From: Pyrobaculum ferrireducens
GTDB taxonomy: Archaea; Thermoproteota; Thermoprotei; Thermoproteales; Thermoproteaceae
Assembly: GCF_000234805.1 (NCBI RefSeq)
Contig: NC_016645.1
Coordinates: 2,270,391-2,334,390 of the forward strand
DNA length: 64,000 nt
Reading direction: 5' to 3'
Part shown: in pieces, positions 1-64,000 of the stretch
How the letters are laid out: every line of letters begins with the position of its first letter
Numbering within the stretch: position 1 is the stretch's first letter
Program-made: the position numbers and the translations under genes
Notes under the pieces: model-generated
Database searches by the model: none
Told to the model about the DNA's origin: nothing
What the model saw: only the letters and a program-made list of their open reading frames with translations

Positions 1-16
1 GCCGGCTGTCTTTATG

Positions 17-727
17 CTAGGGGGTAGCATTAAGCCTCTCCAGGGCCTTTTTTACAAACGGGCAGTTATCCACCTCGACGTGACCGCATCCGGGATATGC
101 CGGGCACCTGGCGGCGATTAAATCCAGCGCCGCACCTCTCCTCCTAACCAACAACCTAACGCCGTTCACCGGCGCGAGGTAGGGGTCGAGTATTTTGACA
201 TATGTGGGGTACGCCAGCTTCAGCACCTCTCCGGGAACACCCAAATTGCCTTCAAGGCTTTTGAAGTTGCCTTTTATGAAGGAGGCTACGTACATGGCGG
301 CGCCCCACGCCGGGCAGATGTAGGCCTGGGTGATGTCGAATTCTAGCCTCTTGAGAGCCGCGCCGACCAGCACTAGATATGCCATGAGGTTTTCATCGCT
401 GATCTCCTCGATGTTCCAGATCTTCTTGACGTGGCGGAGAGCGTCGAGCTCGCCGTGGTATATCAACGTTAGTGGGGCCTTTACGGTGGCGGCGCAACCC
501 CCCTCGTCGCAGATCACCAGCCTCCGCCGGCGGAGGCTCTTCACGGCTTTATACACCGTGCTTAGCTGGTGCGGCGTCTTGACGTAGACCTCGTATGTTT
601 TCAGCTTTCTTGGGTAGTTCTCGCTGTATATCCTCACCACGTCTCTTGAGATGTCTGTAAGATGTGGAACGAGGTCTTTCCAAAAGAACTTAAAGTGAGT
701 ATAGAGTTGGTCAAGGGATTTATACAT
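17..727 (-). CDS. Hypothetical protein with winged-helix-like N-terminus
   Basis: I do not recognise this 236-residue protein. Residues 45-75 (THE segment around TPHQLSTVYKAVKSLRRRRL) read like a winged-helix recognition region, so a DNA-binding role is possible. The C-terminal 50 residues carry three scattered cysteines (CPAYPGC, then NCPF) that could bind a metal or form disulfides. The ATG at 727 lies about 25 bp from a TATA-like run at 745-757 on the same strand, which supports this start and a leaderless transcript. It is divergent from the TorD-like gene of the molybdoenzyme locus, so it could be a regulator of that locus. That role is only inferred from position. Confidence 0.6.
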   Translation of the reverse strand: MYKSLDQLYTHFKFFWKDLVPHLTDISRDVVRIYSENYPRKLKTYEVYVKTPHQLSTVYKAVKSLRRRRLVICDEGGCAATVKAPLTLIYHGELDALRHVKKIWNIEEISDENLMAYLVLVGAALKRLEFDITQAYICPAWGAAMYVASFIKGNFKSLEGNLGVPGEVLKLAYPTYVKILDPYLAPVNGVRLLVRRRGAALDLIAARCPAYPGCGHVEVDNCPFVKKALERLNATP

Positions 728-740
728 GTGTTATCCTGAA

Positions 741-795
741 CAGTCTATTTATATATATTGTTACACCGTCCCGGTATAACGAGATATAAATACTC
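741..795. promoter_or_regulatory. Divergent promoter pair
   Basis: Two TATA-like elements stand back to back. TATATATAAATAG on the minus strand (about 745-757) lies about 25 bp before the ATG at 727. AGATATAAATA on the plus strand (about 782-792) lies about 26 bp before the GTG at 812. Spacing of this size is what crenarchaeal leaderless promoters show. The plus-strand element also argues against the upstream ATG at 758 as the TorD start, because that ATG would precede the promoter. Confidence 0.6.
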
Positions 796-811
796 AGGTC
801 CACCTCTCTAC

Positions 812-1348
812 GTGTCGCTTTCTCCTCTCTACCGCTTCGTCTCCTATCTCTTAATTAGGGAGCTGGAGCCGGACGACTTGCCCAAGGTGAGGCACGTGGT
901 GGACAACCTACCCGAGCCCTACCGGGGGGATATGCTTTCTGAACTTGACAGAGGCGACGCCTATCTAAGGCTTAGGGTTGACTTCACAAAGACTCTTCTC
1001 ATGTACGTCCACCTCTACGAGTCTGTATTTGTGGATCCCAGCGGCCTTATGTGTACAGACGTGTCTGCGGAGGTGTTGAGGTACTACGCCAAATTCGGCT
1101 ACGAGCCAGACCTAAGGTCGGCTAGGGTGAGGTGCGGAGACCACCTGGGGCTGGAGCTCCTGTTTGCGGCTAGCCTAATGGAGGAGGGTAGGAGGGAGGC
1201 CGCCGCAGACTTTTTCGAGAGGCATCTGGGGAGGTGGGGCCCGCTCGCCGGCTTTGCGATATACAGATCGGCGGCGACCAGCTTCTACAAATCGCTGGGG
1301 ATGCTGGTGGCTGAGCTAATAGCAGAGGGGTATGAAAATCTACGCTGA
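812..1348 (+). CDS. TorD/DmsD-family molybdoenzyme chaperone
   Basis: This is a small all-helical protein of about 178 residues with the TorD-family signature DHLGLELLFAASL near residue 110. TorD-like proteins bind the twin-arginine leader of a molybdopterin enzyme and hold it back from export until the cofactor is inserted. The likely client is the Tat-leader catalytic subunit at 6035-9997. I chose the GTG at 812 because a TATA element sits 26 bp upstream; an ATG at 758 in the same frame would overlap that element. The 3' end overlaps the next ferredoxin gene by 17 bp, which indicates an operon. Confidence 0.75.
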   Translation: MSLSPLYRFVSYLLIRELEPDDLPKVRHVVDNLPEPYRGDMLSELDRGDAYLRLRVDFTKTLLMYVHLYESVFVDPSGLMCTDVSAEVLRYYAKFGYEPDLRSARVRCGDHLGLELLFAASLMEEGRREAAADFFERHLGRWGPLAGFAIYRSAATSFYKSLGMLVAELIAEGYENLR

Positions 1349-2174
1349 CTTCTCCCGTTGCGTCAGATCCTTCTGGAAGGCCAGCAGATGCTCGAAGTGC
1401 GTAGAGGCGTGTCCCGCCGGCGCTTTGTACGTCGGCGACGGCCGGGTGGAGGTGGCGGAGGATCTCTGCGTGGGGTGCGGCATATGCATAGGCGCGTGCC
1501 CCACCGGCGTCTACACGCCGGCGGAGGAGCTGGGGCCGAGAATTAGCTGTAGAGAGGGGGGTCCCTGCATACACGCGCTGAGGTTTGAGGACTATGTCAA
1601 GCTGGTGGAGAAGTACGGCGAGGTGGAGGTAGACGCTCGTTGCGACGACTGTAAGCTAAGGGACGCCGGCGGCGGCTGGAGGGCCCTAGAGGAGGCTCTG
1701 AAGGCCGGCCTCAGGGTGAAGGTGGCCAGGGGGAGGGGAGGCGATGTGAGCAGGAGGCTTCTCTTTAGGCGGGCCGCGGCTGGGGAGCCGTTAATAAAGG
1801 CCGTTAGGGGGCCGCCGAGGCGGTTTGAATACAGCAGGCCCCTCGGCGCCGAGGGCCTCCGCCCCGTGGTGGACGCGGATCGCTGCGTCTTGTGCGGGGT
1901 GTGCGCCGGCGTCTGCCCCACTGAGGCTGTGAAGGTGGATGAGGAAAGCGGCCTGGTTGCCGTAGACGGTGGGAGGTGTGTGGAGTGCGGCGTCTGTGTC
2001 GAGGCCTGCGACGTGGGGGCTCTGAGGCTGGAGAGGGGGGATATCGACGTGGAGCATTATCTTGTGGAGGTCGTGCAGTGCCCCAACTGCGGCACGGTAT
2101 ATGCAAAAAACCGGGGGGAGTGCCCCGTCTGCGGCTTCACCACCAAGTTGATAAAGGAGCTCTATGGCTTGTAG
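1332..2174 (+). CDS. Polyferredoxin with C-terminal zinc ribbon
   Basis: This 280-residue cytoplasmic protein has at least four ferredoxin-type cysteine clusters in two pairs. The N-terminal pair is near residues 19-60 (CSKCVEACPAG, CVGCGICIGACPTG). The second pair is near residues 183-230 (CVLCGVCAGVCPTE, CVECGVCVEACDVG). The last 30 residues add a rubredoxin/zinc-ribbon-like pair, CPNCG and CPVCG. It is expected to carry electrons to or from the molybdoenzyme or to help its maturation. It overlaps the TorD-like gene upstream by 17 bp and the TPR protein downstream by 11 bp. Confidence 0.8.
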   Translation: MKIYADFSRCVRSFWKASRCSKCVEACPAGALYVGDGRVEVAEDLCVGCGICIGACPTGVYTPAEELGPRISCREGGPCIHALRFEDYVKLVEKYGEVEVDARCDDCKLRDAGGGWRALEEALKAGLRVKVARGRGGDVSRRLLFRRAAAGEPLIKAVRGPPRRFEYSRPLGAEGLRPVVDADRCVLCGVCAGVCPTEAVKVDEESGLVAVDGGRCVECGVCVEACDVGALRLERGDIDVEHYLVEVVQCPNCGTVYAKNRGECPVCGFTTKLIKELYGL

Positions 2175-3924
2175 CTACTTTCCCAGGTCAATAGACAGGG
2201 TGGTTATCTCGGCTCTTGAGGCTAGGAGGCGTGGGGTGTTGCTGGGGGTCCGGGGGTCCGGCGTCTCTACGACTTTGAAAAGGGCGGCGTCGATCGCCGG
2301 CGTGCTTCTCGGCAGGGGGGACTGCCGGGAGTTTAGAGCGGTTGAGGTAGACATAGGCGAGGTGGCCGAGGCGGCTGGTTGCAACTGGTACGTCGCGGCC
2401 ACGGGGTCGCTGGAGGAGGTGCTCAGGCTTATGGACGAGGTGGAGGCCCTGGTCATGCCGCCTCTCACCGTCGGGGAGCTGGGGGACTTCCTCGCCACGT
2501 TTAGCCAAGCCGCCGAGAGGGGGGTCCTCGAGAGGCTTCTGTACGTAACCGGGGGGTTCCCCGGCGCAGTGTGTAGAGCCTTAGAGGAGCTCAACTACCC
2601 GGGGAAAATCACCGCGGAGCACGTGGAGGGTCTCTCCCTAAAGCCGACTTGGTTTATCGAATTCGTCGAGAGGTACGGGAGAAGGTTTCTGCGAGACGCC
2701 GTGCTGGCGTACGTCACTGAAGAGGAGGCGAAGGAGCTTGGGGTGGAGCCCGCCCTCTGGCACGACCGGAGAGGCGGCAGGCTGGCGCTTAAGTTGCCGT
2801 GGCTCCAGTTTTTCGCGGTGCACCACGACCCCAAGTACGCGGTTGAGGTGCTGGAGAGGGCTGTGGAGGTCGTGAGAGATCCGGGCCGCCTCTTGTACTA
2901 CTATGCCCTACTGTGGCGCCTCGGCGTAGACAGATATGTGGAGCGGTCGGCGCTGTTGGTAGACGCCATCTACAGCCTCCCGCCCCCGGCCGCCGCGGAG
3001 CTAGGCAACTACTTCCTGGAGGTGGCCCCGAGAGTGGGCAAGGACGTGGAGGCGAAGGCTATACACGCCCTCTCCCTAGCCCTGAGGGGGCTGGAGTACA
3101 GAGTGGAGGACGTGGTGTATCTCGCCCAGAGGGCGGCGCGGCTGGCGCCGAGGAGGGAGGCCTACGACGCCGTCTACAACCTAGGGGTGCTTCTGCTCTC
3201 CTCCGGGAGGCTTAGGGAGGCGGAGGCCGTGCTGGCCATCGCGGAGGACCTCCTCTTCAAGGCTGGGAGCGACGAGGAGTGGCTGAGGGCTAAGAGAATT
3301 CTACACCTCTTGATGGCGTATAGAGAGGCGCTTTTGGGCAACTGGAGAGAGGTGGTGCGCCTACTTGAGGACGAGCTCTTTACTCTAAAGTTTGTTCCAG
3401 ACTACTCAAGCCTCGTGAGGCGCAACCTCGGGTGGGCCTACATAATGCTGGGGAGGTACAGCGACGCCAAGCGCATCCTCAGGAGGACATCTGGCTTCCA
3501 GAAGTGGGCTCTCCTATTCCTAAAGACTAGAAACCTCGCCAAGTTTAGAGAAAAGGCGAGAGCCGCGGGTCAAGACCTCTTGGCGGCGCTCGCTGGGGTG
3601 GCGCTTGGCCTCGACGTGGCGGAGGAGGTTGAGAAGCTAGACTTGAGGCCGGAGTTGAAAGAGCTGATTCTAGCAGTTTTGAGGCAAGACCAGCGGCGGC
3701 TGGCGGCGGTTGCGGCGAGGATTGACCCAATGGATAAGCTCTTTATCCTGTACTACGCCGTGGAGGCCTACCTCCAGGTGGCGGCTGGCGGAGACCGCAG
3801 GGAGATTGCCCAGTTCTTAACCCGCCTAAGAAGCCTCGCGGCGGAGGCGGGGATTCCGGGGGCGGCTCCTTACATAAAGCCGGATAGGAAGGCGCTAGCG
3901 AGACTTGTGGTGTTCTTCCTTTAG
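2164..3924 (+). CDS. AAA/STAND-like TPR protein with degenerate P-loop
   Basis: The N-terminal 250 residues resemble an archaeal ATPase domain, and the rest is helical repeats of TPR type (for example LGVLLLSSGRLREAEAVLAIAE and LGWAYIMLGRYSDAKRIL). The expected Walker A appears at residues 28-36 as GVRGSGVST, so valine replaces the invariant lysine. No convincing Walker B is seen. ATP hydrolysis is therefore doubtful and a scaffold or sensor role is more likely. It starts inside the end of the polyferredoxin gene, so it is probably co-expressed with the TorD-like chaperone. Its 3' end overlaps the convergent gene at 3895. Confidence 0.65.
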   Translation: MACSYFPRSIDRVVISALEARRRGVLLGVRGSGVSTTLKRAASIAGVLLGRGDCREFRAVEVDIGEVAEAAGCNWYVAATGSLEEVLRLMDEVEALVMPPLTVGELGDFLATFSQAAERGVLERLLYVTGGFPGAVCRALEELNYPGKITAEHVEGLSLKPTWFIEFVERYGRRFLRDAVLAYVTEEEAKELGVEPALWHDRRGGRLALKLPWLQFFAVHHDPKYAVEVLERAVEVVRDPGRLLYYYALLWRLGVDRYVERSALLVDAIYSLPPPAAAELGNYFLEVAPRVGKDVEAKAIHALSLALRGLEYRVEDVVYLAQRAARLAPRREAYDAVYNLGVLLLSSGRLREAEAVLAIAEDLLFKAGSDEEWLRAKRILHLLMAYREALLGNWREVVRLLEDELFTLKFVPDYSSLVRRNLGWAYIMLGRYSDAKRILRRTSGFQKWALLFLKTRNLAKFREKARAAGQDLLAALAGVALGLDVAEEVEKLDLRPELKELILAVLRQDQRRLAAVAARIDPMDKLFILYYAVEAYLQVAAGGDRREIAQFLTRLRSLAAEAGIPGAAPYIKPDRKALARLVVFFL

Positions 3925-4299
3925 CTTCTGGAATTTTCTATACATGGCGAGGACCTCCTCTACCCTCCGCCTGAAGTCCCGCGCCCGTTCTAGACTCCAG
4001 CTCAGCATTTTGTACATCCCGGGGTACGTCGAAGTCAAGGCCTCCACCTCCTTCACGTGCCTCTCCACCATGGTGAGGAGTTCTTGTAGAAACTCCTCCA
4101 GCTTGTCGCCGTCAAACGCGGTTTTCAGCACTTCTTCAAAAAACCACTGCCTCTCGTTGCGGGGCACGGCGGCCACCCCCAGCTTCTCCGCAATCTCCAG
4201 GACCTGGGGGACGGAGATGAAGAAGCCGACCTTAGCCGGCGTGGCCATGGTTCTAGCCAGCTGCCGCAGAGCCACTAACACACCGTATCCACTTGACAT
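3895..4299 (-). CDS. Hypothetical helical protein
   Basis: This is a 134-residue helical protein of no family I know, with a charged coiled-coil-like C-terminus (RRRVEEVLAMYRKFQKLKEEHH). I placed the start at the ATG at 4299: a GGGGGAG ribosome-binding sequence lies about 10 bp upstream and a TATA element (GGATATAAAG) near 4325. An open frame continues to 4530, but that part would run through the promoter of the ferredoxin operon. The gene sits between two blocks of the molybdoenzyme locus on the opposite strand and ends inside the last codons of the TPR protein. Confidence 0.6.
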   Translation of the reverse strand: MSSGYGVLVALRQLARTMATPAKVGFFISVPQVLEIAEKLGVAAVPRNERQWFFEEVLKTAFDGDKLEEFLQELLTMVERHVKEVEALTSTYPGMYKMLSWSLERARDFRRRVEEVLAMYRKFQKLKEEHHKSR

Positions 4300-4417
4300 T
4301 AATCTAATCTCCCCCTGTGTATACTTTATATCCACATTATAGCGATACATTTGATTATAAATATTGATTACACCACTTAAGTGTAAAAGGGATTTAAGAC
4401 AAGGCGTACATCTCTCC

Positions 4418-5305
4418 ATGCCTAAACTCGCAATGGCGACAATAGAGGACTTGTGCATGCTCTGCTGGGCCTGCGTCGCCGCGTGTAAGCAGGAGTTCGA
4501 CGTGCCGCTGGGTAAGTGGCGTCTATTCATAGTTGAGTACTACACCGGGGAGTATCCCAACGTGGAGGGCTACATACTACACCTGCCTCAGTGTAACCAC
4601 TGCGAAAACGCGCCGTGTGTCAACTCGTGCCCCACCGGCGCCCTGAGGCACAACCCCGAGACCGGCATAGTCCAGCTGGACAAAGACCTATGTATTGGCT
4701 GCCGCGCGTGCACCAGGGCGTGTCCCTACAACGCCGTCTACATGGACCCCAGGACAAACAAGGCGGATAAGTGCACCTTCTGCGAACACCTCGTGTACTC
4801 AGGCCTCCTCCCCGCCTGCGTCGCGGCGTGCCCCACGGGGGCGAGGGTATTCGGCGATCTTGACGATCCCAACTCCCTCATCGGGCGTCTATATAGGGAG
4901 GGCAAGATAAAGCCTGTGGGGAAGGTGGCCGATGTTGTGAAGCCGCGCCTATTCTTCGCCCCCTTCGGCTCCATGAGGCCTATAAACACAGACGCCGGCG
5001 CCTTCAAGAAGCAGATAACCGGCGATAAGGCAAACCAGCTCCTCGTGGATAGGAAGGTGGATATGAGTAGCTGGAACCCCAACGCAGACCCCGCGCTCCA
5101 GCCCGGGGCGCTGGCCGAGTGGAGTCCGGAGCCCAACGCCCTCGGCCTCTGGAAAGAGTTCACGCCCACCAAGAGCCCAGAGGTGGCTGAGCTCAGCAAC
5201 GCCGTGAGGGACACGAGGCAACTCCTCGTATACGCCGCCATTGCGCTGTTGGTGATAGCCGGCGCGGGCGCCGTCTGGACAGGTCTAATAAAGCCGGCGC
5301 ATTAG
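4418..5305 (+). CDS. Molybdoenzyme iron-sulfur subunit (DmsB/NrfC/TtrB type)
   Basis: This is the electron-transfer subunit of a three-part membrane oxidoreductase. Four cysteine groups each predict a [4Fe-4S] cluster. The first is C13-x2-C16-x2-C19-x3-C23, followed by CNHCENAPCVNSCPTG, CIGCRACTRACPYN, and CTFCEHL with CVAACPTG. A C-terminal hydrophobic helix (about residues 268-290) would anchor it to the membrane, which is unusual for this family and fits a periplasm-facing archaeal complex. The ATG at 4418 has a weak TATA (GGGATTTAAG) about 25 bp upstream; an in-frame ATG at 4364 is less likely. The gene is 4 bp before the cytochrome b gene, in a B-C-A operon. Confidence 0.85.
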   Translation: MPKLAMATIEDLCMLCWACVAACKQEFDVPLGKWRLFIVEYYTGEYPNVEGYILHLPQCNHCENAPCVNSCPTGALRHNPETGIVQLDKDLCIGCRACTRACPYNAVYMDPRTNKADKCTFCEHLVYSGLLPACVAACPTGARVFGDLDDPNSLIGRLYREGKIKPVGKVADVVKPRLFFAPFGSMRPINTDAGAFKKQITGDKANQLLVDRKVDMSSWNPNADPALQPGALAEWSPEPNALGLWKEFTPTKSPEVAELSNAVRDTRQLLVYAAIALLVIAGAGAVWTGLIKPAH

Positions 5306-5309
5306 GGCT

Positions 5310-6038
5310 ATGCCCGCGCCGCCTCTCTACAAAACCGAGGGCGGCAAGGAGTACATACTGCGTTTCAAACCGGCCACACAGCTGGCGCATTTGTTCCTAC
5401 TAGTGGGCATGACAATATCATTTCTGACGGGTCTGCCCATGTTCTTCAAATTCGGCGAGAAAAATATCTTCGACGGGCTGGGCCTGGCGCTTGGCCTCGC
5501 CACAAACCCGTCGACTGCGCAACTCATCAGCATACTCCACGACTGGGTTGGCCCGGTTCTGATGTTAATAGGCGTCTTGATAGTGCTAGCCGTCTCCGAC
5601 AAAAAGTTCGGACTTAGGGAAATTTCAAAGGTAGGTGAGGCCTTGAAGGTCTTCACCGAGGTAGCTAGGTATAGGCTCGGCGCGCGGAAGGACTACCCGC
5701 CGACGCCGTTCTACCACCCACTACAGGTATTGTGGGTTTGGGGAGTTATAGTCGGCCTCCTGTTGTTGGGAATCTCGGGGCTTTTCCTCGTCTTGGAGAA
5801 GTGGTTCTACATGCAGATTCTGCCGCCGTGGTGGCGGCTCTTCATGTCGATACTCCACATCATCGGCGCCTTTATATTCTTCGCCGCCTTGCCTATACAC
5901 TTCCTCATGGCGCTATTTCCCACTAACTGGCCTATGCTCAAGTCGCAACTCCTGCTCAGGGGCTACGTGGAGAAGGAGTGGTGGATGGCGCACCACAAGG
6001 CGTATGCGGAAGAGGTTTTGAAGAGGGGGAGGCCATGA
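5310..6038 (+). CDS. Cytochrome b subunit (formate dehydrogenase gamma/cytochrome b561 type)
   Basis: This 242-residue integral membrane protein has about four transmembrane helices (around residues 23-45, 70-97, 135-160 and 175-205). Histidines within or next to them (AHLF, LHDWVG, LHIIG, IHFLMAL) are candidate haem b ligands. By family it would exchange electrons with quinone and pass them to or from the ferredoxin subunit. The start at 5310 follows the ferredoxin stop by 4 bp, and its TGA overlaps the next ATG (ATGA), so the three subunits are translationally coupled. Confidence 0.8.
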   Translation: MPAPPLYKTEGGKEYILRFKPATQLAHLFLLVGMTISFLTGLPMFFKFGEKNIFDGLGLALGLATNPSTAQLISILHDWVGPVLMLIGVLIVLAVSDKKFGLREISKVGEALKVFTEVARYRLGARKDYPPTPFYHPLQVLWVWGVIVGLLLLGISGLFLVLEKWFYMQILPPWWRLFMSILHIIGAFIFFAALPIHFLMALFPTNWPMLKSQLLLRGYVEKEWWMAHHKAYAEEVLKRGRP

Positions 6039-9000
6039 CGGTGCAGATAACCCGCAGGGACTTCCTCAAAGCCGCCGCCGCGGCCGCCGCCGTCGGGCTG
6101 TCGCTAAGCGCCTTCGCCAGAGCCCAGTACCTCTACCCCGAGGTGGAGAAGGGGCAAAACTGGTGGAGCGGCCAGACGGGGCGCTTCGGCAACTACGCTA
6201 CACTGTATAGAGTCCCGCCGACTGGTAAAATCGTGGAGACAGGAGGCTCGCTGGAGCTCAGCACGCCGGAGGGGTTGAAGACGGTTAAGCTGAAGTGGTG
6301 GGAGAACTGGATCGACTGGAGGGAATACGACGCCAATGCTTGGCCCAAGCCGCGGGAGAGGAGGTACTTCATAGCCACCGGAGGCGTATGCGGCGGCTGT
6401 GAGGTCACTTGCCACTTCGTGGTGTGGATCGACAAGGAGACTAAGCTCGCCAGAAAGATCATGGTAAACCCGTTTAGTAAGAACAACTGGGGCCTCTGTG
6501 TAAGAGGCCAGAGCGCCGCCGCCGCCGCGGCCCACCCCGACAGGATTGTCTACATCTTAAGCAAAATCGATCCCAGGACTGGTCAGAGAGTCGGCGCGCG
6601 CGGCGACGACAACTTCATCCGCATCTCATACGATGACTCCCTCGAGATCGTGGCTAGCTACTACGCCAAGGCCTTCTATGAGTACTTCGTCGAGGGCAAC
6701 GTCATCGGCTCTATGAGGCTTCACTGGCATGAGGGGAGGCCTCTCCAGACGGGCTTCTTCACCCACCACCCGTGGACTAAGGACTGGGAGCAGCAACACT
6801 CATTTGGAAGCCACACCAACCTCTGCTCCTCCGGGGCGAGGCTCGGGAACCTCCTGTGGATTGCCATGGACCGCAACTCGCCTGACTACTACAACGCGAA
6901 GACAGTGGTGCAACACGGCATGGGCCACCTAGGCGACGCGGCCCACTTCCTCATGTCACACGGTCCGAGGCTCGCCGTAGCTAGGTTCAAGGGGGCGAAG
7001 GTCATATCGGTGAGGGAGAAGTACTTCCACACAGAGCTACTAGCGGATTACTGGGTTACGCCGTGGCCCGGCACCGAGGCGTGGCTGTGGGCCGCCGTAG
7101 CCAACGTCTTGATCAACGAGCTGAACGCCGTCGATTGGGAGTTTGTGAGGAAGTGGTGGAACTGGGACTGGTTCTTGAGAGACAGGAAGCTTCTCGACCA
7201 CCTGTATAGAAATGGCTACATCAAGACGCCGCCGCCTGAGGATATATACGGCGTCACCGACGACGGCGTCATCTACATCAAAGACTACAACAAGGCGTGG
7301 AGCTACTTCCAGCAGTTTCTCAAGGAGTACTTCTCCAACTTTACGCCGGAGTACGCGGCTTGGGTAACTAGGCTAAACGCCAGAACGCCGCCTCCCGACC
7401 CGATAACGCCGGAGGAGGTCCAGAAAGCCGTCACGCTGATCAGAGCCATAGCCAAGGAGGTGGCGGCGGCCGGCAAGGCGCTGTCTATAAACCAGTGGCG
7501 TGGACCAGGGCAGACATACGGCGGGTGGATGCTGGCTAGGATGTTCTACCTCTTAATCGCCTTAACCGGCGCCGTCGGCACCGTTGGCGGCACCGGCGCG
7601 GCGTCTTGGCACAACACCGACTTCTTCTACTACTGGTGGCAGGGGACCCTCGCCGCGCAGGTCTTGAAGAGGAAGCTGGAAGGCCCCGCCGTTTGGAATA
7701 TCAACATGATCGCGCCTGAGGAAAGCGCCTTTGGAGCCTACGACCCCACCAACACCATACCCTTCAGGATGTACGATCCCGAGTGGCAGAACTACTGGAG
7801 GCGCCTCGGATTCGTGGTGCCTGATAAAGTCTATGTCTGGGTATCTAGGGTGGTGAATCCGCTAGCCGCATATCAGGCGGGTGCCCAGTGGGTGAGGTTC
7901 TTCGCAAACCCCGAGAAAATTGAGTTGAAAGTCCACATGACGCAGTTCTGGAACGAGTCTTGCTACTTCTCCGATCTCTGCATCTCTGAGGGCCACTGGT
8001 TTGAGAGGCACGACCCGCAACCGGCGGCGCCCGGCATATACGCGCCGGATAGGTGGTTCAGCGTCAGGTGGCCGTCCTATGTGATATTCCTGATGCGCAC
8101 AGGCTGGGCGCCCAGGGACCTCCACAGAGCTACTCTGGAGGCCCATCAGTACATTGGCCTGGGCGACGTGATCTCGCCGGAGGAGTGGTACATGGAGATG
8201 GTCTGGAGAGCCGTGGCCAAGACGGTTCTAATGGCAAAGCAAAACGGCAAGCCTGTAGACGACTTGTTGAAGGATAAGGAGGTAGACTACCTCGGCCTAA
8301 AGGTGAAGATCCCCAGCCTCGCCGACAGGCTGGCGTTTCTAATAGACGCCAACAGAGGGAAGAGGTACGCCGCGCAACTAGGCATCGACCCGGCCCAGCT
8401 ACCGGAGAGGCTCATCAGGGATTTGTACGACGGGAGGATTACATATGAGCAGTTTGTAAACGACATCAGAAAGCAACTTCTGCCAACTATGTGGGATATG
8501 TATAACTGGGCCGTGTATGCCTTCTCGCCGACAGTCGTGAAATTCTCAAAGGATCAGGACCTCGAGCCTGTGGAGGCTCTTGAGCTGTACCAATTCGTAA
8601 TCCACGACACCAACATCTACGCCGACAAGGTCTATTTAAGGAAGATACCGAGGGAGCAGGTGGCCAGGGTAGACCCAATTACAAAGCTGGCCTACGACTC
8701 CGCTGGCAATATCATTGGCGTCGAGATAGATGGTGAGGTATATCTAGGCTTTAACGCATTAGGCACTGTCACCCATACGCTGAAGCTCGAGTGGTACAGC
8801 CCCATCATGGCTGAACAGGAGCTGAGAGAGATCTCGATACCCATCATACCGCTTGAGTCAGATTTGAAGAAGGCGATGCAGGGCGACGTCGCCGCTGTTC
8901 AAAAGTTGATAAATATGAAGCTTCACTACGTCATACCTATCCACGACTTCTGGGGCAGGATACCCGGCCTCACCACTGGAATCGATGTAAAGAAGGGCGA

Positions 9001-9997
9001 GTTCGTCTTCGTGGCGAATTCACGCTTCCTGTATCAGGGCGAGAACTCAAGAGTGCAACAGATGTGGTACAGCTTCGAGCTGTACCCCTCGCTGTATCTG
9101 TGGGTCAACCCGGTGGACGCCCAGTTGCTGGGCCTAAAAACTGGCGATACCGTTAGGGTTAGATTTTTGATTCAGGCGCTAAACGACTTGGAGGTGAGTA
9201 GCTTCGTGACGAAGGTCTGGGTCACGCCTAGGGTGAGGGAGGGCGTCGTCGTGTTGCTCCACGGCGCGTATAGGTGGAGGCCTAAGTGGTGGGACTACGG
9301 CAAGGTGCTGAACACCGCCGGCTCGTACCCCACCTCGGCCGTGTTCCAAACCGTCGACATATCGGTGGACGGGGCGCCGCTCGTCGACAAGATCATGGCG
9401 GGGGACTTCAACTGGAAGAAGCTGAAGTGGACAAAAGTCGCCGATCCAGCTCCGGTGGCTGAGGAGGAGCTGGCAAACAAAGTCGCAATTACCAAGCTGT
9501 ATAGGGAGAGGGGCATGCCGTATTGGGACTTGGCTAAGTTTGTCTGGTGGAGGGAGACCGGCACCACCTATGACTTCGTACTGCCGCAGACCAACGACCC
9601 CATCGCCTGGACTAACATGTGGCACTTCAAGGTTAGGATTGAGAAGGCCGATCCCAAGGAGTACGGCTCTATGGAGTTTGACTTCGAGGCGGCTAAGATG
9701 GCCTTCGACTTCTTCTACAAGCTACTGACTCACGGAAGCGACGGCGAGCTGTCTAAGACTATATACAGCTTCTGGAAGCAGAGGTGGGGCCTCGACCTGA
9801 AGTTCCCGAGGATACTTGGCATAATCACCGGCGAGGTGCTGTGTCCAAACAAGAAGCCCGGGGCGCCGGGTTGCGCGAGGCCTGATTTCATCGGCATGAG
9901 GAGGACGTTCCTATGGGGGCTTGGGATAGGGCCCAAGCCTGTTAAGTCGGCGTACTACTGGCCGCCGAAGATGCCCGACTTGAGAAAACTTCCGTGA
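6035..9997 (+). CDS. Tat-exported molybdopterin oxidoreductase, catalytic subunit
   Basis: This 1320-residue enzyme belongs to the DMSO reductase superfamily. The ATG at 6035 gives a twin-arginine leader (RRDFLKAAAAAAAVGLSLSA), so the complex acts outside the cytoplasmic membrane. C119-x2-C122-x3-C126 and C155 would bind the proximal [4Fe-4S] cluster. C264, in HTNLCSSG, is the best candidate for the molybdenum ligand, which points to the cysteine-ligated group (thiosulfate, polysulfide, tetrathionate, arsenate or formate-type enzymes). The aspartate-ligated NarG type is less likely. A C-terminal cofactor-binding barrel is present (LYLWVNPVDAQLLGLKTGD). The protein is unusually long and the substrate cannot be read from sequence. 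Confidence 0.8.
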   Translation: MTVQITRRDFLKAAAAAAAVGLSLSAFARAQYLYPEVEKGQNWWSGQTGRFGNYATLYRVPPTGKIVETGGSLELSTPEGLKTVKLKWWENWIDWREYDANAWPKPRERRYFIATGGVCGGCEVTCHFVVWIDKETKLARKIMVNPFSKNNWGLCVRGQSAAAAAAHPDRIVYILSKIDPRTGQRVGARGDDNFIRISYDDSLEIVASYYAKAFYEYFVEGNVIGSMRLHWHEGRPLQTGFFTHHPWTKDWEQQHSFGSHTNLCSSGARLGNLLWIAMDRNSPDYYNAKTVVQHGMGHLGDAAHFLMSHGPRLAVARFKGAKVISVREKYFHTELLADYWVTPWPGTEAWLWAAVANVLINELNAVDWEFVRKWWNWDWFLRDRKLLDHLYRNGYIKTPPPEDIYGVTDDGVIYIKDYNKAWSYFQQFLKEYFSNFTPEYAAWVTRLNARTPPPDPITPEEVQKAVTLIRAIAKEVAAAGKALSINQWRGPGQTYGGWMLARMFYLLIALTGAVGTVGGTGAASWHNTDFFYYWWQGTLAAQVLKRKLEGPAVWNINMIAPEESAFGAYDPTNTIPFRMYDPEWQNYWRRLGFVVPDKVYVWVSRVVNPLAAYQAGAQWVRFFANPEKIELKVHMTQFWNESCYFSDLCISEGHWFERHDPQPAAPGIYAPDRWFSVRWPSYVIFLMRTGWAPRDLHRATLEAHQYIGLGDVISPEEWYMEMVWRAVAKTVLMAKQNGKPVDDLLKDKEVDYLGLKVKIPSLADRLAFLIDANRGKRYAAQLGIDPAQLPERLIRDLYDGRITYEQFVNDIRKQLLPTMWDMYNWAVYAFSPTVVKFSKDQDLEPVEALELYQFVIHDTNIYADKVYLRKIPREQVARVDPITKLAYDSAGNIIGVEIDGEVYLGFNALGTVTHTLKLEWYSPIMAEQELREISIPIIPLESDLKKAMQGDVAAVQKLINMKLHYVIPIHDFWGRIPGLTTGIDVKKGEFVFVANSRFLYQGENSRVQQMWYSFELYPSLYLWVNPVDAQLLGLKTGDTVRVRFLIQALNDLEVSSFVTKVWVTPRVREGVVVLLHGAYRWRPKWWDYGKVLNTAGSYPTSAVFQTVDISVDGAPLVDKIMAGDFNWKKLKWTKVADPAPVAEEELANKVAITKLYRERGMPYWDLAKFVWWRETGTTYDFVLPQTNDPIAWTNMWHFKVRIEKADPKEYGSMEFDFEAAKMAFDFFYKLLTHGSDGELSKTIYSFWKQRWGLDLKFPRILGIITGEVLCPNKKPGAPGCARPDFIGMRRTFLWGLGIGPKPVKSAYYWPPKMPDLRKLP

Positions 9998-10560
9998 TAT
10001 ACATCTACAGCGTTCCAAAAACCCACTTTTTCCTCCCCTCCCTCCTCCCCAGGGGGGTTTCCCTACTCCTCCCCCTACCCCGTTGCGACCTCCTTCTCCT
10101 CCACGCCTACGGCCACCTCTCCAAGTCGGAGCTGTTGGCGAAGCTGGGGCTAAGCGACGGGTTTTACATGCGCCGGCGCCAGCTAATCGCGCTTCTCCCC
10201 ACCCTGTCGAAGCTGTACCACGTGCGTTGCTACGCAGAGCTTGAAGAGGAGAGGGCGAGGGAGCGCCTCTTCTACGAAGTGGCCAAGGCGGTGTATACCC
10301 AGTTCTACCACGGCGCCGCGGCGGAGGTGCGCGTCGACATTGGCAAGACATGTCCAGAGGGGGGAGTGGTAGTTGTGGATAACTACATCGACTACATGAG
10401 GATGAGGAGTTGCGGCGACTGGGTCTACCTAGCCGAGCCGAGGCCCACACCTGTAGAAGAGTATCTACTGTCCGGGAGGCTTGACGTAGACAAGTATTTA
10501 AAATTCCTACATATGGTATATGCAAGGGGATATGAGGAGGCCGTCTCGTCTCTTTACTAG
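9994..10560 (+). CDS. Hypothetical protein of the molybdoenzyme operon
   Basis: This is a 188-residue protein of unknown family. It starts at a GTG that overlaps the catalytic-subunit stop codon (GTGA), so it is almost certainly translated with the enzyme. A mid-protein segment is rich in Arg/Glu (YAELEEERARERLFYEV) and two cysteines lie at TCPEG and SCGDW. Position suggests a second assembly factor or accessory subunit, but no motif proves it. The last 41 bp overlap the next ferredoxin gene. Confidence 0.6.
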   Translation: MIYIYSVPKTHFFLPSLLPRGVSLLLPLPRCDLLLLHAYGHLSKSELLAKLGLSDGFYMRRRQLIALLPTLSKLYHVRCYAELEEERARERLFYEVAKAVYTQFYHGAAAEVRVDIGKTCPEGGVVVVDNYIDYMRMRSCGDWVYLAEPRPTPVEEYLLSGRLDVDKYLKFLHMVYARGYEEAVSSLY

Positions 10561-10936
10561 AAAAGTTGCGAGGATTGACCCATCCCGCTGTAGGAAATGC
10601 AACCTCTGTGTAAAGTCGTGTCCAGTGGGTGCCCTCAAGCCCCCCGCCGTCGCCGCCTCTCTATGTGTGGGATGCGGAATCTGCACATACTCGTGCCCCC
10701 TCGGCGCCATTTCAATCCACACAGTCGTGAGCAGGGGGGCTCTAGCCGCCATTCTGCTAATCTTGCTAATTGCGGGCGGCTCTCTATACCTCGCATTATC
10801 TACCCCCAGCTACTACGCCAACGAAGCGACTCCAATAAACTTCACCACGACGCTCGTCACGCCCACCTTTACGCCCACTAACGTCACCATGCCCACCGGA
10901 GAGGAGGCGGCAGGCGCAGGATCTGGATTTGGCTAA
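10520..10936 (+). CDS. Membrane-anchored 2x[4Fe-4S] ferredoxin
   Basis: The protein has two ferredoxin motifs near residues 24-65 (CRKCNLCVKSCPVG and CVGCGICTYSCPLG). One hydrophobic helix follows (GALAAILLILLIAGGSLYLAL), then a Thr/Pro-rich tail. The layout predicts a cytoplasmic ferredoxin domain tethered to the membrane with a short external tail. It probably links a cytoplasmic electron donor or acceptor to the respiratory complex encoded just upstream. The start may be the ATG at 10520 or the one at 10532; both lie inside the preceding gene, which supports co-transcription. Confidence 0.75.
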   Translation: MQGDMRRPSRLFTRKVARIDPSRCRKCNLCVKSCPVGALKPPAVAASLCVGCGICTYSCPLGAISIHTVVSRGALAAILLILLIAGGSLYLALSTPSYYANEATPINFTTTLVTPTFTPTNVTMPTGEEAAGAGSGFG

Positions 10937-11131
10937 GCCCCGACGCCGCCCAATTCCGAGGAGATGCCCCCAACGCGCCGTGAGGCCCGTTATTTTTTGA
11001 GGCGTCGACCGCAACGCCGACGACGTAGGAGCAGTATCTGAGCACCAGACCCACATGTGGTCGTCGGAAAACGGAAGTGTCCTAATCGCCGGCGTATTCA
11101 CCTGGGGAGGAGTTGCCGGCGTTTTTGACCA

Positions 11132-11461
11132 CTACGAGGAGACTTCGTAGCTGTATTCCTCTCCGTACAGCACGATCTTGACATGTCTCTTTCTGACCTG
11201 CACTAGGCGCCTGGGCCGTAGCACCACGGTGTAGCTACCGTCGGGGTTTTGTTTGTAGGACTCCACAGCCCATTCCTCCCCGGCGCAGTCAGAGTACATG
11301 TAGGCAAAGTCCTCGAAGTAGTCGTAGGTGCCGCAGGTGTAGCACATATTCCCCGAAAACCTAGCCACTAGCCGCTCCGGCCCCCGCTCCAGTACCTCGA
11401 CCACAGCCTCAGCCCCGAAGACGGCTCTAAACCTCCCCAGCGCCTCCTCGACGCAATCCAC
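11132..11461 (-). CDS. Hypothetical cysteine-containing protein
   Basis: This is a protein of about 109 residues with no recognised family. A CYTC motif is followed by acidic and aromatic residues (YDYFEDFAYMYSDC). I prefer the GTG at 11461 because a TATA element (ACTTAAAATG) is centred 25 bp before it. An ATG at 11482 would add a CVDC pair and lie inside that TATA. If that longer start is used, CVDC and CYTC could together form a zinc site. It stands alone between the molybdoenzyme operon and a regulator. Confidence 0.55.
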   Translation of the reverse strand: MDCVEEALGRFRAVFGAEAVVEVLERGPERLVARFSGNMCYTCGTYDYFEDFAYMYSDCAGEEWAVESYKQNPDGSYTVVLRPRRLVQVRKRHVKIVLYGEEYSYEVSS

Positions 11462-11573
11462 GCACAGAGAGCCAGTCCCCATTTTAAGTATTACCCGCCG
11501 CGGCGCCGCCGGCCCCGGCGTCTGTAAAAAGTAATTTCACTAACTGGTTTATAGGGATTTCCCCTTATCATCA

Positions 11574-12359
11574 ATGGAGGGTTGGGTAGATGGGGGTGGG
11601 TTTAGACGGGTCGAGTCGCTTACCTACGAGGAGAGGACAATCTTGACTCTCCTGGTGACTAGTAGCAGGGCGAACATCAGCCAGATCGCCAGGAGGCTTG
11701 GGGTTTCGCGTCAGCTTGTGTGGTACACCTTGAGGAGGCTGAGGGAGAGGGGCCTCGTGGGGCCTCCGCTTGTATACGTGAGGCCCGACGTCGTGGGGCT
11801 CTACTACGCCTTTTTCCAAAGCGAGAGGGAGCCCGAGGACTACACAGTCCTGAAGTTCGAGACCCTTGAGGGCGCCTACATCTTCGCCGTGCCCTTCCAC
11901 ACCTTCGACGAGCTTGAGCTCCTCGCCAAGAGGTACGGGAAGCCCTGGTTCGTCCCCCGGCTCACCCCCAAGTCCCTCACGCCCCTGCAGCGTGAGGCCC
12001 TGCGCAGATACGTTGCTAGGCCCGACTTCACCTCTGTAGACATCGCAGAGGAGCTCAACCTCCCCAAAACCAAAGCCAAGAACCTGGCCCGGTGGGTTAG
12101 GCAAAACGTCAACGTCACCTACTGGGTTGATTTGAAGAGGGCTGGTATCGCGGCTTTGGCTGTCAAGACGGAGGCCCCCCTAGGCGCGTACGCCTCGCAC
12201 AAGTTTTTCAAATGCTTCGCATACGCCATAGGCTTCTACGCAGTAGCCTTCCCAGACCTAGGAACAGCCGCGGAATTCGTCAGAAAAATGAGGTCGGCCG
12301 ACCCCGACGCACAGATACACCTACTCGTCAACTACGAACTACGGCCCCCGCGTATCTAG
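11574..12359 (+). CDS. Lrp/AsnC-like two-domain HTH regulator
   Basis: This 261-residue protein contains two helix-turn-helix units. The first is at residues 18-60 (ANISQIARRLGVSRQLVWYT) and the second near residue 145 (TSVDIAEELNLPKTKAKNLA). The remainder resembles a ligand-binding or dimerisation part. The first unit is of Lrp/AsnC-like or TrmB-like type. A TATA element (TGGTTTATAGG) lies about 25 bp before the ATG. The target genes are unknown; the nearest candidates are the molybdoenzyme locus and the HEPN/MNT remnant downstream. Confidence 0.7.
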   Translation: MEGWVDGGGFRRVESLTYEERTILTLLVTSSRANISQIARRLGVSRQLVWYTLRRLRERGLVGPPLVYVRPDVVGLYYAFFQSEREPEDYTVLKFETLEGAYIFAVPFHTFDELELLAKRYGKPWFVPRLTPKSLTPLQREALRRYVARPDFTSVDIAEELNLPKTKAKNLARWVRQNVNVTYWVDLKRAGIAALAVKTEAPLGAYASHKFFKCFAYAIGFYAVAFPDLGTAAEFVRKMRSADPDAQIHLLVNYELRPPRI

Positions 12360-12457
12360 CGCCGCGCTTCACGGCGCCCTAGTTTAAAAACCACGGCTCT
12401 CACTAAGCCGCGAGTTTTCTTCTAGAGAATTCGAGATATTGGAGAGCCGCCGGGGCG

Positions 12458-12749
12458 ATGCTGGAGATGGGGGAGTACAATCTGGTGCTTTTCCACCTAG
12501 AGCAAGCCCTACAGCTCTGCCTTAAGTACAGGATCTACGAGAAGTACGGCGACTTTCCAAAAACCCACAGTCTTAAACAGCTGTTGGCGGAGCTCGGCGC
12601 AGAGGTTGGGGATAGACCCCCTAGTGATTGACCTTTTGGAAGACGCCTACATAGGGCCGCGCTACATTCCGGTGAGATACTCCAGGGAAAGCGCCCACCG
12701 GGCGCATCGAGAGGTGGAGAGGGCGCTCCGCGCGCTGTCATGTCTCTAG
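12458..12749 (+). pseudogene. HEPN-domain protein, frameshifted
   Basis: Two adjacent frames together give a HEPN domain. The first, from the ATG at 12458, reads EMGEYNLVLFHLEQALQLCL and ends at a TGA at 12629. The second, reading VIDLLEDAYIGPRYIPVRYS, ends at 12749. Removing one base from the GGGG or CCCC run at about 12607-12620 joins them. HEPN proteins pair with MNT nucleotidyltransferases as toxin-antitoxin modules, and the MNT partner starts 10 bp before the HEPN stop. The open frame also continues upstream to about 12407 with no start codon, so the N-terminus may be damaged too. The cause may be real decay or a sequencing error. Confidence 0.65.
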
Positions 12750-13078
12750 GGCTATACAGGCGGCTCTGGGAGAGGAGGGCAGAGGAGCTCCGCAATCTCT
12801 GGGCCACGTTGGAGAGGCTCAAAGCTAGGGCACGGGAGCTGGACCCCGGGGCCCAGGTCTATGTCTTTGGTAGCTTCGCCAAAGGGACCCACCGACCTGA
12901 CAGCGACGTGGATGTGCTTGTAGTCACCAGTCTTGCAGAGACCGAAGAGGGGCGCCTCTACGTCAGAGCCGAGCTCGGGAGGATTCTGAGCCCCTACTCC
13001 CCAATCGAGCTACACATAGCCACGCCGGAGCAGTTCGCGTGGTATCTCCAATTTCTGGACGTCTACGTAGAGGTGTAG
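12740..13078 (+). CDS. MNT-type nucleotidyltransferase (antitoxin of HEPN/MNT pair)
   Basis: This 112-residue minimal nucleotidyltransferase carries the GS motif at residues 44-45 (YVFGSFAKGT) and the catalytic-type D56-x-D58 (SDVDVLVV). A third acidic position is likely in PIELHIA. MNT antitoxins AMPylate or bind their HEPN RNase partner. The ATG overlaps the end of the HEPN frame, the usual arrangement for this module. All key residues are kept although the HEPN gene is broken. Confidence 0.8.
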   Translation: MSLGLYRRLWERRAEELRNLWATLERLKARARELDPGAQVYVFGSFAKGTHRPDSDVDVLVVTSLAETEEGRLYVRAELGRILSPYSPIELHIATPEQFAWYLQFLDVYVEV

Positions 13079-13139
13079 TGGGGCCTCGCCCACGGCGCTG
13101 TTCTCAAAAATATTTTTATACTCCGGCGCAGAGCTTCTC

Positions 13140-13529
13140 ATGGATATATCAGAGATCATAGGCACAGTTGCGAAAAGCGTAGACCCCATCGCGGTAATTC
13201 AAGCTCTGGCTAAGGAGAAAAAACTCGACAAAGACGATATCCAGATTCTACTACTCACCTCAATACTTGAACATCTTAAAACCATGAATACAAAGCTTGA
13301 AAACTTGGCGTCTAAAGTTGGGAACATGGAGACAGAGTTGAAAAATCTTAGAAATGAGGTAGCCGCTCTAAGGGAGGACGTGAGGAATATGCATAGAGAT
13401 TTGAGAGATAGACTTGACTTGATTAGCAACCAGCTGAGAGTGTTGAATACCAACATCGCCTCTACATATGAGCTGACCTCAAAGGTTGTGTCGGTGTTGA
13501 TGTCCAAGGGCCTCCCGGTGGCGCCGTAG
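13140..13529 (+). CDS. Coiled-coil protein
   Basis: This 129-residue protein has a long heptad-like coiled coil at about residues 45-110 (LASKVGNMETELKNLRNEVA and following). Short ordered ends flank it. A TATA element (ATATTTTTATACT) lies about 25 bp before the ATG, so it is a monocistronic gene. Codon use is richer in A and T than the flanking genes. Function unknown; a structural or partner-binding protein is the simplest guess. Confidence 0.65.
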   Translation: MDISEIIGTVAKSVDPIAVIQALAKEKKLDKDDIQILLLTSILEHLKTMNTKLENLASKVGNMETELKNLRNEVAALREDVRNMHRDLRDRLDLISNQLRVLNTNIASTYELTSKVVSVLMSKGLPVAP

Positions 13530-13531
13530 TT

Positions 13532-13680
13532 GCGGTTTTAACACACGGCGGGTTCACGCCGATGTTTCTACTCTCCCGCATTAACACTCCACGAGACAGT
13601 TGAAATATTCTCTGTTAACTGCGCGTTTCAACACACGCCGGGGTTTCACGCAGTGTTAGCTTGGGCAGACTAACACGCTT
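13532..13680. repeat. Palindrome-rich spacer with two related repeats
   Basis: Two similar units of about 35 bp lie at 13532-13566 and 13621-13656; both contain AACACACG, then a CGCC/GGCG-rich core, then TGTT. Each can fold on itself (AACA..GGCG / CGCC..TGTT in the first, AACAC / GTGTT in the second). A further inverted repeat, GTGTTAG at 13653-13659 and CTAACAC at 13670-13676, overlaps the second unit. No gene is visible between 13530 and 13800. A similar fold occurs at 39882-39920. Confidence 0.5.
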
Positions 13681-13800
13681 TACTAACATCTAATCAATAT
13701 CGATATAAGTCAACGGGACGTGGTTCCCCCGGATACCTGGCCATTGGGTTATCTAAAACTCGTTAGAATTTGATAATATTTGTACAACATAGTGTTTTGT

Positions 13801-14193
13801 CTACTGTTGTTGATATTCTTTTTTATCTTGTTCATTAGTTGTATTATTTGTTTGTTCTTTATTTGTTTTATTTTCATTTTCAGTGTTTTTTGGCAGTTGT
13901 GACATTTCTATTAGTGTTTCTACTAGCTTCTTCCCCTTCTCTGTGATTCTGAGATACGTCTTTATGTCCAGCCGCCTTCTCTGCACCAGTCCGTATTTCT
14001 CCAGTTTCACGGCGAAGGTGTAGAAAGTGGGGTTTACAAAGCCGTAGGGTAGCGCGTCTACGGCGTCTATCCATTTTATATGTTTGTTCGCGAAGTATAT
14101 CATGGCCAGGACCCGAAGGCCTTCACATCTCACCGTCTTTAGAAAGTCGTCAATCTGCTGGATAATCTTTATCTCGTTCTCCAAATCATCCAT
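13801..14193 (-). CDS. Winged-helix DNA-binding protein with low-complexity tail
   Basis: Residues 20-95 form a compact winged-helix domain (VNPTFYTFAVKLEKYGLVQR, then a wing and ITEKGKKLVETL). The last 33 residues are a disordered run of Asn, Gln, Glu, Lys and Thr, encoded by strikingly AT-rich DNA (13801-13900) unlike the rest of the gene. A TATA element (CTATAATAG) lies about 23 bp before the ATG at 14193. It is probably a transcription factor of unknown target. The tail could be a late addition or a drifting read-through of the original stop. Confidence 0.65.
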   Translation of the reverse strand: MDDLENEIKIIQQIDDFLKTVRCEGLRVLAMIYFANKHIKWIDAVDALPYGFVNPTFYTFAVKLEKYGLVQRRRLDIKTYLRITEKGKKLVETLIEMSQLPKNTENENKTNKEQTNNTTNEQDKKEYQQQ

Positions 14194-14225
14194 GAAGTAA
14201 AAAAGATGCCTCTATTATAGCTTGA

Positions 14226-14378
14226 TTAGAACTTGACTACCTCGGCAAGTAGGTTGGCGAGGTGGGGGGCGCTGTGTTGGAGTTTTTCATAGGCTGTCGA
14301 CACGTCGTCGTCTGGGGCCACTCCGTATCGGGTCAGCATGTATGCGTGCGGCCCCAGCACGTCTTTCACCGTCGCCAT
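14226..14378 (-). CDS. Small conserved protein, 50 residues
   Basis: I place the start at the ATG at 14378 because a strong TATA (ATTTTTTAAAATG) lies 26 bp upstream; the longer frame to 14444 would span that promoter. The product begins MATVKDVLG and contains LTRYGVAPDDDVSTAYEKL and SAPHLANLLAEVV. It is clearly related to the 53-residue product at 32522-32683, which has LLRYGIKPDDEVLYAIEVL and RAPHVARLLRTVV. Two copies with the same length and motif order make this a real gene family of unknown function. Confidence 0.65.
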   Translation of the reverse strand: MATVKDVLGPHAYMLTRYGVAPDDDVSTAYEKLQHSAPHLANLLAEVVKF

Positions 14379-14437
14379 GTTCGCGGCGTGTATCCATTTT
14401 AAAAAATGTTCCGTAGCGGTTTGTGGGGTACAATGCT

Positions 14438-14974
14438 TCACCACTTATGGGGCTCCGCCTCCCCAAGCGCCGCCGTCTTCAGCCTCTCCGGCCCGCCCAC
14501 GGCCTTTATAACAGCCGCCACAGACCTCGGGACCAGCTCCTCCCAGCGGGGGTCGCCCCTCAGCATGAGCTCCCTCACCCTTGTGGAGCTGTAGATCTCT
14601 CTCTGATACATGGGTTGCTGCTTGACTTCATACCCCGCCTCTCTGAATAGGAGCGCCACGTAGGGGTTCCCTGTGTACACCACGTGGAAGGGAGGCGCCA
14701 GAGACCTCACACGGCCCAGCCACTCTAGGTTGTTCTCCACGTTTGGCACCGGTATTACCACCACGCGGGAGAGGTCTACGCCGCCCTCGCGGAGGGCCTC
14801 CCTGAGCATCCAGATCCTCTCCCCCGCCGTGAAGGGGTCCTTCAAAATGTAGTTAAACTGGGCAGACCCGATGACCACAACCACCTCGTCCATCTCCCTA
14901 AGGATCTCCCTTATGGCGTGGACGTGGCCCCAGTGCGGCGGCTGGAACCTACCTGGGAACAAGCCGCGGCGCAT
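14438..14974 (-). CDS. nadM: Nicotinamide-nucleotide adenylyltransferase, archaeal type
   Basis: This 178-residue enzyme joins NMN (or its acid form) with ATP to make NAD. The nucleotidyltransferase signature GRFQPPHWGH at residues 8-17 and the C-terminal YSSTRVREL motif (equivalent of ISSTxIR) are both present. Length is normal for the archaeal family. A TATA element (AGATAAATAGG) is centred 25 bp before the ATG at 14974. It is divergent from panD, so the two cofactor-pathway genes share an intergenic region of about 70 bp. Confidence 0.92.
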   Translation of the reverse strand: MRRGLFPGRFQPPHWGHVHAIREILREMDEVVVVIGSAQFNYILKDPFTAGERIWMLREALREGGVDLSRVVVIPVPNVENNLEWLGRVRSLAPPFHVVYTGNPYVALLFREAGYEVKQQPMYQREIYSSTRVRELMLRGDPRWEELVPRSVAAVIKAVGGPERLKTAALGEAEPHKW

Positions 14975-15047
14975 GTCACACGCGGCGTCTCCCTATTTAT
15001 CTATCTCCGCCAGGGGGATGTTTATATACACGCGGCCCCGCCTCGCC

Positions 15048-15398
15048 ATGCCGGTTCTCCTGAGGAGTAAGGCGCATGGGCTTGTTGTCACTGGTAAGAA
15101 TCTGAACTACGAGGGGTCTCTCACCCTGGGGGTGGATATCATGAGGGCTGCGGGGTTCCACCGCCTTGAGAGGGTGGAGGTTTATAACGTGACTAACGGG
15201 GCTAGGTTCTCCACTTACCTACTGGAGGGGCCCGAGGGTGTCGTGGAGCTTAACGGGGCGGCGGCGAGGCTTGGGGAGGTCGGCGATGTGATTATCGTCA
15301 CGAGCTACGAATGTGTACAGGATGTGTCTAGCCACGTGGCTACGGTGGCTATCTTTAGGGGGAATAAGCTGGTGGAGGTGCGGCGTGTCAAAGCGTGA
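15048..15398 (+). CDS. panD: Aspartate 1-decarboxylase, pyruvoyl type
   Basis: This 116-residue proenzyme makes beta-alanine from aspartate for pantothenate and coenzyme A. The self-cleavage site is G23-S24 in NYEGSLTLGVDIM; the serine becomes the pyruvoyl group. The family motifs NGARFSTYLLEG and LNGAAARLGEVGDVIIVTSY are intact. I chose the ATG at 15048 because TTTATATAC lies 26 bp upstream. Bacterial-type PanD is uncommon in Archaea, many of which use a PLP-dependent decarboxylase. The 3' end overlaps the convergent pheS by 11 bp. Confidence 0.88.
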   Translation: MPVLLRSKAHGLVVTGKNLNYEGSLTLGVDIMRAAGFHRLERVEVYNVTNGARFSTYLLEGPEGVVELNGAAARLGEVGDVIIVTSYECVQDVSSHVATVAIFRGNKLVEVRRVKA

Positions 15399-16851
15399 AG
15401 CGGACGCCTGAGGCCCCCGTGGAGGTCTTGTATCTTGTCCACCTGGCGTAGTACTCCAACAGCTTCTCTGGGTCTTTTGTAAAGAGGTCTCTTATGTCGT
15501 CTATGCCTAGGAGTATCATGGCGATTCTGTCGAGGCCCCAGCCCCACGCCAGGACTCTACTCTTCTTGACGCCTAGGGGCTCGGTGACTTCTGGCCGGAA
15601 GACGCCGGCGCCTCCGAACTCCACCCAGCCCAGCCTCGGGTGCTCTGCGTAGACCTCCACTGAGGGGGAGGTGAAGGGGAAGTAGGCGGGTCTGAACCTC
15701 ACCCTGGCCATCCCCAGGGCTTTGGCTATCTGCTCCAGCTGGCCCAGCAGGTGTTTAAAGGTGAGGCCGGGCCCCACGACGATGCCGTCTAGCTGGTGGA
15801 ACTCCATGCTGTGCTTCGGATCGAGCTTCTCCGGCCTGAAGACTCTCCCAATTGTAAACACCTTGTACTCGCCTTCGCCCCTCTCAGCCAGTGCTCTAAT
15901 GGTCGTCGCCGTTGTCTGAGTCCTCAGAACTGGGTTGAGCGCCTTGGCTCTGTCCCACCTGTAGCGCCACTTCTCCTCGTGGACTCTCCCCACGGCCTCC
16001 AGGAGGTGCTCCGGCACGTGCTCCACCGGGCCTCCCCACTGTACGTAGAATGTGTCGTGCACCTCCCTCGCCGGGTGGTCCTGCGCCTGGAACAGGGCGT
16101 CGAAGTTCCAGAACTCCACCTCCAGCACCGGGCCCCTCACCTCTTCGAACCCCAGCCCCACCATCACCTCCCTAACGTAGTCGAGAAACTCGTTGAAGAA
16201 GTGGGGCACCGGGGCTGGGTACTCGGGGGGCTCGACGCCTAGGTCAAACGGCTTGAGCACGTACGTACGCCACCTCCCGGTGGCGATATCCTCGCTGGTG
16301 ATGGCGGTTTTGACCTCAGCGGGTTTTACATCCACAGCCACTGCCTTGACATATATCCTAGTCTTCTCCATCTTCTTCACTAGCTTCCTCTTTACGAACT
16401 CCTCTATCAGTTCTCTAGGCGCCGTGTCGAGAGAGTTTAGGGCTTTCTGCCTCTCCTCGAGGACGGCGATGACCCTTTGGTACGTCTCGGCGTCTAGCTC
16501 TATGACGCCTCCCCGCGGCTTCACGCCGTGTTTAGCCAGATTCGCCAAAGCAATCTGAGCCTCTGGGCTCTGGGGCACAGCCGCCACGCACCTCCCCTCT
16601 CCACACACGGCGGACTTCAGAAGCTTGTACTCCGGGAGGCCCTCCGCGGCCCTTACGCGGCCCTCCTCTGTCAGCTCGTAGATCACCTCGGTCTTCTTCT
16701 CAACCTGCAACACGCCCTTGGCGCGGCCCTCCTCGACGTAGCGCATGAGGCTCTCCGGGGGCACCCCCAGCTCCGCCGCTATGTCGTCTATGAGGCGCCA
16801 CTCCCCGGCGCGTCTTATAATTTCGTAAAGAGTAGGCGGTAAAACGAGCAT
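15388..16851 (-). CDS. pheS: Phenylalanyl-tRNA synthetase alpha subunit
   Basis: This 487-residue class II aminoacyl-tRNA synthetase subunit has N-terminal winged-helix domains and a catalytic core. Visible class II elements include motif 2 (RTQTTATTIRAL, then FTIGRVFRPEKLDPKHSMEFHQLDG) and motif 3 (GWGLDRIAMILLGIDDIRDL). The Phe-pocket segment EFGGAGVFRPEV is also seen. The beta subunit is not nearby. A TATA element lies about 25 bp before the ATG at 16851, and the gene appears monocistronic. Confidence 0.95.
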   Translation of the reverse strand: MLVLPPTLYEIIRRAGEWRLIDDIAAELGVPPESLMRYVEEGRAKGVLQVEKKTEVIYELTEEGRVRAAEGLPEYKLLKSAVCGEGRCVAAVPQSPEAQIALANLAKHGVKPRGGVIELDAETYQRVIAVLEERQKALNSLDTAPRELIEEFVKRKLVKKMEKTRIYVKAVAVDVKPAEVKTAITSEDIATGRWRTYVLKPFDLGVEPPEYPAPVPHFFNEFLDYVREVMVGLGFEEVRGPVLEVEFWNFDALFQAQDHPAREVHDTFYVQWGGPVEHVPEHLLEAVGRVHEEKWRYRWDRAKALNPVLRTQTTATTIRALAERGEGEYKVFTIGRVFRPEKLDPKHSMEFHQLDGIVVGPGLTFKHLLGQLEQIAKALGMARVRFRPAYFPFTSPSVEVYAEHPRLGWVEFGGAGVFRPEVTEPLGVKKSRVLAWGWGLDRIAMILLGIDDIRDLFTKDPEKLLEYYARWTRYKTSTGASGVRFTL

Positions 16852-16882
16852 GTGGTCTAAAAATCTTGTCTTTAAGTATGTA

Positions 16883-17113
16883 CTACCTGCCCCTAATGAG
16901 GGAGATGGGGACCTCCTCCTCTTTCTCCTCCTCCTTGGGTATCTTGGCTTTGAAAACCTCTTTGTACAGCAGGTCGCGGAGGGCTGCCCTAATGGCCTCG
17001 CTACGGTTGGGGAAGATCCCCCTCCTCACAAGCTCGTCGAGCTCCTCCAGCATCTTTTTAGGGACGTGCACCGAGATCAGCGACATCTTATCTTGATTCT
17101 TGCTCCTCGGCAT
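16883..17113 (-). CDS. Ribbon-helix-helix (CopG/Arc-like) regulator
   Basis: This 76-residue protein has a short basic N-terminus, a beta strand (LISVHVPKKML) and two helices (LEELDELVRRG, then PNRSEAIRAALRDLLYKEV), the ribbon-helix-helix fold. The tail is charged. It should bind DNA as a dimer. A TATA element (CTTTATTAAC) is 26 bp before the ATG. A second protein of the same fold is encoded at 34017-34232; both sit upstream of, or next to, unrelated genes, so targets are unknown. Confidence 0.8.
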   Translation of the reverse strand: MPRSKNQDKMSLISVHVPKKMLEELDELVRRGIFPNRSEAIRAALRDLLYKEVFKAKIPKEEEKEEEVPISLIRGR

Positions 17114-17167
17114 GTCTAGTGGAGATACCTGCGTTAATAAAGGTCATCTCCAGGTAATACCGCTGTA

Positions 17168-17485
17168 CTATTCCTGCGTCTTGGCTTTGGCGGTGGAGAG
17201 GGCTTTTATGAGCTGTTCCAACACCTTGTACTTGGGCAGTGTGGAGAGCTTCTTGGCGAGCCTCCTCAGCCTCTCGGCGTCTGCCGCCGTAATTGTCTTG
17301 GGCCGCCCCTCGTTGTCGTAGGCGTACCACTTCCCCTTCTCGTATATATACCCCACGTCGCCCATGTACACCTCGGCGTAGAGCCCTCTTCTCTTCGACT
17401 CGGCGAATACGACGATGTCGTCTATTTCAAGCTCCATGTAGGTGTTGCGGAGGACCATGCGGAGAAACGGAGCTCTGAGCCTCAC
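17168..17485 (-). CDS. Hypothetical protein
   Basis: This 105-residue protein seems to have a beta-rich N-terminal half (MELEIDDIVVFAES, LYAEVYMGDVGYIYEKGKWY) and a helical, basic C-terminus. The start is the GTG at 17485, 25 bp after a TATA element (GATTTTAAAAAGG, 17504-17515, read on the minus strand). The gene lies just downstream of the DUF1512 gene on the same strand but has its own promoter. I do not recognise the family. Confidence 0.55.
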   Translation of the reverse strand: MRLRAPFLRMVLRNTYMELEIDDIVVFAESKRRGLYAEVYMGDVGYIYEKGKWYAYDNEGRPKTITAADAERLRRLAKKLSTLPKYKVLEQLIKALSTAKAKTQE

Positions 17486-17522
17486 GGTAGCAAAGAGGTT
17501 GGCGATTTTAAAAAGGTAACTG

Positions 17523-18644
17523 TCAAGAGGACTCGAAAGGCTGTCCCACGCCGACGGTGTTGCCCACCCCGATGACGAGCACGGACTCCCCCGGCGCCAC
17601 GTTGCTGGAGATAAACTCCAGCACCCTCTTGGTAGTGTGGTTGACTGCGTTGTATATCTCGCCTGTCATGGTGGTGAGCGCCTCGGACTGCCTCATCTTT
17701 ATGAGAAAGGCGTACAGCGGCACGCCGTACTTAGTGGCGTACGACTCGATGTTAAACTTCTCCACGCCGACGCCGCCCATGGCCATCCCGATGCCCTCCG
17801 CCACCTCGCCGGTCTTCTCCCCCTCCAGCCTCAACGCGGCGTCTATACTCACTATGTACTTCGGCTTGGCGCCCAGCTTCTGGAATACGTACTCCACAGC
17901 CTCGTCAAGGCGGCCCACTGTGCTACCCGGCCCCCGGGCCTTGATCACGTAGAGGCGCCTGCCGTCGTAGATGCACTCAGCCACCACCGTGTCTTTGACG
18001 TCGTTGTGGTACACAGGCGCCCCGCACTGGTTGAGTATGTTGTAGGCCACGAGGGGCCCTGCGCTGTCTCCAATGGGGACCCCCTTTATGAATGAGGTCA
18101 CGGCTTCGTTGACTGTGTCTGTGAGCTCCTTGAGTAGCGGAAGCAACATGGTTAGCTGTATGACTAGGTAAAAGGCTTTGTACTTCCTGGCGGTTTTGTA
18201 GTAGTGGTCAACCACCTTGTATATGAAGTTCATGTACCTCAGCGCCTCTACGGCGGTTGCCAGGTTCTTGACAACGACGCCGTCCTCAACGAGCCTTTTT
18301 ATCTCGCCCTCGTAGGTCTCCACGTAGGTGTTCAGTATGTGTTTGTACTTCGGCACGATGCCGTTGGGGTCTAGAGAGGTGGGCTCAATCACGGCGAAGT
18401 CCACCATCCTCTTCAACGTCGACTCGAGCTCAGATCTCTGCACCTCCCTCCGCTTAAACTTGTCCAAGGCGCTGAGCACGTTGGCGGAGGCCGCGTTCAG
18501 CAACTGGCCAAGGTAGGAGAGGAAGCCGCTCACCTGGCTGAGGTACCTATACATCTGCAGGTCCTGTAGCATGAAGATGAGGGCGAACCATACCAATATC
18601 GATATCAGGTACCACATCGGGTCGTATGTAGTCTGTGCATACAT
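17523..18644 (-). CDS. DUF1512-family membrane-anchored protein
   Basis: This 373-residue protein has one N-terminal membrane helix (MWYLISILVWFALIFMLQ) followed by a large cytoplasmic part. The C-terminal half contains Gly-rich and acidic segments (IKARGPGSTVGRLDEAVEYV, IVSIDAALRLEGEKTGEVAEG, VLVIGVGNTVGVGQ). I recognise these as the archaeal DUF1512 family, whose function is unknown. A TATA element (ACATATAAAAG) lies about 25 bp before the ATG. Confidence 0.7.
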   Translation of the reverse strand: MYAQTTYDPMWYLISILVWFALIFMLQDLQMYRYLSQVSGFLSYLGQLLNAASANVLSALDKFKRREVQRSELESTLKRMVDFAVIEPTSLDPNGIVPKYKHILNTYVETYEGEIKRLVEDGVVVKNLATAVEALRYMNFIYKVVDHYYKTARKYKAFYLVIQLTMLLPLLKELTDTVNEAVTSFIKGVPIGDSAGPLVAYNILNQCGAPVYHNDVKDTVVAECIYDGRRLYVIKARGPGSTVGRLDEAVEYVFQKLGAKPKYIVSIDAALRLEGEKTGEVAEGIGMAMGGVGVEKFNIESYATKYGVPLYAFLIKMRQSEALTTMTGEIYNAVNHTTKRVLEFISSNVAPGESVLVIGVGNTVGVGQPFESS

Positions 18645-18752
18645 TGAATGCCCTGTATTATAGACATATAAAAGTTATCAGTGATCGAAGGCTCTATCAC
18701 CTCTCAGGCCCTTCCCCTCATCACGGTGGGAAAGGCGACCGGGGTTTTAAGC

Positions 18753-20255
18753 TTATACCTCCACCACGTCTCTGCCGCCCCTCTCCTCCTTCTTCTCTTC
18801 ACGTCTACCCCTCACCCCCACCGCCGCGGCGGCGCCCACCGCCCCCGCCGCCACGAACATCTTGACAAAACTTTCAAGGGTAAGCGTAGGCAACTTAACC
18901 ACCGGCCGCACGTTTACCAGGTACTTAACTCCGTTGATCTCGACGGCAACGGGATCCGCCAGCGGAATTATCCTGGCGGCGCCGCGCTCGCCGTAGAACT
19001 TCAAACCACCGACGTACACGGCGAAGCGGTCAATAGGCGACCCCAGCACGTCGACCACCCTCATCTCTCTGTAGAGAGAAGATGCGTTTATGACTAACCT
19101 GGGGGCGGCCCTCACGACGTATTCAGCCACGACGGAGCCGTTGAGAAGGAGCCTCACTGTGACGTTTGTCCCCAGCTTGGCAACCTCCGGAGCCACCGTT
19201 GCGTTGAAGCCCTGGACGTCGAGCACCACCCTCGGCTTGACGAGGTCTGTGTAGGCCTCAACGGCGCCATCCCTCACCTCTGCGGGGTATTTATAAACTA
19301 TGTCGCCAACCTTCACGTATACGTAGTAGGTAGGCCCCTCGACTATGCACATAGCCACAGGCGAGCCGTCTTCCGTAGATACGGCGTATACAGATAGGTC
19401 CTGGCCGTCGACCGTCTTGGCGGTGGCCCCCTTGAAGAGCCACGTCTTGACGGCCGTGGGGAGGTGGTAGAAGTTGAGGACATACTCCTCGCCTGTGGCC
19501 AGCTTGACATATATCTGTAGCGGCCTCTCCACCGGGTTGTACACCAGCGCCGTCCCGTTGCACTGGCCAACCACGGGGAGGGCGATCTGCTCCACGACCA
19601 CCCGGGGCCTCCCAACCGCCGCGGTCTGGTTTGGGGAGAACATCAGGTTGAAGTCAGGCGTCCACGGCTTGACGCCCTCTATCCTCACGCCTGCCGTGGG
19701 GATCACGAAGTAGTAATCCGCCTTTGTGTCCGAGAGGCTGATGTAGGTGATGTTGGCTATGCCGTAGGCCGAGATCTTGGCGGTGGAGTACACCACGTAC
19801 TCCTCCATATAGACCCCCAGGGACTGTGTCGACCACACCTTGAAGTAAAAGTCGCCTTCCACTTGTGGAGGGGTGAAGGACTTCACCCTGAGGATCGCCG
19901 TGCCGTTTACCTCAAGCGGCACGCCTTGGTATACGTAGACCGACTCCTCCCCCTTCACCGTGACCGGCACCACGGGGCCGAGGCTCCTCCACCTGTCTAC
20001 CTTAACCGTGAGGAAGTCTCCACAAACGCGTCCATTTACAAACTTGGGCGTTGGGTACGGCTGAAACGTGGGCGTAGTTAGGACGCCGGTGTTGGACACG
20101 GCGTGTACCGAGGCTATGCCCCACGGCGAGAGGGGATCGACGTAGGCTGAGAAGTTGGCGCATCCGCCTAGGGGCGCCGTGTAGATAAATGGTATGGAGG
20201 TAATGGGGACTGTGAGCACGGTGGCGTTTATGACGAGGATCAAGAGGCCGTACAT
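18753..20255 (-). CDS. Exported/membrane protein with C-terminal anchor
   Basis: This 500-residue protein has a hydrophobic N-terminus (LLILVINATVLTVPITS), a long beta-rich extracytoplasmic region with many Asn-x-Ser/Thr sites, and a C-terminal transmembrane helix (FVKMFVAAGAVGAAAAVG). A basic cytoplasmic tail rich in Arg and Lys follows. The topology is that of a cell-surface protein anchored at its C-terminus. A TATA element (TTATATAG on the minus strand, about 20280) is 26 bp before the ATG. Function unknown; a surface-layer-associated or binding protein is plausible. Confidence 0.65.
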   Translation of the reverse strand: MYGLLILVINATVLTVPITSIPFIYTAPLGGCANFSAYVDPLSPWGIASVHAVSNTGVLTTPTFQPYPTPKFVNGRVCGDFLTVKVDRWRSLGPVVPVTVKGEESVYVYQGVPLEVNGTAILRVKSFTPPQVEGDFYFKVWSTQSLGVYMEEYVVYSTAKISAYGIANITYISLSDTKADYYFVIPTAGVRIEGVKPWTPDFNLMFSPNQTAAVGRPRVVVEQIALPVVGQCNGTALVYNPVERPLQIYVKLATGEEYVLNFYHLPTAVKTWLFKGATAKTVDGQDLSVYAVSTEDGSPVAMCIVEGPTYYVYVKVGDIVYKYPAEVRDGAVEAYTDLVKPRVVLDVQGFNATVAPEVAKLGTNVTVRLLLNGSVVAEYVVRAAPRLVINASSLYREMRVVDVLGSPIDRFAVYVGGLKFYGERGAARIIPLADPVAVEINGVKYLVNVRPVVKLPTLTLESFVKMFVAAGAVGAAAAVGVRGRREEKKEERGGRDVVEV

Positions 20256-20335
20256 GTAGTACAGCGCCGGCGCGGTTATATAGTCATTGGTGACTTTAAA
20301 CGCTAACTCTTAAATAGGTTTCCGAAGTCTACGCC

Positions 20336-20632
20336 GTGAGGTGGTCCCTCTATGCAGTTTTGTACCTAATCGGAGTCTTGACGCTGGGTCTGTTGCTGAT
20401 GGGGGCTGAGCAGATGGTGGCCGCGGCTCTAGACATCGTATTTCTCGTAATTGCGGTAGTCCTCTTCAGACTCGCGCTTAAGGACGTGTCGGCGGCGCTG
20501 GACATCTCGACAGAGGACAGAGAGAGGGCTGAGCTGAGGATGGTGCAGGCTCTGCTCATCGTCACCTTCGTCATCTCGGCGTCTGTGCTGGGCTACAGCT
20601 TTCTAAAGGCCGTATTCCCCTTCGTGCCTTAG
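20336..20632 (+). CDS. Small polytopic membrane protein
   Basis: This 98-residue protein has three predicted membrane helices (residues 4-25, 30-48 and 70-92) with a charged loop (ISTEDRERAELRMV) between the second and third. The start is the GTG at 20336, 26 bp after a TATA element (TCTTAAATAGG). It converges on the coiled-coil gene with a 4-bp overlap of the two 3' ends. Function unknown. Confidence 0.65.
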   Translation: MRWSLYAVLYLIGVLTLGLLLMGAEQMVAAALDIVFLVIAVVLFRLALKDVSAALDISTEDRERAELRMVQALLIVTFVISASVLGYSFLKAVFPFVP

Positions 20633-21852
20633 CGCCGCTCCTCCAGCCTGCTCCGGCACTCCTCCAGCTGGGCCTTTAGCTGGGCCAGCATCGCCTCTCT
20701 CAAGAGGAGGCTTCTGTAAAATGCAAGGGTCTCGCGCTCCTGCTCAAGAAGCCTCCTCTCCCACTCGTTTAGCCTCTGCTCCTCCTCCACAAGCCTCTTG
20801 GCGAACCTCCCGAGGTTGTCCAACAGCTCCACCTCCTTAGCCCTCACAGCCTCCTCCAGCCTCCTGAGCTCCTCCTGTTTCTTACCCACTGCGTCTTCAA
20901 ACATCTTGTACTTCCCCACCAACTCCTCCAGCTCCTGGCGCCTCTTCTCAAGAGCCGCCTGTACCTCCTCCAGCTCCTTCTCCCTCCTGGCCAGCTCAGC
21001 CAGCCTCTTCTCCACCTCGGCGGCCTGGGCGAGGAGGGACTTGGCGCGCTCCTCCTGCTCCGCCAGCTGCCTCTGCCTAACCGCCAGCTCCTGCTCAAGC
21101 TTCTTAAGCTCAAACTCCTTCTTCAGAAGCTCCTCTCTAAACTGCCTCAGCTGTTCGTCTCTCTCCTCCAGCTCCCGCATACGGGCGGTCAGCAGAGACA
21201 AGGCCTTCTTAGCCTCCTCCAGCGAGGTCTTCGTGGGGTCGGACAGCTCGGCCACCTTCTTCACGTTCTCCATCACGAGGGCGAGCTCCCCCTCCCTCTT
21301 CCTCAACGCCTCCTCCCTAGTCCTCAGCTCCGCCTCTTTGTAGGCGAGTTGCCTCATCTTAGCCTCGTAGTCCTGGAGCCTCGCGTTGAAGTCTTTCATC
21401 AACTCCAGCATAGCGGAGGCCACGGTGCGTATCTGCTCGCTCTGCGCCTTGAGGGCGTTTATCTCCTCAGCCAAGCTCTGCACCCTCCCCGCCACTGCGT
21501 CGAGCTTCTCAGCCACAGAGATGAATTGGTTTGTGGCGTCCGTCACCGCCTTTGCAGAAGCGGAGAGCCGCTCAGCCACAGCAGAGAGCCCCCCCAGCCT
21601 ATCCGCCGAGGCGTTTATCTGCCCGACCAGCCTGTTGAGCTGGGAAGTGGCCTCCACCAAGTCCTTCGACACCCTGCTCAGGAGGGCCCCCAGGCCCTCG
21701 ACAGATTTCTTCAAGTCGAGAGAATTCGCCTTAACCTCAGCCACCACCTCGCTCCTCACCTCCTCCAGCCGCGTGGAGAGGGCCGCGACGTCTGAGCTAA
21801 GCTTTACCAACGCCTCATCTACCTTCTTACCCGCGTCCTCCCTCCTAAACAC
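20629..21852 (-). CDS. Long coiled-coil protein
   Basis: The protein is about 408 residues and almost entirely heptad-type coiled coil, with Glu/Lys/Arg/Leu-rich runs and repeated Ala-rich segments. The first 180 residues resemble a chemoreceptor- or SMC-like stalk, and the rest is denser in charge. I chose the GTG at 21852 because TTTATATATC lies about 25 bp upstream. An open frame continues to 21909, but it would include the promoter. The likely role is structural or as a linker. It may work with the smaller coiled-coil protein at 22056-22403. Confidence 0.65.
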   Translation of the reverse strand: MFRREDAGKKVDEALVKLSSDVAALSTRLEEVRSEVVAEVKANSLDLKKSVEGLGALLSRVSKDLVEATSQLNRLVGQINASADRLGGLSAVAERLSASAKAVTDATNQFISVAEKLDAVAGRVQSLAEEINALKAQSEQIRTVASAMLELMKDFNARLQDYEAKMRQLAYKEAELRTREEALRKREGELALVMENVKKVAELSDPTKTSLEEAKKALSLLTARMRELEERDEQLRQFREELLKKEFELKKLEQELAVRQRQLAEQEERAKSLLAQAAEVEKRLAELARREKELEEVQAALEKRRQELEELVGKYKMFEDAVGKKQEELRRLEEAVRAKEVELLDNLGRFAKRLVEEEQRLNEWERRLLEQERETLAFYRSLLLREAMLAQLKAQLEECRSRLEERR

Positions 21853-22055
21853 AGTTTTCCACAGACCCAGAGATATATAAACATCTCGCGTATATACACC
21901 AGTATACACCTGCTAACTTTCAGCAAAGCGGCGCAGTGGTTAACAACACGCGGAGCGCCCCCCGCCGTACCTGCGCAAAGCTGGATGCGGCAGACACCTG
22001 CGGGTGGTGATGTGCAACGGGCGACAGATCTACTGGGTAGTCGTGGCTTGTGTAG

Positions 22056-22403
22056 TTACTGAGTGGCTCTTTTCAAAACGTCCTGCAGTGCTATGAGTCT
22101 CTCTAGCAGTGCCATGCACGCCTCGTCTCTCTTCGCCCGATCCTCCGCCAATGCCGCCCTTACGAGGCTGGCGTTCTCGACGACAGAGAGGGCGGCTGAG
22201 TTCAGCTTCTCCACGGCCTCCCGCACCGCGTCCAGCACCGCCTCGATGTTGGCCGGTTGTTGTTGCTGCGGCTGGGGGAGTTGCGCCACCCTCTTGGAGA
22301 GCTCGGCGACATCCCTCTGCAACTTGGCAACTTCCCTCTTCAGCTCTCTGAGCTCTGCTAGTATCTCCACGACGTAGTCTGGATAGGCGAAGTCGTCGGC
22401 CAT
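22056..22403 (-). CDS. Small coiled-coil protein
   Basis: This protein of about 115 residues starts at the ATG at 22403, which lies 26 bp after a TATA element (TATATAAAC). An N-terminal coiled coil (LAELRELKREVAKLQRDVAE) leads to a Pro/Gln linker (PQPQQQQP) and a second helical segment. The promoter and the repeated coiled-coil theme suggest it is a partner of the gene at 20629-21852, about 200 bp away on the same strand. Function unknown. Confidence 0.6.
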   Translation of the reverse strand: MADDFAYPDYVVEILAELRELKREVAKLQRDVAELSKRVAQLPQPQQQQPANIEAVLDAVREAVEKLNSAALSVVENASLVRAALAEDRAKRDEACMALLERLIALQDVLKRATQ

Positions 22404-22586
22404 GCCACCCACGGTGCCATAGTTTATATAGCTAACGCACGGTTACTTTAGATTTAGGCCTACTTATTAGCCAGAGCCCACTCGTTGCCTCTAGCCACCG
22501 CTCAGTATGTGGAAAAAGTTCTGGAAATGACCACGAAGGGCTTAGACGGGCGCGCTTTATGTATGCTTGACATGTTTTTAAAAACT

Positions 22587-22817
22587 TTAAGTTTTTCTGC
22601 ATATGCCCAGGGCGGCGCATACAGGCTCTAGTTTCATCAACGCGTCATAGGCGCCTCTGCTGAGATCTATCTGTTTCTCTTTTCTGCTCCAGCTCTCCAC
22701 GCCGAATGCCTTCAGCACGGCGGCCGTCCTCACGTAGTCCGCCTCGCAACCGCCCTCCGCGCTTGCGCACTGATCCTCCACCCCCCTTCTATAAAGCTCC
22801 GGCCGAAACCTGCGCAT
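22587..22817 (-). CDS. Possible small hypothetical protein
   Basis: This is an open frame of 76 codons with a plausible amino-acid composition and four cysteines (DQCASAEGGCEADY, PVCAALGICR). No TATA element is obvious in the expected place. It may be the end of a decayed gene; the flanking 150 bp (22432-22586) hold nothing I recognise. Low confidence. Confidence 0.3.
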   Translation of the reverse strand: MRRFRPELYRRGVEDQCASAEGGCEADYVRTAAVLKAFGVESWSRKEKQIDLSRGAYDALMKLEPVCAALGICRKT

Positions 22818-22876
22818 CTCTACCCGCCCTAGGCCCCGCCCGCTAGAGAAAAGGTAGGAGGGAAAAAAGGAGGGGT

Positions 22877-24421
22877 TTACCTAGCCTCTATGTATATGCC
22901 AGAGGGTACTTGATAGCGGCAGATGTTGCCCCACCAATCCCTCGCGGTGTACTGATACTTGCTCACGGCGACGTATATGTACTCCGGGGCATTGTAGTCG
23001 GTGGAGACGCCGGGGTTGTCGCCGTCGTTATGTATCGAGCCTTTGATATATATACTGGCGCCTTGTATAGACAGCGATATGTCTATGCTGGGGAATACGT
23101 CTATAGGCAGTGAAGTCCGCGTTCTGGCCAGAGCCGCCGACACAATGGAGCCCAGTGGGATGCCTACTTCAAAATCTGCCCCACATTTGTCAAAATAGGG
23201 GAATATCTCCTCGAACAGTATATACTCGCGTGGCTGAAGAGCCCCGTCTGAAAGCGCCGTGTTGGAAATGACGAGCTGTTGCTTATCTACCCCGCCGTAG
23301 AAGAGGTCAATAATTTCCTGGGGCAGGACAAAATCTTTTCCACTTACAATTGTGCTACCGCTGATGTAGATATCCGCTATGTAGAAGTAGTTCTCTTCTT
23401 GAATGTAGGATCTGCCTACGGGCCCCTCGTAGTAGACGTCGTACGAGGCGAAGACAGGCCTCCCCCATATCCAAATCCAGCCAGATATAGTGGGGGCGAG
23501 GATGAGATTGTTATCTAAATAGTACTGCTGGCCTCCCCAGCTCCTGCCAGCTAAGCTAATGAAGGGCCCGAAGTCGCCCATAACCGCTAGAGTGGCGCTG
23601 ACGGCAACTTGCGGAGTAGTCGATTCAACTCGTATGTATACACTCACCGTTCCGCTGTATGTATAGTCGTTTACCGCCATGACAACGGGCACTTTCATAT
23701 ACAGCCTGCCGTTGTAGTTTGTGAAGTACGTAGAGGGAAACGCGGTGGTTAAGTTGTTGACTCCCACCCAAGCCTTTCTATACCAGCAGATAAACGCCGG
23801 GGGTTCTGGACTTATTAATTCACACCACGTGTCTTTCGGCGGCTCGACAGACGGCGGCTTCATCGAGGGGGGCGCAGAGCCGTAGCTTGCAAACAGCCCT
23901 CGCTTCTCTTCTCTATCCACCTTAGCCACGTGCCCCCTCCACTCCCCCCTGCCCTTTGCCACATGTAGCGTGTATATCAGCTCTTCTCCTCTCGCCACCT
24001 TGGCTGGGGGGTAGTCTAGGAAGTAGGTGGTGTAGAACAGAGGCCTCCCGCTGGTTTTGTTTACAACCGCCAGGCTGACTATAAGCGCGGTGAAGAAGTC
24101 CTCGGGGTCGTGCCCCCTAGCCCTTAGTAATTCAGTCCAGTTCTTAGCCACGTCGGCTAGGGCGCCGGCTGGTATGTGTACAGAGCCCCTGGTGGGCCCT
24201 GAGAAAACTGCCACTTCTCCATCCGGCGTGACGGCTCTTACGAAGACCGCGGCGGCTACGTCAGGTCTTGTAAAGAGGTCGCTCTTCTTTACGCCGGCCT
24301 CGTAGAGCTCAAACCTCAGCGTGACCCCCGGGCTAGGCGTCTGAAACCCCAGCACCACAAACACCACGGCAACCAAAGCCGCCAACACCACCAGCTTGCC
24401 TACTCGGGATTTCTTTTCCAT
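22877..24421 (-). CDS. Large exported protein, paralogue of 28053-29501
   Basis: This 514-residue protein has an N-terminal signal or anchor helix (KLVVLAALVAVVFVVLGFQ) and a long beta-rich extracytoplasmic region. The order of segments matches the protein encoded at 28053: a segment ending DWL/NWT..., a KVPVVMAVNDYTYSGTVSVY region against KIPLFFIYNQYSYSGEVGLL, and a final C-x-P-x-G-Y/I-x-I motif near the C-terminus. A TATA element (GGGATATAAGCC) is about 27 bp before the ATG. It is probably a surface protein; nothing suggests enzymatic activity. Confidence 0.65.
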   Translation of the reverse strand: MEKKSRVGKLVVLAALVAVVFVVLGFQTPSPGVTLRFELYEAGVKKSDLFTRPDVAAAVFVRAVTPDGEVAVFSGPTRGSVHIPAGALADVAKNWTELLRARGHDPEDFFTALIVSLAVVNKTSGRPLFYTTYFLDYPPAKVARGEELIYTLHVAKGRGEWRGHVAKVDREEKRGLFASYGSAPPSMKPPSVEPPKDTWCELISPEPPAFICWYRKAWVGVNNLTTAFPSTYFTNYNGRLYMKVPVVMAVNDYTYSGTVSVYIRVESTTPQVAVSATLAVMGDFGPFISLAGRSWGGQQYYLDNNLILAPTISGWIWIWGRPVFASYDVYYEGPVGRSYIQEENYFYIADIYISGSTIVSGKDFVLPQEIIDLFYGGVDKQQLVISNTALSDGALQPREYILFEEIFPYFDKCGADFEVGIPLGSIVSAALARTRTSLPIDVFPSIDISLSIQGASIYIKGSIHNDGDNPGVSTDYNAPEYIYVAVSKYQYTARDWWGNICRYQVPSGIYIEAR

Positions 24422-24496
24422 GTCCGCAACTGTACCGGGGGAGGGGGGGATATAAGCCTTATTATATACTCAAAGTCAATACTTAACGGCAGAGAT

Positions 24497-24850
24497 ACAA
24501 CGTAAAACTGCGGAGAGAGCTACACGGCACGTCGGCGACAGCCCGCAGATCCCAGGCCTCCGCCGGCGGCCTGTCTACCGCGGCTCGAACCCCACTTATG
24601 GCTCCACCAGCGCCGGCTGGGACCCACATTTGCAAAATTTACATGGAGTCCCTGCCGGGATTCGAACCCTATCCCAAGCCCCCCACACGGAGCTTTTACG
24701 GGGGCCACATGGCTGGAGAAAAACTTCGGCCTTTCCGAAGTGTCTGCTGTCCTCAGAGTCCTAAAGGCCCCGGCCGTCTTCACCCTGCTACCCTCCACAT
24801 GAAATCAAGCTACCTAGGGTCCCGGAAATCAAGATAGTTGAAACATCGAC
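24497..24850. other. Gene-free structured stretch with tRNA-like T-arm sequences
   Basis: No gene is visible from 24422 to 25351. On the minus strand, 24645-24675 reads like the 3' part of a tRNA (GGGTTCGAATCCCGGC, then GGGACTCCA), but no matching 5' half was found. A second TTCGAG-type loop lies at about 24578-24592. Other hairpins are visible at 24721-24760 (CTTCGG / CCGAAG). A CRISPR-like repeat follows at 24822-24844. The stretch may be a decayed tRNA, a structured non-coding RNA or an old integration site. Confidence 0.35.
24822..24844 (+). repeat. Solitary CRISPR-like repeat
   Basis: This 23-bp sequence begins CCGGAAATCAAGATAG and ends in GTTGAAAC. From memory it closely resembles the Pyrobaculum CRISPR repeat that starts CCAGAAATCAAAAG and ends GTTGAAAC, with two bases missing. 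A partial second copy (GAAATCAAGCTA) lies 24 bp upstream at 24801. No regular spacer-repeat array is present and no cas gene is seen in the window, so this is at most a relic. Confidence 0.5.
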
Positions 24851-24927
24851 AGCGGATAGGAAAACCGAAACAGGGCCCGGGGCCCGCACGCTTTCCTCTA
24901 CACTCTTCCCCACTTGATATCGTACTC

Positions 24928-25130
24928 CTTTAGCGTCCGGCGACACTCAGAGCGGCGCGTGAAATCTGCAGAGGTGCCAGCTCGTGCATTGAGATTATAC
25001 ACGGGGCTGTGGACGGAGGCCTTGGGGTGGGTGCAGTTGAGAACTGTATTAAAACCAGAACATCCATAGAGCTGGAGGTTCTTGAAAAGAGGAGCAACCT
25101 AACGCAGTTAAGCGGTCCAAGACCTTGTTA
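24928..25130 (+). pseudogene. Possible gene remnant
   Basis: One frame stays open from a TAG at about 24928 to a TAA at about 25129 and reads like protein (REICRGASSCIEIIHGAVDG and IELEVLEKRSNLT) but has no start codon. It is short, has no promoter and no known homologue that I can name. It may be the 3' end of a lost gene. The rest of 25130-25320 holds nothing I recognise. Confidence 0.25.
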
Positions 25131-25351
25131 ATGACGTCGTCAAAAAAGGCGTCCAGCCTCGGAAGAAGCCTCCTAAGCGGTAAGCCAGCAAGAGATTTCC
25201 GACAGCCAGCGGCTTTATATAGACATTAAAAACCATACCGCCGATCTTAACCACAGTACGGGCCGATTTAACAACTCTCCGTGTAAGAGATCTACACGGA
25301 ACGCCGCCCCCGTAGCGCCACAATTTATATAACCAACGCACGGCCAGCCCC

Positions 25352-26035
25352 ATGGGATTCGTATCTCAAAAGGCGATTATCCACGCCCGCTACGTCTCGC
25401 CAGACGCATACATATACGGCCCCACCGTGGTGGGGAGGGACAGCTTTATAGACGCCGCTGTGATAGGCTACCCGACACGCCAGAAGATACTCAAGGGCTT
25501 CTCCTCCCTCGACGAGGTCAGCGAGGGAGCGAGAATCGGCGAGTCTGTAATCATTAGGAGCGGCGCCGTGATCTACGAAAACGTGGAGATTGGAGATGGG
25601 TGCGAGTTCGGCCACAATGTGCTGGTTAGGGAGCTGTCCAGGATTGGGAGGGGAGTGAGGATCGGCACGCAGGCCGTAATAGAGCGTGAGGTTAAGATCG
25701 GGGACAGGGCGTGGATCCAGTCCATGGTCTACATCCCCAACGGCACTGTGATAGAGGAAGACGTCTTCATAGGCCCCAACGCCGTCATAACAAACGACAA
25801 GTACCCCCCAAGCAAGAGGCTGGCCCCCGTTGTCATAAGGAGGGGGGCTGTGATCGGCGCCAACTCCACCCTAGTCGCTGGCGTGGAGATAGGCGAAGGC
25901 GCGGTGGTGGCCGCCGGCGCCGTGGTCACGAGAGACGTGCCCCCCGGCGTAGTGGTTGCCGGGGTGCCCGCGCGTGTAATTGGCAGGGCGGAGGACTACG
26001 CCAGAAAAAAGGCAATTTACGAACAGAGTACGTAG
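25352..26035 (+). CDS. Left-handed beta-helix acyltransferase (hexapeptide repeat)
   Basis: This 227-residue protein consists mostly of hexapeptide repeats ([I/V]-G-x4) forming a left-handed beta helix. Examples are IIRSGAVIYENVEIGDGCEF, IGRGVRIGTQAVIERE and VEIGEGAVVAAGAVVTRDVP. The ending GVPARVIGRA is typical of sugar O- or N-acetyltransferases. It would transfer an acyl group from acetyl-CoA, probably to a sugar nucleotide used for surface glycans or N-glycosylation. A TATA element (CAATTTATATAA) is 25 bp before the ATG. Confidence 0.85.
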   Translation: MGFVSQKAIIHARYVSPDAYIYGPTVVGRDSFIDAAVIGYPTRQKILKGFSSLDEVSEGARIGESVIIRSGAVIYENVEIGDGCEFGHNVLVRELSRIGRGVRIGTQAVIEREVKIGDRAWIQSMVYIPNGTVIEEDVFIGPNAVITNDKYPPSKRLAPVVIRRGAVIGANSTLVAGVEIGEGAVVAAGAVVTRDVPPGVVVAGVPARVIGRAEDYARKKAIYEQST

Positions 26036-26120
26036 CCCGCCTCAAAAAGTTCAATTATTGCTAGGGCGCGTCATATACCGCCAGTACATTACGTTTATAT
26101 ACACAAATACCTACAGGCGT

Positions 26121-27973
26121 ATGGAAAGGTCGCTAATTGTGGGGGTGTTAGCCTTGTTAATCGCCATAGGTGCATTAATACTAGGTCTAGCGACGTGGAG
26201 TAAAGTATCAGCCGTCGAGAGAGATATACCACACAAGATAGATCAGCTGAATACATCTCTAGGGGGCTAAAATAGACTCACTAAACAGAACTCTCATCGA
26301 CAGACTCGTTTCGCTCAACAAGACGATTAGCGACGTCGCTACCCGCGTCGCCAGGTTGGAGAAGAAGGCCAAGGCGGAGAAGGAGATTGTAATTGTGCCT
26401 ATCGACACCCCCATCTTCGACTTCAGTGTCGATTTCTTAATAACCTACGTCAAGAAACTACGTTTTGACAACAACACGGCGGGGGTGGTGTTGCTTATAA
26501 ATTCGCCGGGAGGCGCCGTGGGCGCCACCGAGAGGCTCTACACCACGATAAGAGGCCTCAACAAGACTGTGTATGCCGTGATAGCGGGGTTAGGCGCCTC
26601 CGGCGCCTACTACACCGCGGTTGCGGCCCAGAGGATCTACGCGACGCCGTCGAGCTGGGTTGGCAACATAGGGGTAATCGCCTTCCTCTGACCCGACGAG
26701 TATCTATACGACCTGCCCGACTATATCTACACCACTGGGCCGTATAAATACTACGGCATGGACCTCACAGAGTTCTACAACGACATTGAAAGTCAGGGCG
26801 AATTTTGTCGCCGCCGTTTTAAAGGGCAGGGGCGACAGGCTTAAGGCGGCGCCCGAAGTGTTTGAGACGGCGAGGATATTCAGCGCCGATAGAGCCCTGG
26901 AGCTTGGTCTTATCGACAAAATAGGCGGGCTCTGGGAGGCGGTGGAGGACATGGCAGAGGAGCTGGGTCTCGAAAACTACACAGTTGTTGACATATATGA
27001 AAAGTACAACGTCACCAGACGCGGCATCGTAATTATACCTCTGGTATCCGGGGGCAAGATCCCGCTGGAGATGTTGCTAAACAAATCGGCGCCTCCCATA
27101 TACTACCTCTGGCCAGGCGCCGTCCAGCTACCACCGCCTAGAAACGTAACGCCGCCCCTCCCGCCGCCTCCGGCAGAGGAAAAGAAGCCGGCAAGGCCCT
27201 ACGTGGTGCTCGACGTGTCGCACGGCAACCTAATACCGAGAGGCTTCGTAGAGGTGCTTGTAAAGGAGCTTGTGGAGAGGGGCTACGCCCTGAGGCTGGC
27301 TAGAAGCGAGATGGAGCTACAGGAGCTCCTAAACAACGCCACCGGTCTCATAATCGTCAACCCATCCACGCCGTTTACAGACACAGCGGCTGAGGCCGTC
27401 TACAACGCCACACGGCGCGGGGTCAGAGTCCTCTACCTAGTAGATATGAGAGCCAGCGGCCCCGTGGCAATGCCACCGTTTATTATCATCGCGCCCTATT
27501 CATTCGCAGCCACGCTCGACCCGCTACTCACATACTTCAACATCACGGTCCTAAGAGCTGTTTACAACTTCACCGGCCTAGGCGCCGAGGACTTTACCAG
27601 AAACTGGCAGTATGTGTGGGTGAGGGGCTTGAGAAACGACACAGTCTTCAACGCAACGCGGCTAATCTTCCTAAGCCCCACCGCCTTCACCGCCTCCGCC
27701 GGTGCGAGGCTCCGGGCAGAGGCCTACATGTTTGGCTACGGCAGAGACGTATACACAGTGGCTGTGAGGGTGGGCAACTTTACAGCAGTGGGAACCGTTA
27801 GGAGCTTCACGCCGTATTTAATACAGCTAGGCGACAACACGAAACTGTTTAGAAACATGATATCGTGGCTAGTTGAGGAGAGGCCCATAGCGCCTCCACC
27901 GCCAAAGCCCCACACGGCGCAACCACCAACTCCGCCGATATATCCAGAAACACCGCCTCCCACATACCCCTAG
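26121..27973 (+). pseudogene. SppA-type membrane serine protease, interrupted three times
   Basis: The first 49 codons give a membrane helix (LIVGVLALLIAIGALILGLA) from an ATG 26 bp after a TATA element. They run out of frame at a GGGGG run near 26262. The next frame holds the S49 protease core (VVLLINSPGGAVGATERL, GLGASGAYY with the serine nucleophile) until an in-frame TGA at 26689. A third frame starts near 26786 and continues to 27973 with a Pro-rich linker and a C-terminal domain of unknown type. Deleting one G near 26262 and one A near 26786 restores both joins; the TGA would remain. Signal-peptide peptidases cut membrane-bound leader peptides. Confidence 0.75.
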
Positions 27974-28052
27974 GCCAAACCCACCTGTTTTCCCCTCTTT
28001 GAGCCAGTTTTTCTAAAAGAGTCGGATTTGGCTAAGGGGTTGAGGTCTTAGC

Positions 28053-29534
28053 TCAGCGGCTTATCACATATCCCAGCGGCAGATCTACTTGACACGAGTC
28101 GGATATCTTGACCTTCACACCCGTCGCGTAGATATCAACATGCTCCACCACGTCATAACCCCTGCGAAAAGCGGCGCCCACATTTTGATAAATGGCTTTA
28201 TACTCAACTCCCCGAATATTGGCGTAGTCAGCCTTAACCGATACTGGAATGGACGCCAAGGCGGGATGCCTCTTCACAAACTCAGCGCCTTTTACCGCCC
28301 TGAGAATTACTCCAAAGGGCGCCCCAACTAAAGCCTCCCTCGGACATTGAGTATTGAACTGGCGAACCACCCACTCACCCAAATTGAGAATCTTAAGATT
28401 CTGAGGTGTAGATACCTCTGCGACTAATGTACCGAGAAGTTTGTAGTAGTTGCGTAGCTCCAGGGCTGTTATCAACCGAGAAGAGTTAAATCTCTCCCTC
28501 AAAACCAAGGTGTTACCTGCAGAGCCTTTACTTAGGTAGTGAATTCTTGATTTAAACATGACATTTCCAGTACGTGACGCCGACATTACCCCACCACCAT
28601 CGCGACATACGTACCACTCATCATAGCGGTCAATTGTAAGTTTGCCATACACGCCAAACCAATAAGCCTCGTTTGGGAACACGCTACCACCTTTGAAGAT
28701 TTTAGTTTGGTTATCCTTAATGTCGAAGGAGAGTGCCATTAGATCCTTAAATGTGATGTCAGCTGATCCAATCTGGTAACCCACCGCTACACCAGCCGTT
28801 ATATAAGCCTTAGTAATGTTCAGGAGCAACCCCACCTCGCCTGAGTAGCTGTACTGGTTGTATATGAAGAAGAGGGGGATTTTTCCACCGAAATCTCTTT
28901 CTGTGTCGATGATAGTGTAGTTGTACCGCCACTCGTATACGCAATCTAGACCGAAACTAGAGAAGTGGTAGCCCGCGGAGTTTCTTGGCTTTGTTTTCAG
29001 CGGCCTCTCCGCCGTGACGACCTGGGCCTTTACTACATATGTGACGTTTCTGCCGGCGAGTCTGTGGGGGTCGTAGTTGACGGCGGCGAAGCCGAGGTAA
29101 TCGTCGCCGTACCAAATGTGAACGTGGATCGACGGCTCCACGCCGGTTGCGTTTCCTAAGTAGCGTAGCCAGTCGTCGAGAACGAGGCCGAATTTGCCGT
29201 CTAGCCTAACCACTACCACGTTTCCTCTAACCTCTGCGTCGTCTATCCACACCTCCCCCACCGTGGGCCCCACAGCCGACAGCTGTATGCTCCACATCGG
29301 CGGCTTCCCAACCTCTCTGGCCGAGGGCAGTATTATGAATACCGCTGGCCTGTTGCTCGGCTCATATCTAGCGTAGTAGGGTTCGACCACCAGCTCGTAT
29401 TTCAGGTGGCCCACCTTCTCAAACCTTACATCTACGCCCAGAGGTATCTGATAGCTAGGCCAGTATACTACATACAACACAGCCAGAGCTCCCAGAGCCA
29501 ACCCGAGGTAGATATTTCACCGGTGCATAAACAT
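28053..29534 (-). pseudogene. Large exported protein with in-frame stop in its leader
   Basis: The open frame from 29501 gives 482 residues, beta-rich, with many N-glycosylation-type sites, and matches the segment order of the protein at 22877. It begins in the middle of a hydrophobic leader (LALGALAVLYVVYW). In the same frame, an ATG at 29534 is followed by four codons and then a TGA at 29517-29519 before the leader continues. So either a stop has replaced a codon, perhaps tryptophan, or translation starts at the TTG at 29501. A weak TATA (about 29548-29561) fits the upstream ATG. Probably a surface protein. Confidence 0.55.
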
Positions 29535-29600
29535 GCGAAATCACCAGATTTATTTTTTACCTAACTTTGGCTTCTTACAAAAGTTTATTAATCCTTTGCC

Positions 29601-30554
29601 TTATTGACTCAGCTCTTCTGCAAGTGCCACTATTAGCTCCACCGTGTTTCTCAGATCTTCCCTGTGGGCCATCTCTACTGGTGAGTGAGAGTACTTGGTG
29701 AGTATGCCTATGGCCACAGAGGGGATGCCCGAGACGAAGAAGGCCGCCGCGTCCGTCCCCCCTCCGCCGGAGCCGATCTGTATAGGTATCCCGCGCCTCT
29801 TGGCCACCTCCAGCACCTTCTTGGCTAGCTTGTTGTTGAATGCGCCGTAGTTGTCGAATATTCTCAACACGGGGCCGTTCCCCGGCTTGACGCCCCCCGT
29901 CCAGTTGGGGTGGCAGCAGGCGGTGGTGTCCACCACGACGGCGTACTTCACGTCTAGGTTTTTAGAAACAGCCCGGGCCCCCATCAGCCCCACCTCCTCC
30001 TGCACAGTCCATATAAAAGTCGCCGGGGCGCCCCTTCTGTAGGCCTCGAGAAGCGCCCAGCAACCCGCCCTGTCGTCGAGCGCTGTGGCGGAGACGTACC
30101 TCCCCATCTCGACATACCGCCGCGAAAATGCGGCGGGGGTCATGGGGGCAATGCCCATAGCCTCCGCCTCCTGCCGGCTGGAGGCCCCCACGTCTATGTA
30201 GAGGTCTTGCCAAGTCACCTGCTGTTGCTGTTGCTGGAAGTGTGGCGGCGCCACTCCGATCACCCCCTCCACCCGGAAGCCGTCGCCGTAGAGGACCACC
30301 GAGGAGCCGGGGAGGATCTTGTCGTCGACTCCGCCCACCTTCCTAAACCTCAGCCTCCCATCCTCCTCGACGTTAGTCACGAGGAGCCCTACCTCGTCCA
30401 TGTGCGCCACGAAAGCCACCTTAGACCTCCCCCGCAGGACGACGTTGCCAAATTCGTCGACTTCGGCACCGCCCACGGCGTTTAGAATCCTCTGCCTCAC
30501 CTCATCCTCGAAGCCAGACACCCCCAGCGCCTTGGTAAGAGCTTCCAATTCCAT
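29601..30554 (-). CDS. M42-family metallo-aminopeptidase
   Basis: This 317-residue enzyme is of the M42 (TET/FrvX) peptidase family, which forms large hollow complexes that trim short peptides in the cytoplasm. Metal-binding segments are visible: AHMDEVGLLV near residue 50, ALDDRAGCWALLEA, the catalytic VQEEVGLMGARA, and GGGGTDAAAFF and SHSPVEMAH near the C-terminus. A run of six glutamines (FQQQQQQVTW) interrupts the domain after PPH. The ATG has a TATA element 25 bp upstream and the gene is divergent from the phosphorylase. Confidence 0.88.
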   Translation of the reverse strand: MELEALTKALGVSGFEDEVRQRILNAVGGAEVDEFGNVVLRGRSKVAFVAHMDEVGLLVTNVEEDGRLRFRKVGGVDDKILPGSSVVLYGDGFRVEGVIGVAPPHFQQQQQQVTWQDLYIDVGASSRQEAEAMGIAPMTPAAFSRRYVEMGRYVSATALDDRAGCWALLEAYRRGAPATFIWTVQEEVGLMGARAVSKNLDVKYAVVVDTTACCHPNWTGGVKPGNGPVLRIFDNYGAFNNKLAKKVLEVAKRRGIPIQIGSGGGGTDAAAFFVSGIPSVAIGILTKYSHSPVEMAHREDLRNTVELIVALAEELSQ

Positions 30555-30616
30555 GCATCTCCAAAATGCCTAGCTATTATACATTTTTTGTTATATACCC
30601 CCGTGGCCACAGTAAC

Positions 30617-31298
30617 GTGCCTTACCACATCCGCGCGGAGCGTGGGGACGTGGCCCCCGTGGTTGTAGGCGTGGGGGACCCCGCCAGGGCTAGGCTATTC
30701 GCCTCTCTGATGGAGGAGGCGAGGCTGGTCAACGAGCACAGATACCCAGTCTACACCGGCCGCGTCAAGGGGAGGAGGATAACAGTGGCCGCCCACGGCA
30801 TAGGCGGCCCCTCCGCCGCCATAGCCCTGGAGGAGTTGAAAATGCTGGGGATGGAGATCTTCGTGAGGATAGGCACCGCAGGGTCCTTCGGCGGGTTGGA
30901 GGTGGGCGACGTCTTGGTGGCGGCCGCCGCCGCGGCGCCCGCCGGCGGGGTGCTGGGGGCCTACTTCCCGGGCCACAGCCCTCCCCTGGCCGCGGATCCC
31001 CCATCTCACTGTGAGGCTGGCCCAGTCCCTCAAGGCGCCGGTCGGCTACGTGGTCTCCAGCGACGCCTTCTACGCAGAGGACCCCCACTTTGTAGAGTAC
31101 TGGCGGGCCCGGGGGGCCGCCGCGGTTGAGATGGAATGCGCCACGGCGATGGCGCTTGGGTGGCTTCGGGGGTTTAAAACGGGGTGTGTCCTTGTTATTT
31201 CGAATGTGGTGGGGAGGCACGACGTGGTGGATCTATCGGCGAGGTTTAGAGATGTGTTTCTCAAGGTGGTTGAGGCTCTTGACATCACTACTCAGTAG
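30617..31298 (+). pseudogene. Purine/uridine phosphorylase, frameshifted
   Basis: The N-terminal frame holds VVVGVGDPARARLFASL, GIGGPSAAIALEEL and RIGTAGSFGGLEVGDV, the PNP/UDP phosphorylase family signature. The C-terminal frame from about 31003 holds EMECATAMALGWLRG and LVISNVVG. The join lies in a CCCCC run at 30998-31002; with four C's the frame reads on as DPHLTVRLAQ. The enzyme would split nucleosides with phosphate for salvage. The start is the GTG at 30617, about 23 bp after TTATATAC. Either a recent mutation or a sequencing error. Confidence 0.8.
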
Positions 31299-31569
31299 CG
31301 ACGGCCCTTCTCATCTCCTCCAGATACTCTACGTAGTCTATTAAACATTTCTCACACAGGGCGAGCTCTACGCCGTCGCCGACGCGCAGGTAGCCGAGGT
31401 TTTGGTATGTGAGGCGTGTGTTGCACATATCGCATCTAACCCCCACCGCTGTGAGGAATATTTTCAGTTCGGTTTCGTCCACCTCGCTGTACCGTACTTC
31501 GCCGCTTTTCAAGACCCGTTTTCTCCGGTTTTTCAAAAGTTTTAGTGAACTCTCTCTCAGTGTCTTCAC
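31288..31569 (-). CDS. Zinc-finger-like protein
   Basis: This 93-residue protein has a basic N-terminus (LKLLKNRRKRVLKSG) and two CxxC pairs (CDMCNTRLTY and LCEKCLIDYV) about 32 residues apart, which form a zinc-ribbon site. It could bind nucleic acid. The GTG at 31569 lies within reach of TATA-like sequence at 31573-31592. Its 3' end overlaps the convergent phosphorylase gene by 11 bp. I do not know a named family. Confidence 0.65.
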   Translation of the reverse strand: MKTLRESSLKLLKNRRKRVLKSGEVRYSEVDETELKIFLTAVGVRCDMCNTRLTYQNLGYLRVGDGVELALCEKCLIDYVEYLEEMRRAVATE

Positions 31570-31628
31570 ATTACTATATACGGGTTTAAAAGAGACTTAA
31601 GGCTAATAACCCTTACCAACTCTACGCA

Positions 31629-32474
31629 GTGCTCTACCTCTCTCTGGTGAAGTACCTAGGAGCCATCGCCCTGGGCTACGCGCTGGGCAAGGCGCTGGGG
31701 AGGCGCCCGCCGCCGTGGATATTCACGGCAGTCGTCACCGCGCTGGTTTTCTTCGTGGCGGCCAACGCCTCCGAGGTGGTGCTGAGAAACGTGGGGGGGT
31801 TCCTCTTCGTGTCTTTTCTATACGCCCTGGCCCTGGTGCTGGCCTCGGCGGCGCTGGGCTCGGCGCTCGACAGAGGAGGCGCCGCCAACTCCGCCCAGAG
31901 GCCGGCCATTTCGCTCTACGTCGTCTTCGCCCTAGCCGCCGGCTTCGCCGCGGGGTCGGTGGCGAAGCTTGACTACTCTTCTGCGGTTGACCCCCTCCTT
32001 ATTTTACTGCTGTTGGCGGCTGGCGCTGACATGGCGGGGGTGGGGGTCAGGTTTGAGGTATCTATGCTGGCGGCCCCGGCGATTTCCCTCGCGGCCACTG
32101 CCGTGGTTGCGCCGTTTTTCACACTGCTGTTCAACATCACGCCGGCCGTGGCCTTCGGCATGGGGTGGTACAGCTTCACCGGGCCCTACCTGGCGGCGGC
32201 GGGCGACGCCGCGGGTGGCGCCTACGGGCTGCTGGTCAACTTCCTCCGAGAACAGCTCACCTTCGTGCTGGCCCCCCTGCTGGCTAGGCGGTTTGGCAAA
32301 GTCGGCGTCTTGGCCATGGGGGGCGCCACCACGATGGACAACACGTTGCCGCTGTACACGGCGCTGTACGGATCCTCCTTTTCTATATATGCATTTGCCA
32401 ACGGCGTGGTGTTAACCGTGCTGGTTCCCATAATCGTGCCATTAATACATCAAATCTACACCAACATTATATAA
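31629..32474 (+). CDS. LysO-like (DUF340) amino-acid exporter
   Basis: This 281-residue membrane protein has about eight transmembrane helices in two halves. The conserved segment FGMGWYSFTGPYLAAAGDA and the downstream MGGATTMDNTLPLYTALYG mark the LysO/DUF340 family. A bacterial member of that family exports L-lysine and related compounds. The start is the GTG at 31629. The substrate in this archaeon is unknown. No partner genes are nearby. Confidence 0.75.
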   Translation: MLYLSLVKYLGAIALGYALGKALGRRPPPWIFTAVVTALVFFVAANASEVVLRNVGGFLFVSFLYALALVLASAALGSALDRGGAANSAQRPAISLYVVFALAAGFAAGSVAKLDYSSAVDPLLILLLLAAGADMAGVGVRFEVSMLAAPAISLAATAVVAPFFTLLFNITPAVAFGMGWYSFTGPYLAAAGDAAGGAYGLLVNFLREQLTFVLAPLLARRFGKVGVLAMGGATTMDNTLPLYTALYGSSFSIYAFANGVVLTVLVPIIVPLIHQIYTNII

Positions 32475-32521
32475 AGAGGGGTATAACGGTAAGAAGTTAA
32501 ATATGAGATGTCAGCATCTCA

Positions 32522-32683
32522 ATGACTAGAGTCAGAGACCTGCTGGGGATCTCCGCGGCGTCGTTATTGAGATATGGAATAAAGCCCGACGACGAAGTCC
32601 TCTACGCAATTGAGGTGCTGGAGAGCCGGGCGCCCCACGTGGCTAGGCTTTTGAGAACAGTAGTGGGCGAGCGCGCCTCCTAG
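32522..32683 (+). CDS. Small conserved protein, 53 residues
   Basis: A TATA element (AGTTAAATATG) lies 26 bp before the ATG. The product starts MTRVRDLLGISAASLLRYG and continues with PDDEVLYAIEVLES and RAPHVARLLRTVV. It is homologous along its whole length to the product at 14226-14378. It overlaps the 3' end of ubiX by 4 bp on the other strand. Function unknown; helical, possibly a small DNA- or protein-binding factor. Confidence 0.65.
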   Translation: MTRVRDLLGISAASLLRYGIKPDDEVLYAIEVLESRAPHVARLLRTVVGERAS

Positions 32684-33234
32684 ACCCTCCACCTTGGTGT
32701 GTGGCTGTGTCTAATCCCGAGCTGATCAAGCACTCTTCCTGCAAACGTGGTGACTAGCTCGTCTATGGTTTTAGGTCTCGTGTAGAAGCCAGGCGCCGCA
32801 GGCATCACGACGGCGCCCGCCATGGTGACCAGCTCCATATTTCTAATGTGGACCAGCGAGAGGGGACTCTCCCTGATCACGAGAACCACCCTCCTCCTCT
32901 CCTTCAGCCCCACCTCAGCGGCTCTTATGATGAGATTCAGCGAGAGGCCGTTTGCAATTGCCGCCAGGGTCTTGGTGGAGCACGGCACCACCGCCACCGC
33001 GTCGATGGGGTAGCTACCCGACGCCGGCGGAGCTGATAGATCCGCCTCGTCCCACACGTGGTCAGCCATAGACTTCACATACTCGGCGTCGAGATCCGTC
33101 TCGAGCTTCAGCACCCTCTCGGCCGTCTTCGACATGGAGAGATGAACCTCCACACCCGACTTCTTCAACAACTCCAGCACCTTGACGCCGTAGATCACGC
33201 CAGAGGCCCCGGTGATGCCTAGGAAAACCCTCAT
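32680..33234 (-). CDS. ubiX: Flavin prenyltransferase
   Basis: This 184-residue enzyme of the UbiX/Pad1 family adds dimethylallyl phosphate to FMN, giving the prenylated cofactor used by UbiD-type decarboxylases. The family signature is visible at LGITGASGVIYGVKVLELL, at VVPCSTKTLAAIANGLSLNL, and at RESPLSLVHIRNMELVTMAG near residue 120. The ATG is 2 bp after the end of the upstream gene, so the two are co-transcribed. No full UbiD is in the window. Confidence 0.9.
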   Translation of the reverse strand: MRVFLGITGASGVIYGVKVLELLKKSGVEVHLSMSKTAERVLKLETDLDAEYVKSMADHVWDEADLSAPPASGSYPIDAVAVVPCSTKTLAAIANGLSLNLIIRAAEVGLKERRRVVLVIRESPLSLVHIRNMELVTMAGAVVMPAAPGFYTRPKTIDELVTTFAGRVLDQLGIRHSHTPRWRV

Positions 33235-33235
33235 C

Positions 33236-33953
33236 CTATATGTATATGTAGACGTCGTTGTCTATGAGGACCCCGTCCTCCACCTCCCTGCCGCCGTGTA
33301 GCAGGTAGATAGGCTTCTTCTCCACTTTGACAGGCGGCCGCTCAACCGGCGGCAACGCCGCGGCTCTCTTCAAGACGTCAGCCACGTGGCGGGCGAGGAG
33401 GCCGAATTCCCGGGGCTCCGGCGGGATTTTGAAAACCAACCCGTGGCTGTACTTAAGCGTGAAAACTCCCTCTGGCGTGTGGGGTGACGGCGTAATTTTC
33501 CTAGCCGGCAACGTCTGGGCCGCGGCCTCGGTGGTGGCCGCCGCCTCGTACTCCCTCCCGCCGAGGAAGACGGCAACAACCCTCGGCCTCGACTTGTGGT
33601 AAAACTCCGTCACGGCCCGCGCCGCCTCTGTCTTTAGTTCTAGAAAGTCGAAGTAGGGGTCGGCCCCCTCTCTGCCTATGGGCACCCCCTGGAAGGCGCG
33701 CTCGTTTACCACTGGGGCGGCGGCGGTGGGCGGCATATCCACAACCCCCCCTCTTCCAGAGGTATATTAAGAGGGAGAGGAAGTTGACGGCGGGCCAGTC
33801 CTCTGAGTGAAAGCCGGAGAGGGCGAGCACGACCTCGCCACCTTGGCCGTACACCACCGGGCCTCCTCCTAACAACATGGAGAGTAGGGAGCGTACATAC
33901 CTGACGCATGTGGAGCTCGACGACAGTGCCTTGTAGGGGTGGAGGTAGTACAT
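33236..33953 (-). pseudogene. Hypothetical protein upstream of ubiX, frameshifted
   Basis: The frame from the ATG at 33953 reads MYYLHPYKALSSSS and continues to LLIYLWKRG. It then meets a run of seven G's (C's at 33745-33751 on the plus strand) and goes out of frame. With six G's it reads into VVDMPPTAAAPVVNE and on to the stop at 33236. The intact product would be about 238 residues. I do not recognise it. A TATA element (TTTTTATAGAAGG) is about 24 bp before 33953. Co-transcription with ubiX suggests a role with prenyl-FMN or a UbiD-type reaction, by position only. Confidence 0.6.
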
Positions 33954-34016
33954 TGGCGTGGAGATAGAGCCTTCTATAAAAACGTGAAGTATATATTACC
34001 AACTCTCCACGTTTAT

Positions 34017-34232
34017 ATGCCTCGTAGGAAGAGCAAGGTGCCACTGGAGAGGGTATCCCTGAGGCTACCCTCCGAGTTGATAATGAGGATAGACCGGCTG
34101 GTGGAGAGAGGCCTTTTCAAGAGCCGCAGTCAGTTGATAAAACACGCCTTAAGAGAAATGCTGAAGGAGCCGAGGTTCCAAGAGGTGTTAAACGAAAAAG
34201 AGGACGACTTCCCCACTCTGAGAGGCAGATAA
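34017..34232 (+). CDS. Ribbon-helix-helix regulator
   Basis: This 71-residue protein has a basic N-terminus (MPRRKSKVPLERVSLRLPS) and a second part, LIMRIDRLVERGLFKSRSQL, giving a ribbon and two helices of the CopG/Arc type. TATA (AGTATATATTACC) is about 24 bp before the ATG. It is divergent from the ubiX operon and may regulate that operon or itself. Confidence 0.8.
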   Translation: MPRRKSKVPLERVSLRLPSELIMRIDRLVERGLFKSRSQLIKHALREMLKEPRFQEVLNEKEDDFPTLRGR

Positions 34233-34354
34233 AGTAAATAAGGAAGTGCACAAGACCACCCATTGATGAAGGCAGGTGTGTGGCGAGTTGTGAGCGGTGG
34301 TGACAACACTGAATAAAAAACCTGCGCCGTAGGGACTTGACTTGAGCAACGGCG

Positions 34355-34963
34355 TCAAGGCACTTCAATATTTGCGTGTCTCTTGGCTAGCTCCGCCTCG
34401 TTTTTCCCCAGCCGCTTCATGAGGTCGGCTATTACGGCGTCTAGCACAACCATGGCGGTGTCTTCGAAAAGGGTGCCTAGGGGGGACAGCGGCTCGTGTA
34501 TGCCTAGTATCTGGCGTGCGAAGTAGTCGTCCATCGAAGCCACCTTAGTCCTGCCCGGGACAAACACCACGATGTCCGCCAGCTTGCCGAGGGGCGAGTC
34601 GGGGTACGTGGTGATGGCCGCCACCTTGGCCTTCATCTTCTTAGCCGCCTCAGCTGCGGCGACGACTATCTGGGTGGTGCCGCTTCCCGAAATAGCCACC
34701 ACCAAATCGCCCTCCTCCACCGATGGGGTAATCGTCTCGCCCAGCACGTAGGACCTCGCCCCTAGGTGTCTAAGCCTCATGGCGAAGGCCCTACCCACCA
34801 GTCCGCTCCTCCCCACGCCCACGACTAGAATCTTCTTGTTGAGCCTATACAATTCTTCTATTGTTTTTATAAATGTCTCAATTGCGTCTAGATTTAGCTT
34901 ATCTAGCGATTGAAGTATAAAATTCGCAATTTCTAAATATGCCTTTTTAAAGTATTTAGTCAC
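34355..34963 (-). CDS. hxlB: 6-phospho-3-hexuloisomerase (SIS domain)
   Basis: This 202-residue SIS-domain isomerase has the phosphosugar-binding segments KILVVGVGRSGLVGRAFAMR and DLVVAISGSGTTQIVVAAAE and the expected length. It interconverts 3-hexulose-6-phosphate and fructose-6-phosphate. In Archaea this step, with hexulose-phosphate synthase, supplies pentose phosphates (reverse RuMP pathway). No synthase is adjacent. The start is the GTG at 34963, about 24 bp after TTTATAAATTG. Confidence 0.88.
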   Translation of the reverse strand: MTKYFKKAYLEIANFILQSLDKLNLDAIETFIKTIEELYRLNKKILVVGVGRSGLVGRAFAMRLRHLGARSYVLGETITPSVEEGDLVVAISGSGTTQIVVAAAEAAKKMKAKVAAITTYPDSPLGKLADIVVFVPGRTKVASMDDYFARQILGIHEPLSPLGTLFEDTAMVVLDAVIADLMKRLGKNEAELAKRHANIEVP

Positions 34964-34991
34964 GAATCTTGAAAAAAGTCAATTTATAAAT

Positions 34992-35369
34992 TTATTCTCT
35001 ATACATCGACCTATCTCCAAAGAAGACCTCCAGCCGCCTGGGCTTTAGCTGAGATACTATGTAGTCAAACGCCGCCTTGGGGTCCGTGTGGTCGCCACAG
35101 GTATATACATCAACCGTCGCGAAGCCGTGCTCAGGCCACGTGTGTATAGATATGTGGCTCTCCGCCACCACTGCGAAGACCGTGAGCCCGCCGTTGGGCC
35201 CAAACCTGTACGAACCTATCGAAAGCAACATCGCATTAGCCACCTTCACAGCCTCTTTTACAATTGTAATCAGCGCCGCCTCGTCGCCAAGCACGTGAGA
35301 GTCGCATCCATATAGGTTGCCGTATACGTGCCTCCCCACTACTACCCTACCCCCCACGCCCCCCGCCAT
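34992..35369 (-). CDS. speD: S-adenosylmethionine decarboxylase proenzyme
   Basis: This 125-residue pyruvoyl enzyme makes decarboxylated AdoMet for polyamine synthesis. The self-processing site is E70-S71 in VAESHISIHTWPEHGFATVD, with the HxxxHTWPE signature intact. A conserved YTCGDHTDP segment follows. I chose the ATG at 35369 because TTTTTAAATTG is centred 25 bp upstream; an in-frame start at 35390 would overlap the TATA. Confidence 0.92.
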   Translation of the reverse strand: MAGGVGGRVVVGRHVYGNLYGCDSHVLGDEAALITIVKEAVKVANAMLLSIGSYRFGPNGGLTVFAVVAESHISIHTWPEHGFATVDVYTCGDHTDPKAAFDYIVSQLKPRRLEVFFGDRSMYRE

Positions 35370-35613
35370 GAAACTCCCCGTACCACGCAATTTAAAAATT
35401 TAACCCCCAAAAACCCTTACACTACACGTTAGTACCTGCATACACCATACTTGTAAAACCAAAAAGACATCCAATAAGAAAATAAAGAAGAGACACCGAC
35501 CCCCCTTGAGAAATATTTTTAGGCAACTGGCACCCTAACACTGATCACTTTAAAAACATAACTCGGTGAGAGGAACCGCGAGCGGAAAAACTGGAGAGGA
35601 TTAAAAAGGAGAT

Positions 35614-35709
35614 TTACCACTCTTCCTCTTCTTCCCACTCCTCTTCAAACTCCTCCCACAGCTCCTCTTCCTCCTCCCACTCCTCCTCTTCTCTGTACCA
35701 AATCGGCAT
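35614..35709 (-). CDS. Tiny acidic Trp/Glu-rich protein, 31 residues
   Basis: The ATG at 35709 opens a 31-codon frame beginning MPIWYREEEEWEEEEELWEE and ending in a second Glu run and a tryptophan. Nearly two thirds of residues are Glu and six are Trp. A clean TATA (TTTATAAATAG) lies about 25 bp upstream, so it has a promoter of its own. Trp falls every five to eight residues, which could put the aromatic residues along one face of a helix. I know no family; it could be a peptide that mimics nucleic acid or a short chaperone-like peptide, which is speculation. Confidence 0.5.
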   Translation of the reverse strand: MPIWYREEEEWEEEEELWEEFEEEWEEEEEW

Positions 35710-35726
35710 AGACCCCCCGAAAAACT

Positions 35727-35742
35727 CTATTTATAAATTTAG
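35727..35742. promoter_or_regulatory. Shared palindromic TATA for divergent genes
   Basis: The sequence CTATTTATAAATTTAG is close to a palindrome. It is centred about 25 bp from the ATG of the tiny acidic gene (35709, minus) and about 23 bp from the GTG of the hypothetical gene (35757, plus). One box can therefore serve both directions, unlike the separate boxes at 741-795. Confidence 0.55.
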
Positions 35743-35756
35743 CCTTCATAGCGTCT

Positions 35757-36320
35757 GTGGCGAGGAGGGCCTATGTACAAGGCTTGGCCCAGCGGCGGGT
35801 AAAGTACCGATTCGACATAGACCCGCCGGCCCCCATCAGGCAGTGGGTCTCTGAAAACTTGGAGAGAGTGGGGCACTTGTTGGAGGGCGAGTGGGGCGGC
35901 GTCTTCTGCCCCTCGGCGCAGTTGCCGGGGCTGGGTCTTTTGCTGATCGAGTGGATGGGGGGCCACCTGGCGGCTGATGTGTCCATCTGCGCCCCGGTGT
36001 CGCACCCCGCGCCGCCGCAGTTTGTATTCGACGTGCCGGTTGGGCGCGTTGACATATGCGTAGAGCCAATCGCCCCCGTCGGAAGGGCAGTTGAATACGT
36101 AAAAATATGTACCCCCACCGTGAAGATGCTGGGCAGGGTCACGCTCCGGAGGAGCTTCGGGGTTGTGAAGTATAGGGGGTTGCTGTTCGCCACCGAGATT
36201 AGGTACGGCGCCGATCAAAGGGGCGGGGTCCGCCTGGAGATCGCCCGGTACAGCTGTACCCAACACGACACGTGGGACGCCGTGAGGAAGCTAAAAAAGA
36301 TCCTCAGCTCCAGGTATTGA
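35757..36320 (+). CDS. Hypothetical protein
   Basis: This is a 187-residue protein of unknown family starting at a GTG placed by the shared TATA. It is rich in beta strands, with Pro/Gly turns (FVFDVPVGRVDICVEPIAPV). It is followed with a one-base overlap by the DUF1922 gene, so the two form an operon. Cysteines are scattered and form no metal motif. Confidence 0.6.
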   Translation: MARRAYVQGLAQRRVKYRFDIDPPAPIRQWVSENLERVGHLLEGEWGGVFCPSAQLPGLGLLLIEWMGGHLAADVSICAPVSHPAPPQFVFDVPVGRVDICVEPIAPVGRAVEYVKICTPTVKMLGRVTLRRSFGVVKYRGLLFATEIRYGADQRGGVRLEIARYSCTQHDTWDAVRKLKKILSSRY

Positions 36321-36505
36321 TGAGGTATGTGGCCGTTGTGTGCCCCCGGTGCGGCAAGGCGAGCGCCGCCAGGTTAGACGCAAAGAGGCACCAGTGCCCC
36401 TACTGCGGCTACGTGATGCAGGTGGAAAGCGCGTCTATCATCGCCGTGGGAAGCGCCAGGGCCGTGAGGGAGGCGGTTGTTAGACATAACACGCAATTAG
36501 GCTAA
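36320..36505 (+). CDS. DUF1922-type zinc-ribbon protein
   Basis: This 61-residue zinc ribbon has CPRCGKAS and CPYCGYVM motifs spaced as in DUF1922 and related archaeal ribbons. The ATG overlaps the preceding TGA by one base (TGATG); an open frame reaches back to 36272 but would need a start inside the previous gene. Probably RNA- or protein-binding; function unknown. Confidence 0.7.
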   Translation: MRYVAVVCPRCGKASAARLDAKRHQCPYCGYVMQVESASIIAVGSARAVREAVVRHNTQLG

Positions 36506-36554
36506 GGCAGTTAGTGAATAACATTATATAATTTCCAAGACCTACACCTTGCCA

Positions 36555-39185
36555 ATGCATGTAGAGAAGTTCGCCTTGGGGGAGACTACATATAGGTACT
36601 TCCCGCTTAAGGCGCTTGAGAGGGAGGGATACGACGTGGCTCGCCTCCCCTACTCCATACGCGTCCTTCTAGAAAACGTCATGCGCAACCTCGACGGGCG
36701 CGACGTCACGAGAGAGCACTTGGAGAAGCTGGCCAGGTGGAATCCCAAGGCGCCTGAGGGGGAGGTGGCTATCAAGATCTCTAGGGTGGTTATGCAGGAC
36801 TACACCGGCGTCCCCGCCGTGGTTGACCTCGCCACTATGCGGGACATAGCTGTGAAGATGGGCAAAGACCCCTCTCTTGTGAATCCGCAGGTCCCGGTGG
36901 ACCTCATAATTGACCACTCTGTCCAGGTAGACTTCTGGGGATCGCACGAGGCGCTTAGGAGAAACCTCGAGCTCGAAATAACCCGCAACAGGGAGAGGTA
37001 CCGCTTCCTAAAGTGGGCCCAGCAGGCCTTTAGAAACCTCAGAATCTTCCCGCCGGGCACAGGAATAATACACCAGGTAAATCTAGAATACCTGGCTAGG
37101 GTAGTGATGACCGACGGCGACTTGGCGTATTTCGAGACGCTGGTCGGCATGGACAGCCACACCACGATGATCAACGGCCTCGGCGTCGTGGGGTGGGGAG
37201 TGGGCGGGGTAGAGGCCGAGGCGGCGATGCTGGGGGAGCCCATCACGATTAGAGTGCCGAGGGTGGTGGGGGTCCACCTATACGGCGAGCCGAGGCCCGG
37301 CGTCACGGCAACAGACATCGTGCTGGCCGTGACGGAGTACCTGCGTAAGGTGAATGTAGTAGACGCCTTCGTTGAGTTCTTCGGCGAGGGGGTGAGAAAG
37401 CTCTCCGTCCCCGACCGCGCCACTATAGCCAACATGGCGCCGGAGTACGGCTCCACCACCGGCCTGTTCCCCGTCGACGAAAACACCCTCTCGTATCTAA
37501 GGGCAACCGGCAGGCCGGAGGACCTCGTCGCGTTGGTTAAGAGGTACTACGAGCTCCAGGGCGTCTTCGGCGGAGTGGAGGGCGCAGAGTACAGCCAGGT
37601 GGTGGAATTCGACCTATCCACGGTCGAGAGGAACGTGGCGGGCCCCACCCTCCCGTGGCAGAGGAGGAGCCTCGCCGAGGCGCCGAAGAGCTTCCTCACG
37701 TTCCTCCAGGAGAGGAAGAAGAGGACGCAGAGGAGGGCTGTGGAGATTGAGATAGACGGTAGACGTGTCGAGTTCGGAGATGGAGACGTGGCCATCGCCG
37801 CGATAACCAGCTGCACCAACACCAGCAACCCGTACCTCCTAGCCGCCGCGGGTCTCGTGGCCAAGAAGGCCTACGAACTCGGCATAAGGCCGCCCCCATA
37901 CGTGAAGACCAGCTTCGCGCCGGGCTCCAGAGCCGTTGCGGAGCTGTTGGAGAGAAGCGGGTTGCAGAAATACCTAGATGAGCTGGGCTTCCAAGTCGTC
38001 GCCTTTGGGTGTACCACGTGTATTGGGAACTCCGGCCCCCTGCCCGAGCCCGTGGCCAAGGCGATTAAGGAGCACGACATACTCGCCGCGGCGGTGCTGT
38101 CGGGCAATAGGAACTTCGAGGCAAGGGTGCATCCAGACATCCGCGCCGCGTATCTCGCCTCGCCCCCGCTGGTGGTGGCCTACGCCATTGCGGGCACGGT
38201 GTTGAAAAACCTGGAGTCGGAGCCGCTCGCCTACGGCCAGGGGGGCAGGCCCGTGTATTTAAGAGATCTCTGGCCCACCCCCGAGGAGGTGAATAGGGTG
38301 GTGGAGGAGTGGCTAGACCCCAAGATGTATGTCGAAAAGTACAGCAAAGCTGGCGAGCTTGTTCCAGAGTGGCGGGCTCTGGAGGCGCCAAGCGGCCTCC
38401 TCTACAAGTGGGACCCGGGCGACACCTATATACAGCCGTCTCCCCTCTTTGAGGGCGAGGTAAAGGTCGGTGACATAAAGGGGGCGAGGCCGCTGTTGGT
38501 GCTTGGCGACAGCATTACGACGGACCACATATCGCCGGCGGGCAACATAACGACTGACAACCCCGCTGGGCAGTACCTCATGTCCCTCGGCGTTAAGCCC
38601 TCGGAGTTTAACACCTTCGGCGCCAGGAGGGGCAACTGGCATGTGATGGTACGGGGCACCTTCTCCAGCAAAGGCTACAAGAACAAAATCGGAAACCTAG
38701 ACGGCGGCCTCACCATCAAGTTCCCAGAGGGGAAGGTCATGACCGTCTTCGAGGCGGCGGAGGCCTACAAAAAAGAGGGGACGCCCCTAGTCGTCCTGGC
38801 TGGGAAAAACTACGGCGCGGGGTCGAGCAGAGACTGGGCCGCCAAGGGCCCCAAGCTACTGGGCGTCAAGGCTGTGATAGCCGAGAGCTTCGAGAGAATC
38901 CACAGATCCAACCTAACCATGGTCGGCATAGTACCCATACAGCTACCCCAAGGCGTAACTGTCGACAGCCTCGGCCTAGAGGGCTCAGAGACGATAGACG
39001 TGGTGGGGCTCTCCGAAGGCCTGGCGCCCGGCAAGGAAGTCACGTTGAGAATCCACCGGAGGGACGGCCGCGTAGACGAGGTAAAGGCCAAGCTGGCGGT
39101 GTACACCTGGGCAGAGGTGGAGTATATCAAACACGGCGGCATACTGCCCTACGTCCTTCAGAAGTTGATGCAGAAAAGTAAATAG
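36555..39185 (+). CDS. acnA: Aconitate hydratase, AcnA type
   Basis: This 876-residue enzyme of the citric acid cycle interconverts citrate and isocitrate. Cysteines C420 (ITSCTNTSN), C486 and C489 (GCTTCIGNSG) hold the [4Fe-4S] cluster. The C-terminal swivelling domain is intact (GDSITTDHISPAGNI, KNYGAGSSRDWAAKGP). I chose the ATG at 36555, 26 bp after a TATA element (TTATATAATTT); a TTG two codons earlier is possible. In this group the cycle may run oxidatively or reductively. The last 60 bp are duplicated downstream at 39546-39594. Confidence 0.94.
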   Translation: MHVEKFALGETTYRYFPLKALEREGYDVARLPYSIRVLLENVMRNLDGRDVTREHLEKLARWNPKAPEGEVAIKISRVVMQDYTGVPAVVDLATMRDIAVKMGKDPSLVNPQVPVDLIIDHSVQVDFWGSHEALRRNLELEITRNRERYRFLKWAQQAFRNLRIFPPGTGIIHQVNLEYLARVVMTDGDLAYFETLVGMDSHTTMINGLGVVGWGVGGVEAEAAMLGEPITIRVPRVVGVHLYGEPRPGVTATDIVLAVTEYLRKVNVVDAFVEFFGEGVRKLSVPDRATIANMAPEYGSTTGLFPVDENTLSYLRATGRPEDLVALVKRYYELQGVFGGVEGAEYSQVVEFDLSTVERNVAGPTLPWQRRSLAEAPKSFLTFLQERKKRTQRRAVEIEIDGRRVEFGDGDVAIAAITSCTNTSNPYLLAAAGLVAKKAYELGIRPPPYVKTSFAPGSRAVAELLERSGLQKYLDELGFQVVAFGCTTCIGNSGPLPEPVAKAIKEHDILAAAVLSGNRNFEARVHPDIRAAYLASPPLVVAYAIAGTVLKNLESEPLAYGQGGRPVYLRDLWPTPEEVNRVVEEWLDPKMYVEKYSKAGELVPEWRALEAPSGLLYKWDPGDTYIQPSPLFEGEVKVGDIKGARPLLVLGDSITTDHISPAGNITTDNPAGQYLMSLGVKPSEFNTFGARRGNWHVMVRGTFSSKGYKNKIGNLDGGLTIKFPEGKVMTVFEAAEAYKKEGTPLVVLAGKNYGAGSSRDWAAKGPKLLGVKAVIAESFERIHRSNLTMVGIVPIQLPQGVTVDSLGLEGSETIDVVGLSEGLAPGKEVTLRIHRRDGRVDEVKAKLAVYTWAEVEYIKHGGILPYVLQKLMQKSK
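39116..39164 (+). repeat. Direct repeat, copy 1 (3' end of acnA)
   Basis: This 49-bp sequence encodes VEYIKHGGILPYVLQK at the end of aconitase. It is identical to 39546-39594 except for one base (TATATC against TACATC). The two copies lie exactly 430 bp apart and flank the small membrane-protein gene. Confidence 0.85.
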
Positions 39186-39211
39186 TTTTAAACCCAGCCC
39201 CGACGGCGTAT

Positions 39212-39544
39212 ATGCGCAGGGTACTCGTAGCCCTCCTTCTGTTGCTGGCGGTGGGCTACGTCGGCATAAACTTCGTTGGACTGCCTCCACTACTCGTAGC
39301 CGAAAACTTAGCACTAGCCGCGACGTACGCCGCACTGGGCGCGGCCCTCCTCCGTGGAGGAGGTAGAAAAATCCTCGGCGTTGTTCTTCTGGTCGCCTCG
39401 TTTAACGCCGGGAGAGTCTCCAGATCCATATGGTCGCCTGTCACGGGCTTCGGCGGCCTCCTCGCTGTGGAGCACATCCCGCTCCTCCTCTACCTAGTGG
39501 CCGTCTCTATACTCGCCCTAATACCCCTCGTCAGAGGGGGGTAA
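39212..39544 (+). CDS. Small polytopic membrane protein
   Basis: This 110-residue protein has three or four membrane helices (residues 4-22, 27-45, 55-68 and 85-106) and a basic loop (RGGGRKILG). A TATA element (AGTTTTAAACC) lies about 25 bp before the ATG. It is the only gene between the two copies of the 49-bp acnA repeat. Its TAA overlaps an ATG (TAATG) that opens the second copy. Confidence 0.65.
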   Translation: MRRVLVALLLLLAVGYVGINFVGLPPLLVAENLALAATYAALGAALLRGGGRKILGVVLLVASFNAGRVSRSIWSPVTGFGGLLAVEHIPLLLYLVAVSILALIPLVRGG

Positions 39545-39633
39545 TGGTGGAGTACATCAAACACGGCGGCATACTGCCCTACGTCCTTCAGAAGCTATCG
39601 CAGATCTCGACGCGCCGTCTCTCCGGCATGTGA
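39544..39633 (+). pseudogene. Duplicated aconitase 3' fragment
   Basis: A 29-codon frame opens at an ATG overlapping the previous stop and reads MVEYIKHGGILPYVLQKLSQ before drifting from the acnA sequence. The 49-bp identity starts at 39546. The original frame is kept, but a 29-residue peptide is unlikely to fold. It looks like the footprint of a duplication or of site-specific integration into the acnA 3' end. Confidence 0.7.
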
Positions 39634-39648
39634 GAACAACGCCGCTAC
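39617..39648 (+). repeat. Solitary copy of the 63-kb palindrome arm
   Basis: The sequence TCTCCGGCATGTGAGAACAA with CGCCG after it matches the right-hand arm of the palindromes at 62897-63150 (consensus TTTCTCGGCTTGTGAGAAC then a GCG core). It lies 23 bp after the acnA duplication. Confidence 0.5.
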
Positions 39649-40154
39649 ATATTTGTAGGGGAGTTTTCTGGAAGTTTCGGCGGGGTCTATGGATAACTGG
39701 CTTTAAAACAGTACACTCAATTTACACGTGATATCAATATATAGACTATTGTTTGTTAAAACTTCTATTTATATATTTTTCCTTTTGACTGACTTAAAGA
39801 AGGCTGTTTGATTGTTTTTGTTTTTGTATAGTGGTCCGGTTATGTTCGCCGAGCTAAAGATTTATAGAGTTAAGGGGTTTCAACATGGCGGTCTTCACGC
39901 TGGGGCTTTCGCCGGCTGTTCCACTATAGAGACTTCGGGCTGGTTGTGGAGTGCTGGGCGGATCTGTGAGCGCCAAGGCACATGCTTCCGTAATTCAGCT
40001 GGCGGGGCACGTCCGAGGAAACTCGCCGAAACCCCCCACTCAACACAACGATGGCTGAGGCTGTGATAAATGAGTCACATTCAGCGCCGCTACCTCGGCG
40101 CATCCTACACTGGTATTACCACCTCTCTGTATATACCCACAGCTACAACTATGC
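39649..40154. other. Gene-free stretch with hairpins
   Basis: No convincing gene. The first 200 bp are very AT-rich. At 39882-39920 an inverted pair AACA-T-GGCG / CGCC-GGC-TGTT repeats the fold seen at 13.53 kb. At about 40008-40045 GGGG and CCCCCC flank a CGAG-GAAA-CTCG tetraloop stem, which could be part of a structured RNA. A TATA-like GATTTATAGAG lies at 39858-39868. Confidence 0.35.
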
Positions 40155-40382
40155 GTGAAGGTCAAGCTTGTGAAGGTGGTAGATGGAGTTGGGCTGTACG
40201 AGGCGCCGCGCCACCTCGTCTACGCTGAGCCCCTCTACGTGGTGTACAAGGCCGGTGGGAAAGTCGACGCCGCCACCACGAAGGTGCTATACGACGGCGA
40301 GAGGTGGCTAATGCCCCTCCCCGCTGAGGAGGCCGAGGTTGAGCTGATCTACGTGGGATCTGTGGAGAGTCTGCGGGGGTAG
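40155..40382 (+). CDS. Hypothetical small protein
   Basis: This 75-residue, mostly beta-strand protein (VKLVKVVDGVGLYEAPRHLV) starts at a GTG 24 bp after TGTATATACCC. Its last 75 bp overlap the convergent herA gene, an unusually long overlap. Amino-acid composition looks real, but no family is recognised. Confidence 0.5.
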   Translation: MKVKLVKVVDGVGLYEAPRHLVYAEPLYVVYKAGGKVDAATTKVLYDGERWLMPLPAEEAEVELIYVGSVESLRG

Positions 40383-42134
40383 AGTTCTGAAAGCCAGAAC
40401 TCCAGTTCTAAAGCTGTGACTTCTCGCCACGGCCACGCCATTTGGGGCGATGCGGAGTAGCTGGCTGTACTCCCTCAAGCCAAATTTTTCAAGAACCGCC
40501 TCATCACTTCTAAACACCACCTTGGTGTTAGACAGCTGGAGAACCAGGGCATTTAAATCCTCAGGCATATGCGTGGCGAAGACCACGCCTATTCTACGCA
40601 CGCGTCCAAGCCGCGTTATTCTGTTTATCATATCCTCCACAGCCTCCCTACTCAAATCCTCGCCGCTCTGCGGAAAATATTCATGAGCCTCGTCAATTAG
40701 AACAAAAGCCGGACGCGGGGCACCCCTCCTAAGCTCCTCATCCTTCACCTCCAGCAACTTTCTCAACAATCTATACACAACAATAGAAGCCGCCGTAGGC
40801 CTCTCTCTAAACAGATCTAAAAACACCACCACAGGCTCTGAGAATAGATCCCCGTAGCTCGGCTCTCCAAAAAATACACGACGCTTTCTCTCATGCATGC
40901 TCAAATCCCACCACACGTCAATTATCCCAGTATTCTTAAGGGATGTGAAACCCCTCACCACGCTATCTTTCTGGCTTTTGTGAATCTTAATCTCTTCTTC
41001 AAGTAATTTGTAAATTCGATGCAACGTCCCAACAACTGAATCTATATCTATACTGTTACGATGTCTAATCTTATTGATTATGAGTGTAACAATATCATCA
41101 TACAGAAGAGCTATTCTAGGCGTGCCGAAAAAGGGGAAAAGGGTGGGGATTTCCCAAATGATGTCTTTCAGCTCTAGAGCCCATGGAATAAGCTTAATCT
41201 CCACTCCGTGGGGGAGGCGGATGGAAATCCACTTTACCCGGCCTCTATCTGCCTCGACTTCTACATCTTCAACTTCGTAGCCACCCCCCATAACTCTCTC
41301 CATGAAGAGCTTCCCCAGCCCGTAGCCCACCGCCTTGGAAAACAGAGTTTTGTCGGATACTGCGGATAGGTCGCCCGGCTCTTCCCCCTCTCCTAGAAAT
41401 TCATTGGCGTATCTGATTAATGTTTCGCTTTCCCTGTGGAGAAAGCTCCGCGTCACTGGCCACACCACGGTGAGCCGGTTCAGGTGTCTGTACCTGGCGC
41501 CCTGCGCCGGTATTGTCAAGTGGATAAAGTCGCCTTGGAAATCAAAGGCAATCGGCGTAATTCCCAAATCCCAGTAGGCGGAGAGGGCAATGTTCTTTAG
41601 AAATGTCGTCTTCCCAGCCCCCGTCGTGCCCACGGCGAGGATGTGCATGAAAACCGCCTCGGGGGGCAACCTCACCTCCACATCCAACTCCTTGTTTATA
41701 TACAGCTTGCCCAGCAGAACCCCCACCTGCGGAATTCCTAACATCTTAGCAACTACCTCGGAGGAGGGTATGTAGACACTGCTAAGCGGATCTATGGGAG
41801 AGGCTGGTTGTACCGGATCGCAGTTTTCAATAGAGGCGCATTCAGCTAAAGGCTCTAGCTCAATTACAGCCGGCGTGGAGAGGCCTTGGCTGTCTTCAAT
41901 AGGCGCATCTAGGGCTCGTATTCCCAGCAACGCTGCAAGATGCTGACGTTTTATAGAAGACACCTGGGCTAAAACCAGCGATTTATGTACCCGCGTCTCA
42001 ATTAAGAGGAGATCCCCCACCTTTATGAGGTGTTTCGCATATACGTCAAACGGTATCTCCACCGTTATTCTGTGTTGCGGCCCCACTGCAATCACCTCAC
42101 TTGCTGAAACTACGCCAATTTTTTCACCCAGCAT
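40308..42134 (-). CDS. herA: HerA-type bipolar DNA translocase/helicase
   Basis: This 608-residue hexameric ATPase has the N-terminal HAS-barrel (VIAVGPQHRITVEIPFDVYA), Walker A GTTGAGKTT at residues 169-177 and Walker B AFVLIDEAHEYF near residue 480. A late segment carries an arginine-finger-like motif (RITRLGRVRRIGVVFATHMP). HerA works with NurA in DNA-end resection. The gene overlaps nurA by 11 bp. In many Archaea the pair sits beside rad50-mre11; here those genes are absent. Confidence 0.9.
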   Translation of the reverse strand: MLGEKIGVVSASEVIAVGPQHRITVEIPFDVYAKHLIKVGDLLLIETRVHKSLVLAQVSSIKRQHLAALLGIRALDAPIEDSQGLSTPAVIELEPLAECASIENCDPVQPASPIDPLSSVYIPSSEVVAKMLGIPQVGVLLGKLYINKELDVEVRLPPEAVFMHILAVGTTGAGKTTFLKNIALSAYWDLGITPIAFDFQGDFIHLTIPAQGARYRHLNRLTVVWPVTRSFLHRESETLIRYANEFLGEGEEPGDLSAVSDKTLFSKAVGYGLGKLFMERVMGGGYEVEDVEVEADRGRVKWISIRLPHGVEIKLIPWALELKDIIWEIPTLFPFFGTPRIALLYDDIVTLIINKIRHRNSIDIDSVVGTLHRIYKLLEEEIKIHKSQKDSVVRGFTSLKNTGIIDVWWDLSMHERKRRVFFGEPSYGDLFSEPVVVFLDLFRERPTAASIVVYRLLRKLLEVKDEELRRGAPRPAFVLIDEAHEYFPQSGEDLSREAVEDMINRITRLGRVRRIGVVFATHMPEDLNALVLQLSNTKVVFRSDEAVLEKFGLREYSQLLRIAPNGVAVARSHSFRTGVLAFRTLPPQTLHRSHVDQLNLGLLSGEGH

Positions 42135-43143
42135 GACACTCCATCAAAGTGTCGTAGGTAAGGCTAACCCCCCTTGCCCTAAGTTTCCCACATACATATA
42201 GAAACATACGCCTGCTCTTCTCCTTGGCCAGCTTATCCACGACGGCGATGTGGTAGGGAAGCCAGAGACTTGTCCTGTACCTCAACAACGTGGGCAACGT
42301 CCTCTCTGCAACATCTGCGCGAAAGGCCTCAATTCTAAACTGCGCCCCCCAGCTGTACACATACCATAGGTACCTGTCGGGGAGGGAGGGGAGCTCCTTA
42401 CTTTTAATTCTTTGTATAAACGGGCCGAAAACCACCACGTCTGTGACAGACCGGGCGTATATCTTACCCAGCTCAACCGTCGCAACCTGGTCGTTACAAT
42501 TGCTAAGCGACACGCCGTGTTGCTCAAGCCACTCTCTAGCTCTACAAAGCTTCTTAGACTTTTCAAGCCTCTTCACAACCGCCACCGCTCTCCTCTCCCA
42601 CAAAGCCTCCACTCTCATCATATCCAGCTCCACCAAACTTCTAAAGCCGTAGTAGAGGGGCCCGTCCACCAGCAACGTCTCATCTTTTGGCGTGAATTTA
42701 ATTAGCGAAGTTTCCACAAGCTCTCTCACAATTCTACCCACCGTATCTCGATGCAGATCGCTAGTAAACCACTTGTCGATCCCCTGGATTCTGTAGCGCA
42801 CAACCGCGATGTCCTCCAACTGTTTAAGCGTCTCCACGTCGTCTGACTGAATTGCGACATACTTGACGTCGACTGTGCCGGGAGCCTCAACAACTCTGTC
42901 ATTGGCATACGCTACTCCAGCCGCTATAAAGAGGCGGAAGTAGGGGATGGAGACCATGCGGAGAGAGCCATCTACAGCGTACCCCACCTCCTCGCCGTTG
43001 CCCACGGGCCTAGACACGTCGGCCTTCGAGGCATCTATCTCGCCCAGCACCTCCTGCTCCTCCCCCTCAGATCGAGGTTTAAGAGGAGATCTAATACTCA
43101 CAACGCGGTCCAGAAGCATTTCGAGACCTCTTAAAAAGTCCAT
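42124..43143 (-). CDS. nurA: NurA 5'-3' nuclease
   Basis: This 339-residue nuclease of the NurA family has the first catalytic motif GYAVDGSLRMVSI (D58), further acidic residues at LLVDGPLYYG, and the expected length. With HerA it degrades DNA ends to create 3' overhangs for recombination, and such pairs can also serve in defence. A TATA element (TTATATAAATTAC on the minus strand) lies about 23 bp before the ATG. It is the first gene of a nurA-herA operon. Confidence 0.88.
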   Translation of the reverse strand: MDFLRGLEMLLDRVVSIRSPLKPRSEGEEQEVLGEIDASKADVSRPVGNGEEVGYAVDGSLRMVSIPYFRLFIAAGVAYANDRVVEAPGTVDVKYVAIQSDDVETLKQLEDIAVVRYRIQGIDKWFTSDLHRDTVGRIVRELVETSLIKFTPKDETLLVDGPLYYGFRSLVELDMMRVEALWERRAVAVVKRLEKSKKLCRAREWLEQHGVSLSNCNDQVATVELGKIYARSVTDVVVFGPFIQRIKSKELPSLPDRYLWYVYSWGAQFRIEAFRADVAERTLPTLLRYRTSLWLPYHIAVVDKLAKEKSRRMFLYVCGKLRARGVSLTYDTLMECHAG

Positions 43144-43144
43144 C

Positions 43145-43200
43145 GTTTAAAATAACAATGTAATTTATATAACCGACGGTTAAATTCTAGATTTAAGTAT
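43145..43200. promoter_or_regulatory. Divergent promoter between nurA and a hypothetical gene
   Basis: A minus-strand TATA (GGTTATATAAATTAC, 43158-43172) serves nurA. A plus-strand element (CGGTTAAATTC, about 43177-43187) lies about 26 bp before the GTG at 43208. Confidence 0.5.
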
Positions 43201-43207
43201 TAAGGAC

Positions 43208-43585
43208 TTGTGCGACGACGTTGACATCGCCGTGTTAAATGGTGACGCTAGAATAGAGGCGAGGGAGGTCGACTGCGAGAAGTGGGACGCGCCGAGTTGT
43301 GTAGAGGTGCTAGCTGTCTGCGCCTCCGCGGGGTGCGATGACGGCGCCGCGCCTGCGGTTTACTACAATGTAGATAGGGTAAAGAGGTGGGTGGAGAGAC
43401 ACATACGTAGCAACCTCGCCTACATCGCCAAGCACTGTCTTGGCGTGAAAGGCATCGCCTTCAGTTGCGACGAGGTTAGGCAGTTTATCGAAGTTGCCCA
43501 GACTGTGTGCAAAACCACAGAAGCCGCCGCCTTGAAAGTTTATATTTATAAAAGCTTATATTTATACAATTTAAAAAACAGGTAG
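43208..43585 (+). CDS. Hypothetical cysteine-containing protein
   Basis: This is a 125-residue protein of unknown family, starting at the GTG placed by the upstream promoter. It has nine cysteines, mostly near the N-terminus (MCDDVDI, VDCEKWDAPSC, VCASAGC) and in the middle (KHCLGVKGIAFSCDE). The C-terminal 15 residues are encoded by AT-rich DNA. It is divergent from nurA-herA. Confidence 0.5.
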   Translation: MCDDVDIAVLNGDARIEAREVDCEKWDAPSCVEVLAVCASAGCDDGAAPAVYYNVDRVKRWVERHIRSNLAYIAKHCLGVKGIAFSCDEVRQFIEVAQTVCKTTEAAALKVYIYKSLYLYNLKNR

Positions 43586-43591
43586 CAAAAT

Positions 43592-44722
43592 ATGACGCGG
43601 GTAGCCGAGCTTGATAGCTGGCCGCTGTTTCCTTCGATTGAGATTTATAGTAAGATGCTAACTGAACTAAAACACTACGAGACAGAAGATAGACTTAGTA
43701 ATTTATAAAATCTAGAAAAATTAAATAAAATAGTTAAAAAACTTGATGAAGTGAAGGACCAACTTGATGAAGTATTAAAATACTACTTGTTATACGGAGG
43801 GACTGCTTGGGGGATAGAACTTACCGCCCGGTGCCTTTCAAATGAAGAGCCGCCTCACGTAGCAGGGCCCGCCGTCGGCGGCCACCATTCAGACAAAAGA
43901 GAGTCAAAGCTTTGTCAGGAGCCTCCCGTTGCCTTTTTTGACACAATTGATGAAATTTTGGAAGACGCAAGAGAGTACGGGGTGAGGCCGGAGGTGGTTA
44001 AGGCGGTGTTATACTCAGCGGCTGAGAGGGTGTTTGAAAAAGGTCTTGAAGTAGGCGACAAATACGAGGAAGTGAGGAACTTGGCTCAAGACATAGCAAA
44101 CGTCAAGGTAGAGACTAACGACGTTGAAACAGCGATTGAGTACTTGAGAAAGAGCCACATCTTATTTACTATAAGAATGAAGAAACTAAGCAAAAGCCCA
44201 AAAGAAGAGGGAGGTAGAGATTCTAAATCTGATTCCCCTTTCAAAATAGTCTTCTCCGACCCCCGCTACGCCTTGGGGGCATATATGCACTACCAGCATA
44301 CACTATATGGAACGACGTACGTAGACGCATATTATAAGGTAAAGGATGAGATAATGGGACAGCTTGATAAGAGTGCACATTATCTTGAATCTATATTTCT
44401 TGCCAATGTGGCGTTGGGTGTGTATGCCTTAGTCACCGGTCATGATAGGCCTGATAGAGGCCATCTTCCTGATAAATTTGTGAAATACCTTAAGAACGGC
44501 TGGGAGATAGACGCGTATGTGACTATAAAGCGGAGGGATGGGCCGATTAGCTTCTTGGCTGAGTTTTCTATTAACTATGACAGAAGTCACGTAGAGAAGT
44601 GTAGTGAGGCGGCTAACCGCTTGAATACTTACTGTATCTACGCCGTGTACAGAGGGGGCGAGGTGAGGTTGGAAGGTAAAGTCTTAACCACGCCTCTTTC
44701 TCTCTTCTTTGCACTTTTGTAA
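43592..44722 (+). pseudogene. Gene interrupted by TAA; nuclease-like C-terminus
   Basis: An ATG at 43592, 26 bp after a TATA element, opens 38 codons (MTRVAELDSWPLFPS) that end at a TAA at 43706-43708. The same frame then continues without break as a coiled coil (NLEKLNKIVKKLDEVKDQLD) and on to 44722. The C-terminus (EIDAYVTIKRRDGPISFLAE, then FS and a following helix HVEKCSEAANRL) has the D...E-x-x layout of PD-(D/E)XK nucleases, but serine replaces the usual lysine. Either the stop is a mutation or translation restarts downstream. The product is not recognised. Confidence 0.5.
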
Positions 44723-45315
44723 CGCCGTTCTAAGCGGCTTCGCCTCTCTGAGGCGACGCGCCACCTGGTGCCTCGGTGGAGTTGCACCTCGGCTCAAGAG
44801 TTTATAAAAAGAGGGAGCTTTCTAAACAGCCGCGTATAAGCTGTCTGTGCTTTCGTTCAGTTAAAGATCTAAAAAGCGGGACGTGGGCTATCAACATATC
44901 TGAGGCATATTCACGGCGTTGATATTAACGTCGTCAAAAGACTCCGGGTTTGCCCTCATTTGGCGGCGACGCGTGTGGAGGCGCCGATGCCGCCGGTTGC
45001 GCCTCGTCGCAGATATGCGCCGCGGCCATTCCCCGATGTGAGAAACTCCAGACTAAACCACCGCGCCTCCGCAGACCCACGGCCGTGAGCCGTATACGGC
45101 TGTGTACACAGTCCCTGCCGGGGCCCGTCGGCACCGCGACAGCCGCTGCAGTCCACCTTCCGCACAGGCCAGCGAGCCAGCCGCCGCATGTCGGCAGCCA
45201 CGCCTCTGCCCCCATGGAACAGCATTAACAACACGCCTGCAACGGACAGGCACCCTCTCTGTACACATAATATAGTAAGTTGAAATATTTATTACGTCTT
45301 ATATTACATGAAACC
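44723..45315. other. Gene-free stretch before the giant ATPase
   Basis: I see no gene here. GC-rich inverted repeats lie at 44735-44790 (GAGGCGACGCGCC, GGTGCCTC). A TATA-like GTTTATAAAAAG at 44799-44810 would start transcription near 44830, but only a five-codon frame follows. A TGTGAGAA at 45038-45045 resembles half of the 63-kb palindromes weakly. The TATA for the next gene is at about 45284-45296. Confidence 0.35.
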
Positions 45316-48300
45316 GTGGTTGTGGATTACTTTCAGCGCTTCAACGAAGAGTTGGTTAAGAAGTTGCTGGAGGGCTTCCCGTGGCGGGTTGTAGATGTGG
45401 TGGGCCCGCCCCGCTCCGGCAAGTCGTACTTTATAGAAAACTACTCGTCGAAGCTGAGGGAGGCCGGCCGCGACGTTGAGCTAAGAGAGCGGACGGCGAC
45501 TAGCAGGGACGAGCTGGGCGAGGCCTATGCAGGCGGGGGGCCGTATAGGCTTGTTTACTGCATCCCGTGGGATCGCGCAAAGGATTACGCCAGCGACGAC
45601 GCAAAGAGGGCTGTCGAGCTAATCAAACGGCATTTTACGCCGGTGGAGTACCTCGGCGTTGGGTACATGCCGCCCGGCTTCGCGGCTGAGGTAGTGAAGA
45701 GGATGAGGGAAAGCGACGAGGAGGCCGCCGTGAAGTACCTGGAGGAGCAACGGGAGGCCTACAAAAAATTCTCCACGCTACTGGCGCCAGATGTCTGGGA
45801 TAGGGTGCGTGAGGTATTGAAGAGAGTCGGCGGCGCCGCCTTGAGGGATGCGGTGCCGTTTTTGACAAAGGCGTTGCATATCGACGTCGTCTCCCATGTT
45901 TCTAAATTCGCCCCCCTCGTTTTTAAATTTCTGGATCTGATAGCGGCCGTCATAAAGGTCTTCGGTAAAAACTGGATTACGCAGTGGATAGAGCAGAGGG
46001 AGCAATGGAAAGGGTTGCACGAAGATCTGCGGAAGGTGCTTGTGTGGAAAGCCGCCGCGGCGCTGGGAAGAAGCGGAGAAGAGGTGGAGAAGGCGCTGGA
46101 CGCGCTCTACGGATTAGACACAGCGATGCTGGATGAGGTGGTGGAGAAAATCGAGGAGAAGCTGGCCGAGCTGGAGGCCAGAGTCTCAGTGCTTGAAGCA
46201 AAGCTTGGGCCCCTCAACGCCGTCTACACAGAGCCGGAGGAGCTAGGCGTGGAGCGCAGAGACGGCGTCTTGTACGTAATGGGCGAGCCCTACGTAGACC
46301 CGGCGCGGCACGGCCTAGCACAAGCCGTGGATGAGGTGGAGAGGAAGGTGCGGGAGGTTGTGGAGAGGGGCGGCGTCCTAGCCATAGTCGGTCCAAGAGG
46401 AGTCGGCAAGTCCACGCTGGTCAGAGCCGTGCTGGCGGAGGTTTTGAGAAGGGCGGCGGTTAGAGGCGTGATAAACGTAAATAGGCTGAAGCTTGACGAT
46501 CTGCCAGAGGTGGTGGATGGAGCGGGCCGTAGCTATCTCCTGTTCTACGACCCCACAACCCCTAGGTTCTACGAGCTGGGCGGTCTTGAAAAGCCACTGG
46601 AAAGGCCAAGGCCTGAGGCCGTTGGTATAGTGGCTGACCTCGTTAACTTGACGCACCGCGGGGGGAAGCCAAGAGCCTCCGTTGTTTTGGTACTGCCGAC
46701 AGACATCTACAACGCGCTGGGCGAGGAGGTGAAGAGGCTCATAGTCCCCGTCGTTCTTGATTTGAAGAGCGTTGAATTCCTCGCCGAGGTAATAAGGCGG
46801 TACTCCGGCTGTCGGCTTGAGGGAGAGGGGCTGAGGGCACTAGCCGGGGAGATTGCGAAATTCGACGAGGGCTACACCCTAGTCGCCAGGCTAGTCGGCG
46901 AGGAGCTGAGCAGGCGGGGATGCCGGCTTGAGAAGGTAGAGGAGGTGGTGAGGGCGGCCGGGGGGAGGGCGCTTAGGTTTATGCTTATCTACGTCAACCA
47001 GATGTTGAGAGTTAGGTGGAGGGGTCCCTCCGGCACGTACGAAGACGAGGATATGGCTGAGATTTTTTCACAAATTCTGGCGGCGAGGCGATACTATAGC
47101 CGAGATCTTGGCCCGGGGAACGCGGTTGCGCCGCCGCTTCTCTTGGAGAGGTGGGCTAGGTGGAGATGCGCCAAGTTGTTTAAAAGCGAGAGGTGTCCCA
47201 GAGAGCCCCTACCCAAGGAGGTGTACATTTGGCTCTCCCGGAGACAACACGATCTGATAGAAACAGCGTTGTTTCTAGCCGCATATGCAAATCTGTTAGA
47301 AGAAGCGGCTGTAGAAGACATCCGTAAAGTGGTTAAAGACGCAGGTGAGGAGCTGGGAATTTGGAAAAAGGCGAAGACAAGCCCCTACACCGCTGTCCAC
47401 TTTCTTGCGGAATACGGCTCCGATTTAGAAAAAGAGTGGGAAGGGGCTCTCTGCCTGGAGAAATTCGCGTTAATGCTCGGCGCCGCCATCGCTGGTCACC
47501 CGTATAAACCATTAGCCAAGGAGGCGGAGAAGGCTAAAGAGTACCTAGGGGACACCGCCGAGAGGATAAGGAGGTGGTGTGTGATAGACGGCTACCTGCT
47601 GGCCGACGGCGAGCTGACGCCGCTCACCCGCGAGCTTCTACTGGCAATGGCCGCATTGGGCAAGATGCCGAAGCCCTTCGCCAGCCAGCACGGCAAAGCG
47701 CTGGAAGAGGCGGAAAAGCTGGTAGAGGCGTGGAGGGGGAGAGGCGGTGCCAGATGGTGGGAGCTTTTCTACGGCCTTGGCTTGGCCGTGATGGCAACGA
47801 GGGCGGGGGTGTTGGATAGAAAGGCGGCCGTAAAGGCGCTGGCGGCAGCTCAGCCAGCTGTACAACGGGTTGCATCTCCGATCGCTATTGGTGTTATTCT
47901 TAACGCGCTTTCGCCGCTGAGAGAACACGCGCCGGATATGTGGACCACCGTGCTTTACGCCGCGGCTACGCTGTCGGTAGATGAGCCGCCAGCCCTGGCC
48001 AAGCGTATTTTAGAAGAGGTTAAGTGGGCCAAGGAGCGGGTGGTGGAAGACTGGGCGAAGGCGCTACTCGCCGCCGCCTACGCAACGGTTCTTATTCAAT
48101 CTGCAGAGGCTACGAAATTACACGGAGATGTCTGTCAGCTTCTAGGCGGCATTCAAGACCCGGATTTGAGAATTCTGGTGGAGGTCGACGCGCTTCGGCG
48201 CTTTGCTGCGAGAGGCCTCCCGCCGTGCGGCGTCGACTTGTGTACGGGAGAGGCGAGGGAGGACTGCGTAGAGTCTCTGGAGAAGGCGTTTGAAAAGAAG

Positions 48301-49497
48301 GTAGGCGAACTGTCGTCAAAACTGGCTGAGCTGAGTAAAAAGGCGGAGAGAGGCGAGCTGAGCCCGGAGCTGGAGAAATACCTAGCCATCCGATCTCTAG
48401 AGAGGCCGCAGGAGGCGCTTCAGAGGGCGTTGTCAGTGGCCGAGGTCATGCTGTACTACAGCCTCGCGGAGGTCAAGCTAGACGCCGGCAGGCTAGAGGA
48501 AGCTGAGGAATACTTCGCCAAGGCGGCTGAGCTCGACAAAAAGTTGAGGTGGTGGGAAAACTACCTAGTCCACTCTTCTTATGCCGCTAGAGCCCGCGTG
48601 TTGAAAGCCGGCGATCTCGACGTGGTTGTAAAGTTAGCCGAGGCTTTTGAAAAGCTGTGGAAAGAGGCGAGGGAGCTCATGGCGCCGACGGCCGAGATGT
48701 TGAGGACCGCTTCTTTTAGGTTGGCTGAGTATCTTGTCTACCTGGCGGCTTCCGGCAGAATGAAAGAGGCGGCTGAAGTGTTGAGAGAGCACGGCTGGTT
48801 GCTGAGATATGAAAACTATGTACACGTCGCCACCCTATACATGTTGAGTCTACTTGGCGTTGGGGCGGAGGCGCCAGACACCAAGGAGCTGTTAGAGGCG
48901 CTGGAGGGCCGCATCCATCCGCTTCTCAAGCCGGCCCTGGCGGCTTTGCTGGGCCTTCCGCCAAAGCCCATAAAAGCGATGTTGCTGTGTGCTGAAGCCA
49001 CCGGAGCGTCTATAAGCGCGGTTAAAGAGGGAGAGGTTAAAGCGGAAATTGATTTATCTCAACTTATGGAACACGCTGATTATCTCGCGTTTTGTCGCGA
49101 CGCGTACAAAGCTGTTATGGGCGACATGGAGGCATTTAACCGAATACGTATACGTGTAAAAGAGTGGTATAAGGAGAGATTGGAGCCCCCCTCTGTACTG
49201 GATCGGCTTGACGCCGGGGGGCTGGTACAGGTGCTGGCACCTAGTGGCTCACTCGGCCGGCTTATTCTTCTGCTTATGGCTCTTGACGAGGCTAGACACG
49301 CCAAAGGCGTAGAGCGGGAGAGGTACCGCGAGCTGGCGCGGGCACACGCGCTGGTAGGCAAGGACGCCCATAAGGGGACTATAGCCGGAACGCTTTTCGG
49401 CAAAGCGGCCAAGGCGGTTGAGAATTGCAAAGGCGAGGTGGACAAATGCGGCGACTTGAAGCTGGCGTTACTCAAACTCTACTACTACCACTTCTAG
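45316..49497 (+). CDS. Giant two-P-loop ATPase with TPR-like C-terminus
   Basis: The protein has about 1393 residues. The first P-loop is at residues 30-37 (GPPRSGKS). A coiled coil follows near residues 280-300 (LAELEARVSVLEAKLG), then a second P-loop at about 357-365 (GPRGVGKST), with YLLFYDPTTP as a likely Walker B and VVLVLPTD as a sensor strand. The C-terminal 600 residues are helical repeats (LAEVKLDAGRLEEAEEYFAK). This layout is that of STAND-type NTPases used as sensors in regulation or antiviral defence. The GTG at 45316 is 26 bp after ATATTTATTA; a TTG at 45280 would overlap that promoter. Confidence 0.7.
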   Translation: MVVDYFQRFNEELVKKLLEGFPWRVVDVVGPPRSGKSYFIENYSSKLREAGRDVELRERTATSRDELGEAYAGGGPYRLVYCIPWDRAKDYASDDAKRAVELIKRHFTPVEYLGVGYMPPGFAAEVVKRMRESDEEAAVKYLEEQREAYKKFSTLLAPDVWDRVREVLKRVGGAALRDAVPFLTKALHIDVVSHVSKFAPLVFKFLDLIAAVIKVFGKNWITQWIEQREQWKGLHEDLRKVLVWKAAAALGRSGEEVEKALDALYGLDTAMLDEVVEKIEEKLAELEARVSVLEAKLGPLNAVYTEPEELGVERRDGVLYVMGEPYVDPARHGLAQAVDEVERKVREVVERGGVLAIVGPRGVGKSTLVRAVLAEVLRRAAVRGVINVNRLKLDDLPEVVDGAGRSYLLFYDPTTPRFYELGGLEKPLERPRPEAVGIVADLVNLTHRGGKPRASVVLVLPTDIYNALGEEVKRLIVPVVLDLKSVEFLAEVIRRYSGCRLEGEGLRALAGEIAKFDEGYTLVARLVGEELSRRGCRLEKVEEVVRAAGGRALRFMLIYVNQMLRVRWRGPSGTYEDEDMAEIFSQILAARRYYSRDLGPGNAVAPPLLLERWARWRCAKLFKSERCPREPLPKEVYIWLSRRQHDLIETALFLAAYANLLEEAAVEDIRKVVKDAGEELGIWKKAKTSPYTAVHFLAEYGSDLEKEWEGALCLEKFALMLGAAIAGHPYKPLAKEAEKAKEYLGDTAERIRRWCVIDGYLLADGELTPLTRELLLAMAALGKMPKPFASQHGKALEEAEKLVEAWRGRGGARWWELFYGLGLAVMATRAGVLDRKAAVKALAAAQPAVQRVASPIAIGVILNALSPLREHAPDMWTTVLYAAATLSVDEPPALAKRILEEVKWAKERVVEDWAKALLAAAYATVLIQSAEATKLHGDVCQLLGGIQDPDLRILVEVDALRRFAARGLPPCGVDLCTGEAREDCVESLEKAFEKKVGELSSKLAELSKKAERGELSPELEKYLAIRSLERPQEALQRALSVAEVMLYYSLAEVKLDAGRLEEAEEYFAKAAELDKKLRWWENYLVHSSYAARARVLKAGDLDVVVKLAEAFEKLWKEARELMAPTAEMLRTASFRLAEYLVYLAASGRMKEAAEVLREHGWLLRYENYVHVATLYMLSLLGVGAEAPDTKELLEALEGRIHPLLKPALAALLGLPPKPIKAMLLCAEATGASISAVKEGEVKAEIDLSQLMEHADYLAFCRDAYKAVMGDMEAFNRIRIRVKEWYKERLEPPSVLDRLDAGGLVQVLAPSGSLGRLILLLMALDEARHAKGVERERYRELARAHALVGKDAHKGTIAGTLFGKAAKAVENCKGEVDKCGDLKLALLKLYYYHF

Positions 49498-49579
49498 TCT
49501 GCCGAGGCCAGTAGATAGCCGGCGGAGGCGTCTTGAGGCTGTGCTTTCGAGGCCGCGCCGCCTCACGTGGCCGCCGGCC

Positions 49580-50053
49580 CTAGAGCGAAATTGAGCCGTA
49601 TAGTAGCCACCTCTCCAGCCCTCTGGCCAATCTGACCGCTCTCTCGGCGGCTTTCTTCAGCTTGTCGTAAACCTCCCGCCTGTCTTCTCCGCAGGCCTCG
49701 GCTAGCTTCTCGGCTAGTGACAGCAGAGCCGAGGGGCTGTAGCCAGCGGCGTAGGTGCCGAGTGGCGTTGTGAATACTAGACGGCCGCCTCTCGCCTCGG
49801 CCTCCACTGGGCATTTGTCCATTGTCATGTCGATCATCTCGATGGCCCTCTTCGTGAGGCGGTAGACGATGCGTGTCCTCCCGCCTCTCTCCGCCCGCGT
49901 CCACTTGAGGAGGCGCAGCTCCTGGGCCTTCTCCAGCACGTAGATGGCCTCTTCGCCGAAGGCCCTGTGCAGATCCCAGTAAGACACCTCGCCGCCAAGC
50001 CCAACCGCGATCTTCAACACGCGCCACACCTTGCCAAGCTCCACAAAATCCAC
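49580..50053 (-). CDS. Winged-helix regulator
   Basis: This 157-residue protein has a winged-helix domain at residues 8-85 (EVSYWDLHRAFGEEAIYVLE, LRLLKWTRAERGGRTRIVYR) followed by a helical C-terminus. The GTG at 50053 follows a GGGAG ribosome-binding sequence. It lies at the edge of the plus-strand accessory cluster and faces away from it, so it may control that cluster. Confidence 0.65.
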   Translation of the reverse strand: MDFVELGKVWRVLKIAVGLGGEVSYWDLHRAFGEEAIYVLEKAQELRLLKWTRAERGGRTRIVYRLTKRAIEMIDMTMDKCPVEAEARGGRLVFTTPLGTYAAGYSPSALLSLAEKLAEACGEDRREVYDKLKKAAERAVRLARGLERWLLYGSISL

Positions 50054-50397
50054 TCCCTACGTGAAGCACCGCCAAAAATCCACACCATGTATTTTACACA
50101 GGTACGGGAGTAGACCGAAACTAAAAAACACGCCTTCCCTTTATAAACAACTGAATGCGAAAAGGTAAAGCGAAACGCTGAGGAGGGGGTAGGCTGAAAG
50201 TAATCAATCCGCAGAATTAATAAATTTCAGTTTTTAAAAAGATTCAAGACGCGGCTGGAGATGGGTCTTGAGTTAAATTTTTTCTCTATAAATTTTTGGC
50301 GAATTTATTTATTTCAATTTTTAGTTGAAACTTTAAGTTTATATTTTTGAGATTTTGTAGTTTTGCGCCTCCTCTTCACTTATTCGTACACCCCCGG
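50054..50397. promoter_or_regulatory. AT-rich spacer before the accessory cluster
   Basis: The 200 bp before 50350 are far richer in A and T than the surroundings (runs such as GAATTTATTTATTTCAATTT). Two TATA-like boxes are present at 50301-50314 and 50331-50342. The second would start transcription near 50362. This is the only clear regulatory region before the long plus-strand gene run. An unwinding element is also possible. Confidence 0.4.
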
Positions 50398-50784
50398 GTG
50401 GAGGAGTGGCCCCTCCTACTGGGGCCTCTCTACAAGAGGCTTGTGGAGGCGGCGGGCGGCGTGGAGGCGCTTAGGCGCGTGGTGAAGGAGAGGCCCTGGG
50501 TTTTGAGGACTTATCTAAAGCCCCTAGCCGCGTTTGTCCAAGGCCCATTCGCCCCCGCCCTCAGGCGTTTTGTGGAGAGCGGCGCCTTCTCCACGGCGCC
50601 TCTCGTCAAATTCGCCGCCGTAGGCCCCGGCGGAGAGGTGGACATACTGCTGAGGTGCGGACCCGCCGCGGTTCTAACCCAGCCGCAGAACTTCTACCAG
50701 GTATACAACAGGCAGTGCACCGCCTTCGCCAAAATAGCCCCCCTAAAGGCCCCCCGGGTAGGAGGTCTTGGGGCCTTGCCGTGA
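50398..50784 (+). CDS. Hypothetical protein, start uncertain
   Basis: This is a protein of about 128 residues of unknown family (PLYKRLVEAAGGVEALRRVV, GPGGEVDILLRCGPA, NFYQVYNRQCTAFAK). The frame stays open back to a TTG at 50347, but no start fits the promoter. In another frame a TTG at 50363 does fit (MRLLFTYSYTPGW), which would need a frameshift. The TGA overlaps the next GTG. First gene of the accessory cluster. Confidence 0.45.
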   Translation: MEEWPLLLGPLYKRLVEAAGGVEALRRVVKERPWVLRTYLKPLAAFVQGPFAPALRRFVESGAFSTAPLVKFAAVGPGGEVDILLRCGPAAVLTQPQNFYQVYNRQCTAFAKIAPLKAPRVGGLGALP

Positions 50785-51116
50785 GGAGGCCGGGGGAGTT
50801 CTTCTGCCAAGTGGCCGAGGAGCTGATCGGCGGGCTGGGCCTGCCGGGGGATCCCTGGGCCCTCGCCGCGTACTACAGAAGGGAGGGGGGCTACAGAAGG
50901 AGCCTCCAGCCGCTGGCCAGCTGGATCTACTACTGCAGACGCGGCGCCGCGCCGGAGGCTGACTACCTCCTGGGCAGGCTGTCGGCTGTACACGCCCCAC
51001 CCGCCCTCAAACTATACGCCGTTTATATTGGTAGAGGGCCGGAGCATTTAGATAATGCTCCGGGCTTTTACAAAAGTATTGGCCGCGTGCGTCGAGGCTG
51101 GGGCCGCCTCCGTTGA
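50781..51116 (+). CDS. Hypothetical protein
   Basis: This 111-residue protein starts at a GTG that overlaps the previous stop (GTGA). Helices such as FFCQVAEELIGGLGLPGDPW and APPALKLYAVYIGRGPEHLD are visible. It ends with a basic tail. Family unknown. The last 62 bp overlap the small hydrophobic gene that follows. Confidence 0.5.
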   Translation: MRRPGEFFCQVAEELIGGLGLPGDPWALAAYYRREGGYRRSLQPLASWIYYCRRGAAPEADYLLGRLSAVHAPPALKLYAVYIGRGPEHLDNAPGFYKSIGRVRRGWGRLR

Positions 51117-51240
51117 GGAGGTGGCTGGGGCCGAGGCGGTGGACGTTAAGTGGGCTGAGGCGGCTATTTCATATACAGTGGCTCTGGCCGCGGATAGCGC
51201 AATTATCGCCGCCGTGGGGTTGGCGGCGTCTTTTGTTTAG
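51055..51240 (+). CDS. Small hydrophobic protein, pilin-like
   Basis: This 61-residue protein has two helices. The first is amphipathic (FTKVLAACVEAGAASVEEV), and the second is longer and strongly hydrophobic (ISYTVALAADSAIIAAVGLA). They are separated by an acidic turn. Size and two-helix layout resemble VirB2/CedA1-type pilins, but I see no proof. A TATA element (GTTTATATTG) lies about 29 bp before the ATG. Confidence 0.45.
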   Translation: MLRAFTKVLAACVEAGAASVEEVAGAEAVDVKWAEAAISYTVALAADSAIIAAVGLAASFV

Positions 51241-51358
51241 TTGGTGTCTGTGGCATCTATCCGTTGGTGGTTTTTCGTCTGGCGGCTTTTAGCTGTTTTT
51301 AAATGGCTTGTTAGATGTGGTGTGTGTTGAGTCAGAGTCGGCGTGTGCGGGGCGGCGG

Positions 51359-51413
51359 TTTGTACAAATTTTGAGAGGCGCCGAGTTTTTGTACGATACG
51401 CCGTGTCGTACAA
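51359..51413. promoter_or_regulatory. TTGTAC inverted repeats, possible operator
   Basis: A perfect palindrome TTTGTACAAA is at 51359-51368. An inverted pair, TTGTACGA at 51389-51396 and TCGTACAA at 51406-51413, follows. The shared TTGTAC arm suggests a protein-binding site. Confidence 0.4.
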
Positions 51414-51760
51414 GAGGCGGTGAGGCCAGTTAAAAATGCGGCTATGGGGAGGGGCCTCGCCGCCGCAACAACACAGTGAATATGCCGGCAGGCGGAGGCT
51501 CTGGGAGTCTCCGAGAGGGAGGTGTTCAAGGCAGTACCCAGAGCCGCCAGACGCGGCGCCTGGCTTTGGGGAGGGGGAGTGGCGTACGTCAGCCTCAACC
51601 GCGGGGGAGACCCGCCAAGCACACCGCTAGAAAAGCCAAGCAAGGTTGCACAGCGGCCGAGCTGGGGGAACGCTTCTAACACAAGCTCTCTCCGTCTTGT
51701 TAACATGATCTTATCTAAATTTTATTAGTTAGGCTTAAATTTCGGTGTTGAGAGAAATAA

Positions 51761-51831
51761 TGGGGGATGAGGGACCTCAGAAACCCCGACGCCAATCACC
51801 CATCAGCGGCGTGGGGGTCCTGATTCCCCCC
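51761..51831. repeat. Long imperfect hairpin
   Basis: Pairing blocks occur in nested order: GGGGGA with TCCCCC, TCAG with CTGA, CCCC with GGGG and ACGCC with GGCGT, around a loop of about 14 bases. The whole hairpin spans about 70 bp. It could be a structured RNA, a terminator or a recombination site just before the ParA-like operon. Confidence 0.5.
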
Positions 51832-51967
51832 TTCTACCATCACTATTTGCTACAGTTAGAAATAGAGGCAGGTAGAGCTGGCTGAAAATTATTATGCCTG
51901 TATTAAGGAAGATAAAATTGCAGTACATCTGTGTGATGTTTATCCCTCCCTTTTGCAAGACTTGGTT

Positions 51968-52276
51968 ATGTACGCTGTTGGGTGGGTTGAGGTCTACTCG
52001 CCGGTGGGGGAGCTCATCCGCTACAGGTTGATTAGGAGGTTGATGAGAGGCCCGGCCGCGGCTGGCGAGCTAGAGGCTCTGGCTAGAGAGGCCGTTAGAT
52101 GCGCAGGCCTCCGCTACGACTGGCGGGTTTGGCCACAGCTAGTGAGGCGCGAGGCCGCGGCGCTGGAAGGCGTATACACGCTTACAGACTACGGCAGGAT
52201 GGTAGGCGAGGCGCTGGAAGAAGTGGAGAGGTACCTGACAAGGTTTTTCCCCCCAACCTGTCTAGAGGCCACATGA
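51968..52276 (+). CDS. Hypothetical winged-helix-like protein
   Basis: This is a 102-residue helical protein (VGELIRYRLIRRLMRGPAAA, LEGVYTLTDYGRMVGEAL), with the look of a small winged-helix domain. A TATA near 51941 fits the ATG at 51968; the frame extends back to 51953. The TGA overlaps the ParA-like ATG, so it could act as the partner or regulator in a ParA-type pair. Confidence 0.55.
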   Translation: MYAVGWVEVYSPVGELIRYRLIRRLMRGPAAAGELEALAREAVRCAGLRYDWRVWPQLVRREAAALEGVYTLTDYGRMVGEALEEVERYLTRFFPPTCLEAT

Positions 52277-52770
52277 CAAAAACCGTGGCCGTGATAGGGC
52301 CCCTGGGCGCGGGGAAGACTTTTATCGCCACCTCCCTCGCCCTCTACCTGCACCTAGCCTCGGCGCGTGCCGTCTTTATCGACGCGGCGGATAAGACCGG
52401 GGCTAGGTTGCTGAAGGGGGTTGTCCCCCTCGCCGCCGACGTCTCAGAGGCTAGGGAGATGAAGGCCAAATACGCCGTCGTGGACACCTCGATATTCGAC
52501 ACGCCTAGGGCAGACAAGTACGTAGCAGTCCTTGAGCCTGCCGATTTGAGACATGTCGACGTGGAGTCGCTGGAGAGGAGGGGCTACTACATCGTCGTGA
52601 ACAAAGCCGGCGCGCTTTCGGCCTGGGCCAGGGGGTGGATACCCTTCGTGAGAGAGGTTGCGTGGAGCTACCAACGCGGCGTGCACCCGCTGCTCTGCGG
52701 AAGCCCCCCACTGGAGCGATTCCGCAGAAGAATAGGCAAAATCCTCAAGCAGATAGCCCAGTGGCTATGA
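52273..52770 (+). CDS. ParA/MinD-like P-loop ATPase
   Basis: This 165-residue protein has a Walker A motif at residues 9-16 (GPLGAGKT), a strand with an aspartate (RAVFIDAADKTG), a second strand (KYAVVDTSIFDTP) and a late VVNKAGALSAWA segment like the NKxD region of SIMIBI GTPases. It is shorter than typical ParA. A partition or positioning role is likely. The ATG overlaps the stop upstream, and the TGA overlaps the next ATG. Confidence 0.65.
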   Translation: MTKTVAVIGPLGAGKTFIATSLALYLHLASARAVFIDAADKTGARLLKGVVPLAADVSEAREMKAKYAVVDTSIFDTPRADKYVAVLEPADLRHVDVESLERRGYYIVVNKAGALSAWARGWIPFVREVAWSYQRGVHPLLCGSPPLERFRRRIGKILKQIAQWL

Positions 52771-53168
52771 TTGGGAAAGAGAAGAAGAAAGCCAAAAGGC
52801 CTAGGTCGCCGCGGGAGGAGCTTCTGGAGATGTTGAAGAGGCAGAGGGAGGAGTTGGAGAAGATTAAGCCGGAGGAGCGTGTCCGCATCCCGGAGCCCCC
52901 TCCCGAGAGGTGGCAGTGTAGAGAGGTAAAGCTGGAGAGAGCCATGAGAGAGCTGGGGGTGGAGCCGATGTTCCCAGAGCTTTTCGATCTGGCTACGACG
53001 TGTCCCGAGGTGTTTGACTGCTACAGAAAGCTGTCTGTGCTCTGGGAAGACGCCAAAAGCCGCGAGGTGATTTTCAAAGCCGCCTGGACCGGCGCCGACA
53101 TAGCCAAAGTTGTCGATCTGCTGTGGCGCGGCGAGTTGGAGGAGGCGGAGAAGGCGGCTAGGCCATGA
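52767..53168 (+). CDS. Hypothetical protein, paralogue A
   Basis: This is a 133-residue protein. A very basic N-terminus (KEKKKAKRPRSPREE) and a Pro-rich linker lead to a helical domain containing RAMRELGVEPMFPELFDLAT and a final LLWRGELEEAEKAARP. The helical domain is related to the one in the next gene. The ATG overlaps the ParA-like stop. The function is unknown; the basic tail suggests contact with nucleic acid or membrane. Confidence 0.6.
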   Translation: MIGKEKKKAKRPRSPREELLEMLKRQREELEKIKPEERVRIPEPPPERWQCREVKLERAMRELGVEPMFPELFDLATTCPEVFDCYRKLSVLWEDAKSREVIFKAAWTGADIAKVVDLLWRGELEEAEKAARP

Positions 53169-53491
53169 AAGAGCTGGAGGCCTTGCTGAAGAGAGAACGC
53201 ACAGCCAAGGAGGCGCCGCCGCCTCCGCCTGGGTGGCGCCCGAGGCTGGCTGAATTCGCCACGGTGTGGAGAGAACTTGGGGTTAAGCCCCTCTACCCAG
53301 AGCTCTACGACATGGCGGTTAAGACCTGCAGAGACTGGATGAAGTGCTACGCCATGTTTATCGCCGTCTGGGAGACGCCGCACAAGTGGTTGCTGTTTGA
53401 AGCCGCCATGGCCGGGCTAGACACCGAGATGGTGGCGAGGCTTATACTAGAGGGAAGAATAGACGAGGCTAGGAGGCTGGTGGAGCCGTGA
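53165..53491 (+). CDS. Hypothetical protein, paralogue B
   Basis: This is a 108-residue protein with a short charged N-terminus, a PPPPPG linker and a helical domain with TVWRELGVKPLYPELYDMAV and a final LILEGRIDEARRLVEP. It matches paralogue A along the whole domain, including the two cysteines before the last helices. The genes are coupled by ATGA overlaps on both sides. Confidence 0.65.
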   Translation: MKELEALLKRERTAKEAPPPPPGWRPRLAEFATVWRELGVKPLYPELYDMAVKTCRDWMKCYAMFIAVWETPHKWLLFEAAMAGLDTEMVARLILEGRIDEARRLVEP

Positions 53492-55452
53492 ACTACTACG
53501 ACAAGACCCTTGCGCTGTTCGGCTTGTCGCTGTTGGCGATTGCCATTATGGCCAAGGCGTATCCGCCTCTGGCCCTTCTGGCGGTTTTTCCAATACTGGC
53601 GTGGGGGGAGGAGGTGTTGGTGTGGGTTCACACAAGGGTTGCCCCTCTGGAGCCTGTTAGGGTGCTCTACGAGGAGCCGGGCGTCAAGGCGGCTTTCGAC
53701 CCCCGCCGCGGGCTGTACCACGTCTTCTGGCGCGCCGAGCCTATACACTCGGTATACGGCATATCCGCCGCCCCCAGGCTCCACGAGATGTACGCAAAGC
53801 TGTCGCTGAGGAGGGGGGAGTGGGTGACGTACTTCGTCTGGGGAGACCGCAAATACATACGCTACACCGCGAGGCGGCTGACCCCGGAGAGGCTTAGGCA
53901 GGTGGAGCTAATCCTCAAAGAGTACTACGTCCTCGACAAGGCGGAGCCCTGGCTCTCCAGCAGAAAGCAGCCGGGGAGGTGGCCCTACCTAACCGCCCTT
54001 TTGTTCATCCCCCTGGCCTTGATTTCAAGCGGCTGGTTTCTGCTGGCGATACCGCTGTGGCTGTTTGTCTATAGACGGGTTAGGAGGTGGTACAGAGTGC
54101 CGTACCTCCTCCTCTCTCTGTCGCACGTCTCCCGGGCCTCCTCCCTCCCGGCGTCTCGGGAGATGCTGGAGGCCATGGCGTCTGCGGAGGCCGCCGCCTT
54201 CGGCATGATGGAGAAGTGGGCGGTGGCGTTTACGGACATGCCCCCAGAGGCGGTCCACAAGAAGTTCGTCAAGGTGTACGAGGGGAGGGACACCGGTAAG
54301 AGGCTCATCCGCATAAGGGAGCTCTCCGAATTCGTGGAGAGGATGGCTAGGTACAACGAGAGGCCCATCCTCCTCTACCCATACGGCTCCAAGGACCTCC
54401 ACTCCATCTACATGACGCAGGACTGGATAGCCACATACGACTTCTGGACGTTGAGAAACGGCGTCAGGGCGCTTTCGCACGACCTCTCCCGCTTCCCCAT
54501 GTTCTACGGGGGGAAGCTCCTGGCGGTGGGTAGGGAGGTGGTGCTGGCCTACGACAGATTCGGCAGGCCGGTCTCCGTCGACCTAGACGCCCTCCCCACC
54601 GTCCACGGCGTCGTGATCGGCGCCTCCGGCCTCGGCAAGTCCTGGACTGTGGGCAGCTGGCTCGGGGTCTTGGCAGAGGCCGGGGTCGACGTCGTGGTGG
54701 TGGACCCCCACGGAGACTACCTCAAGTGGGCCGCGCTGTATGGGGCGCAGGTGGTGGAGGTGCCGGAGGAGCTTCCGTCGGACATGCCGGAGGTGCTGGC
54801 CAAGTCTATGTGGTTTAGGAGGCTGGCGGGGGAGTACGGGCTGGATGCGGGGGAGAACGCAGAGGCCGTTAAGGCGGTGCTGGAGAGGATGGCCTCTCTG
54901 GCCGGCTACAGCCCCCGCTTCGTGGACGTGGGCGGGAGGCACGTGGTCTTCAGTGTGTACAAGGCTAGGAAAGACGCGGCGCTGCAGGCCTTCTTCTACG
55001 GAGTTTTGCTGGTGTACCTCCTCGCAAAGCACATAGACGAGAGGGTGGAGAGGGTGAGGACCGTCATTGTCTTTGACGAGGCTAGGCTGATCTCTAAGAG
55101 GGGCGTGCCGGGCTACTCCACCCTCTCTTCTATGCTTGAGGAGATTGTGATGGGTGGTAGGAAGTACGGGCTGGCCATTTGGTTTGTCCTTCAGTTGGAG
55201 ACTCAGCTGGAGCATGACTTGTTGCGGAGCGCCTCTGTACAGCTTCTCTTCGGCGGGGGCGAGGACGTGGTGAAGCCGCTTGCCCACGTCCTCTACCTAG
55301 ACGACGCCGACGCCGCCTACCTTCTGACCACAGTCACGCCGAGGGAGGCCTCGCTGTCGGGACAGCCCTACGCCATGGCCGTCATGCGCATAAAACCCCG
55401 CAACTTGAAATACCACGTCAAAATACCCCTAGACCCGCGGCTGAAGGCATGA
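53488..55452 (+). CDS. Membrane-anchored VirB4/HerA-like ATPase
   Basis: The protein has 654 residues. Two hydrophobic hairpins near residues 8-37 and 165-195 anchor it in the membrane. The ATPase domain has Walker A at 378-385 (GASGLGKS), followed by VVVVDPHGDYLKWA, and Walker B near 525-532 (TVIVFDEARLISKRG). This combination of membrane segments with a FtsK/HerA/VirB4 ATPase is found in DNA-transfer and type IV secretion motors, including CedB of the crenarchaeal DNA-import system and its Thermoproteales counterpart. It could drive DNA or pilus-subunit transfer here. Confidence 0.75.
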   Translation: MNYYDKTLALFGLSLLAIAIMAKAYPPLALLAVFPILAWGEEVLVWVHTRVAPLEPVRVLYEEPGVKAAFDPRRGLYHVFWRAEPIHSVYGISAAPRLHEMYAKLSLRRGEWVTYFVWGDRKYIRYTARRLTPERLRQVELILKEYYVLDKAEPWLSSRKQPGRWPYLTALLFIPLALISSGWFLLAIPLWLFVYRRVRRWYRVPYLLLSLSHVSRASSLPASREMLEAMASAEAAAFGMMEKWAVAFTDMPPEAVHKKFVKVYEGRDTGKRLIRIRELSEFVERMARYNERPILLYPYGSKDLHSIYMTQDWIATYDFWTLRNGVRALSHDLSRFPMFYGGKLLAVGREVVLAYDRFGRPVSVDLDALPTVHGVVIGASGLGKSWTVGSWLGVLAEAGVDVVVVDPHGDYLKWAALYGAQVVEVPEELPSDMPEVLAKSMWFRRLAGEYGLDAGENAEAVKAVLERMASLAGYSPRFVDVGGRHVVFSVYKARKDAALQAFFYGVLLVYLLAKHIDERVERVRTVIVFDEARLISKRGVPGYSTLSSMLEEIVMGGRKYGLAIWFVLQLETQLEHDLLRSASVQLLFGGGEDVVKPLAHVLYLDDADAAYLLTTVTPREASLSGQPYAMAVMRIKPRNLKYHVKIPLDPRLKA

Positions 55453-55481
55453 ACAAAGCGGCGCCTCCGCCAGCGCTATGA
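55449..55481 (+). CDS. Ten-codon coupling ORF
   Basis: An ATG overlaps the stop of the VirB4-like gene (ATGA), and its TGA overlaps the ATG of the next gene (ATGA). The peptide is MNKAAPPPAL. Its exact fit suggests a translational bridge, not a functional peptide. A chance arrangement is possible. Confidence 0.25.
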   Translation: MNKAAPPPAL

Positions 55482-56257
55482 CCGACCCGAGAGAGATCTG
55501 CGTGAGGAGGCCAGACCTCTGCGGCGAGACGCAGACCCTAGCCAGAGAAGAGGCACGCGGGACGGGGACTGTCGACATGGCCGAGTATCTGCGGAGGATA
55601 CTCGGAGGAGACGGCTCCCGCCCGCAGACACCGACAAGCCCGGCCCCGGCGCCCAGGGAGCCCCCCGCCGGCTTCGAGACTGACGCACCTGAGCCCGGCT
55701 TTACGCAGAACACGCCGCCCCCGCCTCCTCCCGCCGGCTGGGTTCTGCCTATCCGGCAGAGGGTACTGTTTCTAAACATCTACTGGCTCCCGGTGAACGA
55801 GCCGTACGCGAGGCTGGGAGACGTGGTTGTGGTGAAGTCTCCTCAAGAGGTCTACCTGCTGAGGAGAGTGAAGAGGGCGGATAGGTGGACTGAGCCTGAC
55901 TACCGCTTCTACATCGCTGGTAATGTGGAGAAACAGTTGTGTGCCTACGGCTTCATACTTAGGGGCTCCATCGAGCACATCGCCCAGCTGTTTAGGTCGG
56001 GGGGATACGCCCTGGTCCTCGGCTGTGACAGGCGGGCTGTCGTCAAGCCTCCAAAGCGGGAGGAGCTGTACTCGATATGGCGCTACGAGGGCTACGTGGT
56101 AAACGCCTCCCCCGCCAGACTCGCCGTCATACGGCTAGACGACTCGAAAAAGGCGAGGTTCGCCGTGGAGTTTTTCAACAAGGGCTGTCCAGTTTTCTCG
56201 CACTACGCAAACCAGTTGCTACAGCTCATAGGCGTGCCGATACAGCTCACCTGCTGA
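55478..56257 (+). CDS. Hypothetical protein with Pro-rich linker
   Basis: This is a 259-residue protein. A polar N-terminal segment and a Pro-rich linker (residues 48-90, with PPPPPPAGW) precede a folded domain of mixed strands and helices (NIYWLPVNEPYARLGDVVVV, FYIAGNVEKQLCAYGFILRG). I know no family. Coupled to its neighbours by ATGA overlaps. Confidence 0.5.
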   Translation: MTDPREICVRRPDLCGETQTLAREEARGTGTVDMAEYLRRILGGDGSRPQTPTSPAPAPREPPAGFETDAPEPGFTQNTPPPPPPAGWVLPIRQRVLFLNIYWLPVNEPYARLGDVVVVKSPQEVYLLRRVKRADRWTEPDYRFYIAGNVEKQLCAYGFILRGSIEHIAQLFRSGGYALVLGCDRRAVVKPPKREELYSIWRYEGYVVNASPARLAVIRLDDSKKARFAVEFFNKGCPVFSHYANQLLQLIGVPIQLTC

Positions 56258-57030
56258 TGCTGGAGATTGTAATAGGCGGCCTTGCAGAGCCGCCTGAGGC
56301 GAAAACAAGGTACACCTTCTGCCCCTCGGAGAGGGCAACCGGCTTGGGCTTCGAGCTTACTGCAGAGGGCTCCCTTGTCTTTACAACAGTCTTCCTTAGA
56401 AACAACAACCCTCCCCTCTACCCGAGGCACACCGCCGAGCTGGCTCAGTGCAGCGCCCCTCTATGCGCCCTCTTCCGCTACGTGGACTACGGAGAGTTGC
56501 AGAGGGGGGAGGGCGTATTTCAATACAGAGCACCTCCCGTCGACCCCGTCCTCTTGGCGATGGGCCTCGCCTTGGCTTTCCACCTCGACGCCTCGGCCGA
56601 GGGCTGGGCTGTCGAGGTGTATACAGACGTCTGGCCTATGTACACAGACCTGCTGGCCATGGCAAAGCCCCTCTCCGGCGTACTGCGCATCTACACCTCT
56701 GTCTACGACCCCAAGGCGGCTGTCGCCGATAGGGTTGTCCTCGCTGTCCAGGGCTTGACGTACGAGGGGCTGGCGATGAAGAAGGCCTGGGCCGGCGGTA
56801 GGCTGTGCAGAGCGTACACGCCTCCGCCAGCCGCCGAGGTGGAGGACCCCGACGTCAAGGATTTGCTACGCACTCTGTGGGAGGCTGGGGGCTTCCTATC
56901 GCTGAAATACGCCCAGGAGAAGTACGGCCAGGCTGTAATCAAAGCCTCTCAGCTAGGCCTAGTGAGGCTAGACGCGCTGACGCTGACGGTGAGGCTCACG
57001 GACCTGGGGATTAGGGCGCTGGGCGTATGA
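56257..57030 (+). CDS. Hypothetical protein with C-terminal HTH-like end
   Basis: This is a 257-residue protein. The first 180 residues are mixed strands and helices (VLLAMGLALAFHLDASAEGW). The last 70 resemble a winged helix (LLRTLWEAGGFLSLKYAQEK, QLGLVRLDALTLTVRLTDLG). I chose the ATG at 56257, which overlaps the preceding stop; the frame is open back to 56077. Function unknown. Confidence 0.5.
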   Translation: MLEIVIGGLAEPPEAKTRYTFCPSERATGLGFELTAEGSLVFTTVFLRNNNPPLYPRHTAELAQCSAPLCALFRYVDYGELQRGEGVFQYRAPPVDPVLLAMGLALAFHLDASAEGWAVEVYTDVWPMYTDLLAMAKPLSGVLRIYTSVYDPKAAVADRVVLAVQGLTYEGLAMKKAWAGGRLCRAYTPPPAAEVEDPDVKDLLRTLWEAGGFLSLKYAQEKYGQAVIKASQLGLVRLDALTLTVRLTDLGIRALGV

Positions 57031-57954
57031 CCCTCCATACCCAGCTCTTCAGGCTGGTGGTGGCCGTGGAGGGGAATGCGCTAATCACGGGGCTCCCCGG
57101 CACTGGCAAGACCTCCCTCGTCAAGTGGTCTCTCCGCGAGGTCCCCAGCGACTACGCCGTCGTTGTATACGACACAGCCGGCGACTTCCAGCAACGCGGC
57201 CTCTGCAACTACGTGGGGAGGTTTTCGGTAAACCCCCTCGACCTCCCCACGCCGCGCGTTGTTGAGATTTTGGAGGAGTCTTTAGCGGCCACGTACGGCG
57301 AGTACCCCTATCTGCTGACTCCCGCGATGGCGGAACTGCTACACAGAACTGTGGAGAGGGGGGCGCGCACCCTATCGCAGGTGAGGCGCGAGGTTTTGAA
57401 CATAGCCGAGCCGCACGAGATGGACACAGCCTACGCCCTGCGTAGGCGTCTAGTCCACTTCGACGTTGCGCAGTTCGACAAGACGGACGTACCCATCCGG
57501 CACGGAGCCTCGACCTGCGTCGACGTCTCGGGGGCTGGATAGAGTGGGTAGGCTGGCCTACGTGCTGGCGCATCTAGAGCTCACCAGAGACTTGAAGAAC
57601 GTCATCTACGTCGTGGACGAGGCACACCGATTCCTGGCATTCACGTCGAGGTACTCCCTCCTCACTGACCACTTGAGGACTGGGAGAAGCCGCGGCCGCT
57701 TCTTCGTCCTAGTGTCGCACTCCTACCGGGAGTTTCTACGACACGTCGGCTACGTCAAGATGGTTGTGAGATTCCCAGACTGGGACCTAGACGAGTCTAA
57801 AACAACGCCGCTACAGCCCTCCGAGGCGCTTATAACGGTTAGAGCCGCCTCTCTCCGCTCGGCGGAGGCGTTGGCTAAGCTGTTGCCTCTACGCGGCACA
57901 TGGGCCCAGTTCCGAATAACCGTGCCGCCGTATGTCGACAGATCCCCTGCGTAG
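57027..57954 (+). pseudogene. P-loop ATPase (HerA/AAA-like), frameshifted
   Basis: The first frame has Walker A at residues 22-29 (GLPGTGKT) and a strand YAVVVYDTAGDF, and ends at a TAG at 57540. The other frame continues with DRVGRLAYVLAHLELTRDLK and Walker B VIYVVDEAHRFLAF to 57954. The break lies in a GGGGG run near 57530-57535; with four G's the text reads CVDVSGLDRVGRLAY. The intact protein would be about 308 residues. It is a second motor-type ATPase in the cluster. Either an assembly error or a recent lesion. Confidence 0.7.
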
Positions 57955-58516
57955 AGCCGTGGAGGCGCTCAGGGCGGACTTCCCAGGCAAGTCGAGGAGC
58001 TGGATTAAGAGGGCCCTCCTAAGGCTCGGCGACGTGCGTGAAGTTAGAGAGGACCTCTACGTGGTTGAGGGGAGGCGTGAGCTGGGGGATTGGAGGCCTC
58101 TTTACCAGGTCTGGTGGTCGGAGGCTGAAAAGCGCTGGCTCTGCACATGCTACTACACGCAGTTCGGCCTCAGGCGCAGGAGGGACATTTGCACACACGT
58201 AGCCGCCGTCATGCTCTTCCGCAGGTACAAGAGGGCTTTGGAGAAGGCCGAGAGGACGACGGTCTACGTTGCCGAGGCTGTGGTGGAGTGCCGGGGGCGC
58301 ATATCGGCGAGTGGAGAGGTGTACCTCAGGCCAGACGCCGACAGAGCGGATCTCACCTTCTACACATCCCCCCGCTTCAGAGTATTGGTGATCTCTAGGC
58401 AGAGGCGTATTGCGGTTAAATGCGGCGGCTATGTGGTTTACGAGGCGGAGGGGGAGGGGGTGCCCCTCGCCGTGGCGAAGTTCCTCGTCGCAAAATTCCA
58501 TGAGGGTGAGGACTAG
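57932..58516 (+). CDS. SWIM zinc-finger protein
   Basis: This is a 194-residue protein. Near residues 71-92 is a SWIM motif (CTCYYTQFGLRRRRDICTHV) of the form CxC-x(n)-CxH, used to bind nucleic acid or proteins. The first 50 residues are basic and helical, and the C-terminus is beta-rich. It overlaps the frameshifted ATPase gene and the PIN-like gene. It may be a DNA-binding part of the cluster. Confidence 0.65.
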   Translation: MSTDPLRRAVEALRADFPGKSRSWIKRALLRLGDVREVREDLYVVEGRRELGDWRPLYQVWWSEAEKRWLCTCYYTQFGLRRRRDICTHVAAVMLFRRYKRALEKAERTTVYVAEAVVECRGRISASGEVYLRPDADRADLTFYTSPRFRVLVISRQRRIAVKCGGYVVYEAEGEGVPLAVAKFLVAKFHEGED

Positions 58517-58916
58517 GAAGGGCGTATTCGAGCTTAAGCCAGACTCGCCGGCCAACTACCGGAGGCTGTACGTAGACGTCTTCTCCATAGCGGCCGCCCT
58601 CAGCGATCCGGAGGAGCTGTTTAGGTCGGCGGCGGAGGCCGGCGTGGAGGCGGTGTTTGTGGTAGACGCCTGGAGCGAGACCCACATGCCTCTCGCTAGG
58701 CGCTATCTTGAGGCGTGCCGTAGTTACGGCCTCGACTGCAGACTATCCGAGCAGAAGCCGGCGGAGCTGTATGCCGCGGAGCTGTGCGAGGCTGAGTGCG
58801 GGGCTGGATGCGCCGTGGTGACAAGGGACTACGACGCCGTTGCGGTAGTCAAGAAGTGCGCCGTCCTTCTGTTTAGAGGAGGTAGGTTTTGGCGTGTTCA
58901 TAGCAGTAAAACTTAA
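58500..58916 (+). CDS. PIN/NYN-like protein
   Basis: This 138-residue protein has the alternating strand-helix pattern and acidic positions of PIN-like nucleases: YVDVFSIAAALSDPEELF, AVFVVDAWSET, and VVTRDYDAVAVVKKCAVLLF. A nuclease role is inferred, not shown. The ATG at 58500 overlaps the SWIM gene. It is the last gene before a new promoter. Confidence 0.55.
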   Translation: MRVRTRKGVFELKPDSPANYRRLYVDVFSIAAALSDPEELFRSAAEAGVEAVFVVDAWSETHMPLARRYLEACRSYGLDCRLSEQKPAELYAAELCEAECGAGCAVVTRDYDAVAVVKKCAVLLFRGGRFWRVHSSKT

Positions 58917-58937
58917 AAAAAATGGGTTCTTGCTGAT

Positions 58938-61238
58938 ATGCGGTGGCTCGGGTTGGTAATGGTGTTGGCGGCTGTGTTGCTGGCGGCGGCTTCTACACAG
59001 CAACAGGGGGCATCCGCGGGGAGGCCGGTTCTGGTCTGTGTGGACGCTGTGGAGGCTGGCTTGGCGGGGAAGCCGCCGCTGATCACCGGCTTCGTCACCT
59101 CCCGGGGGGCTAGGCAACCAGCCCAGCTATATATCAACGGCACTGTGATTAAGACAGTGGGCATCTGGGAGGCCAACTCCACGAAGCCCCAGGTGCAGAA
59201 CTTGACGGTACTCCCGCCAGTTATAAAAGGGCTGGTGTGCTTCCCGCCCGGCGACCCGGCGCCGGCGGGGAGGGGGCTTTACATAGAGGTGGAGGCCCGG
59301 GGTAGGAGACACGGCGTCACCATCATAAACGCCACAGAAGAGCCAGCCGCGCCCCCGGCGCTCCCGCTTGAGTACGTAGCCGACCACTTCGAGATTGTGA
59401 AAGGCAGAGTAGTGGCGAGGAGGGCCATAAGAAGCGCAGACGGTGAAAACACAGCACAGACACAGCCGCCCTCCCTAGTGAGAAACACGGAGCAGATACA
59501 GCCGCTGTCCCTAATTACGCCTGGGCCTGATATTTTCGAGAGGTTTTCCGGCGACATCGTGGCGTCTTTTAAACTAGCGCAGACTGACAACTACGTCCTA
59601 GATCTGTCTCCGTACAGAACCGGGGAGGTCTGCGCCAGAGGCCGCTTTATACTACCCAACGGCACCTCTAGCTTCACACTCAGCTTCACACCAGCTACGC
59701 GGGCCGAGATCTACGGAGGCGCCAGTTGCCTCCTCCTCTCTATAAAGGCTAATATCACAGATGAAGACACCGGTCAACGCCTCGCATCTAATCTTATTCT
59801 AAACGGGAGTAGTATGGTTGCCCCGGGTATACACTGCGTCCCAAACCCGCCGAGGCCTTGGTACCTCGTCCACCTAGATTTAAGCAGTTGGAGAGATAGG
59901 AATAAGAGAGTAGATTTGAGAATATGTGTGCCCGCCAGCATGGGCGGCTACGGCCGCGACTACATAGACGCCTTTATACACGCAGTTGTCCCAGCCAGAT
60001 CCTACGCACAGCCCTTTGCCTTGGAGTCGCCGGGCCAAGGCACTGTGGTAAAGGTTCCTCCAGGTGGCGTTGAGCAGCTCTACGACGGCACGTACATCGC
60101 CGTGCCGGGCTTTACAGTACCCCCCGGCTACGTCCTCGGAAGCGCCCGCTCAAATATTATCATTAAGGTATGTAGCCCCCAGGCGCCTACTAGTATAAAC
60201 GTGTACTGGGGGCCTTTCTACATAGGCACAGTAAGCCGAACTCAGACCTCCGACGGGTGCTACCAATACGAAGTATCTCCCCAGATGTTCACCGGCGCTC
60301 TCAACACGGCGGCATCCGCTAGTTTATACGTCGGAGGCACAACACACGCCTTATTTATAGGACCTTTCAACTCGGCATCGTACTACAGTGGCATACAGAT
60401 AAACAGGATGACTATACAGGGTTTATACAGACCGGAAATGAACGCCAGGTCGTCAATAATCTTCGCATATCCACTAACCTGGAGCTACTTCACCGCCTCT
60501 GGCTTCGCCACCTACTACGACCCCTATTCAGGCACTCTCATCCGCTACGGCACAAAGACTGAATTCAAGCTACTTGCAGATTGGGAATATCACAATACAC
60601 GTTCGCTAATTTCACTACATAGATACGATGGACAACTACATTGTTCACGTGTAGATGTCTATATATGGGCTTATAATGCAACAAGCGGATCACAGATTGC
60701 GATGGAACATGGTTCAGCTAAGGCGTTTAGAGAAAGAGCCGGCGGCTTCTCATCAACAGTTATTGATATATTAATTGATTTCATTAGTAATGTATTTGAT
60801 GAAACTAATAGAAGAGTTTCCGCATTTCTTAAAGTGATTAGCTGGGCTACATTTGCCATAGATCTTCTTGAAGAGGCTACAGATACTAAAGTTAGTGCAG
60901 GTTCGTCAGGTGGAGGAGTTGTGTATAGCATCGAGCTTGGTAGCCTAGCGCCCCCAGTCGCTATAAATACTACAAAACAAGGTTTAAGATTACCCCCCGA
61001 TGCCTTTGGCACCCCCATTAGGTATGTGATGAGAATAGATATGGTATGTGGTGGTGTTAGATATAGCTACGGGCCTTATTCAATATATCTGAACACAATG
61101 CCATGGACATTTAGTAGGAGTACTATACATTTATTTAGGACGTTTACATGTGGTAAACAGGAGATTGCAGATGCCGCACTTTTAAGACCGGAGGTATATG
61201 GTAGATGGTTTATCTGTGATGCTTCTAGATATGGCTAG
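58938..61238 (+). CDS. Large exported protein
   Basis: This 766-residue protein has an N-terminal signal peptide (LGLVMVLAAVLLAAASTQQQ), a long Ser/Thr/Asn-rich beta region with pairs of cysteines (ASCLLLSIK, GVCFPPG-type) and no clear C-terminal anchor. A TATA element (CTTAAAAAAAATG) lies about 25 bp upstream. Base composition changes inside the gene: from about 60560 the sequence becomes much richer in A and T. Likely an adhesin or surface component of the cluster. Confidence 0.6.
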   Translation: MRWLGLVMVLAAVLLAAASTQQQGASAGRPVLVCVDAVEAGLAGKPPLITGFVTSRGARQPAQLYINGTVIKTVGIWEANSTKPQVQNLTVLPPVIKGLVCFPPGDPAPAGRGLYIEVEARGRRHGVTIINATEEPAAPPALPLEYVADHFEIVKGRVVARRAIRSADGENTAQTQPPSLVRNTEQIQPLSLITPGPDIFERFSGDIVASFKLAQTDNYVLDLSPYRTGEVCARGRFILPNGTSSFTLSFTPATRAEIYGGASCLLLSIKANITDEDTGQRLASNLILNGSSMVAPGIHCVPNPPRPWYLVHLDLSSWRDRNKRVDLRICVPASMGGYGRDYIDAFIHAVVPARSYAQPFALESPGQGTVVKVPPGGVEQLYDGTYIAVPGFTVPPGYVLGSARSNIIIKVCSPQAPTSINVYWGPFYIGTVSRTQTSDGCYQYEVSPQMFTGALNTAASASLYVGGTTHALFIGPFNSASYYSGIQINRMTIQGLYRPEMNARSSIIFAYPLTWSYFTASGFATYYDPYSGTLIRYGTKTEFKLLADWEYHNTRSLISLHRYDGQLHCSRVDVYIWAYNATSGSQIAMEHGSAKAFRERAGGFSSTVIDILIDFISNVFDETNRRVSAFLKVISWATFAIDLLEEATDTKVSAGSSGGGVVYSIELGSLAPPVAINTTKQGLRLPPDAFGTPIRYVMRIDMVCGGVRYSYGPYSIYLNTMPWTFSRSTIHLFRTFTCGKQEIADAALLRPEVYGRWFICDASRYG

Positions 61239-61764
61239 CTTTTTAAAACTCCCCTTTTTTAGGATGGGTTTGGTGTTGGGTGTCGTGTCTTTTTTCCATC
61301 TCTTTCTTTTTGGTTTTTTGAGAGAGGGTATACTGCCCGCCTCTGTGGTTTCTTATTTTGTTGCCTACGCCGCCGCTTTCGATAGGCGGTGGCTGTCTGT
61401 GTGGGCTGTCCTTCTGGCGGCTGGGTTTTTTATAAGAGGCGCCGCGGCGGCTGTCTTGTCCATCTTCTTGTTCTACGTCATGCTCCTCGCAGTGCCGATT
61501 CTGCTGGCGAGGGGGGTTTGGAGTAGGTTAAAGTCGCTGTTTTTCTTCGTGGCGGGTCTGGCTCTGTCTGGGTTTGTCATAGCCGCCGCCTCTCCGTACT
61601 GGAGGTCGGCGGTGCCCCACCCCTTCCAGTATGTAGACTTTGGACAGGCAATTCCCACCCCGGTGGACTGGCCGTGGTACTTCCTCGGCTACTACATCTG
61701 GGAGAGGGTGCACAACATGTACCGGGGGCTTCCCAAGAGCTGGAAATACCTCCTGTACAGATAG
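61231..61764 (+). CDS. Polytopic membrane protein
   Basis: This 177-residue protein has about five membrane helices (residues 8-28, 33-50, 55-75, 80-100 and 108-128). A soluble, aromatic C-terminus follows (WPWYFLGYYIWERVHNMYRG). I chose the ATG at 61231, which fits a TATA near 61210 and overlaps the previous gene by 8 bp; the frame is open back to 61198. Its place next to transport-type ATPases suggests a channel or scaffold, as CedA is for CedB, but I cannot show homology. Confidence 0.6.
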   Translation: MASFLKLPFFRMGLVLGVVSFFHLFLFGFLREGILPASVVSYFVAYAAAFDRRWLSVWAVLLAAGFFIRGAAAAVLSIFLFYVMLLAVPILLARGVWSRLKSLFFFVAGLALSGFVIAAASPYWRSAVPHPFQYVDFGQAIPTPVDWPWYFLGYYIWERVHNMYRGLPKSWKYLLYR

Positions 61765-61964
61765 CTCAGCTGTAGCGGCTACCAAACCTGTCTTTCTGAA
61801 TAAGACAAGCCTAGTCGCAACGTAAATGTCTGTATACTGCAGTTGTCAAAACATCTAGGTTGTCTTACGAGTTAGTCTAGAGAAGAGCTATTAAGCCGCC
61901 TTGGCGTACTTCACGGTGGAGGCGAAGTTAGAAGATTTTTTCCAGGGAGGAGGTGAAGAAGGCA
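61765..61964. other. Intergenic region before the RadA paralogue
   Basis: No gene is visible. A short inverted repeat (GTCTT / AAGAC around 61785) could be a terminator hairpin. A strong ribosome-binding sequence (GGGAGGAGGTG) at 61945-61955 precedes the next ATG. Confidence 0.35.
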
Positions 61965-62897
61965 ATGCCTAGGAGGGCAGAGGCTCCCGAGGAGTGCCAG
62001 CAGTACAGGGGGCCTAAGAGAGACGACGTGCTCAAGCTCTGCGCGGAGCTGGGCGGGCTGAGACATTTAGCGGTTAAGAACGTGGTGGAGCTGGCCCAGC
62101 TCCTCGAGCTGGAGGACGACCTTGAGAAGGCCGAGGAGGTACTCGCCGCTGTTAGGAGAGCCGCCGGCGTGGGGGCGAGGGTTGTGCCGGTGTCGGAGGC
62201 CGTTAAGTCATATGCCGTGGCTGAGGTGTTGAAGACTCATGTGAGCGAATTTGACGAGAAGACGCCTTGGGGCGGCCTGCGCTTCGGCTACATCTACGGG
62301 CTGGCTGGCGAGTACGGGGCGGGGAAGTCCATGTTCGCCATACAGGCATCGGTACTGGCGGCCCTCGCCGGCAAGCGCGTTGTCTATATCGACACCGAGG
62401 GGGCGCTGAACCTCTCCCTCTTCGAGAAAGTCGCCAAGAGATTCGGCTCCGACCTCACCGCGCTGTCTGACAGGCTACACATAACCCAGGTGATAGATCC
62501 CATCGATCTGAAGGAGGTTCTGCTGTCGCTTAGGGGCGTCGACGTTGTCGTTGTGGACTCCATGGTGTCTCACGCCCTGCGCGCCCAGTTTAGGGGTAGA
62601 GAAAGGCTGGCCGCCCGTCAGCAGTTGCTGGCCTACTTCCTTGACGTTCTGAGGAGGATGGCCGCCGTCTACGGCACCCTGTCTATACTGACGGATCAAG
62701 TCATCGACGTGCCGGACTTCTTCAGTAGCAAGAGGCCCGCGGGAGGCAACGTCTTGCTTCACGGGGTCCACGCGCTGTTTCTCATGAGGAGGCCTAACAA
62801 GCAGAAGGCTGAGGGCGTGATGATCCCGCTGGACGTGCCGGGGATGGCTCCCACAGTCGAGATTCGCTACGAGATTCGAGATGACGGCCTCTACTAG
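61965..62897 (+). CDS. RadA/RecA paralogue
   Basis: This is a recombinase of about 310 residues related to RadA. A helical N-terminus is followed by Walker A at residues 115-122 (GEYGAGKS), VVYIDTEGALNLS, Walker B near 196 (VVVVDSMVSHALR) and the RadA-type segment FRGRERLAARQQLLAYFLDV. It may support recombination or act as a Rad55-like mediator. I chose the ATG at 61965 with a strong Shine-Dalgarno; a GTG at 61953 is possible. The palindrome array starts at the stop codon. Confidence 0.75.
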   Translation: MPRRAEAPEECQQYRGPKRDDVLKLCAELGGLRHLAVKNVVELAQLLELEDDLEKAEEVLAAVRRAAGVGARVVPVSEAVKSYAVAEVLKTHVSEFDEKTPWGGLRFGYIYGLAGEYGAGKSMFAIQASVLAALAGKRVVYIDTEGALNLSLFEKVAKRFGSDLTALSDRLHITQVIDPIDLKEVLLSLRGVDVVVVDSMVSHALRAQFRGRERLAARQQLLAYFLDVLRRMAAVYGTLSILTDQVIDVPDFFSSKRPAGGNVLLHGVHALFLMRRPNKQKAEGVMIPLDVPGMAPTVEIRYEIRDDGLY

Positions 62898-63150
62898 TTC
62901 TCACTCGGCGTCTCCCCGCCGGGTTTTTCGGTTTGTGAGAACGGCGTGTCGACTGCAATACGCCGTTCCTCACACGCCGTCTCGGAGGCGGGTTCTCCGC
63001 TGTGTGAGAACTAGCGTCTGGCTCCGCGGCGCGGCGTTCTCACCCGGCGCCTCTTCGCCGGATTTCTCGGCTTGTGAGAACAGGCGTTTGAAAAACGGCG
63101 CCGCGTTCTCATCCCCCGTCTCTACGCCGAGCCTCTCGCTGTATGAGAAC
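62897..63150. repeat. Array of four 46-bp palindromic units
   Basis: Units lie at 62897-62942, 62965-63011, 63036-63081 and 63105-63150. Each begins GTTCTCA (GTTCCTCA in the second) and ends TGAGAAC, with a GC-rich core containing a CGGCGTCTC-like and a GCCGG-TTTCTCGG-like block. Spacers are 22-24 bp, and the sequence across them is palindromic too: the first carries GGCGT / ACGCC. Half-sites thus alternate in direction at steps of about 46 and 23 bp. The regularity suggests a protein-binding array such as an origin, partition or transfer site. It is not a CRISPR array because the units differ and spacers are too short. Confidence 0.8.
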
Positions 63151-63192
63151 CGGCGCGGCTGGAGTGAGGACTAGCCCCTCTTCTCGATAGAC

Positions 63193-63534
63193 ATGTCCTA
63201 CGCGTCTGTGGCTAGGGGCGTGGTGGGGGGTGTGTCTGTCTACGTCTGGCGCCGCGGCGACTCTCTCTACGCCACTCTCTACTACGGCGGGAGGAAGAGG
63301 ACAGTATACCTCGGCAGGTGGGAGCCCAGAGAAGCCTCAAACAAAGAGGGGGACTGCGTGGAGAAGCTGAGGGCCGTGCTGAGGGAGGTGGCTTGCCTCG
63401 TGGAGCTGGCCAGAAGAGCGAGGAACTCCGTGAGAGACCCCCTCGCCGCGGAGGCCCTTGGAGAGTGGGCCTACCCGCCTAAGGTGGTGAGAGACGCTCT
63501 GGAGGAGTTTGAAGTGACGTGTGGAGAGGTTTAA
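63193..63534 (+). CDS. Hypothetical protein next to the palindrome array
   Basis: This is a 113-residue protein with a short strand-rich N-terminus (VSVYVWRRGDSLYATLYYGG, RKRTVYLGRWEP) and a helical C-terminus (EKLRAVLREVACLVELARRA). The N-terminal part resembles a small DNA-binding sheet as in some recombinases, which is only suggestive. The ATG lies 43 bp after the last palindrome and no TATA is obvious. Confidence 0.5.
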   Translation: MSYASVARGVVGGVSVYVWRRGDSLYATLYYGGRKRTVYLGRWEPREASNKEGDCVEKLRAVLREVACLVELARRARNSVRDPLAAEALGEWAYPPKVVRDALEEFEVTCGEV

Positions 63535-63554
63535 AATCGGAGGTATTTCTGTAC

Positions 63555-64000
63555 GTGGTCTGCGGCCTCTTAAAGCGGATGTTCCGCCTCGCGGGCCTCC
63601 CGGAGGAGGAGGCCGAGGCTAGGGCTAGGTGGGTGGTGAGAGAGCTGGCGTCGAGGCACCCCAACTGCCGCCTCCTCTGCGACGACCTGCGGCGGGTGTA
63701 CAGAGATCTGTCTTCTTACGAGGTGTACGAGATGTGTAGACAGCGCCATCTGGACCAGGTGGCGCAGTCCGCCGACTGCACGGAGCCGATCGCCAAGTCG
63801 GAGCGCTGCGCCCCGCTTCCCATGGCCTCGCCTAGACGCGTCTACTACCCACGCTACATCTTGACAGACAGGACTAGGGTGGCGGAGGCCGTGGCTCTGG
63901 TGAAGGCAATCACGCTGAGGTTCTACCAAAGATTTCAAGAGTTTAGGACTGGGGGGAGGAGGAGGGATGTGGAGGCCTACGTCTACGCCCTCGTGGAGCC
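63555..64000 (+). CDS. Hypothetical protein, truncated by the window end
   Basis: A GTG at 63555, about 24 bp after a TATA element (AGGTTTAAAATC), opens a frame that stays open to the end of the window (at least 148 codons). The product begins VCGLLKRMFRLAGLPEEEAE and contains several cysteines (NCRLLCDD, EMCRQRH, DCTEP, RCAPL). No family is recognised. Confidence 0.55.
   Translation, partial: MVCGLLKRMFRLAGLPEEEAEARARWVVRELASRHPNCRLLCDDLRRVYRDLSSYEVYEMCRQRHLDQVAQSADCTEPIAKSERCAPLPMASPRRVYYPRYILTDRTRVAEAVALVKAITLRFYQRFQEFRTGGRRRDVEAYVYALVE

Follow-up and report, generated by a model that had tools for sequence, protein, structure and literature searches.

A family of short glutamate- and tryptophan-rich genes in Thermoproteota, recurrently linked to the gene of the ribosome recycling protein ABCE1

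DSS1/Sem1 is a small acidic protein with spaced aromatic residues, capable of binding to basic surfaces and of mimicking nucleic acid. The amino-group carrier protein LysW/ArgW is another small acidic protein, in this case archaeal. A third point of comparison is eIF3j, a eukaryotic protein named HCR1 in yeast; archaea are not known to possess eIF3. Ribosome recycling by ABCE1 is common to archaea and eukaryotes, and the available excerpts of PMC7196836 treat the release of ABCE1 from the small subunit as an open question, outside factors being suggested as the trigger of release from the archaeal 30S. Yeast HCR1 and RLI1 bind via the ABC2 domain and hcr1 deletion is suppressed by extra RLI1 (both from excerpts of PMC3836723); the link between HCR1/eIF3j and ABCE1 is repeated in a passage of the review PMC12794334. 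In the parts of PMC2824034 available, the acidic HCR1 motif that was mutated holds W37, D38 and E40-43, and Trp52 of human eIF3j is placed in a pocket of eIF3b. The archaeal peptide described below is not a subject of these texts.

The window (the whole 64,000-nucleotide stretch of Pyrobaculum ferrireducens DNA that was analysed) contains at positions 35614-35709 a gene for a glutamate- and tryptophan-rich (EW) peptide of 31 amino acids, MPIWYREEEEWEEEEELWEEFEEEWEEEEEW. A preliminary description of this DNA had proposed a 31-residue gene at this place and left its strand unstated. The ORF reading of the window confirmed the gene and assigned it to the minus strand, with the ATG at 35709-35707 and the stop codon TAA at 35616-35614. 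The peptide, which had been described as nearly all glutamate with a tryptophan every five to eight residues, consists of 19 Glu and 5 Trp among its 31 residues, the tryptophans being located at residues 4, 11, 18, 25 and 31 (spacing 7, 7, 7 and 6, in the range described). The ORF is above chance: 25 consecutive residues including 17 or more Glu and 3 or more Trp occurred once in the real window and in none of 40 first-order Markov shuffles.

A TATA box, TTTATAAA, is located at 35730-35737 on the minus strand, 24 nt before the ATG, in agreement with the earlier claim that the gene has its own promoter, with a TATA element supporting transcription from just before the start codon. Because of this distance the transcript is probably leaderless. 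The TATA box reads alike toward the divergent plus-strand gene starting at 35757, therefore it may be shared by the two genes. Directly after the EW stop codon there is a run of five T residues on the minus strand (35603-35607), a putative terminator-like element; T runs follow the stop codon in many relatives, too. The divergent gene (35757-36320, plus strand) encodes a protein of 187 amino acids without a match in Pfam or NCBIfam. It is conserved beside EW in Pyrobaculum and Thermoproteus, and was found in this position in 12 of the 100 loci whose neighbours were clustered, all of them in family f1; its cluster was separate from that of the THUMP protein described below. The next gene downstream of EW, at a distance of 224 nt, encodes S-adenosylmethionine decarboxylase (34992-35390, minus strand) and was likewise found in 12 of the 100 clustered loci, all in f1. 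Both neighbours are taken as context only. Farther away, a small ORF (39430-39633), which follows a gene for an aconitase-like protein of 878 amino acids (36549-39185), contains VEYIKHGGILPYVLQKL. This sequence is nearly identical to the C-terminus of the aconitase-like protein, and constitutes a duplicated gene end.

Of 41 related genomes, 37 gave DNA matches to the EW locus. Each of the 31 loci that were read contained the EW ORF, L001 and L002 being one and the same place. The last 24 codons were aligned from 15 genomes of the genera Pyrobaculum and Thermoproteus. Almost all differences were synonymous: GAA and GAG, TTT and TTC, as well as CTG, CTT and CTC were freely exchanged, and the stop codon was either TAA or TAG. 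The amino acid changes consisted of two E to D replacements, apart from two genomes in which a shortening by one residue shifts the alignment. All 15 genomes had the same final TGG. All 15 loci had a TATA-like element 23-24 nt upstream of the start, the distance in L009 being counted from the first of two ATG codons (29 nt from the second). Neither the frame nor the tryptophan spacing, on whose persistence in close relatives the preliminary description had made its case depend, was lost: frame, start, stop and aromatic positions were kept, with the one-residue shortenings in two genomes. Since the variation falls at synonymous positions, selection acts on the protein and not on the DNA. Judged from this substitution pattern, the ORF is a real protein gene selected at the protein level, and we infer that it is translated. 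The earlier remark that the gene was too short for normal annotation was in place, with the 31-residue protein gene now supported as genuine.

The same alignment bears on the possibility that the peptide just binds metal or other cations, or that the locus is a structural or DNA element without protein function. Many carboxylates and a purine-rich strand would suit these explanations, but the variation is synonymous, so selection is on the protein; moreover, the peptide has no set of Cys or His residues, and aromatic residues are not needed for binding metal. An RNA or DNA element without a protein role is ruled out by the synonymous variation in the 15 aligned genomes, and metal binding, which had been suggested earlier, found no support in a peptide lacking a Cys or His set. 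Taken together, these explanations are most improbable.

The distribution of the gene was determined with a DNA pattern corresponding to W-E-E, a gap of up to 24 bases, and E-E-W-E-E, which was written with all Glu codons and controlled by the reversed pattern. It was present in 182 of 398 Thermoproteota genomes, representing 86 of 163 genera, whereas the reversed pattern gave zero in every row among the matches listed. A search of the phylum with a single protein sequence yielded matches in just 14 of the 398 genomes; diverged members were probably masked by the correction for low complexity. We read 142 EW loci from 141 genomes, chosen to spread over the families and to include the best matches; they do not cover all 182 positive genomes. 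Most of them contained an ORF of 20-60 residues composed of glutamate and spaced aromatics. Among 123 distinct peptides (the loci L098, L099, L106, L107 and L117, where the motif is a tail, were excluded here and kept in the ABCE1 count) the median length was 29 and the range 21-76 residues, the choice of start being partly uncertain. The peptides contained 64% Glu and 13.6% Trp, approximately four Trp each. Their acidic core had no Lys or Arg, and the mean net charge was about -21. The C-terminal residue was W (89 peptides), F (19), L (7), E (5), V (2) or P (1). Thus 108 of the 123 peptides ended in W or F, and the window peptide ends in W. It also shares the Glu/Asp core without K or R, in which at least two aromatics are placed, mostly at intervals of 3-8 residues. 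As read from these sequences, the family is defined by a polyglutamate chain with about 3-6 spaced aromatics, nearly always terminated by Trp or Phe. An amphipathic helix as a general rule was ruled out, the Trp-Trp spacing ranging widely with a peak at 5.

As for expression signals, a TATA-like element preceded 15 of 17 members in f1 (42/137 over all families), and a Shine-Dalgarno-like motif preceded 28 of 29 members in f14 (55/137 over all families). Divergent versions contain Asp in f31, Phe as the sole aromatic in f7, and Asp with Pro in f17. The Asp variants of f31 lie about 50 nt before ABCE1, and three of the five were missed by the strict pattern. A pattern relaxed to D/E was absent from 22 of 27 genomes of the groups negative with the strict pattern; two of the 22, G044 and G053, have a divergent EW ORF before ABCE1. 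In viral contigs the EW pattern matched at least 120 stretches, many of them arrays of repeated matches among the matches listed, and the pattern was treated as unspecific outside archaea. A stricter core pattern matched no stretch in the viral contigs. Acidic low-complexity ORFs may have separate origins, and the unlinked EW members may be non-homologous.

When the neighbours of 100 EW loci were clustered, the largest group was a cluster of 4Fe-4S twin-ATPases comprising 48 loci. This cluster was perhaps inflated by other ABC proteins, therefore ABCE1 was recounted by tblastn with identity limits. The reference for the count, identical to the cluster representative, is RLI/ABCE1 (NCBIfam NF009945, 871 bits with a cut-off of 469). 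ABCE1 was found in the same short locus in 69 of the 142 EW loci. After exclusion of six loci reached through ABCE1 (L164, L166, L172, L180, L184 and L187) 136 loci remained, of which 63 contained ABCE1, distributed over 26 of the 45 families and 41 of the 81 genera; with the six loci included, the families with linked members number 28 of 47. In the 63 linked loci ABCE1 was located downstream on the same strand 56 times, was divergent six times, and had another arrangement once, the distance to EW in linked loci being 53-1114 nt. The mean length of the loci was 3.8 kb and the genomes are about 1-3 Mb, thus by chance a given gene would be found in well under 1% of the loci. The EW family and its recurrent linkage to ABCE1 are solid. 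ABCE1 was absent from the flank read in 73 of the 136 loci, the window included. ABCE1 itself was present in all 32 genomes searched, which, together with the genomes lacking even the D/E-relaxed pattern, indicates that ABCE1 can work without EW and that the peptide is not universal.

Genes for THUMP and Cgi121 proteins and for eS17 recur near EW loci, the THUMP label being based on neighbour clustering and on a single protein, that of L110, which matched in Pfam. A gene for a TFS-like zinc ribbon (Pfam Zn_ribbon_RPB9, PF02150) is often found between EW and ABCE1. Several layouts exist within the order to which the window belongs: the full row THUMP / EW / TFS / ABCE1 in L028, EW / TFS / ABCE1 in L029 and L030, and those given below for L017 to L027. 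If EW acted with the TFS-like protein on RNA polymerase, ABCE1 would be a passenger. The TFS-like gene adjoins EW in many ABCE1-linked loci, and in two loci with the order THUMP / EW / TFS (L017 and L027) it is beside EW with no ABCE1 in the flank read, in favour of this explanation. However, in f14, f31, f50, f28, f38 and other families EW adjoins ABCE1 with no TFS found, which makes ABCE1 the more constant partner, and the NCBIfam score for TFS was under the cut-off. A role in transcription is therefore considered improbable.

The position of EW before ABCE1 is also compatible with a leader peptide, functionless in itself, whose Glu-rich, Trp-spaced codons would sense the state of the ribosome during translation and control ABCE1 in cis. 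Acidic nascent chains destabilise ribosomes, and 56 of the 63 linked members are upstream of ABCE1 on the same strand, some of them approximately 50-90 nt away. The other layouts do not conform to such a scheme. In all nine loci of the genus Vulcanisaeta (L018-L026, THUMP / EW) both nearest genes are on the opposite strand, and in f15 EW is divergent from TFS-ABCE1. In the window EW stands alone with its own TATA box and is not upstream of ABCE1 on the same strand: it maps to C1:2306007-2306099 and ABCE1 to C1:520129, about 0.7 Mb apart, adjacency to ABCE1 being common among members and not required of them. Compared with the other layouts, the window appears as an eroded state, the EW gene having moved away from ABCE1. 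That EW is intact when detached from ABCE1 argues strongly against a leader peptide and in favour of a trans-acting product, and makes control in cis very improbable. Directly after EW, the opposite strand of the f15 loci that were read encodes a protein of some 160-176 amino acids (920-1447 in L149 and equivalents); the L149 protein had no match in Pfam or NCBIfam.

EW-like sequences were also observed as tails of other proteins. Genome G004 of the genus Pyrobaculum encodes a protein of about 106-125 amino acids three times (L325:813-1133, L326:947-1297, and L332), each time with an EW tail containing ELWEEFEEEW, directly after which the third copy ends. This protein is limited to one of the 41 genomes, where another gene has apparently taken up the EW module. 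A LysW-like zinc ribbon with a C-terminal EW tail was found in f36 (L106, L107; L106 scored 37 bits with NF041070, under the cut-off of 75), and a CxxC zinc-finger protein with such a tail in f52 and f63 (L098, L099). Two adjoining proteins of 169 and 209 amino acids in one genome (L318:799-1308 and 1488-2117) both have acidic tails containing Trp or Tyr. None of the EW-tailed proteins, the L318 pair included, could be assigned to a family in Pfam or PHROGs. The occurrence on unrelated proteins shows that the module is open to reuse or to renewed origin.

A general acidic chaperone or nucleic-acid mimic, the latter already suggested in the preliminary description, shielding basic proteins such as ribosomal, nucleoid or RNA-binding factors and not ABCE1 in particular, would be in line with a mean net charge of about -21, a core free of basic residues and the translation-related genes (THUMP, Cgi121, eS17) nearby in some loci. 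It would also accommodate the members of many families that lie away from ABCE1 and the tails on other proteins (L106/L107, L098/L099, L325/L326/L332). It leaves unexplained, however, why ABCE1 is found beside EW again and again, across 26 of the 45 families, and the fixed aromatics together with the aromatic residue at the C-terminus point to docking at a specific site. We regard this explanation as unlikely but serious.

The reading we tentatively prefer, as a real possibility, is that the EW peptide works with ABCE1 in ribosome recycling. A microprotein acting in trans would be the partner of ABCE1 or of the post-splitting 30S-ABCE1 complex. The acidic chain would settle on a basic surface of either of these and the aromatics would fill shallow hydrophobic pockets. 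Such docking could modulate the ATPase cycle, subunit splitting, or the release of ABCE1 from the 30S. Binding to a basic partner, proposed in the preliminary description, fits the composition of the peptide and the linkage to ABCE1. Physical binding, the direction of the effect and the same job for the relocated Pyrobaculum copy are assumed here by extension, and operon neighbours need not bind one another. In an AlphaFold2 model of a natural cis read-through (L102, EW-linker-ABCE1), obtained with the monomer network and a shallow alignment of 13 rows, ABCE1 was well modelled (pTM 0.78), and EW was undocked and without secondary structure, pLDDT values over residues 1-40 being 36, 30, 27 and 25. 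Owing to the network and alignment used this is weak evidence, but the model lends no support to binding. The L102 peptide alone was predicted as a helix (pLDDT 90). This model was distrusted, the same stretch being disordered (pLDDT 25-36) in the longer construct.

The window peptide had no match in Pfam (to E 10), NCBIfam or the PDB sequences (to E 10). Three EW core strings were searched in the open-licence full text of PubMed Central, and the single match was a kiwifruit transcription factor; searches of this collection, in which subscription journals are mostly uncovered, gave nothing, among the papers listed, on such a peptide in connection with ABCE1, archaea or small or acidic proteins. 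These searches yielded no counterpart among known families, structures or printed sequences; the acidic-aromatic binding peptide as a working principle is already known. A conserved family that a strict pattern places in 182 of 398 Thermoproteota genomes and that the libraries searched do not recognise would add a new part to a core process, and a synthetic peptide of 31 residues is an unusually cheap reagent for its study.

Among the described systems LysW/ArgW differs by its zinc ribbon: the window peptide has neither such a ribbon nor any Cys, and corresponds to no NCBIfam family. DSS1/Sem1 is also distinct, since it has about 70 amino acids, forms a defined helix at its C-terminus and interacts with other partners. 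No sequence relation was found between the window peptide and eIF3j or any solved chain (Pfam and PDB, both to E 10). eIF3j is larger and eukaryotic, and its N-terminal acidic motif (NTA) binds the RRM of eIF3b, in contrast to EW, which is encoded by archaeal genes of 20-60 codons, has a Trp every 4-8 residues, and has no eIF3j-like domain beside it. The likeness is in two features. The NTA, as far as excerpts of PMC2824034 and PMC3836723 describe it, is a short acidic stretch centred on Trp (W37, D38 and E40-43 in HCR1, Trp52 in the human protein), and the window peptide is a short acidic stretch of this kind. Furthermore, both are connected to ABCE1/RLI1, HCR1 physically and functionally according to these sources and EW by gene linkage. 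By this analogy EW could be the archaeal counterpart of the acidic Trp arm of eIF3j, a stand-alone cofactor of ABCE1 release or splitting across much of Thermoproteota, possibly ancestral to the eukaryotic arm or convergent with it, and the same module as a C-terminal tail would recruit other proteins to the recycling machinery. We consider this extended proposal rather doubtful; if the mechanism were true, a regulator resembling eIF3j would exist in archaea.

Follow-up and report, generated by a model that had tools for sequence, protein, structure and literature searches.

Near the right end of a 64,000-nucleotide stretch of the Pyrobaculum ferrireducens genome (hereafter the window), between the stop codon of a gene for a RadA paralogue and a gene for a 113-residue protein (p113), lies an array of four palindromes of 46 to 47 bp each (62897-63150). 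Unit 1 (62897-62942) is a 46-bp palindrome of the form GTTCTCA-N32-TGAGAAC, which in the genome matches the covariance model described below with E=6.9e-9; units 3 (63036-63081) and 4 (63105-63150) are also 46-bp palindromes. Unit 2 (62965-63011) measures 47 bp, pairs the left arm GTTCCTCA, with one extra C, with the right arm TGAGAAC, and keeps CA-N32-TG. The bounds GTTCTCA and TGAGAAC given in the preliminary description therefore apply as exact 7-mers to seven of the eight half-sites and fail only at this left arm. Units start 69, 70 and 69 bp apart, are 70-84% identical to unit 1, and alternate with three linkers (62943-62964, 63012-63035 and 63082-63104; 22, 24 and 23 bp); neither units nor linkers are assigned a strand. 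The same description had taken the spacers as palindromic, which holds for the first (GGCGT...ACGCC), the sole clear inverted repeat among the window linkers; in another cluster copy elsewhere in the genome (L042), the spacers are not palindromic. The pattern GTTCTCA-N28-34-TGAGAAC was matched three times in the window and in none of 100 dinucleotide shuffles, and these three sites are the only ones in the whole 2,467,972-bp genome; coordinates and shuffle control together confirm the four palindromes and their repeat of about 69 bp. The array overlaps the RadA-paralogue stop codon (TAG, 62895-62897) by one base and ends 42 bp before the start of the p113 ORF (63193), in agreement with the gene arrangement first described. 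It does not resemble a CRISPR array, as its units are palindromic and diverge from the first to the extent given above, and no cas gene was found among the scanned neighbours.

On sequence grounds, the gene cluster around the array is a Ted (Thermoproteales exchange of DNA) system, probably used by these heat-loving archaea to pass DNA between cells. A profile of six pilins, built from the cluster pilin (L004:6091-6642) and its relatives, matches TedC (PDB 8dft) with E=2.8e-16. The genes for the TedA-like, TedB-like, HerA-like, SWIM-motif, 317-aa, 168-aa and RadA proteins are syntenic with the Ted locus of a second genome, G010 (L074; C1:708000-727900), which we take to be probably that of P. 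calidifontis, the species with solved TedC pili. Identity to that locus is 30% for the TedA-like and 31% for the TedB-like protein, and the order is the same, with TedA (VirB6-like) downstream and TedB upstream of the pilin. On the plus strand, the window encodes a small P-loop ATPase, possibly ParA/VirC1-like by a weak match (52273-52770; NCBIfam ParA_partition, E=0.021), a TedB-like membrane ATPase of VirB4/HerA type (53488-55452; Pfam DUF87, E=1.9e-10, in addition to the identity and synteny just given), the HerA-like ATPase of the Ted locus (57027-57954), a SWIM-motif protein that is a conserved Ted-locus marker (57932-58516) and the RadA/Rad51-family paralogue of 314 residues (61953-62897; Pfam Rad51, E=6.7e-21; NCBIfam RadA, E=3e-33, below the equivalog cut-off), which is about 51% identical to the probable host RadA of the genome. 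These are followed by p113 (63193-63534) and the start of a 326-aa protein with no assigned function (63519-64000), which runs past the window end and precedes TedC and TedA. Searches of Pfam, PHROGs and NCBIfam did not support the winged-helix protein proposed at 51968.

The HerA-like gene is split by a frameshift, one extra G in a G run near 57530, which six other Pyrobaculum copies and the G010 gene read through. A conserved programmed frameshift was rejected because the extra G occurs in the window copy only; it reflects either a sequencing error or decay to a pseudogene, and on this evidence the window copy of the cluster may be inactive. Cluster copies align between about 45.5 kb and about 80.4 kb (window-extended), and their right end abuts the triosephosphate isomerase gene (tpi). 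At the cluster ends, neither an integrase nor a tRNA target was found and flanking direct repeats did not exceed chance; an integrated conjugative element with att sites was set aside for want of the tRNA and the repeats.

Several other features of the cluster were recorded. A 1,405-aa NTPase with TPR-like stretches and a weak PADLOC mad8 match (45280-49497) is found at the left end of each of the three copies in the genome. Behind tedA lies a 4,642-aa frame whose N-terminal part is of membrane type (L004:7496 to L005:5424; 66496-80424 window-extended); four full-length relatives of this giant protein start in the genome, one of them an orphan at 1.204-1.217 Mb, and its C-terminal module, which has a Pfam PaRep2b match, recurs as copies and broken pieces at about 20 places. 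The stretch VLGDGTVRANE... in this module is possibly reminiscent of a LAGLIDADG motif. Upstream of tedC, 44-bp palindromes of the form GTTTTTCC...GGAAAAAC were judged to be chance pairing between promoter-like sequence and the first pilin codons. In P. oguniense, the pilin gene is preceded by a second, AT-rich repeat region with the motifs GTTCTTGG and AAGAGGAA (L020:11520-11780).

We searched 61 genomes for the array, namely, the genome itself (G000) and 60 relatives, among them P. oguniense TE7 (G002) and a third Pyrobaculum (G003). Arrays with the window arms and exact 46-bp units were found only in these three genomes of one genus, and none was found in the 58 other relatives. When the same 61 genomes were searched with a covariance model built from the units (46 positions, 8 pairs), strong matches appeared in the same three only, with single weak matches in two further genomes (E 0.008 and 0.05). 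The P. oguniense array also lies directly after radA (L020:10603-10855), and in G003 arrays follow radA at five loci (L022, L023, L024, L046 and L047), two of them at contig ends; two G003 contigs break in or beside array copies (L023:1 and L024:10451), as expected for a multi-copy repeat. The window genome holds two more copies of the cluster. Copy 2 (L042/L043, spanning the record start) has four units with the arms GTTTACA/TGTAAAC in exact 69-bp phase, and copy 3 (L044) has one full unit and remnants. At a second P. oguniense locus (L021) and at the Ted loci of G010 and G014, the RadA paralogue is present and both array and p113 are absent. With G010 being probably P. calidifontis, its array-free locus suggests that Ted pili do not require the array.

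Comparison of the arrays revealed that their geometry is kept while their letters are replaced. Every full unit at the ten radA-linked array loci has the form CA-N32-TG, and the linkers between these frames span 33-36 nt, their length varying because in units of the GTTCCTCA type the inserted C falls outside CA/TG. Three arm pairs were seen, GTTCTCA/TGAGAAC, GTTCCTCA/TGAGGAAC and GTTTACA/TGTAAAC, and the arms covary between arrays and even within them. In an alignment of 26 units, changes on both sides were found in six of ten arm pairs (27 cells versus 10.5 in shuffles), and the covariation score was 0.312 versus at most 0.119 with partners slid, values to be read knowing that some GTTTACA units were found by palindrome search, of which the 69-bp phase of copy 2 is independent. 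Arm pairing is kept more than arm letters. The earlier proposal that fixed protein contacts keep the arms was thus too strong, arm changes being compensatory; as to the observation that cores differ while arms are kept, the arms covary and the cores carry conserved CG boxes. Specifically, most units have CG symmetrically at positions 13-14 and 33-34, with a CGSCG centre at 21-25. The corresponding pattern with free arms, GTTNNCA-N5-CG-N18-CG-N5-TGNNAAC, was found at 14 places in 3 of 19 family genomes, all array-bearing, and its reversed control gave no match in the same 19.

The letters themselves have changed considerably. The copy 2 array is 64.1% identical to the window array, against a mean of 64.4% and a maximum of 70.2% for shuffled sequence; in the 300 bp of radA next to it, by contrast, the two copies share 84% identity. 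Cores of orthologous units diverge by 0.18-0.32 per site, near or slightly under the divergence of radA third positions (0.26-0.32), and arms diverge less (0.07-0.20). Furthermore, at least two copy 2 units fit the window core profile better when reversed, which points to a DNA site rather than an RNA, because DNA tolerates such flips and RNA does not. The array is a clean case of a DNA site in which spacing and symmetry are kept and letters are replaced.

Units also occur outside the Ted arrays, as a pair at 439 kb and a single unit at 1.217 Mb in G000, one unit at 35 kb of C2 in G003, and several at 489, 686 and 693 kb in G002. About 250 bp separate the 1.217-Mb unit from the orphan copy (a 4,633-aa frame) of the giant gene, which lies downstream of it, and the 439-kb and 35-kb units are followed downstream by fragments of the giant gene C-terminal module. 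The G002 set at 489 kb (L019:5540-6060) is an irregular mix of GTTTACA and GTTCTCA units with no adjoining radA or p113, and only one neighbour within 7 kb matches the cluster. The repeats would have to be scattered widely without a link to the cluster to count as ordinary intergenic repeats, and the distribution mostly favours the preliminary description on this point: tandem arrays occur only at radA-p113 junctions of Ted clusters, plus the irregular P. oguniense array, and the few single or paired units lie mostly near giant-ORF modules, other Ted-derived genes or a Ted locus. Recombination signals that shuffle the giant surface-protein gene found no support, as, of 27 module matches (about 20 places in G000), few outside the clusters have a nearby unit, and most of these modules have none. 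Two-unit GTTTACA pattern matches in viral contigs proved to be AT-rich sequence without CG boxes.

At about ten loci, array and p113 either both occur or are both missing, counts that are not independent because the copies are related. Intact p113 genes were found in three genomes, the same three as the arrays, and only where the array is intact; G039 has one weak p113 frame with an internal stop. In copy 3, where the array has decayed, no p113 lies behind it. This copy also holds a weakly p113-like 129-aa ORF on the opposite strand (L044:18833-19222, minus), beside an apparent CRISPR array. On contig C2 of G003, array (92%) and p113 (93% at the nucleotide level) are kept together and the next gene has only 42% protein identity, and in copy 2 array and p113 have both diverged at 94% protein identity in RadA. 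How closely the p113 proteins are related does not follow the type of arm: the protein of P. oguniense, whose array has GTTCTCA arms, is closer to that of copy 2 (GTTTACA arms) than to that of the window. An AlphaFold2 model of p113 from six sequences (pLDDT 78, pTM 0.49) predicts four strands and three helices, a beta4-alpha3 arrangement without significant match to solved or viral folds. No convincing family or fold match was found in Pfam, PHROGs, NCBIfam or the PDB, and neither a ParB nor a ParR type was recognised; a resemblance to the phage-integrase arm domain gained no support from the fold search. By eye, no TATA-like stretch precedes p113, which suggests that the array is probably not its promoter. 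That p113 binds the array is slightly more likely than not.

The rigid core with free letters, the alternating symmetric half-sites, the CG boxes and the orientation flips all point to duplex DNA recognised by a protein. Each unit would be a two-fold symmetric binding site in which arm, N5, CG, the CGSCG centre, CG, N5 and arm follow at fixed internal spacing, and four such units in 69-bp phase could support the higher-order assembly of a small cognate protein, most likely the downstream-encoded p113. The complex of p113 and array would then dock DNA at the Ted apparatus or begin its processing for transfer. We tentatively favour, at a little under an even chance, a cis-acting nucleoprotein-assembly site of the Ted DNA-exchange cluster that acts at the DNA level in docking or starting transfer; that its role is docking or transfer initiation and not regulation is a possibility we hold slightly more cautiously. 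Docking or transfer initiation is the likeliest role, given that the cluster transports DNA and nothing marks it as a replicon. Of the replication, partition or transfer site initially suggested, the protein-binding site in cis thus remains the best guess, with transfer favoured by the Ted context and replication or partition made less likely by the lack of integrase, tRNA and flanking repeats and by the right end abutting tpi.

The main rival is an operator: by binding to the palindromes, p113 (or the small protein at 51953) would control the radA-p113 transcript or the pilin genes further downstream. Autoregulation typically uses symmetric sites next to a small gene, p113 adjoins the array and is inherited with it, and the sites of SegB and AspA likewise lie upstream of their own genes (PMC5120986). 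However, the array follows the radA stop with no visible TATA-like element ahead of p113, four 46-bp sites across 250 bp are large for an operator, and the pilin gene lies about 2 kb away with promoter-like sequence of its own; overall, we consider regulation unlikely, if the most serious alternative.

A neutral repeat, whose functionless palindromes would be kept by template-switch correction and unequal exchange, could account for the homogenised arms and the decayed single copies, and quasi-palindrome correction also yields arm covariation. Such processes do not readily explain a fixed CA-N32-TG in arrays of otherwise unrelated sequence, the conserved CG boxes, the fixed genomic position or the co-occurrence with p113, and this origin appears improbable. 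A role of the array as structured RNA within the radA-p113 transcript, such as hairpins controlling p113 translation or removed by processing, is very improbable. The arms covary, two of the three arrays have RNA folding energies far below those of their shuffles (z -6.1 and -9.0), and gonococcal parAB is under stem-loop control (PMC8716806), but the third array reaches only z -2.9, consensus folding yields the arm stem only, loop length is fixed in every unit although hairpins do not need that, and some units fit the core grammar better reversed. To a similarly low chance we assign a centromere or replication-origin array of an excising, replicating mobile element, for which the multi-copy cluster, the possible ParA-like ATPase, the iteron-like periodicity and the 23-bp palindromic centromere used by pNOB8 AspA (PMC5120986) would speak, since the copies are chromosomal with a right end at tpi, and the stretches that were checked yielded neither a Rep protein nor an integrase, a tRNA or terminal direct repeats.

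Arrays of iterons and parC centromeres are regularly phased, repeated binding sites, and integron attC sites are palindromes bounded by GTT...AAC in which pairing is conserved above sequence. The array shares the regular phasing of the former and differs in its long palindromes and exchangeable arms; no ParR was recognised nearby, and no replication initiator gene was found among the scanned neighbours. With attC sites it shares the bounds and the precedence of pairing over letters, but its units have a fixed length and no cassettes, do not appear to fit the attC core consensus, and are accompanied by no integron integrase among the scanned proteins. In Crenarchaeota, the AspA-ParB-ParA system of pNOB8 and the SegAB system of Saccharolobus similarly have palindromic sites by the gene of a small dimeric binder (PMC5120986). 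AspA, however, is a winged helix on one 23-bp palindrome and SegB uses two sites (PMC5120986), compared with four 46-bp palindromes and a predicted beta4-alpha3 protein here. The Ted clusters as defined in PMC9905601, where HerA- and ParA-like genes are reported at these loci, have a similar order of TedC-like pilin, TedA-like channel, TedB-like and HerA-like ATPases and possible ParA-like ATPase; no description of the repeat array, p113 or the RadA paralogue was found in the searched text of that study.

Precedent for docking comes from bacteria, where VirC1/VirC2 with overdrive, ParR with parC, and ParAB mark DNA for type IV secretion. In VirC1/VirC2-overdrive, ParM/ParR of R1 and gonococcal ParA/ParB, DNA reaches a type IV machine via a specific site with the help of a partition-type ATPase and a DNA-binding protein (PMC8716806). 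Unlike in these systems, no relaxase or nick site was recognised here, p113 is no recognised ParB or VirC2, and the sequences are unrelated. A further version of the transfer reading makes the array an oriT-like site, on whose four palindromes a 'transferosome' without relaxase would be assembled from p113, the RadA paralogue and the possible ParA-like ATPase; we regard this as decidedly unlikely. To our knowledge, such a transfer-initiation site would be the first described for a crenarchaeal DNA-exchange system. No relaxase was found among the scanned cluster proteins, which cover part of the ORFs, and no nick site was recognised; archaeal conjugative plasmids are noted to lack recognisable relaxases (PMC9905601).

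The same study names 'the generation of ssDNA substrates' by Ced and Ted, that is, how DNA is chosen and prepared, as an open question (PMC9905601). Under the favoured reading of the array as a docking or transfer-initiation site, array and p113 would offer a small testable system, consisting of one 113-residue protein and one 250-bp DNA beside a RadA paralogue.
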